DNA from: Bdellovibrionales bacterium
GTDB lineage: Bacteria > Bdellovibrionota > UBA2428
DNA length: 25,029 nt
Direction: 5' to 3'
Assembly (NCBI GenBank): GCA_018266335.1
Contig: JAFEAR010000055.1
Span: 1 to 25,029 of the forward strand
Shown here: positions 1-25,029 of the stretch, in pieces
How positions within the stretch are numbered: position 1 is the stretch's first letter
Layout of the letters: each line of letters opens with the position of its first letter
Made by a program: the position numbers and the translations under genes
The notes under the pieces: model-generated
The model's database searches: none
What the model saw: only the letters and a program-made list of their open reading frames with translations
Told to the model about the DNA's origin: nothing

Positions 1-518
1 AAACGCTGGTAACGGAAGCGAAGCAGAAGGTCGAAACTGGTACGAAGGTAGCTCATCAGTGCGCAGAGATCTTCGATGAAGTTGTGAATAGTGTGAATAG
101 CGTAAACGTGATGATCGATGAAATTTCGAATGCTTCCCGCGAACAATCGCAGGGCATCAGCGAAATTGCCAAAGCTATGAACCAGCTCGACGAAGCTACG
201 CACGAAAACGCAACGACGTCTCAGGAGTCTGCACAGTCGTCTGATTTGCTACGTCAGCGTGCCAACTCTGTGAATGCAATCGTGACCAACTTGAACAGTA
301 TGGTGGAGGGGGGAGAGGTATCTGCTGTCACTCCCGCTGCCGTTGCTGTAACTCCGACCGCCACCGTCTTAGCTTTTGAGAAACGGACCGATAAGAAAAC
401 TAAGAGCCTTGCGAAGCAAACGTCGACCGGAGGTAAGACTCACTCCGCGCCCATGAAGAAGGCAGTTGGGGCTGAGGACATGCCTTCGGGCGACGACCCT
501 CGTTTCGAGGACCTGTAA
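1..518 (+). CDS. Methyl-accepting chemotaxis protein, C-terminal fragment
   Basis: The reading frame is open from base 3 to the TAA at 516-518, so this is the 3' end of a gene that begins outside the window (171 visible residues). The first ~100 residues are a heptad-rich, Ala/Ser/Gln/Glu-rich helix with the short motifs EISNASREQSQGISEIAKAM and LDEATHENATTSQESA, typical of the descending arm and methylation helix of an MCP cytoplasmic hairpin. Such receptors signal through CheW/CheA and are methylated by CheR and demethylated by CheB. After the coiled coil comes a flexible Ala/Val/Pro then Lys-rich tail of about 75 residues ending in DDPRFEDL. That acidic-aromatic end resembles the tethering pentapeptides of other receptors but is not the canonical NWETF. 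The next two genes encode CheR and CheB fusions, so this receptor is a likely substrate. The ligand domain is not visible. Confidence 0.9.
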   Translation, partial: TLVTEAKQKVETGTKVAHQCAEIFDEVVNSVNSVNVMIDEISNASREQSQGISEIAKAMNQLDEATHENATTSQESAQSSDLLRQRANSVNAIVTNLNSMVEGGEVSAVTPAAVAVTPTATVLAFEKRTDKKTKSLAKQTSTGGKTHSAPMKKAVGAEDMPSGDDPRFEDL

Positions 519-562
519 TTTGAGTTTTGGAGGCGCTCGGTTCGGGCGTTTTCGCATACTTT

Positions 563-568
563 AAGGAG
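563..568 (+). promoter_or_regulatory. Shine-Dalgarno AAGGAG deciding a TTG start
   Basis: AAGGAG lies 5 nt before the TTG at 574. No ATG sits nearby in this frame, and CheR homology begins within the first ten residues, so TTG is the chosen start of the cheR fusion gene. Confidence 0.75.
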
Positions 569-573
569 CAACT

Positions 574-2433
574 TTGGCTAAAGCTTTACGCAGTGATTCG
601 TTGGACGATGTTTGTGAATTGATCACCCAGGTTACGGGGGTTCAGCTCGGTGAAAAAAACCGAGTTATGGTGGAATCTCGGCTTACCAAACGTCTCATTA
701 GCCTAGGGCTAAAAAGCGTCGCTGAGTACGTGGCTTATTTTAATGAGCATCAGGATGAAGAGTTAAAGTCGCTCATCTCCTTGATGACCACACACCACAC
801 CTATTTTTTTCGCGAATTTTCTCAGTTCGATTTTTTGCTGCAGACGGCGTTGCCCTCTGTGGTGGCCCGCTTGAAGGCCAGTGGTCAAAAGAAAATTCGA
901 GTTTGGTCGGCGGCCTGCAGCCGTGGTCAAGAAGTCTACTCGTTGGCCATGTTTTTGGATCAGCATCTGAGCACAATTGCTCCTGGATTTAGCTTTGAGA
1001 TTCATGGATCCGATATTGATCCTGAATCGGTTCACTATGCACAGAATGGTGTGTATCCTTGGCGTGAAGTTAAAGAAATTCCCCGTCAATATCTAGAACC
1101 TTATTGGTCGCGGGGAGTGGGCGATATTCGTGAGTTCGCGGCGGTAAAAAAGAGTTTACGTGAACATTGCTCGTTTGGAACTGGAAATCTAATTTCTCCG
1201 GGACAGACTAGTGCCGCGGCTAAATACGATATTATTTTTTGCCGGAACGTTTTTATCTATTTTTCTCCTGACCAGATTGCAAAGTCAACGCATACGTTGC
1301 TTTCGAGTTTGGAGTCTCACGGTTACTTGTTCGTGGGGTTGTCTGAATCGCTCAATCAGCTGCAGCTACCTACCTACCATGTGGGTCCCTCGGTCTACAT
1401 GAAGGAGAGGCCCTCCGCGAGTGCGGGTACTTCTGCCTCGGCGAGCAAGGGATTGGGCGCGACGCCCAGGATTGCGAGCAATCCCGTTCCTAATCCGCTG
1501 CGTGTGCTTTGCGTAGACGACTCCGGTACAGTTCTCAGTCTGCTTAAAAAAGTTCTTGCTCGTACCCACGGATTCGAAGTGGTCGGCGTTGCAAAAAACG
1601 GTTTGGAAGCCACGCAGTGGCTTAAGAGCAACACTGCGGATCTCCTGACGCTTGATATTCACATGCCTGAACAAGGTGGAGTGGAGTATTTGGAGCGTAA
1701 CTTCAAAGCGGGCTCACACCCGCCCGTGGTGGTGGTGAGTTCAGTGAGCCGCGAAGATAAAACGCTAGCTCAGAAATGTTTATCTTTGGGGGCTAGCGAC
1801 TACGTTGAGAAACCCGACCTTGCGAACCTTGATGTCAAAGGCGAGGAATTGCGGAACAAACTGCTGAGCGCTTGGAAGCTTCGGGCAACGGGGACCGCGA
1901 TCTCCATACCGGCCAAAAATATCGATAAGCAATTTTCACGTGATCTTGCGAAGCTTGATCCTAAGCACTCCGCTCTCATTGTGGTTGCTACGGCTTCGCG
2001 GCGAACGGATGTCGAAACGATTTGGGGGACCTTTGCATCTCAAAACCGACCACCAATGGTTTGGTTAGAGCCGCAGGCACGTGGTAGCGTGGGCGGACTA
2101 TTCAAGGCTCTGCAGGCCGATCATTTTTCGTGGGATCAGACCTATCAGCACGGGCCGCTTCATGGATCACTGGAGGAACATTTCTTAGTTGCCGCCGGAT
2201 CGTTGGGGACTCGTCATTGTTCCGTTCTGTTTTTGGACGATGGAACAAATTCCCTCGTGAAGGCTTGTCTGAAAAACGCCTCCAACATGAAGCGGGTGCA
2301 GGTGCTCGCAGATGATTCATGGCAGGCGGAACTAGGTACACAAGAATCGCCGGTGCATAAACTTATGCGTCTTCCGGTGACGAGCATGGCTTACCACGTT
2401 GAAGAGTTTCTCGGAGGATGGAAGAAATCATGA
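574..2433 (+). CDS. cheR: Chemotaxis fusion: CheR methyltransferase - receiver - degenerate CheB-like domain
   Basis: This 619-residue cytoplasmic protein methylates receptor glutamates using S-adenosylmethionine. Residues ~8-265 are CheR: FFRE near 78, the SAM-site segment VWSAACSRGQEVYSLAM, the acidic HGSDIDPE, and CRNVFIYF, all matching the family. A Ser/Ala/Pro linker leads to a receiver domain (309-430) with intact D315/D316, phosphoacceptor D361, S389/S390 and K413; its DLLTLDIHMPE and GASDYVEKP segments are of the CheB-receiver type. Residues ~467-615 align without gaps over about 30 residues to the esterase domain of the next gene. The catalytic Ser, His and Asp positions there are Thr473, Glu499 and Asn, and the GSSTGG turn is ATASRR, so esterase activity looks lost. 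The stop codon overlaps the next gene's ATG. CheR and receiver calls are secure; the CheB-like relic is my alignment by eye. Confidence 0.92.
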   Translation: MAKALRSDSLDDVCELITQVTGVQLGEKNRVMVESRLTKRLISLGLKSVAEYVAYFNEHQDEELKSLISLMTTHHTYFFREFSQFDFLLQTALPSVVARLKASGQKKIRVWSAACSRGQEVYSLAMFLDQHLSTIAPGFSFEIHGSDIDPESVHYAQNGVYPWREVKEIPRQYLEPYWSRGVGDIREFAAVKKSLREHCSFGTGNLISPGQTSAAAKYDIIFCRNVFIYFSPDQIAKSTHTLLSSLESHGYLFVGLSESLNQLQLPTYHVGPSVYMKERPSASAGTSASASKGLGATPRIASNPVPNPLRVLCVDDSGTVLSLLKKVLARTHGFEVVGVAKNGLEATQWLKSNTADLLTLDIHMPEQGGVEYLERNFKAGSHPPVVVVSSVSREDKTLAQKCLSLGASDYVEKPDLANLDVKGEELRNKLLSAWKLRATGTAISIPAKNIDKQFSRDLAKLDPKHSALIVVATASRRTDVETIWGTFASQNRPPMVWLEPQARGSVGGLFKALQADHFSWDQTYQHGPLHGSLEEHFLVAAGSLGTRHCSVLFLDDGTNSLVKACLKNASNMKRVQVLADDSWQAELGTQESPVHKLMRLPVTSMAYHVEEFLGGWKKS

Positions 2434-3887
2434 CCCATCGGCCCGCCGATTTTACCCAGCTCGCCACGGCGAAATACTGGATCGGCAAAGCCGGAGAGAG
2501 TGCTTATCTTAAAGCCTCCAATCATGTGGGCTTTGTGGCCCTGGTGGATGCCCGGGACCAACGTATGGGGGCTTTGCTGTGGTCAGTTGGGGAAAGTCCG
2601 GAGACCTTTACTGCCCGGTGCCGTGAGTTGGTAACTCAATTTCAGGCGGGGATGAAGCCCGGCTCGCCCATCGAAGCTAAGTTCGTAGCTTCGGAATCGG
2701 CGCTGGCTACCGTGGCTGGTCTGGTGAGCTATTTTCAGCAAAAACTGGGCGCAAAAATTTTAGCCAAAGAATGTTCTGGAGCGGAGTTTATTCTTCAGGC
2801 TCCCGAGTCTAAAGTGAAAGTCAGCTATGCTCCCGCGGCCAGGAAGTGTCGTGTCTTGATTGTGGATGACTCCAAAACCATTCGAGACCTACTCAAGGCG
2901 GTCCTTTCTTCGGACGCGAATATCGATGTCGTGGCTGAAGCATCCATGCCCAATGAAGTCGAAGGACTGATTCAGCAATATCGCCCCGATGTAATAACCC
3001 TCGACCTGCAGATGCCGCAGATGAACGGGGTGGAGTTGCTGCGTAAAATAATGCCCAAAATGCCCATTCCCACGGTGCTCGTTACTTCTATGAGCCTGAC
3101 GGAAGGGCGAATGGTGCTCGAAGCTCTGGAAGCCGGCGCCGTTGATTATATTCAGAAGCCTCGTTTTGAGGAACTGAAGATGATGGCTCCCATTATTGTA
3201 GAAAAAGTTTTAGCTGCATCGACAGCTAAATTGACTCGGTCTCAAGCAACGCCAACGACGCTCAAATCGCGACGCTTGCAGGCCCCTTTAAATTCGAACG
3301 ATAATTCAGTGATCTTGATTGGATCATCTACTGGAGGTCCGCAGGCCTTGCGGAGTCTGTTGGGCGCTTTGCCGGCCAGTATTCCTCCCATTGTTATTGT
3401 GCAACACATTCCCGCAGTTTTCTCGAAGGCCCTAGCGGATTCGCTTACACAGGCCTGCGCCTTTCCGGTGTTGGAGGCCAAAGATGGGGACGAAGTGAAG
3501 GCGGGTCAAGCGCTCATGGCCCCCGGTGGAATGCAGATGGAAATTCTACGCAGCTCGGCGGGCGTGCTGACGGTGAAGGTTTTTGATGGAGCGCCCGTGA
3601 ACCGTCACAAACCTTCGGTGGACGTCCTGTTTCAGAGTGGCGTAAAAGCGCTCGGGCGTAGGGCGGTGGGAGTTATTTTGACCGGTATGGGTGCAGATGG
3701 CGCTAAGGGTTTGCTGGCGTTGCGGCAGGCCGGCGCGCGCACCGTTGCCGAGCATGAGTCGAGCTGCATCGTTTACGGTATGCCACGGGAAGCAATAAAA
3801 ATTGGAGCGGCCGAAGACATCGCTCCCCTTGAAGATATTCCGCTGGTTCTTCAGCGATTGCTCGCCCGTTCGAAAAAAGCAGCCTAA
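2430..3887 (+). CDS. cheB: Chemotaxis fusion: degenerate CheD-like domain - receiver - CheB methylesterase
   Basis: This 485-residue protein is a receiver-controlled receptor methylesterase. Receiver residues 140-262 show VDDSKTIRDLL, phosphoacceptor D192 and K243. The CheB domain (~293-478) keeps the full triad: S300 in GSSTGG, H326 in QHIP and D423 in TGMGADG, with 26- and 97-residue spacing as in the family. CheB normally starts with its receiver, but here ~135 extra residues precede it. They follow CheD order: NHVGFVALVDARDQRMGALL, then IEAKFVASES, then QQKLGAKILAKECSG. The CheD catalytic Cys position appears to be F35 and the His position W51, so deamidase activity is not expected. I chose ATG 2430 (ATGA overlap with the upstream stop, GGAGG 12 nt and GGAAG 5 nt upstream) over ATG 2418, which sits directly on the SD. 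CheB is certain; the CheD relic is probable. Confidence 0.93.
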   Translation: MTHRPADFTQLATAKYWIGKAGESAYLKASNHVGFVALVDARDQRMGALLWSVGESPETFTARCRELVTQFQAGMKPGSPIEAKFVASESALATVAGLVSYFQQKLGAKILAKECSGAEFILQAPESKVKVSYAPAARKCRVLIVDDSKTIRDLLKAVLSSDANIDVVAEASMPNEVEGLIQQYRPDVITLDLQMPQMNGVELLRKIMPKMPIPTVLVTSMSLTEGRMVLEALEAGAVDYIQKPRFEELKMMAPIIVEKVLAASTAKLTRSQATPTTLKSRRLQAPLNSNDNSVILIGSSTGGPQALRSLLGALPASIPPIVIVQHIPAVFSKALADSLTQACAFPVLEAKDGDEVKAGQALMAPGGMQMEILRSSAGVLTVKVFDGAPVNRHKPSVDVLFQSGVKALGRRAVGVILTGMGADGAKGLLALRQAGARTVAEHESSCIVYGMPREAIKIGAAEDIAPLEDIPLVLQRLLARSKKAA

Positions 3888-3898
3888 AATACTTTTCC

Positions 3899-4846
3899 AT
3901 GCCGGGTGTGCGTTTTGCACCGTCACCGACGGGTGCTTTTCATGTGGGTAACTTTCGTACGGCGTGGATTTCCCATGCGTGGGCCCGCGCGCTCCAGGAA
4001 CCCTGGGTGGTGCGCTTTGAAGACATCGACACCCCGCGAGTTCTTCCTGGTGCCCAGGAACAGCAGCTCAGTGATATGCGCGAGCTCGGATTAGCACCCG
4101 ATCGAATCGAAGTGCAAAGCGCGCAGCGCGATCGGCATTGGCAGTATTTTCTTCGCGCCGTGCGCGAGGGCCAGGTGTATCCTTGCTTTTGTTCGCGGAG
4201 CGAAGTTCAGACTGCCATTGGCGGGCTCGCTTCGGCTCCGCATGCCGAAGGGCCGGTCTACAGCGGGCACTGCCGCAAGTGGTTGGGCACGCCAGAGCCT
4301 TATCCACGGGTTGCGAGTCCCAGCATTGGTTGGCGTTTTCGTAGTCAGATGGCGGCGGACGGAGCTCAAGATTTTTTGGTGGCCCGTACTTGGCCCACGT
4401 TAGCGGCGGCCTGGCGGGCCGAGGCCGTGGACGAAGCGGAGGCGGATCGTTACGGTTTTGTACCTGCTTACCAGTGGGCCTGTGCGCTCGACGATTTTTT
4501 GGGTGATTTTCGCTTGCTGGTGCGAGCCTGGGATTTGGAGAACGTTTTGCGCACCCAGCGTGAGTTGCAGGCCCTCTTTGCCCGGTGGACCGCGCGCCCG
4601 GCCAGTCTCCAGGCCGTGTTTCACACGGCGCTCGTGACCCGCAATAACGGCCAGCGACTCGAAAAACGCACGCGCGGAGTGACGCGCGAAGATCTATCCG
4701 CGGCCGGTTTATGGCCCGCGGCTCTGCGGGCGCGCTTTGCGGAAAGCTTTAGGGTAAATTTAAGTGATTGGTCGACGAGCCCCGGGTGGGGCGAGTCGCG
4801 GCGCCAGTTGACGCTCGCGGAGCTGGGTGTGGAGGACATCGAATGA
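3899..4846 (+). CDS. gluQ: Glutamyl-Q tRNA(Asp) synthetase
   Basis: This 315-residue enzyme is a class I synthetase-like catalytic domain that attaches glutamate to queuosine at the wobble position of tRNA(Asp). The start VRFAPSPTGAFHVGN carries the HIGH-type motif (HVGN at 15-18). The length and the absence of an anticodon-binding domain separate it from GluRS. A zinc-site pattern specific to this family is present: C96 and C98 in YPCFCSR, then Y121 and C125 in YSGHC. WDLENVLRTQ and the RLEKR motif (253-257) correspond to the KMSKS region; the usual LSK is LEK here. It begins 11 nt after cheB and no clear SD is seen. Its stop overlaps the next ATG. Confidence in the family is high. Confidence 0.93.
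   Translation: MPGVRFAPSPTGAFHVGNFRTAWISHAWARALQEPWVVRFEDIDTPRVLPGAQEQQLSDMRELGLAPDRIEVQSAQRDRHWQYFLRAVREGQVYPCFCSRSEVQTAIGGLASAPHAEGPVYSGHCRKWLGTPEPYPRVASPSIGWRFRSQMAADGAQDFLVARTWPTLAAAWRAEAVDEAEADRYGFVPAYQWACALDDFLGDFRLLVRAWDLENVLRTQRELQALFARWTARPASLQAVFHTALVTRNNGQRLEKRTRGVTREDLSAAGLWPAALRARFAESFRVNLSDWSTSPGWGESRRQLTLAELGVEDIE
4831..4835 (+). promoter_or_regulatory. Shine-Dalgarno GGAGG for the thioesterase
   Basis: GGAGG lies 7 nt before ATG 4843, which overlaps the gluQ stop as ATGA. It supports 4843 over the in-frame upstream start at 4768, whose extra residues are only gluQ read out of frame. Confidence 0.8.
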
Positions 4847-5271
4847 GCATTTGGTTTAAAGATTACAGCCTGGACGAAGTGAACGCTCGGGGCCGTGGAA
4901 CGATGGTGGAGCACGTGGGAATTGAGGTCATCGAAATCGGCCCCGACTTTTTGCTCGGCACCATGCCCGTGGATCACCGCACGAAGCAACCCGTGGGCCT
5001 TTTGCACGGCGGAGCTTCGGTGGTGTTAGCCGAAACGCTGGCGAGCACGGCGGGTAATTTGATTGTGGATCGCGATCATGAATACTGTGTGGGTCTGGAA
5101 ATCAACGCGAACCACATTCGTTCCGTTACCGCGGGGCACGTTCTGGGGCGCAGCACGCCGGTGCACGTGGGTAAGTCGACGCAGGTTTGGGAAACGCGTA
5201 TCACACAAAACGATAAGCTCGTTTGCGTGAGTCGCATGACGCTCGCCGTGCTGAAGCGCCCGCAGAAGTAA
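4843..5271 (+). CDS. menI: Hot-dog acyl-CoA thioesterase, MenI/YdiI-like
   Basis: This 142-residue protein closely matches the YdiI/MenI group of the PaaI-like hot-dog thioesterases, cytoplasmic enzymes that hydrolyse aromatic or aliphatic acyl-CoA. In menaquinone synthesis the substrate is 1,4-dihydroxy-2-naphthoyl-CoA. The active-site segment is VGLLHGGASVVLAETLAS, with H55 and the catalytic E64, preceded by the MPVDHRTKQP segment. GLEINANHIRSV is another family signature. Length is normal for the family. It is translationally coupled to gluQ. No other menaquinone gene is in the window, so the physiological substrate is uncertain and a general housekeeping thioesterase role is equally possible. 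Confidence 0.88.
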   Translation: MSIWFKDYSLDEVNARGRGTMVEHVGIEVIEIGPDFLLGTMPVDHRTKQPVGLLHGGASVVLAETLASTAGNLIVDRDHEYCVGLEINANHIRSVTAGHVLGRSTPVHVGKSTQVWETRITQNDKLVCVSRMTLAVLKRPQK

Positions 5272-5279
5272 CGCCGATA

Positions 5280-5795
5280 TTACAGAGCAATCCAGTAACG
5301 TCGTTTGGCTTTTTGGCCCTCAACGTTCAGAATGTTTTCGAGCACTCCGCCGCAGTTTTCAATGGTGCGTATAGAAGCCACGTTGCTATCGTCGCAGGTC
5401 ACCAGTGCGCGTTGCAGTCCGAGCGCCCGCGCGAAGGGTAAAGATTGGCGGAGCATTTCGGTGGCGTAGCCGCGCCGCCGATGTGCGGGGAGTACGCCGT
5501 AGCCAATGTGACCGCCAATGCGCAGGAGAAAATCGTTAAGACTGTGACGCAGTCCGAGTCGTCCCACGATTTCTGATCCCACGAAGCCACAGAGGAAAGT
5601 ATCCGGCACGCGGTTGGGAGCCAGGTTAATGCCTCGTTTGCGATCGTCCAGGCTTTGTAGGTAGCTGGCGTATGAGGGTGCGGTCGCGAAGCCGTCGGCG
5701 AAGATAAATCCGGGGGCATCGTCCCAGGAATCCACGGCGCGGAGAAAGGCCACTTCGTCGTTAGGGGTTAATTCGCGGAGAATAAGGTGGCTCAT
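5280..5795 (-). CDS. GNAT-family N-acetyltransferase
   Basis: The protein has 171 residues when started at the ATG at 5795; an in-frame upstream start at 5840 would run into the neighbouring gene's coding region. It has a GNAT fold: SEIVGRLGLRH, then GYGVLPAHRRRGYATEML (residues 99-116) with the acetyl-CoA-binding RRRGYA loop, then TCDDSNVASIRTIENCGG, typical of the C-terminal half. The closest group I recognise is the COG3981-type predicted acetyltransferases. The acceptor substrate is unknown. It lies 2 nt after the stop of the leftward gene at 5798-6745, so the two are probably cotranscribed, and it converges on the thioesterase gene with an 8-nt gap. Confidence 0.88.
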   Translation of the reverse strand: MSHLILRELTPNDEVAFLRAVDSWDDAPGFIFADGFATAPSYASYLQSLDDRKRGINLAPNRVPDTFLCGFVGSEIVGRLGLRHSLNDFLLRIGGHIGYGVLPAHRRRGYATEMLRQSLPFARALGLQRALVTCDDSNVASIRTIENCGGVLENILNVEGQKAKRRYWIAL

Positions 5796-5797
5796 GA

Positions 5798-6745
5798 CTA
5801 CCGGTATTTCTTGATGGGCGTGTCGGACCCCGAAACGCACAACACATGGGCCCCGACTTTTCCGGTGTGGGGGTCGCGAATGTACAGGTTGTTGTCGCGC
5901 GCGACTACGGCGGCTTGCGTGCGCGTAAGCACCCGCCCGCGAGGACCAGTGTAGGTTTTTCCTTCCGGGTCTTTAGGGCTGAATTGGGCGGCCACCTGGG
6001 CGAAATCCTGTGCCGCGAGATTGAGGTCGGTGTACGTGTCTTCTGCGCCCCCGCCGTAAAATTTTACTTGCTGCACGTAAGGTTCAGCGGCGGAGTCAAA
6101 TCCGCCCAGTCGCGCCACCATTCGGTAGGGACTGATCCATAAAAATTCGGCCGTGCCGTTGGGTAAGTTTTCTTGCAGCATCGGGCCTATCGAGTTGAGG
6201 GTGGACATATCCGCGAGGCGCCAAGTTCCTTGGGGCGACATGCCGGCACAAATTCTTTTGGCTTCACCAAAAGTGGCGGCTCGTAAGCGTGTATCAACAA
6301 TGGTGCTATTGGCGCCAGCGCCGATCATGTGGATGGCGGACAATCCATTTACGGTTCCATTTGCTTGCTGCACAAATTTTTCGCGGGCATTGCTCCACCA
6401 GGCGGGTTTGCGGCTGGACTCTCGAAAGCCGCCGCTGGCGTTTAAGGATGCAACGGGAGCAGTTGAATCGCTGTCGGGTGCTGGACGTCGAAGGGGGCGC
6501 GTGATTTCAGGCGGAGGCGATGCGTTGTCGTGGGTTGGTGTTTCAGCGCCTACTGGCGCGGGGGTGTCCTCGGGATCGCTCTCGATGGGAAGAGGATTGG
6601 CTCTGTGCGGGGCGGGCGAGGATTGGGAATTGCGGAGGCGGCGCTGGGCACGCTCGTAGGCTGCCTGGGCTCCGGACTGAGCTCTAGCCGTGGTAGCGGA
6701 GCACGCCAAAGAAAGAAGAAATATCCGGAGCAGGGATTGGGCCAT
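5798..6745 (-). CDS. Secreted protein with possible Lcl/DUF1566-like C-terminal domain
   Basis: The protein has 315 residues. The N-terminus MAQSLLRIFLLSLACSATTA followed by RAQ is a clear Sec signal peptide, probably cleaved after ARA, so the protein is periplasmic or secreted. Residues ~30-115 are low-complexity, rich in Pro, Ser and Ala, and probably an extended spacer. The folded part is ~120-315. FGEAKRICAGM followed by TWRLADMSTLNSI and EFLWIS, ending in HVLCV, has the pattern of the Lcl/DUF1566 domain (EA..C..., WRLP, then a C-terminal CV). The WRLP core is WRLAD and the match is by eye only. A TATAAT hexamer sits 5 nt before the ATG. It is probably cotranscribed with the downstream acetyltransferase, though no functional link is apparent. 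Confidence 0.8.
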   Translation of the reverse strand: MAQSLLRIFLLSLACSATTARAQSGAQAAYERAQRRLRNSQSSPAPHRANPLPIESDPEDTPAPVGAETPTHDNASPPPEITRPLRRPAPDSDSTAPVASLNASGGFRESSRKPAWWSNAREKFVQQANGTVNGLSAIHMIGAGANSTIVDTRLRAATFGEAKRICAGMSPQGTWRLADMSTLNSIGPMLQENLPNGTAEFLWISPYRMVARLGGFDSAAEPYVQQVKFYGGGAEDTYTDLNLAAQDFAQVAAQFSPKDPEGKTYTGPRGRVLTRTQAAVVARDNNLYIRDPHTGKVGAHVLCVSGSDTPIKKYR

Positions 6746-6750
6746 GCCTC

Positions 6751-6756
6751 ATTATA
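6751..6756 (-). promoter_or_regulatory. Perfect TATAAT hexamer 5 nt before a start codon
   Basis: On the minus strand TATAAT reads into GAGGC and then the ATG at 6745. If it is a -10 box, transcription would begin at or next to the A of ATG, giving a leaderless mRNA. No good -35 hexamer lies at 16-18 nt spacing (a TTGACT ends one base away), so the promoter call is tentative. Confidence 0.35.
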
Positions 6757-6790
6757 CAGTCAAACTTTTGCCGGGCGGTGAGAGTTACTT

Positions 6791-6804
6791 GTCAACGATT
6801 TGAC
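6791..6804. repeat. Short inverted repeat GTCAA-cgat-TTGAC in a divergent intergenic region
   Basis: A perfect 5-bp inverted repeat with a 4-bp spacer lies in the 97-bp gap between the divergent genes at 6745 and 6843. Read outwards it gives TTGACA on the minus strand and TTGACC on the plus strand, which look like back-to-back -35 boxes. A matching -10 is not clear on either side. It could instead be an operator. Confidence 0.3.
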
Positions 6805-6842
6805 CATGGCTCCGTGGGAGATGCGATATCCTTGAACCTGCG

Positions 6843-7673
6843 ATGAATTCTGGATTTTTGCGCGTTTTAATTTTTGTGGGATGTGTCTTGCTGGCCATGG
6901 GTGCCGTCGTGCAGTGGCGTTCGCGCGCTAAGAAGGTTGACTCTGTGGACTCGACTCCCGTGACCGAAACAAGTTCTAGTGAACAGAAAAAATTTCAGCT
7001 CCGCTTGCCTACGATTACTAGAGAAACTCCGATCGTCGTGAATTCGGCTCCGAATCCGGCGGTGGTTTCCCAGGCAACACTGGATTCAGCTGAACCGGTC
7101 TTTGCTTCGCCTGGCAAGTACAAGGGGACGAAGGTGGCTATCGTGTGGGACGCGAGCTGTCGTGGCCACTTACTGGCCAAACAAAACGAACTGACGCACC
7201 TTGTATTTTCGCGCACCGGATTGAGCGGCGAAAAACAATTTCCACGCAACGCGCACGTGCAAGAAATTACCCAGTTCTGGCAACAGGATCACTCGTACTA
7301 CCAAATGTCGGCGACCTGGACGAGTTCCGTGCCGGCCGCTTACCGCATTGAATTTTTTGTTTCGTCCGATCCGAATTTTTCGCGCGACATTCGACGCCTA
7401 CCGATTCCCGATTTACGTCGGCCCGCCTCGGTGGGTGTAGAAATAGCTCTGCGTACGATCAATAAAACTTTACAGGAGGCAAAGGCGCAGGGGGCTCAAG
7501 AAGGGGCTCGTCGTGAACTCCTAAGCGTGGCGTCGCCCCAGTCGAATGGTGAACCGAAGTATATTCGTTACCTAAATGCCCAGCCTGTGGAGTACCGCGA
7601 AGCAGGTCTGCACTGTGTAGGATCGGTGGGGAGTTCTTCGACTTGTCGCTGTGGCCAGAAGGGTGGTGCGTAG
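6843..7673 (+). CDS. Membrane-anchored periplasmic protein of unknown function
   Basis: I do not recognise this 276-residue protein. Residues ~5-24 (FLRVLIFVGCVLLAMGAVVQ) form a single hydrophobic segment followed by WRSRAKK. This fits an inner-membrane anchor with the rest in the periplasm, or an uncleaved signal. Residues 37-85 are Ser/Thr/Pro-rich linker. The remaining part is mixed alpha/beta, with a C-terminal run of four Cys (HCVGSVGSSSTCRCGQ has three of them) that could form disulfides. No catalytic motif is evident. The ATG at 6843 has no clear SD. Its stop overlaps the GTG start of the downstream M23 peptidase lipoprotein, so the two proteins are probably made together and may act in one envelope process. 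Confidence 0.78.
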   Translation: MNSGFLRVLIFVGCVLLAMGAVVQWRSRAKKVDSVDSTPVTETSSSEQKKFQLRLPTITRETPIVVNSAPNPAVVSQATLDSAEPVFASPGKYKGTKVAIVWDASCRGHLLAKQNELTHLVFSRTGLSGEKQFPRNAHVQEITQFWQQDHSYYQMSATWTSSVPAAYRIEFFVSSDPNFSRDIRRLPIPDLRRPASVGVEIALRTINKTLQEAKAQGAQEGARRELLSVASPQSNGEPKYIRYLNAQPVEYREAGLHCVGSVGSSSTCRCGQKGGA

Positions 7674-8872
7674 TGCGTTTCGCGCGTCTGTTGGCTCTAA
7701 GCGTCCTGCTGGCCGCCTGTTCTAAACCTTTAACTGAACCCGAAGAAACAACGCCGCACACGCCCGAGCGGGTTCCCCAGTCCGACGAGAGCGACGTGAA
7801 GGCTGCACTCAATGCGGCCGGCTTGGGAGTGACGCCTCTCGCGGACTACGTGTTTCCTTTGGTTGGAAAAGGTGCTTACGTTGGCAGCGCGTGGTGTTCG
7901 TGCAACCGCACTATCGGAACACGTCCGCATATCGGACAAGACTACGTTGCTCCGGTGGGATCGATCTACTCGGTAGCTTTTTCGAATGGCCGCATTTTGT
8001 CAGTAAACTCCCAAGGAGGATGTGGATGGGAAGTGAACTTTGAAGATAGTCAGGGTGCAGTGTGGCGCTATTTGCATCTCGATAAGGATATTCGAGTTCA
8101 GCCAGGACAGCTCGTGCGTCAGGGAGAGTTGATTGGAACTCACACTCAGTATCCACTACCGTCCTGTGGAAGCGGCCCACATTTGCATTTAGAACGTCAC
8201 TCGACGGGTGATTATGGCGATGAAGAGCATTACGAAACCTGCGATCGAACGGTGAAGAGCTGCAACTACGATCCTCGTTCGCCCCTGGAGAATCGGCGCA
8301 AACTGGACTCGCTTAAACAGGCGGCCGAGCTCGCTAAAGGCGTTCCCTTGCCAACTGCGGCCGCGGCCGAAGTGGCAGTTACGCCCCGGCAGGCAGCGGC
8401 CACGGCCGCCCGAGCCCCTCTTTGCAATCCGAACCAGCCGCAGGCCTTTGAAGTGGACGACGATTTTGAATCGGACGATAACGGCGCGGTGCCAGTGGAA
8501 TCAAAAATTGTTGGGCTCAAGAGCAAACTTTCGCTGCGCAAATCGCGCGAGGGGCGTATGCTGGTGAGTATATCGTCAGTGACACTTCGCTATGACAATG
8601 GGCAGAGTTCAATGGAGAACAAATGTCGCCTGACGGAGGTTCCGGCTAAGGATGCATGTCTGGCCCGCTATGAGCTGCAGGTGCTAGCTAGTAACGGGGC
8701 TTGGCTCAGCGTATATGCCGATCAGCAGGTCCGTAATCAGCCCATCGTGCTCGATGCTGGTGCGGCGTATTGCTTGCCGGCGGGCTCTAGCCACAGTTAC
8801 CGTGTGGTGGCCGTTACGGAAGGTGGTCGATCGGTGGTCGAAGATGGCCAGTTTGAGGCGCCCACTCCCTAA
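7673..8872 (+). CDS. M23 (LytM-type) metallopeptidase lipoprotein
   Basis: The protein has 399 residues from GTG 7673, which overlaps the upstream stop (TAGTG) and has AAGGG 9 nt upstream. This start yields RFARLLALSVLLAAC, a lipoprotein signal with a lipobox and acylated C16; the longer frame from 7643 would bury it. Residues 59-180 form an M23 domain with all zinc and catalytic residues: H86 and D90 (HIGQD), H135 (WRYLHLD), and H170/H172 (GPHLHLE). M23 enzymes cleave peptide cross-links or bridges of peptidoglycan. Two Cys pairs near the active site suggest disulfides. After residue ~180 there is an Ala-rich linker and a C-terminal region (~255-395) resembling a beta-sandwich, function unknown. 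An intact active site suggests a real hydrolase acting on self or prey wall; an activator role cannot be excluded. Confidence 0.9.
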   Translation: MRFARLLALSVLLAACSKPLTEPEETTPHTPERVPQSDESDVKAALNAAGLGVTPLADYVFPLVGKGAYVGSAWCSCNRTIGTRPHIGQDYVAPVGSIYSVAFSNGRILSVNSQGGCGWEVNFEDSQGAVWRYLHLDKDIRVQPGQLVRQGELIGTHTQYPLPSCGSGPHLHLERHSTGDYGDEEHYETCDRTVKSCNYDPRSPLENRRKLDSLKQAAELAKGVPLPTAAAAEVAVTPRQAAATAARAPLCNPNQPQAFEVDDDFESDDNGAVPVESKIVGLKSKLSLRKSREGRMLVSISSVTLRYDNGQSSMENKCRLTEVPAKDACLARYELQVLASNGAWLSVYADQQVRNQPIVLDAGAAYCLPAGSSHSYRVVAVTEGGRSVVEDGQFEAPTP

Positions 8873-8910
8873 GACTTTTCATCGCATCGGGGGCCTGCTA
8901 AACCGGGCCT

Positions 8911-9333
8911 ATGGCATCACAACTTTTGAATGTTAACGATATCGATCACGACACGGCCCTCAAGATTGTTTCGGCCGCACAAACGAAGGCTTCGGCTCTG
9001 CAATGCAAAATGAACATTGCCGTCGTGGACGTTGGTGGCAATCTGAAGGCTTTTTTGCGGATGGACGGAGCGTGGCTCGGTAGCATCGATGTTTCCATGA
9101 AGAAGGCTAAAACCGCTCGCTACTTTGATATGCCCACGGGCGAAATCGGTAAACTCTCGCAGCCCGGTGGTTCGCTTTACAATATTGAGCATTCCAACGG
9201 TGGCCTTATTTCCTTCCCGGGCGGAGTGCCGCTCAAAAATACTAAGGGCGAAATCGTAGGCGCCATTGGCGTGTCGGGCTCCACCGTCGAGAACGATCAC
9301 CTGGTAGCCCTAGCCGGTGCCGAAGCTATTTAA
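8911..9333 (+). CDS. GlcG/HbpS-family (DUF336) protein
   Basis: This 140-residue protein is of the GlcG/HbpS family. Signatures visible are [20 protein letters not shown] near residue 35, the [16 protein letters not shown] segment, the conserved ISFPGGVPL, and the Gly-rich [17 protein letters not shown] end. Some members bind haem extracellularly (HbpS of Streptomyces); others lie in glycolate or aromatic-degradation operons with unclear roles. Here there is no signal peptide, so it is probably cytoplasmic. Length matches the family. No convincing SD precedes the ATG. The small exported protein gene follows at once, its SD overlapping this stop codon, but the function of the pair is not evident. 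Confidence 0.87.
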
Positions 9334-9343
9334 GGGGATAAAT

Positions 9344-9703
9344 ATGAAATTTATAATCTACGCAGCCTGTTGGTGGGCGGCCCAAGCGGGGGCTCAGCCC
9401 GCGCCTTCTCCCTCCGTGGAATCCGTAAAACACCGGGACGTCGATGTGAGTCGTCTCCTGAAGGGGCCGCAGGAAAATCCTCGCGAAGAATCTCATGGGC
9501 CTAAAGGCGTGTGCACGGATGCGCAAGGAACGAGTTTTAAGCTGGGTGAGCGTGGCTATGAGAACTGCGTGACCCAAGTTTCGGCGGAGTATACGAATTC
9601 CGCTCTTCGTGAATCGAAGTCAGCGCCTTCGGGTGTCGATAAAGAAAAGGACGCCAATTCTTTGGGGGTTCGCGTTGATTTTGGAAATTCCCAAAAAAAG
9701 TAG
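9344..9703 (+). CDS. Small exported hypothetical protein
   Basis: I do not recognise this 119-residue protein. Start ATG 9344 is set by AAGGGG at 9332-9337 (6-nt spacing), which also overlaps the stop of the previous gene. The upstream in-frame ATG 9317 lies inside that gene and lacks support. MKFIIYAACWWAAQAGAQ is a signal peptide probably cleaved after AGA, leaving a ~100-residue hydrophilic mature protein with two Cys (GVCTDA and YENCVT) that could form one disulfide. There are no membrane segments or catalytic motifs. It is likely cotranscribed with the GlcG/HbpS-like gene. Confidence 0.72.
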   Translation: MKFIIYAACWWAAQAGAQPAPSPSVESVKHRDVDVSRLLKGPQENPREESHGPKGVCTDAQGTSFKLGERGYENCVTQVSAEYTNSALRESKSAPSGVDKEKDANSLGVRVDFGNSQKK

Positions 9704-10055
9704 CTCGCGTTTAAGGTGTACGGTCGACGGCGGCAAAGCGCACATATCAAAAACTCCGTCCACCTCGGCACCGGGGCGCCGCGTGCTACAGGCAATGTGG
9801 TATCCAGCTCGCGCTCCCGACTCAGGCCCGCTAAATTTGCTTTGAAGGTTAATTTTTCGAAACTTTTTTATTGACGCGATTTCGTTCGTCGCAGGCTTCT
9901 CGCTGCGTGCAGATCGCTAGCTAGTTTTGAAAAAATAACTTTTTCCCGAGAGAAGTCATCGTCGCGAGCCTTCTATGCGCTTTAAATATGGGTGTGATTT
10001 TGCTCTGAATCGTTGCAAAAAAGTGCTCCGAAAAACATGTGATATAGCTCTTGTC
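9704..10055. other. 352-bp stretch without a recognised gene
   Basis: The left part (9704-9840) is GC-rich and contains a compact hairpin-capable stretch, CGGCACCGGGGCGCCG, near 9766-9781, not followed by a T-run. The right part (9841-10055) has A/T-rich patches, including GAAAAA-ataac-TTTTTC at about 9929-9945 and a TTGACG at 9871 without a well-placed -10. I found no tRNA features, no convincing terminator and no plausible small gene with an SD. It probably includes the promoter of the HNH gene, but I cannot place it. Confidence 0.5.
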
Positions 10056-10973
10056 ATGAACACGATTCGCGCACTGAAAGATTCAGAATTGCTCTCTGCC
10101 ACCAAAACGCTCGTGCGAAAAGAGCGAGCGGTGACGATGGATGTGCTGCGGCATATGCAGGAGATCGAGCGGCGCAAGTTATATGCGTTTAAATTTACCT
10201 CGCTCTTTGACTACGCCGTTCGTGAGCTGGGCTATTCTGAGGCCGCGGCTAGCAGACGCATTCAGGCACTCCGGCTGATGACTGAGATTCCGGAGATTGC
10301 TCCGAAGATTGAATCAGGCGCCTTAAACCTAAGCAACATTTGCCAGGCGCAAAGCTTCTTTCGGGATCTCAAAAAGGCCCAGCCCGAAATGGTTTTAAGC
10401 AAAGAACAGAAAACCGAGCTTTTGGCACAGATGGAGGACAAATCCACTCGTGAGGGACAAAAGGTTATTCTTTCGATCTGTCCACCTTCGGTGCTTCCCC
10501 GAGAGCGAGAGCGCATGGTGAGTGCAGAGCATACGGAAGTTAAATTCTTAATTGATCAGCAGCTGCGCGAGAGTCTGGAGCAAGTTCGCTCGCTGCTGGG
10601 CCCCCGGGGGGCAGCCCTGAGCCTAGCGGAACTAGTGGCCGAGATGGCCCGTCTGAGCACCGAGCGACTTAGCGAAAAGCGATTTGGTAAGGCTCCCGTT
10701 AAAGCGGAGCTCAAGGCACCATCCCCAAAACCCGGCGCCGGGGTCATCAAACGCACTCGTTATATTTCTAAGGCCGTTAAGCATCGGGTCTGGCGCGCGG
10801 CTGGCGGGAAATGCACAGCTTGCGGGTCCAAACATCGGTTGCAGTTTGACCACGTGCAGCCTTTTGCTCTGGGCGGCACCTCTAGCCCTGAGAACATTCA
10901 GCTCTTATGTGGCTCTTGCAACCTGCGGCGTGGAATTCAGTCCTTCGGACCTCGGGTCATGCGCCGACCCTGA
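10056..10973 (+). CDS. HNH endonuclease-domain protein
   Basis: The protein has 305 residues from ATG 10056; the longer frame from 9975 adds 27 residues with no homology or SD support. Residues 1-125 are helical, with KLYAFKFTSLFDYAVRELGY and SEAAASRRIQALRLM, a layout I associate with the many HNH proteins of Bdellovibrio-like genomes. Residues ~235-300 are the HNH domain: zinc-binding C253/C256 (CTAC) and C285/C288 (CGSC), the catalytic D265-H266 (FDHVQPFALGG), N280 and N289. All key residues are present, so nuclease activity is plausible. No adjacent methylase, integrase or immunity gene is visible. It could be a domesticated mobile-element or DNA-repair nuclease; the target is unknown. Confidence 0.88.
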   Translation: MNTIRALKDSELLSATKTLVRKERAVTMDVLRHMQEIERRKLYAFKFTSLFDYAVRELGYSEAAASRRIQALRLMTEIPEIAPKIESGALNLSNICQAQSFFRDLKKAQPEMVLSKEQKTELLAQMEDKSTREGQKVILSICPPSVLPRERERMVSAEHTEVKFLIDQQLRESLEQVRSLLGPRGAALSLAELVAEMARLSTERLSEKRFGKAPVKAELKAPSPKPGAGVIKRTRYISKAVKHRVWRAAGGKCTACGSKHRLQFDHVQPFALGGTSSPENIQLLCGSCNLRRGIQSFGPRVMRRP

Positions 10974-11014
10974 GGTGCTTTGATTTCGAAATAGGTCGGT
11001 CAATCAGAACACAT

Positions 11015-14000
11015 TTAAGCTTCCACGTGGCGGCGGTGTTTGCGGGCCACGATGAGGTACACGCTGGGGACTACGTACAGAGTTAGCAGGGTGGAAATCA
11101 GCACGCCCCCGATTATGGCCACGGCCATGGGAATGCGACTCTCCGCTCCCGGACCGATGGCCATGGCGGGCGGAATGGCTCCGGCCACCGTGGCAATGGA
11201 GGTCATGAGAATCGGGCGCAAACGAATGGGGCAGGCTTCTACGAGTGCATCCTTCACGGGCAGGTCGGGCGAGCGGTCGCGCACCTGGTTGGTGAAGTCC
11301 ACCAAGAGAATCGAGTTCTTCTTCACGATACCCATCAGCAAAATCAGGCCGATCATGCTGTAGATGTTGAGCGATTGGTGGCCAATCAGCAGCGACACGA
11401 AGGCGCCCGACAATGAAAAGGGCAGGGCCGCAAAGACCGTGAGCGGGTCAATGAAGCTGTTGAACTGCGAAGCGAGCACCATGTAGGCCACGAAGAGGCC
11501 CAGCACCAGCGCAAAGGCCAAACTTTGAAAGGACTCCTGGAAAGTTTGAGAGCTACCACTGAGTACAATGCGATAGCCCGCGGGTAGCACGCGCTTGCCG
11601 ATGTCATCGATCGCTTCGAGTGCCTTTTGTTGCGAGGCGCCCGGAGCGACGTTGGCAAATATGGTGATGGCGCGCTCGCGGTTTTTACGTGAGATAACCT
11701 GCAGCGTGGGTTTTTCTTCGACCTTCACCACGCGGGAGAGGGGAATTAGTTCGCCGCGGTTATTGCGCACGTAAAGACTGCGAATGCGATCCAAGCGTGG
11801 GCGGCCATCTTCCTTGAGTCGCAAGCGAATGTCGTTGCGGTGACCGTCTTTGGGGTAGCGTCCCACCAGCACACCACCGATGAGCGCGTTCACGGTTTCG
11901 CCGATTGCGCCAATGCTAACGCCGTGAAGGGCGGCGGCTTCGCGGTCCGGAATAATGTGAATCTCCGGCATGCCCGTTTGAAAATCCGAGTCAATGTCCG
12001 TAACGAGTTTAGATTTTTCCATCTCGGCGCGAATGAGTTCCGATTGCTTGCCTAGTTCTTCCCAGGACGGCCCCTGAATGGTGAATTCCACCGGATAACC
12101 GCGCGACGCCGAGAATCCGCTCTGCGATAAATCGATCACGCCGGCTTTGAGGTCCGGAATGTCTTTGAAGGCTTTGCGGGCCACGTTCATGACTTCCATT
12201 TGGGTGAGTTTGCGTTCGTTCGGTTGCTTGAGGGTAACGAAAACGAATCCGGAGTTCACTTCACCTCCGGCGCCACCCCCCACGGAGGTGTAGTAGCGCA
12301 AAACTTCAGGTTGCTTGCTGAGGAATTCTTCAATCTTGCGGAAACGTTCATCGGTGAAGGAGAGGGAAGAACCCACGGGCGTTTGAGCGCGAATAATAAA
12401 GCGGCTTTGGTCTTCAGGAGGAACGAATTCCTTGTTCAGATGCTTAAGTGAAATCATGCTCAGGCCGAAGACTACCAGCGAAATGAGTATTACTGCCCAC
12501 TTCCAGTTTAGCGCTCGCTCCAGCGAGCGGTGGTACAGGCGGCTAACTCCGTCGAGAATAGCCTCGATGAAGCGGCCGAAGCGCGAGGTGCGTTCGTGGG
12601 TGTCTACAAACTGTGCGCAGCGCATGGGCGTAAGCGTGAGAGCTTCTACGAGCGAGAGCAACACGGCCACGGCCATGGTCACACCGAATTGGAAAAAGAA
12701 TTTGCCGATGATGCCGCTCATAAAGGCCACGGGCAAGAAGACGGCTACGATGGAAACCGTGGCGGCGAGCGCCGCGAAGGTGATCTCAGTAGCGCCATCG
12801 ATGGCGGCTTGAGTGCGAGTCTTCTTCATTTCGCGGTGACGCAAAATGTTTTCGAGCACCATGATCGCATCGTCCACCACAATCCCGATGGAAAGACTCA
12901 GCGCGAGCAACGTAAACGTATTCAGCGTAAATTTTGCGAAGTACAGAAAGATAAAGGTGCCCACCACGGAGGTCGGAATCGCCAGGAGCACGTTGAAGGT
13001 GGAAGACCACGAGCCCAGGAAGAGCCAGCACACGAAGGCCGTAAAGAGCGCCGACAAGACTAGGTTAAAGTTCAATTCGTTGACGGAGTCCTTAATGAAG
13101 CGCGTAGAATCAAAGTTCACCGCCATCTTCATGCCGGGAGGAAGGGTTTTTTGCACGGCTTCCATTTTTTTCAGCACGGCGTCTGCCACGGACACGGCAT
13201 TCGAGCCCCGCTGTTTGCGGATACCCAAACCTACGGCCGGATTGCCCAGGCCGCGGCTCACGCGGCGTACATCGGCTAGGCCTTCTTCAACGTCGGCCAC
13301 GTCGCGTAATCGCATGCGGGCAAAGTTAGGTTGTCCGCCGCGCGACGAGAGCGTGAGGGATTCGAATTCCTTTACGGTTTGCGCTTCGCCCAGCGTACGC
13401 ACGTTGAATTCCTTTACGCCGCTTTCTAGACGACCGGCCGGGGGTTCGCTGTGCTCGTTCTGGATGGCGCTGATTACGTCGTTCACTGCGAGCGAGTATT
13501 TATCGAGGTCCTTGTCTCGCACCCAAATGCGTAGGTTAGGGTCGACATAACCACCCAAGCTAATTTCGCCCACGCCCGCGATGGTTGAGAATTGTTGCTT
13601 TACGTAGTCCCGTACGTAGGACATCAGTTCGGCGGGTTTGTGTTGCTTGCTCTCCAGGGTCAGCCACAAAATGGGCTGATCTTCGGGGTTAGTTTTAGAA
13701 ACCGACACCGGGTCCATCTCACGAGGTAGGCGGCGCTGCACCTGCGCAATTTTTGATTGCACATCCTGCATGGCGATGTCGATGTTGCGTCCGAGGTCAA
13801 ATTCCACCGTGATGGAGGCCGAACTGTTTCGAGAGCTCGAGACAATGGATTTCACGCCCTCGATCGACATGAGCGAGTCTTCAATGATGTCGACAACGTC
13901 CGTTTCCATGACTTCGGGCGCGGCTCCGTCCAAGAAAGCAGACACCGATACGATGGGAAAATCTACATCTGGAAGTTGGCTAACTCCCATGCGGGTAAAG

Positions 14001-14083
14001 GAAATAGCCCCGAACACAATGAGGCCTGCCATGAGCATCCAAGCAAAAACGGGTTTGCGAATAGAAACTTCGGATAGCGTCAC
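11015..14083 (-). CDS. RND-family (HAE1/AcrB-like) efflux transporter
   Basis: This 1022-residue inner-membrane proton-driven exporter is full length for AcrB-type pumps. The N-terminus (SIRKPVFAWMLMAGLIVFGA, TM1) and QLPDVDFPIVSV are typical. Two homologous halves each have one N-terminal TM, a large periplasmic loop (~30-335 and ~550-850) and a bundle of five TMs. The proton-relay residues are conserved: D404/D405 in GIVVDD (TM4) and K922 in GIVKKNSILLVDF (TM10). The start is GTG 14083 with a perfect AAGGAGG 7 nt upstream, inside the end of the tolC-like gene whose stop lies 3 nt away. The two are clearly one operon. A periplasmic adaptor (HlyD/MexA type), normally encoded beside the pump, is missing here. 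Substrate cannot be told from sequence. Confidence 0.95.
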   Translation of the reverse strand: MTLSEVSIRKPVFAWMLMAGLIVFGAISFTRMGVSQLPDVDFPIVSVSAFLDGAAPEVMETDVVDIIEDSLMSIEGVKSIVSSSRNSSASITVEFDLGRNIDIAMQDVQSKIAQVQRRLPREMDPVSVSKTNPEDQPILWLTLESKQHKPAELMSYVRDYVKQQFSTIAGVGEISLGGYVDPNLRIWVRDKDLDKYSLAVNDVISAIQNEHSEPPAGRLESGVKEFNVRTLGEAQTVKEFESLTLSSRGGQPNFARMRLRDVADVEEGLADVRRVSRGLGNPAVGLGIRKQRGSNAVSVADAVLKKMEAVQKTLPPGMKMAVNFDSTRFIKDSVNELNFNLVLSALFTAFVCWLFLGSWSSTFNVLLAIPTSVVGTFIFLYFAKFTLNTFTLLALSLSIGIVVDDAIMVLENILRHREMKKTRTQAAIDGATEITFAALAATVSIVAVFLPVAFMSGIIGKFFFQFGVTMAVAVLLSLVEALTLTPMRCAQFVDTHERTSRFGRFIEAILDGVSRLYHRSLERALNWKWAVILISLVVFGLSMISLKHLNKEFVPPEDQSRFIIRAQTPVGSSLSFTDERFRKIEEFLSKQPEVLRYYTSVGGGAGGEVNSGFVFVTLKQPNERKLTQMEVMNVARKAFKDIPDLKAGVIDLSQSGFSASRGYPVEFTIQGPSWEELGKQSELIRAEMEKSKLVTDIDSDFQTGMPEIHIIPDREAAALHGVSIGAIGETVNALIGGVLVGRYPKDGHRNDIRLRLKEDGRPRLDRIRSLYVRNNRGELIPLSRVVKVEEKPTLQVISRKNRERAITIFANVAPGASQQKALEAIDDIGKRVLPAGYRIVLSGSSQTFQESFQSLAFALVLGLFVAYMVLASQFNSFIDPLTVFAALPFSLSGAFVSLLIGHQSLNIYSMIGLILLMGIVKKNSILLVDFTNQVRDRSPDLPVKDALVEACPIRLRPILMTSIATVAGAIPPAMAIGPGAESRIPMAVAIIGGVLISTLLTLYVVPSVYLIVARKHRRHVEA

Positions 14084-14086
14084 GGG

Positions 14087-15403
14087 TCAGCCTCCTTGGG
14101 GTTCGTTGGGCAATGAAATTCCGGCTGCGATATCAAGTTTAAGTAGCAATGCGGGGTAGGCGCTTACCGCTCGATCGAGAGACCGGCGACTTTCCTGAAA
14201 GGTGCTTAGGGCCTGTAGAACGTCGATGTTGGTGACCAAACCCAATTGGTAGTCGCGAAGTTGTTCTCGGTAGTTACGTTCGGCGAGTGTGAGTGCATCC
14301 TGAAGGGTGCCGATACGAACGCGCTCGCTTTCGGCGTCGCTGCGGAGGCTTCGTACGTCGGTTTCGGCTTGGCGCCGAAGACGCGTGAGCTCCAGCTGCG
14401 CTTGAGCGCGTTGCGAAGCACTTTCGCGTACTTTGGACTGAATGGTGCCGCCTGCATAGAGGGGCAGCGTGAGCGCCACTCCAACGTCCCAGTGAATTTC
14501 ATCGAGCGAGCCGGGGCGTTTGAAATAGTAGTTGGCAGCCAAATCTGCAGAGGGCCAGTGTGCGCCTTTGGCGATGGCTACGGATTCATCGGCAGCAGCG
14601 TAGCGAGCCACGGCTGCCTTCACGTCAGGACGTTCTTCGATGCGAGGCAGCAGCGCCTCGATGGCTGCCGGTGCGGCAAGGGTCTTGGGGTTGGTCCACA
14701 GGGGCTCGAGGGTGCTGGTGTCGAGCGAAATGATTGTAGGCAGGCCCGTCAGAAAAGCAAGGGCTTCCCGCTGACGCTGCAGCTGACCTTGAAGCTGCTC
14801 ACGCTGAGAAACTAAGCTGGCTTTAGCAGATTTTACCGACAAAACTTCGCTGGGACGTGAGCGGCCAATACGAACACGTCCGTCCAGCTCCTGAATGCGT
14901 TTGTCATACGAAGCAATTTCGGTGTCGATGTTGGCAATGTCACGCTCCTGCGAAAGCACGCCATAAAAAGCATCGGCCACGTCGCCATACAAGGTGCGAC
15001 TGGCTGCACGCTTGGACTCGCGTTGGGACTTGGTTAATTGATCGGTTTGGCGAATCGCTGCAAATTCACGGAGGCCACGAAACAGAGGTTGAGTGGCGCC
15101 CACCTTAACGACCGGTTGATCTGCGATGGTGCTGGAGCTACCTGCCAGGTTGGCTGGACTTTGTTGGCGTAAGTACGATGCGCTGGCTGACACGTTAGGT
15201 AGAGCGCTCCCAAAGGCTTGCGAGTAGTGCTCTTCAGCTTGAGTAACGAGCTCCGTTTGTATGCTGAGAGTTTCGCTGTGGGCGAGGGCGGCGGCGTATG
15301 CTTGGTCGAATGAAAGGGGACGGCCCGTAGGCGAACTCACCGATTGAGCAAGGGCAGCTGGAAGAAAAAAGAAGGTGCTAAGTGAAAATATATGTAACGC
15401 CAC
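14087..15403 (-). CDS. TolC-like outer-membrane efflux factor
   Basis: This 438-residue protein is the outer-membrane and periplasmic tunnel of a tripartite pump. GTG start 15403 gives MALHIFSLSTFFFLPAALAQ, a signal peptide cleaved near ALA. The mature protein shows the two-fold repeat of OEP family members: LSFDQAYAAALAHSETL opens the first, then long Ala/Gln/Glu/Arg-rich helices; VGVALTLPLYAGGTIQSKVRE opens the second beta-strand pair, followed by LTLAERNYREQLRDYQLGL, with a final helix near the C-terminus. Both beta-barrel contributions and the coiled-coil arms can be recognised, so it looks intact. It overlaps the RND pump's SD and is cotranscribed with it. No SD precedes the GTG, and a promoter-like pair sits just upstream. 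Confidence 0.92.
   Translation of the reverse strand: MALHIFSLSTFFFLPAALAQSVSSPTGRPLSFDQAYAAALAHSETLSIQTELVTQAEEHYSQAFGSALPNVSASASYLRQQSPANLAGSSSTIADQPVVKVGATQPLFRGLREFAAIRQTDQLTKSQRESKRAASRTLYGDVADAFYGVLSQERDIANIDTEIASYDKRIQELDGRVRIGRSRPSEVLSVKSAKASLVSQREQLQGQLQRQREALAFLTGLPTIISLDTSTLEPLWTNPKTLAAPAAIEALLPRIEERPDVKAAVARYAAADESVAIAKGAHWPSADLAANYYFKRPGSLDEIHWDVGVALTLPLYAGGTIQSKVRESASQRAQAQLELTRLRRQAETDVRSLRSDAESERVRIGTLQDALTLAERNYREQLRDYQLGLVTNIDVLQALSTFQESRRSLDRAVSAYPALLLKLDIAAGISLPNEPQGG
14091..14097 (-). promoter_or_regulatory. Shine-Dalgarno AAGGAGG deciding a GTG start
   Basis: On the minus strand AAGGAGG lies 7 nt before GTG 14083 and within the last codons of the upstream outer-membrane factor gene. 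It fixes the RND start. Confidence 0.85.
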
Positions 15404-15411
15404 GAACCGCT

Positions 15412-15439
15412 ATTCTAGAGCGAAGGTGCGAGGAGGCAA
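15412..15439 (-). promoter_or_regulatory. Candidate promoter of the efflux operon
   Basis: On the minus strand TTGCCT (15434-15439), a 16-nt spacer and TAGAAT (15412-15417) form a sigma70-like pair. The -10 ends 8 nt before GTG 15403, so transcription would start at or near the start codon, in line with the absence of an SD. This is inferred from hexamers alone. Confidence 0.4.
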
Positions 15440-15543
15440 TCCATCTTCATCAATTATCGCAAGATTAAATTTTTTACTATGAGGGCTAGTTTCTAGATCC
15501 GTGCCACAAAGGTTACACAATTCGATGTTTGGCGAATCTTCAT

Positions 15544-16572
15544 CTATTTTTCGCCTAGGTAGTCGGGGGCTACGAATTCAACGTCGAGCGGGTACCGAAA
15601 AGATTTGTAACGATTTAAATCGGGCTTGCCAGCCTGAACATAAATTTCGTCCCAGAACTCCGCAAGAAGTTTGGCCGATCGAGCGTTTTCATCGATAATG
15701 AGTGGCTCAAATTTTTTAACCATTTTCTCCGGCGTTACGCGCTCGGCCCGCGATTTTACCTGCTTGTTTTCAATCGTAGTTATTTTAGAGGGACGAATGA
15801 CTTTATCTAGAGCTTCTACCTTAGGCAGGTCGGCAAGCGCAGTTAGTCCCAGGGCTCGCATGCGCTCAACAACGGACATTTGTCCCTTTGAACTAGCTAA
15901 GCGTTTTGCCCGATTAAAAATTTTGCCAGTATAGTCGGCAGAAATTTCATTCACGATGAGGTCTTCGTAGTACGAGTGAATGCCGCCGTGCCCTTTAGCC
16001 CAGCCATCGTAGTCGTCGGTATTATGGTAAGGCATTGATGCATCGCCTACGTAGTGTCCCATCAGGCCCATTAGAGTGTACATTTGATAAACGCTGCGAT
16101 TAAAAGCGTCCGAGTCGTTTTGTTCCGCTCCTGGGGAGGGCGATCCGGCCGAGGTCGCAGTCTTTCCGCTCTGGGTGGCCAATCGGTAAAATTCATCGGC
16201 GCGCCACCAGAGAGATCCGAGGTCTTCGTGAGCGGCGTTCAGTGCAAGCGGTGATTTAGCGCGGAGTTCTTCAAATTTGGCAGGGATCTGAGCGTAACCA
16301 ATGTGGACGCTTTCGGCACTTAAATAGTGAGTGGGGTTGCCGAGTTCCGTAACCTTAGAAGCTAACGATCGCCAGGAGATGTCAGGAATGTTGCACAAGT
16401 GACCCATCACGTGCCCCCGACCACTGAGAAAGTGCTTGAGTGTGGGTTCCTTCACTAGCTGGGTGGCGGCTTCGCAAATGGCGTGATGACCGCGATTTCC
16501 CCAGGCCAGCGCCTGAAGACTTGTTAAACTGAGTAAAAGGGTAGATACGTTGGCGACCTGAGCAAGTTTCAT
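15544..16572 (-). CDS. Secreted zinc-dependent S1/P1 nuclease - phospholipase C superfamily enzyme
   Basis: The protein has 342 residues. The signal peptide ends in LQALA, so the mature protein would start at W24. In this superfamily the N-terminal Trp itself binds zinc through its amino group. The other trinuclear-zinc ligands can be followed in order: H29 (WGNRGHH, the +6 spacing of P1 nuclease), D64 (NIPDISW), H82 (THYL), H173 and D177 (GHYVGD), H183 (MPYH), H199 and E203 (GIHSYYED). Glu as last ligand is as in Bacillus cereus phospholipase C, whereas P1 nuclease has Asp, so the substrate (phospholipid or single-stranded nucleic acid) is undecided. The C-terminal ~120 residues are Lys/Arg-rich. 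It lies 22 nt downstream of the kinase gene on the same strand. A degradative role outside the cytoplasm is likely. Confidence 0.87.
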   Translation of the reverse strand: MKLAQVANVSTLLLSLTSLQALAWGNRGHHAICEAATQLVKEPTLKHFLSGRGHVMGHLCNIPDISWRSLASKVTELGNPTHYLSAESVHIGYAQIPAKFEELRAKSPLALNAAHEDLGSLWWRADEFYRLATQSGKTATSAGSPSPGAEQNDSDAFNRSVYQMYTLMGLMGHYVGDASMPYHNTDDYDGWAKGHGGIHSYYEDLIVNEISADYTGKIFNRAKRLASSKGQMSVVERMRALGLTALADLPKVEALDKVIRPSKITTIENKQVKSRAERVTPEKMVKKFEPLIIDENARSAKLLAEFWDEIYVQAGKPDLNRYKSFRYPLDVEFVAPDYLGEK

Positions 16573-16594
16573 GGGGCTGTTTTAAACCCGAGGT

Positions 16595-17497
16595 CTATTC
16601 CTTGGCAAAATTACTAAGCACGTTGGAGCCATAAAAAGCGGCTTTGTAGGCGCCGGCCTTCTGACCCAGTGCGACGGCGTCCGATAGCGGCAAATCTTGA
16701 GCGAGGCCGTGCAGGAGACCGGCGCGGAAGGCATCTCCGCAACCCGTGGTGTCCTTCACCTGCGCCGCAGGGATTCCCGCGATAAGTTGTGGTTTTTGTC
16801 CCCGTAGGCAGAGGGCTACTCCGCGGGCTCCGGCCGTCACCAAGACGATTTGCGGGCGGGAGTGAACGAAAAATGGTTGCGCCATCTTATCTACTACGGA
16901 ACTAGTAAAGTTAACTTCCTCGGCCAGCGACAGCTGAATCGCATCCACCTGGGGCGCAAAGGGGGATTCGGCGTCAATATCCTGCGTGAGAATCCAAGTG
17001 TTTGGGGCTGTATGTATTTGGCGCAGGAAATAAAGATTTTGTTCAAAGCTTTGCGCCTGAACGAAGACCCATGGATACTCGCCGCGCTGAACCTCGGCAA
17101 TGAGTTGCGAGAGTTCGGATTCGCGCAGCGGTTGGGGGTCGCGCGGAAAGAGAATAAAGGAGCGGCGACCCGTGGGAACCTCCAGCAAAACATGAATCAA
17201 GGGTGTATGGATTTCGGGCCGGCAGGGCACGCGAACGTCAATGCCAGCGCGCGTGAGGTAGTCAAGAATCCGCTGACCTTCGGTGTCGCTTCCCACCGCA
17301 TTGCCGGCCAGAGTTACGTGGCTTCCGGCTCCGGCGGCTACGCACGCGGAGTTGAGCGCGCAGCCTCCGGGGCCGGCCCGCTCAAAAAGGAGATGACAAT
17401 CTTGTTCATCCCGGGGAAGTTCTTCGAACGCGAGGAGGCGATCCCAGCTGACTTCGCCGAAGAAGAGAATTTTTGCGGAGGATTTCGAATGAGCCAA
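16595..17497 (-). CDS. PfkB-family sugar/nucleoside kinase
   Basis: This is a ribokinase-like cytoplasmic enzyme of 300 residues from TTG 17497. ILFFGEVSWDRLLAFEELP opens the fold; AGPGGCALNSACVAAGAGS is the substrate-site segment with the characteristic GG; DTTGCGDAFRAGLLHGLA is the PfkB C-terminal signature with catalytic D255 and the anion-hole Gly residues. I chose TTG 17497 because AAAGGGA lies 8 nt upstream and homology starts right after. The frame stays open to TTG 17560 and ATG 17551, but those starts lack an SD and would lie antisense to the neighbouring gene's beginning. Even so the two divergent genes overlap by 9 nt. The phosphate acceptor is not clear. The secreted hydrolase gene follows 22 nt downstream. 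Confidence 0.88.
   Translation of the reverse strand: MAHSKSSAKILFFGEVSWDRLLAFEELPRDEQDCHLLFERAGPGGCALNSACVAAGAGSHVTLAGNAVGSDTEGQRILDYLTRAGIDVRVPCRPEIHTPLIHVLLEVPTGRRSFILFPRDPQPLRESELSQLIAEVQRGEYPWVFVQAQSFEQNLYFLRQIHTAPNTWILTQDIDAESPFAPQVDAIQLSLAEEVNFTSSVVDKMAQPFFVHSRPQIVLVTAGARGVALCLRGQKPQLIAGIPAAQVKDTTGCGDAFRAGLLHGLAQDLPLSDAVALGQKAGAYKAAFYGSNVLSNFAKE
17477..17481 (+). promoter_or_regulatory. Shine-Dalgarno GGAGG for the BtpA-like gene
   Basis: GGAGG lies 7 nt before ATG 17489, inside the kinase coding region on the opposite strand. It fixes this start and argues against the long in-frame extension back to 16850. Confidence 0.8.
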
Positions 17498-18253
17498 ACG
17501 TCGCGTCCCTTTCTGAGCCCCCTTGAAAAACTTCGCCGGATATCTCCCCATCGACATCAACTGTGGGTAGTGGCTTATGTCAATCAGGACGGTGGTAATT
17601 TAGTGGATCAGGCCTTCGCGGATGTGGATGCTTCTTTGGGCGGCGGCGCAGATGCGGTGGTGCTGATTAACGAGTGGTCGTCGTTGGCGGAGCTGGAAAG
17701 CACGATGCAGGCGGTGCGCAAGCGTTATCCTAAGATTCCACTTGGAGTGAATTACCTGGGCGATGAGGCCGAGCCCTACGGTTACGTGGACAGCTTTCGT
17801 CTTGCCCGTGAATACAATCTGTGCGTGGTGTGGACCGATTTTTCGGGCGTGGATCTAATTAAGGAGCGTAAGGAAGTAAGTCTTCATGCGATTGAGACGT
17901 TGCGTCCTTCCGAAACTTTCTACTGCAGTGGCGTGCACATGAAGTATTCCACGCTTATAGATCCGGGCAAATCCATTGAGCAGTCGGCCCTGCAGGCCAT
18001 GGGCTGGGTAGACGGCGTGATTGTGACGGGGCCCAAGACGGGCGTGGCGGCCAATCCCGAACAAGTGCAACGGGCGCGTTCCGTGATGGGCGATTATCCA
18101 CTTGGAATTGCTTCAGGCGTTTCGGTGCAAAATGTGGCGGAGGTGTTGCCGTCCATTGATTTTTGTTTGGTGGCGTCGAGTTTGCAGAATGAAGCCAAGC
18201 GTATTCAGCGCGCCAAAGTTGAGGAACTCGCGCGCGCCATGCACGGAAGCTAG
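17489..18253 (+). CDS. BtpA/SgcQ-like TIM-barrel protein
   Basis: This 254-residue cytoplasmic protein is probably of the BtpA/SgcQ family. The C-terminal half is the most telling: WVDGVIVTGPKTGVAANPEQ (173-192), then YPLGIASGVSVQNVAEVLP and SIDFCLVASSLQ, the beta-alpha units that form the phosphate-binding side of a (beta/alpha)8 barrel. The N-terminal ADAVVLINEW and PLGVNYLGDEAEP strands fit the same barrel. BtpA is needed for photosystem I accumulation in cyanobacteria and SgcQ lies in a sugar operon in E. coli; neither role is biochemically clear, so only the fold is assigned. It is divergent from, and overlaps the 5' end of, the PfkB kinase, which suggests coordinated control. It converges on the phospholipase D-like gene with a 15-nt gap. 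Confidence 0.75.
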   Translation: MSQTSRPFLSPLEKLRRISPHRHQLWVVAYVNQDGGNLVDQAFADVDASLGGGADAVVLINEWSSLAELESTMQAVRKRYPKIPLGVNYLGDEAEPYGYVDSFRLAREYNLCVVWTDFSGVDLIKERKEVSLHAIETLRPSETFYCSGVHMKYSTLIDPGKSIEQSALQAMGWVDGVIVTGPKTGVAANPEQVQRARSVMGDYPLGIASGVSVQNVAEVLPSIDFCLVASSLQNEAKRIQRAKVEELARAMHGS

Positions 18254-18268
18254 AGCACCTACGAGTTC

Positions 18269-20260
18269 TTAAAAGCCGTTGGGTGCCTTGGTCGGTGCGA
18301 CCCACAATTTGCTGTCGAAGAATTGGTTAAAGTCGGCGGCTAACTTCAGGTCCTTGCTACGATTGCGAATCGTCAGCATGTTTTCGTCGTTGCTGTCATT
18401 GCCGCTTTCCGACCAGTTTTGGGAACCAAGGGCGATGACTTCTGCTCGCTCGCTGCCGTCGCTAAGTTTGCGGGTCAGCGTGCCTACTTTGAGATGATTG
18501 AGTCCGTTCCATCCGCTCAGGCGAATATCGAGCTTGCCCACGGGAGTCCCTTGGCGGTCAACGCGATCCACGTACGGGTTGGGATCTTGAAGTTTGACCT
18601 GCGTTTTGGGATTGATCCAGGCGTTGACGCCCACGCCGGTGGTGTTATCCAAAACGATTTGAACGGAGGCGCCTTTGGCCAGAGCATACTGAATGGCGCG
18701 GACGTATTCGAGACCTGTGCTTCCGTACATGGCAATGCGAATTTTGTCGCCGGCGCGGGCCGAGAGCAACATGGGCAGAATCGCGCGGTGCTCGGCATCG
18801 TCGGTGGGCGAAAAATGCACCCGTAGCTCGGTGCCGTCATCGAAAGTAAAATAACGTTTCGTATTGGGGCGCTTGTCGTTGTGGAATCGACCAACAAGAA
18901 TCTCAGCGCCGCCCTGGCGGTTTACCATGAGGCCCTTGGAATCCTTGTAAACGTGCCCTGGTTCGAAGCCGTACATTTCCTCGAACTCTTTTTGGTACGC
19001 GCTCGCGATGGCGTCGTTACGAATATAGAGCGACATGTTGGCATTTTCTTCATCGCCCATGCAGGTCTGTGAAACGTTAGCGGTTCCCGTCCAAACGCTG
19101 TGCTTGCCATCGGTATTTTCCATTACAAAGAATTTATTGTGCATGATGCCATCGTCTGGCCACTCCAACCGTCCTTTGGAGTCCTCGTCGCGCGTGATGC
19201 CCTCGTTCAGCGCCAGCATAAGTTGCGTGTTGCCACCGTACTGGTAAGCCATGCGTACTGCGGCCCCAGCAGGAACTTTTCGGCTGGGATTAGCGAACCA
19301 CTTAGCATCCACATCCGCTCCGGAAACCACTTTGCCATTAACTTGAATTGTGAGTTGATGCGAATTCTGCTGCATGAGCGAGTCCATCCAAGAGGGCCGA
19401 CCAAAGATCCAGTACTCTCTTTCTTCGACGCTCGGAGGAGCGATGTAGGAGAAGATAAGGGGGTGAGCGAGCGGAGTGACTTCGGCTGTTCCATCGGCAA
19501 CCCGAACATCGTAGGCCCGCAGAAAGGAGTTAGCGTCCGGCTCCATTTCTACGTCCACCACGGCTCGTACGTTGGAGCCTTGCTTCTTTTGCGCCATGAG
19601 TGCATCGAAGACGGGCTTAAGGCTGCCTGCGATGTCATCGATGCCGTAGAGCGCAGCTGAAACGCCGTGAGAGCCATCCTTCATGATCCGTTCGGCTAAC
19701 GCTGGCGCCACCGTTCGAGGAGTAGTTTGTTGATCGGGCAACTTGTTATTGAAACGTTGGCTGAAAAAAGTATCAACATCGAGCGTTGCCCCAGCGGCAA
19801 CGGGCTGCCCCAAGCCGGGCTCGGTTTCCTGCCGCCAGGCCGCAGAGGGCGGGAGCAGGGGCGTTGTTTCCAGACAGCCCCAATCTTCCACGTCGCACAT
19901 TAAGAATTGAGTGGAGGCGTTGAGAATGCGTCCAAAATTCTTCGTGTAAAAGTTGTTCGTTGGGGGCACGCCCAGAAAGGCAAGATAAGTTGCCACGCGT
20001 TCGGTCATCAGATCACGGTTCGGACCGGTGAGGCCGGCTCGGTCAACCGCTGTCTGTACTTTGGCCTTGAAGGTGTCGGGGCTTAGGAGCTGCGGCCAGG
20101 AGGGGCTCTGTGGGTTGCTCGCCGGATAGCGTAGGGTCGAAGCGTAGAGGTTATGGGAGCTTTTGCTTGCGACTAGTGTAGAGGAGCAGCGCAGGGCCAG
20201 TGCGCAGAGGGCCACAATGAGAATAATCGGACGACGGGTAGGGCGAACCTGTTTAAGCAT
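18269..20260 (-). CDS. Exported phospholipase D superfamily protein with altered HKD motifs
   Basis: This 663-residue protein has a basic N-terminus and hydrophobic segment (IILIVALCALAL) followed by RCSS, so it is exported; the residue before Cys is Arg, so a lipobox is doubtful. It has two PLD-like halves. HKD1 is IMHNKFFVME with H374/K376 and Glu381 in place of Asp, followed by TGTANVSQ. HKD2 is NHLKVGTLT with H589/K591 but Thr596 at the Asp position, followed by LGSQNWSESG. The catalytic His and Lys of both sites and the GSxN-type motifs remain, so phosphodiester transfer is still plausible. The 190-residue N-terminal extension is unassigned. Substrate could be phospholipid or nucleic acid. 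It is divergent from a second PLD-like gene across a 108-bp gap with an inverted repeat. Confidence 0.87.
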   Translation of the reverse strand: MLKQVRPTRRPIILIVALCALALRCSSTLVASKSSHNLYASTLRYPASNPQSPSWPQLLSPDTFKAKVQTAVDRAGLTGPNRDLMTERVATYLAFLGVPPTNNFYTKNFGRILNASTQFLMCDVEDWGCLETTPLLPPSAAWRQETEPGLGQPVAAGATLDVDTFFSQRFNNKLPDQQTTPRTVAPALAERIMKDGSHGVSAALYGIDDIAGSLKPVFDALMAQKKQGSNVRAVVDVEMEPDANSFLRAYDVRVADGTAEVTPLAHPLIFSYIAPPSVEEREYWIFGRPSWMDSLMQQNSHQLTIQVNGKVVSGADVDAKWFANPSRKVPAGAAVRMAYQYGGNTQLMLALNEGITRDEDSKGRLEWPDDGIMHNKFFVMENTDGKHSVWTGTANVSQTCMGDEENANMSLYIRNDAIASAYQKEFEEMYGFEPGHVYKDSKGLMVNRQGGAEILVGRFHNDKRPNTKRYFTFDDGTELRVHFSPTDDAEHRAILPMLLSARAGDKIRIAMYGSTGLEYVRAIQYALAKGASVQIVLDNTTGVGVNAWINPKTQVKLQDPNPYVDRVDRQGTPVGKLDIRLSGWNGLNHLKVGTLTRKLSDGSERAEVIALGSQNWSESGNDSNDENMLTIRNRSKDLKLAADFNQFFDSKLWVAPTKAPNGF

Positions 20261-20267
20261 GTACCGA

Positions 20268-20333
20268 GTGTATCGGAAATTGATGTCAAATACTTGATAG
20301 GCATTAAGCCGGGTGCAGTTAGGACCGATACAC
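20268..20333. repeat. Perfect 9-bp inverted repeat between divergent phospholipase D genes
   Basis: GTGTATCGG at 20268-20276 and CCGATACAC at 20325-20333 are exact reverse complements separated by 48 nt. Each arm reads CCGATACAC towards its own gene. The left copy lies 7 nt before the start of the leftward PLD gene, the right copy 35 nt before the start of the rightward one. This looks like a paired operator or shared promoter element. Between them is a partly palindromic TTGATGTCAA (20280-20289). No protein partner can be named. Confidence 0.55.
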
Positions 20334-20368
20334 CCTTGTTGATAGATGAAGCTAAAAAAGGGGTGGTT

Positions 20369-21730
20369 ATGAATCGGTACGGAATTCTTTTTTCTCTTGG
20401 AATGTGTGCGATGAGTTCGGCGGTGCTAGCTAAAGGAAACAGCAACGCATTCAAATTCGATCTTATGCACACCGTGCCGGAGTGCCACCATCAAGGCAAG
20501 CCGACTACTTGGTGTTCTTCCGAGGACACTCAAAATGGAGCGGACCGTGCGGGCATGGAGAAGCGAGTGGTAGAAATTCTTGATGCCGCTCGGGATCCTT
20601 CTGATTCGCGTATTGTGATTGCTTACTTTAGCTTTTCCAACAAAGCGGCCTTCAATAAGCTTTGTGAACGCGGTAAGGCAGGCATTTCGATCGAGGGGTT
20701 CTTCGATAAATCTTATGGAGGCGACCCCACTAACTTGCCGGGCCAACTCGAAGCCAACTGCCAGTCGGGATCTAAGCACAACGTGCGCATTCACTATCTG
20801 GGCGACAAAAACACTTCACCCGGTAACTTTGTGTGGCGATTGCACCACAATAAATTTCTCATGGTTGATCCCGGGGGAGATGACCCCATCCGCTTGAATT
20901 TCTCCAGCGGCAACCTGTCCGCTTACGGTCTTAGTTTGCACTTCGACCACTGGGTCGTGATGCAAGCCGATCGCGACACGGCATTAGTGAAGCAACACAT
21001 GTGTGTAGTCAGTGCCCTACAAAAGGCCATCGATCCCGACGGATCCGGTCATGACCGGGAAGTGGACGACCCGAAAGTATATCGGCAAAGTCTTGATAGC
21101 TGTTTGAAAAAATATGGAATGCTCGGCTTGACTGACCCCGAGGGCGCCGAAAAACTTTTGGCTAAAGAAAAAATCGCCCCCCTGTTTGCGCCCAACCCGA
21201 ATAACGATGTTTTTAACACTCTCGTGGCCAATGTGGATCGCGTTAAAAAGGGCGGACACTTATCCATTGCGATCCAGCACTTTCTGTACCCCGAAATCGC
21301 TCAGGCCTTAACCCGCGCAGTGAAACGAGGCGTGAAAGTGCAGATGATTATGGATGACGATGTTGTCTTGGGAATGAGCGAAGTTCCCGGAGTTAAGCAA
21401 TTCTACTATAAATATCTCGTGCCCTCTAAGTCGGGCATTGATATTCGTTTCATGCGTACGAACGCCGATACACCTCCACCGCAAATGATGCACAACAAGT
21501 TCCTCGTTATGGAGGGTGTGGACGGCAACAAGAAGCGGGTGTTCTCGGGCGCAGGGCATTTCACCTCGTCGGGCATGCGTAACAACTACGAAAACTTCTA
21601 TTTGTCGCAAGTGGACGATTTGACTGCGAAGTACTTGGATCTCTTTGAGTATATGTGGGATCGGTCAGCTTCTGAATCCGAAGTGTTGGCGGCCGGTTCT
21701 CCCGTGCAGGCCCACGAGGGCGGAGAATAA
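20369..21730 (+). CDS. Exported phospholipase D superfamily protein
   Basis: The protein has 453 residues from ATG 20369, chosen because AAGGGG lies just upstream and the N-terminus is then a clean signal peptide (MNRYGILFSLGMCAMSSAVL, then AKG, cleaved after VLA). The upstream in-frame start at 20294 would hide the signal. There are two PLD halves: HKD1 LHHNKFLMVD is complete (H160, K162, D167) with SSGNLS after it; HKD2 MMHNKFLVME has H375/K377 and Glu382 for Asp, followed by FSGAGHFTSSG. Several Cys (C39, C49, C99, C131) could form disulfides in the periplasm or outside. Known relatives hydrolyse or transfer phosphodiesters in lipids, DNA or RNA. It pairs divergently with the other PLD-like gene and is followed 1 nt later by a secreted protein gene. 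Confidence 0.9.
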   Translation: MNRYGILFSLGMCAMSSAVLAKGNSNAFKFDLMHTVPECHHQGKPTTWCSSEDTQNGADRAGMEKRVVEILDAARDPSDSRIVIAYFSFSNKAAFNKLCERGKAGISIEGFFDKSYGGDPTNLPGQLEANCQSGSKHNVRIHYLGDKNTSPGNFVWRLHHNKFLMVDPGGDDPIRLNFSSGNLSAYGLSLHFDHWVVMQADRDTALVKQHMCVVSALQKAIDPDGSGHDREVDDPKVYRQSLDSCLKKYGMLGLTDPEGAEKLLAKEKIAPLFAPNPNNDVFNTLVANVDRVKKGGHLSIAIQHFLYPEIAQALTRAVKRGVKVQMIMDDDVVLGMSEVPGVKQFYYKYLVPSKSGIDIRFMRTNADTPPPQMMHNKFLVMEGVDGNKKRVFSGAGHFTSSGMRNNYENFYLSQVDDLTAKYLDLFEYMWDRSASESEVLAAGSPVQAHEGGE

Positions 21731-21731
21731 T

Positions 21732-23366
21732 ATGCAGTCACGCCGAATCATCTTCCTCTTTGCGGTTCTTGTGAATCATGCTGCCTGGGCGGACTACGTG
21801 GGTCCGGCCGGATCGCTGAGCGTTCCGGCGAATGCGGCCCTGTGGTCGAAGTACTGCACTGGCCGTGCTGAATCGCCCGAGAATCCGGGAGTGAAATACG
21901 AGAATCCCGAAATCATGGCGGCCGCCCATAAGCTATCGAAGGTGGCAGATGCAAGTTTTTATTTTTATGGCTCCATCATGAGGGCCTACGGCCTGGGGTC
22001 CAATTCTGATGTGAAAGACTTGCGCCCCGCGGTGGCTACCAATGCGGGTGTTTCCACTCGGGCGCATGCTTTCTTGGTGCAGCTCTGCGGGGAATTCCGC
22101 GACCGCGCCACGGTTATGGAAGATAAAATCAAGTGGCTCAACAACATGTACTTCCTGCCGGTGGAATCGGGCGAGCGCCTTTTCGATCGCAATCGGAGCC
22201 CTTGGGCGCAAATGCGCGCGGACGACTACGTTCCCTTTATTGAATTTTCTAAAGCGCTATGGATCGCTCGCAAGAATGCGCTGGGTGCAGACGATTCCTT
22301 TAAGATTAGCGAAGACGATGTAGATCTGCCGGTAGATGGCATGAGCGTTTGCGCGGTTAAGCACATTTTTGCGAACTACATTTTTCCGAAGAAGGCCTTT
22401 GACGATTTGAAGTCATTTAATTTGAGTCTGTCCCAGTTCCAAAATGTAAATTGCACGGCAGATGATTTGGCTAGCTACTATGATTTCCGTGGTGATTCGA
22501 ACTTCAAGCCTTACTCTCCCGAGAGCAACGGTATGATTTGGTACGCGACGTCCATTGCCGGTCAGTGCGAGACGGTGAGTAAGGCCAAACCCGATGCCAA
22601 ACTAAAGCATCCGGATTGTGCCAACTATTTCCGGTTGCCTTTTGCGGCTCGTTGGAATGCGGCGCGGGCAGGGCTGGCAGCGTGGCTGCTGCGGGATCGC
22701 AAGTATGACAGTGTTTTTTCCGAAGAAGGCGAAAAGGTTATTATTCAGCAGAGTCTTCTGGGAGCCAAAGCTCCCTTTCAGTTTAAAGTGGTTGGCAATG
22801 ATAAATCGCTCGCAGAATTCGTTCCCGAGTGGAAAAATATTCCCAATGCGTATGGGCTGTCGGATTTAGGCTTCAATGCCCTCACGGGATTGGGACAGCC
22901 GAACTTCAAATTGCCCTTTGCTTACGAGCGTCTGCGTGACGCTGTGAATCGACACACGGATTGGTACAGTTCAGCGTACGACGACAATTTGGGAGGTACG
23001 GTCAAGGACCAAGCCTATTCTCCCTTTGTGGCCAGTAGCTACGAAATGAATGCTTCAAATGGTTTTACTCAACCGGGCACAACGGTGTCTTCTCCGTCCG
23101 ATGGTCGCAAGCACTGGATGTTTGTATTCCGCGTAAAAAAGGCGAACTGGTACCACTCGGCGCGTTTACGTAAAGGCGACAAAGTAGATTTTGATCGCAT
23201 GTGGTTCGATGAAACCTCGCTCGGCAACAATGGTCTGGCCGATTCGGAGCGGGCATGGGACCGGCTAGGTAGTCCCCTCGAGGGCGAGTTCGATTCTATT
23301 CTCTACCTCCATAATCTGAAGACCTCGGGCGAGCTAGTAGAGGAGTCGGAAGCTCAGAAATTCTGA
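21732..23366 (+). CDS. Large secreted protein of unknown function, coupled to the PLD-like gene
   Basis: I do not recognise this 544-residue protein. ATG 21732 follows the PLD stop by 1 nt, with GGAG at 21722-21725 (6-nt spacing). MQSRRIIFLFAVLVNHAAWA is a signal peptide, cleaved before DYVGP. The mature protein is soluble, rich in aromatic residues and Asn/Asp, with several Cys (for example YCTG, QLCGEF, VCAVK, NCTADD, GQCETV, HPDCAN) that suggest an exported disulfide-bonded fold. No nuclease, protease or lipase motif is visible; segments such as RHTDWYSSAYDD and KHWMFVFRVKKANWYHS recall no family I know. The spacing implies production together with the phospholipase D-like enzyme, as partner, inhibitor or co-secreted effector. 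Confidence 0.8.
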   Translation: MQSRRIIFLFAVLVNHAAWADYVGPAGSLSVPANAALWSKYCTGRAESPENPGVKYENPEIMAAAHKLSKVADASFYFYGSIMRAYGLGSNSDVKDLRPAVATNAGVSTRAHAFLVQLCGEFRDRATVMEDKIKWLNNMYFLPVESGERLFDRNRSPWAQMRADDYVPFIEFSKALWIARKNALGADDSFKISEDDVDLPVDGMSVCAVKHIFANYIFPKKAFDDLKSFNLSLSQFQNVNCTADDLASYYDFRGDSNFKPYSPESNGMIWYATSIAGQCETVSKAKPDAKLKHPDCANYFRLPFAARWNAARAGLAAWLLRDRKYDSVFSEEGEKVIIQQSLLGAKAPFQFKVVGNDKSLAEFVPEWKNIPNAYGLSDLGFNALTGLGQPNFKLPFAYERLRDAVNRHTDWYSSAYDDNLGGTVKDQAYSPFVASSYEMNASNGFTQPGTTVSSPSDGRKHWMFVFRVKKANWYHSARLRKGDKVDFDRMWFDETSLGNNGLADSERAWDRLGSPLEGEFDSILYLHNLKTSGELVEESEAQKF

Positions 23367-23380
23367 GTCCGCCTACAATC

Positions 23381-24424
23381 ATGGCGCACGCAGCTTGGAT
23401 TTCACAGGACCGGATCGACTCGGTGGTGCAGGCGGAGTCAGCCGTTGTTCTGTTGAGCCTTGCTCTGACGGCCTGGATTATCTACCGCGTGTTTATGCGC
23501 AATATTTCCTCCGAGCGCCACGCCAATTTGAGCCGCGACTTTTCGAATCTTTTTGTACGGCTCTCGCTTACGGGCATTTGCTATGCTGCGTACGTGGCGC
23601 TGCAAACGCAGGCAGAGGGACACTATGTGCTCGAGCGGTTGAGCAGCTACGTGGGGCTCATTGTGATTGCTGCCGGTTACATGACACTGGTGAAGACGGC
23701 GCGGGTGTTGTTCTATCAATACCTAATTTTTTGGCACATGCGGGTGGGTGTGCCCGTACTTTTAATTAACATTTTTAATTTAATCTTCGCGGTGGTGCTG
23801 GGCGGGTGGATTGCCACCGCAGTCTTTGCCGTGGATTTAGCCCCTCTTCTGGCTACTTCGGCTATGTTGACGGTGGTGATGGGCTTGGCGTTGCAGGACA
23901 CTCTAGGCAATCTTTTTGCTGGCATTGCCCTGCAATTTGACTGGAAACCCTACGAAATTGGAGACTGGGTGGAGGTGCATAACAATGGCCAGAAGTGGCT
24001 GGGTCAAGTGCACGAGATTTCATGGCGTGCAACGACGCTCCTCAGTGCGCTCGACGAAAAAATTACATTGCCGAACAAACTCATGGCGCAGTCCCAGGTA
24101 AATAACCTGTCGACCAAAGAGCGTCCGATCATTCGCACTCAAACGTATAGACTCCCCTTCGACGCTCCGGTGGCACGGGTGAAGGGGGCAATGTTAACGG
24201 CCGCCGCGCAAGTCAAAGCGGTGCGCCGTTTGCCTGCGCCACTCGTATACGTGGCTGAAACGACGGAGTCCTGGGTGGCCTACCGTCTCATTTACTATGT
24301 CGACGATATTGGTGCTCAGTTTGGGATTGCCGATCAAATCAACGTAGCCGTGCTTGAGTCGCTCGGTCGCGAAGGGCTTTCGCTGGCGGTGCCACAGCTT
24401 CAAGTGGAGCATCAGCCCGTATGA
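23381..24424 (+). CDS. MscS-family mechanosensitive channel
   Basis: This 347-residue inner-membrane protein has hydrophobic helices at about 20-38, 57-75, 84-108 and 122-149, then the pore-lining MscS helix at about 153-185. That helix contains GLALQDTLGNLFAGIALQFD, which closely follows the GLALQGSLSNLAAG pattern of MscS. Next comes the beta domain (YEIGDWVEV, ISWRATTLLSALDEKITLPN) and a cytoplasmic alpha/beta cage. Such channels release solutes under membrane tension during hypo-osmotic shock. It has one or two more N-terminal helices than E. coli MscS. It starts 14 nt after the secreted protein gene, without a clear SD, so it may belong to the same transcript. Its stop overlaps the next start (ATGA). 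Confidence 0.93.
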   Translation: MAHAAWISQDRIDSVVQAESAVVLLSLALTAWIIYRVFMRNISSERHANLSRDFSNLFVRLSLTGICYAAYVALQTQAEGHYVLERLSSYVGLIVIAAGYMTLVKTARVLFYQYLIFWHMRVGVPVLLINIFNLIFAVVLGGWIATAVFAVDLAPLLATSAMLTVVMGLALQDTLGNLFAGIALQFDWKPYEIGDWVEVHNNGQKWLGQVHEISWRATTLLSALDEKITLPNKLMAQSQVNNLSTKERPIIRTQTYRLPFDAPVARVKGAMLTAAAQVKAVRRLPAPLVYVAETTESWVAYRLIYYVDDIGAQFGIADQINVAVLESLGREGLSLAVPQLQVEHQPV

Positions 24425-24945
24425 AATTTTCGAGCTCCCTCGTGTGGGTTCTGGGTGCGACCCTGGCGCATGCAGAGGCACGTACGGGTTATAGTCTGGC
24501 TCCGAATCTCCGCGTATCTTTGGAGTTGCCCGCCAATTGGATTGCGATCACAGATATTCCACTTGTGCCCCTAGCGATTTTGGAGGTGGCGGATGACAAC
24601 GCTCGCGCACCCGTTTTTCGTTTGCAACCGCTATCGGAAACGATGAATCTTGCATCGCTCGCGGAAGAACAGGTTAGTTATCGTGCGGACCGCAAGACTT
24701 GGGCAGAAGTCAAACATGCCCAGATTAAAGAATTTTTTGAGCTCGAGAAAATTTCGGCCTCTGCCAGTGAAGTACTTAGAACGGGAATCCGCTACCTGTT
24801 CGGCAACGAAGACCTTTTGCAACGCGATTATTATTTGCGTTGTGGCAAGCGCTGGATTCATGGCGAAGCCTTATATTTGGCCTCGGCGGCCCCTCAGGTG
24901 GAAACCCGATTAGATCGCATGGTTCAGGGTTTGCGCTGCGAATAG
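24421..24945 (+). CDS. Small secreted protein of unknown function
   Basis: I do not recognise this 174-residue protein. ATG 24421 overlaps the MscS stop as ATGA, showing translational coupling. MKFSSSLVWVLGATLAHAEA is a signal peptide, probably cleaved after AHA. The mature part begins with beta-like segments (LRVSLELPANWIAI, PVFRLQPLS), then a helical, acidic stretch (AQIKEFFELEKISASASEVL), and ends with YYLRCGKRWIHGEALYL and a final LRCE; the two Cys could form a disulfide. The layout resembles small periplasmic proteins that describe a lipid- or stress-related beta-fold, but I cannot assign a family. Confidence 0.75.
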   Translation: MKFSSSLVWVLGATLAHAEARTGYSLAPNLRVSLELPANWIAITDIPLVPLAILEVADDNARAPVFRLQPLSETMNLASLAEEQVSYRADRKTWAEVKHAQIKEFFELEKISASASEVLRTGIRYLFGNEDLLQRDYYLRCGKRWIHGEALYLASAAPQVETRLDRMVQGLRCE

Positions 24946-24967
24946 CATCGGCGTCTTGTCGTTTTCG

Positions 24968-24980
24968 GGCTAAGTTAGCC
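24968..24980. repeat. 6-bp inverted repeat GGCTAA-G-TTAGCC before a start codon
   Basis: This perfect 6-bp inverted repeat with a 1-nt centre ends 2 nt before the ATG at 24983. There is no T-run, so a terminator is unlikely; an operator overlapping the initiation region is possible. Confidence 0.35.
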
Positions 24981-24982
24981 GC

Positions 24983-25029
24983 ATGCAAATGTTTACGAAT
25001 AAGGTTGTGCTCGTAACTGGGGCTTCTTC
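24983..25029 (+). CDS. Short-chain dehydrogenase/reductase, N-terminal fragment
   Basis: From ATG 24983 the frame reads MQMFTNKVVLVTGASS and is then cut by the window edge. The NKVVLVTGASS stretch is the first beta strand and start of the TGxxxGxG cofactor loop of classical SDR enzymes, which use NAD(P)(H). A second in-frame ATG at 24989 is an alternative start; neither has a clear SD. The substrate cannot be inferred from this fragment. Confidence 0.7.
   Translation, partial: MQMFTNKVVLVTGAS

Follow-up and report, generated by a model that had tools for sequence, protein, structure and literature searches.

Bacterial chemotaxis keeps its memory in the methylation of receptors, which is set by the methyltransferase CheR and the methylesterase CheB; textbooks describe two separate enzymes, of which CheR is constitutive. 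The locus considered here, in a stretch of 25,029 nucleotides from a Bdellovibrionales bacterium (contig JAFEAR010000055.1, the whole stretch being called the window), raises the question of why a CheR should carry a receiver (REC) domain followed by a tail which an earlier note, made from the sequence alone, took for a dead CheB methylesterase domain, and of what such a tail could still do. The aim of this report is to establish the origin of the tail, its catalytic state and its distribution, and to weigh the roles that may be proposed for it.

Organization of the CheR-REC-psiCheB gene

The gene and its parts are as follows:

574 to 2433, forward strand: CheR-REC-psiCheB gene, 619 amino acids, TTG start preceded by AAGGAG
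601 to 1371, forward strand: CheR_N and CheR methyltransferase, residues 10-266 (PF03705, E 2.4e-9; PF01739, E 1.7e-47)
1495 to 1869, forward strand: CheB-type REC domain (REC1), residues 308-432 (PF00072, E 1.2e-20), with Asp361 as the likely phosphorylation site
1936 to 2418, forward strand: psiCheB tail, residues 455-615, very probably CheB-derived, with Ser and His lost and a middle block of about 30 residues missing

The coordinates and domains first noted for this gene are correct according to its open reading frame and Pfam, the Pfam bounds being 10-55 for CheR_N, 75-266 for CheR and 311-415 for REC; after residue 440 no Pfam family, PF01339 included, is matched at E≤1. The CheR part matches the structures 1bc5 and 1af7 and resembles known CheR proteins in joining CheR_N to CheR and in its usual motifs, among them the SAM-binding and FCRNV motifs. 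The residues of the receiver motif (DD at 315-316, Asp361, Ser389 and Lys413) are all present in REC1. On the receiver tree, REC1 falls with most CheB receivers and eight of the nine CheY-like rows lie outside (support 90, unstarred, from few columns), with one long-branched CheY-like row inside the CheB set and two of the 14 reference CheBs beyond it; the row L062, labelled as a reference CheB, is identical to a row for REC2, the receiver of the next gene. The REC1 sequences form a single clade (25 rows, SH-aLRT 99). The receiver is intact by motif and of the CheB type, as had been claimed.

Homology of the tail to CheB

The tail had originally been aligned with the esterase domain encoded by the next gene. 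By BLASTP this pairwise match is no better than chance (E 1.1), and the tail alone, searched against 5.8 billion proteins, retrieves only the window itself, being too divergent for a word-based search. Since the resemblance seen in the window pair is insufficient alone, the proof of kinship rests on the tail family, and it is through family profiles that the kinship is upheld. Of the candidates found with the whole protein, 7998 were scored, and at least 1200 of these match at E≤1e-20. Among the 120 matches listed, window entry included, 41 proteins of 582-664 amino acids are CheR-REC-tail forms, across which the tail can be aligned, and 79 of 772-959 amino acids are nearly all CheR-REC-REC-CheB. 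With loci of related genomes added, and five duplicate or cut rows (L009, L010, L011, L020 and L026) removed ahead of the counts, the set comprises 81 tails including that of the window, in 80 clusters at 95% identity.

HHalign of the 81 tails against 76 CheB domains gives a probability of 92-94%, against at most 13.7% for the tail versus REC, CheR, CheD and psiCheD (the N-terminal domain of the next gene) and at most 3% for 100 column shuffles; with a narrow CheB set the value is only 37%, and broader sets raise it. The profile alignment extends from the first strand as far as the GMG loop, broken by a single deletion of about 30 CheB columns. It therefore corrects two details of the earlier pairwise alignment, in which a stretch without gaps started at residue 467 and about 40 residues were missing in the middle: there is a one-residue insertion in the window, and the missing block is of about 30 residues. 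When the halves of the tail are compared apart with CheB, the first reaches 95.6% and the C-terminal half, at 3.2%, has no match alone.

In the opposite direction, 126 of 175 CheB domains exceed 8 bits with an HMM of the tail (group medians 4.5-18.5 bits), among them all seven CheB domains that follow CheR-REC in one chain (median 15.8); for 175 shuffled domains, of which 118 were reported, the median is -3.25 and the best score 4.9, none exceeding 8 bits. Moreover, when the tail profile is built without the window, residues 462-614 of the window protein score 26.5 bits, and shuffled window tails reach at most 6.6 bits (1000 shuffles, 757 of them reported). The tail is like CheB (PF01339) in having a receiver ahead of it, in the profile match of its first half and in the position that intact CheB takes behind CheR-REC in relatives, and differs from it in lacking a Pfam match, the Ser and His and the middle block of about 30 residues, and in sitting behind CheR. 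Its derivation from CheB is very probable.

Loss of the catalytic Ser and His

The codons concerned are:

1990 to 1992, forward strand: Thr473, at the position of the CheB catalytic Ser by profile alignment
2068 to 2073, forward strand: Glu499-Pro500, with Pro500 at the position of the CheB catalytic His by profile alignment
2248 to 2250, forward strand: Asn559, candidate for the position of the CheB catalytic Asp in the earlier pairwise alignment, past the end of the profile alignment

The catalytic Ser and His are each present in 76 of 76 CheB domains. The corresponding columns of the 81 tails hold Gly (30), Ser (26) and others for the first, and Glu (48), Asp (13) and His (3) for the second, and the two catalytic residues occur together in none; L039 and L045 show a Ser and a His nearby when a looser residue window is used, yet outside the catalytic columns. 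The assignment of Thr473 to the Ser position is upheld, whereas the invariant His, which had been placed at Glu499, pairs with Pro500. The numbering used for the neighbour, Ser300 and His326, is valid from the ATG at 2430 (485 amino acids), and in the 489-amino-acid frame these residues are Ser304 and His330. It is plausible that Asn559 stands at the catalytic Asp position, a column which holds Lys in 32, Ala in 14 and Asp in 3 of the 81 tails and which the profile alignment, stopping at GMG, does not reach. As far as residues can tell, the tail almost certainly lacks esterase activity, and its description as a dead CheB is well supported.

The neighbouring gene, psiCheD-REC-CheB

The gene directly downstream is organized as follows:

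2413 to 2417, forward strand: GGAGG, Shine-Dalgarno-like, for this gene, within the psiCheB coding end
2430 to 3887, forward strand: psiCheD-REC-CheB gene, 485 amino acids, its ATG overlapping the upstream TGA (ATGA)
2430 to 2846, forward strand: psiCheD, with the fold of CheD but neither its catalytic Cys nor its catalytic His
2844 to 3215, forward strand: REC2, clustering with receivers of intact CheD-REC-CheB fusions
3300 to 3860, forward strand: intact CheB methylesterase domain (PF01339, E 4.7e-60; GSSTGG, VQHIP, GMGADG)

The N-terminal domain of this protein has no match to PF03975 or any other Pfam family at E≤1 and, searched alone in the large protein set, finds only the window, as it is too divergent for a word-based search. 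It shares its fold with CheD (PF03975; 2f9z chain C), from which it differs in lacking the Cys, the His and the Pfam match. The catalytic Cys and His are each kept in 28 of 28 CheD; the psiCheD columns hold Cys in 0 and His in 1 of 45, and even within two columns of the sites Cys is found in 3, His in 4 and both in none of the 45. The likeness to the intact CheD-REC-CheB fusions of the same phylum lies in their receivers, which nest with REC2. The dead CheD on the partner CheB, which the earlier note did not mention, turns one odd protein into a two-gene system.

The arrangement recurs: leaving out L003-L005, a gene of REC-CheB type, with 104-189 residues before the receiver, lies directly downstream in 40 of the 43 loci that reach far enough, and is absent next door in L012, L037 and L058. 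The CheB triad motifs are present in all 22 partner REC-CheB proteins read whole, 21 of which have the N-terminal domain. More generally, Ser, His and Asp motifs are found in 124 of 124 CheB domains, a count that leaves aside the 34 reference CheBs as well as the rows of CheD-REC-psiCheB type and uses a Ser pattern loosened to allow Met before Gly, P0107 having Arg in place of Gly. Among the rows read for these motifs, each of the three intact CheD-REC-CheB proteins is entered twice (L101/L123, L102/L120, L113/L121).

Elsewhere in the window, the gene at 3899-4846, beside the chemotaxis genes, has the look of a glutamyl-tRNA synthetase (FAPSPTG, by eye), and two adjoining genes on opposite strands at 18269-21730 look like phospholipase D (HNKF motifs, by eye).

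Relatives, fusions and probable order of events

Seven relatives, encoded in genomes that the same search drew on (L133, L135, L136, L137, L138, L142 and L144), are intact CheR-REC-CheB proteins, in which CheB occupies the position of the window tail and Ser, His and Asp are present in all seven; L136-L138 have an additional N-terminal stretch, with a REC there in L137. These proteins, together with the profile match and the retention of the tail at low dN/dS, support the initial view of a CheR-REC-CheB fusion with a dead eraser half.

On a CheR+REC1 tree of 87 rows, labelled from length and profile matches (9 of the 79 long proteins entered, L143 dropped), all the psi forms fall in a starred (95) clade of 75 rows, with six CheR-REC-CheB proteins outside it, which suggests that a working CheR-REC-CheB preceded them; L135 clusters with single CheRs. 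The CheR-REC-REC-CheB forms appear at three places inside the 75-row clade as drawn, a scatter consistent with the tail and the partner N-terminus having been lost and the remaining parts fused. The order of events is provisional, because this is a quick tree with weak rooting, the outgroup not lying on one side of a branch, and with several long branches whose placement is unsure.

Five full fusions (L040-L044, L040 being counted as such with its second REC below the score cut) could accommodate both domains between their two receivers; the tail profile finds the tail only in L040 and L041. A short tail occurs in L130 beside a REC-CheB without the N-terminal domain. The whole protein is matched at E≤1e-60 in 131 of the 368 genomes of the phylum of G002, some of these matches being tail-less. 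The tail is absent from the CheR-REC-REC-CheB forms and from L120, L121 and L124, which are CheR-REC proteins of about 445 amino acids, so that it is dispensable in some lineages. Near L120 and L121 there is another CheR, together with an intact CheD-REC-CheB.

A separate dead CheB was observed in CheD-REC-CheB-like rows (L093-L095, L097, L100, L105-L108, L111, L112, L114, L116-L119 and L125). The CheB Ser and His motifs are lost in 17 of these 17 rows, L125 repeating L093; GGNAGS mostly replaces GASTGG, GFGxDG is kept and the CheD looks intact. A further CheB, strongly matched by Pfam, is present in each of the three such genomes searched (G135, G148 and G155).

The chemoreceptor and its C-terminal peptide

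Upstream of the CheR-REC-psiCheB gene lie:

3 to 518, forward strand: chemoreceptor (MCP), C-terminal portion, truncated where the window begins (PF00015, E 7e-10)
495 to 515, forward strand: receptor C-terminal peptide DPRFEDL, candidate docking tail, with a similar end at other loci

Of 50 CheR-REC loci, counting the window, 26 have an upstream protein that ends in a DPRFEDV-like peptide (23 matching a pattern devised once the sequences had been inspected; L001, L048 and L050 by eye), the other neighbours being a CheW-sized gene (20), another open reading frame (1) or none (3). Such an end is carried by one of the five MCPs found in G352 and one of the two in G042, each adjoining the CheR-REC gene. 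E. coli-type receptors bind CheR and CheB through a C-terminal pentapeptide, NWETF (PMC7390727, PMC8609364). The likeness to the docking described there is a short acidic peptide at the extreme C-terminus after a variable linker; the difference is that DPRFEDL has one aromatic residue, while the pentapeptide has aromatics at positions 2 and 5. By analogy, ends of the DPRFEDL type may share the role of the pentapeptide as candidate docking tails. In G148, the receptors L148, L158, L162, L175 and L177 end in VGTTDGF, VGNTDGF or IGNRDGF, possibly also a docking tail.

Proposed role and alternative readings

As long as the CheB receiver is unphosphorylated it shields the active face, which phosphorylation exposes (PMC8609364), so that a receiver with a CheB domain is already a switch; kept after the loss of catalysis, it could give CheR a phosphorylation-responsive part. 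The ancestor was most likely a CheR-REC-CheB fusion with a working esterase, an activity that would now reside in psiCheD-REC-CheB. REC-psiCheB would have been retained as a switch, in which CheA would phosphorylate Asp361, phosphorylation would open or close the REC/psiCheB interface, and this change would alter the access of CheR to the receptor, or else the docking of the protein on the receptor array or on its CheB partner. The switch may act on CheR, on the receptor tail or on the psiCheD of the partner. That REC-psiCheB, as a descendant of CheB, serves in regulation or docking and responds to phosphorylation in this way is considered probable, and the same reading, offered in the earlier note, fits the intact receiver and the recurring receptor tail. 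For the tail itself, a regulatory or docking role is judged fairly likely, rather than a new enzymatic role or none.

How far psiCheB and psiCheD belong together is more doubtful. They may be a matched pair, placing writer and eraser on one receptor tail in a single complex, so that one kinase output would drive both in opposite directions; with two dead enzymes next to each other the idea is attractive, but it is less likely than not. Both are missing in the one-chain CheR-REC-REC-CheB proteins, as though linkage within one chain had taken over from binding between two proteins; in conflict with this are L040-L044, with their room for both domains, and L130, where a short tail persists and the partner N-terminal domain is missing.

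Among the alternatives to a regulatory or docking role, the tail might have exchanged its methylesterase activity for a different one, whether catalytic or ligand-binding, to which the acidic residue (Glu or Asp) in 61 of 81 tails at the former His column and the conserved Gly, Glu and Pro-x-Thr-Ser positions would lend themselves; this is thought unlikely, given that no known catalytic motif was recognised by eye in the tail and that several of these conserved residues are missing from the window.

It might also be a decaying, functionless remnant, kept for the ribosome site of the next gene. The GGAGG within its coding end in the window and the absence of the tail from some lineages would agree with this, as would the window copy itself, which has Leu468 for Arg, Gln501 and Asp555 for Gly and Asp580 for Glu at near-invariant family positions and, on these departures, may be drifting. 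The family as a whole speaks differently: 80 relatives retain about 160 residues in frame and show conserved positions peculiar to the tail (the Arg468 column in 74 of 81, the Gly555 column in 73 of 81, the Ser604 column in 45 of 45), and a ribosome site takes up some ten bases, far less than 160 codons. Among nine closely related pairs, all without the window, the dN of the tail is 0.10-0.63 versus 0.04-0.24 for CheR, and psiCheD is faster (0.19-0.92); where computable, dN/dS is 0.04-0.21 for the tail (seven of the nine pairs) and 0.07-0.39 for psiCheD (four of nine), well below 1 for the tail, the ratios being rough because every estimated dS exceeds 1. A mere remnant is accordingly improbable.

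Finally, a tail that is Rossmann-like but of different descent (PurE- or SIS-like), resembling CheB only through a shared alpha/beta architecture, would agree with a structure comparison in which the CheB match is tied with unrelated Rossmann folds and with the unspecific outcome of Foldseek alone, where GmhA-type isomerases rank first, but it is highly improbable in view of the profile in register with CheB from first strand to GMG with one deletion, of the alignment to 3sft, the longest in the first 20 rows (141 versus 111-123), and of the intact CheB behind CheR-REC in seven relatives.

Relation to known systems

Both CheB-CheR hybrids and CheR fusions are already known, and no CheR with a dead CheB or CheD was found among them in the literature consulted. 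Hybrids have been reported in Rhodospirillum centenum (PMC2890560), and a cheBR fusion appears in a table (PMC8396549); they resemble the present protein in having both enzymes in one chain and differ in that a dead partner goes unmentioned in the available text, the comparison being by mention, without domain order. In CheR-TPR fusions the TPRs have been proposed to limit methylation (PMC3447774), while the module added here is a receiver and a dead CheB. In the literature searched, whose coverage leaves most subscription journals outside, no description of a dead CheB or CheD domain was found.

Significance

Species of one phylum keep a CheR with a receiver and a dead CheB, and beside it a CheB that carries a dead CheD. 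Were the receiver to control CheR, the kinase would feed back directly on methylation itself. Furthermore, the intact CheR-REC-CheB relatives provide a before-and-after comparison of an enzyme becoming a non-catalytic part.
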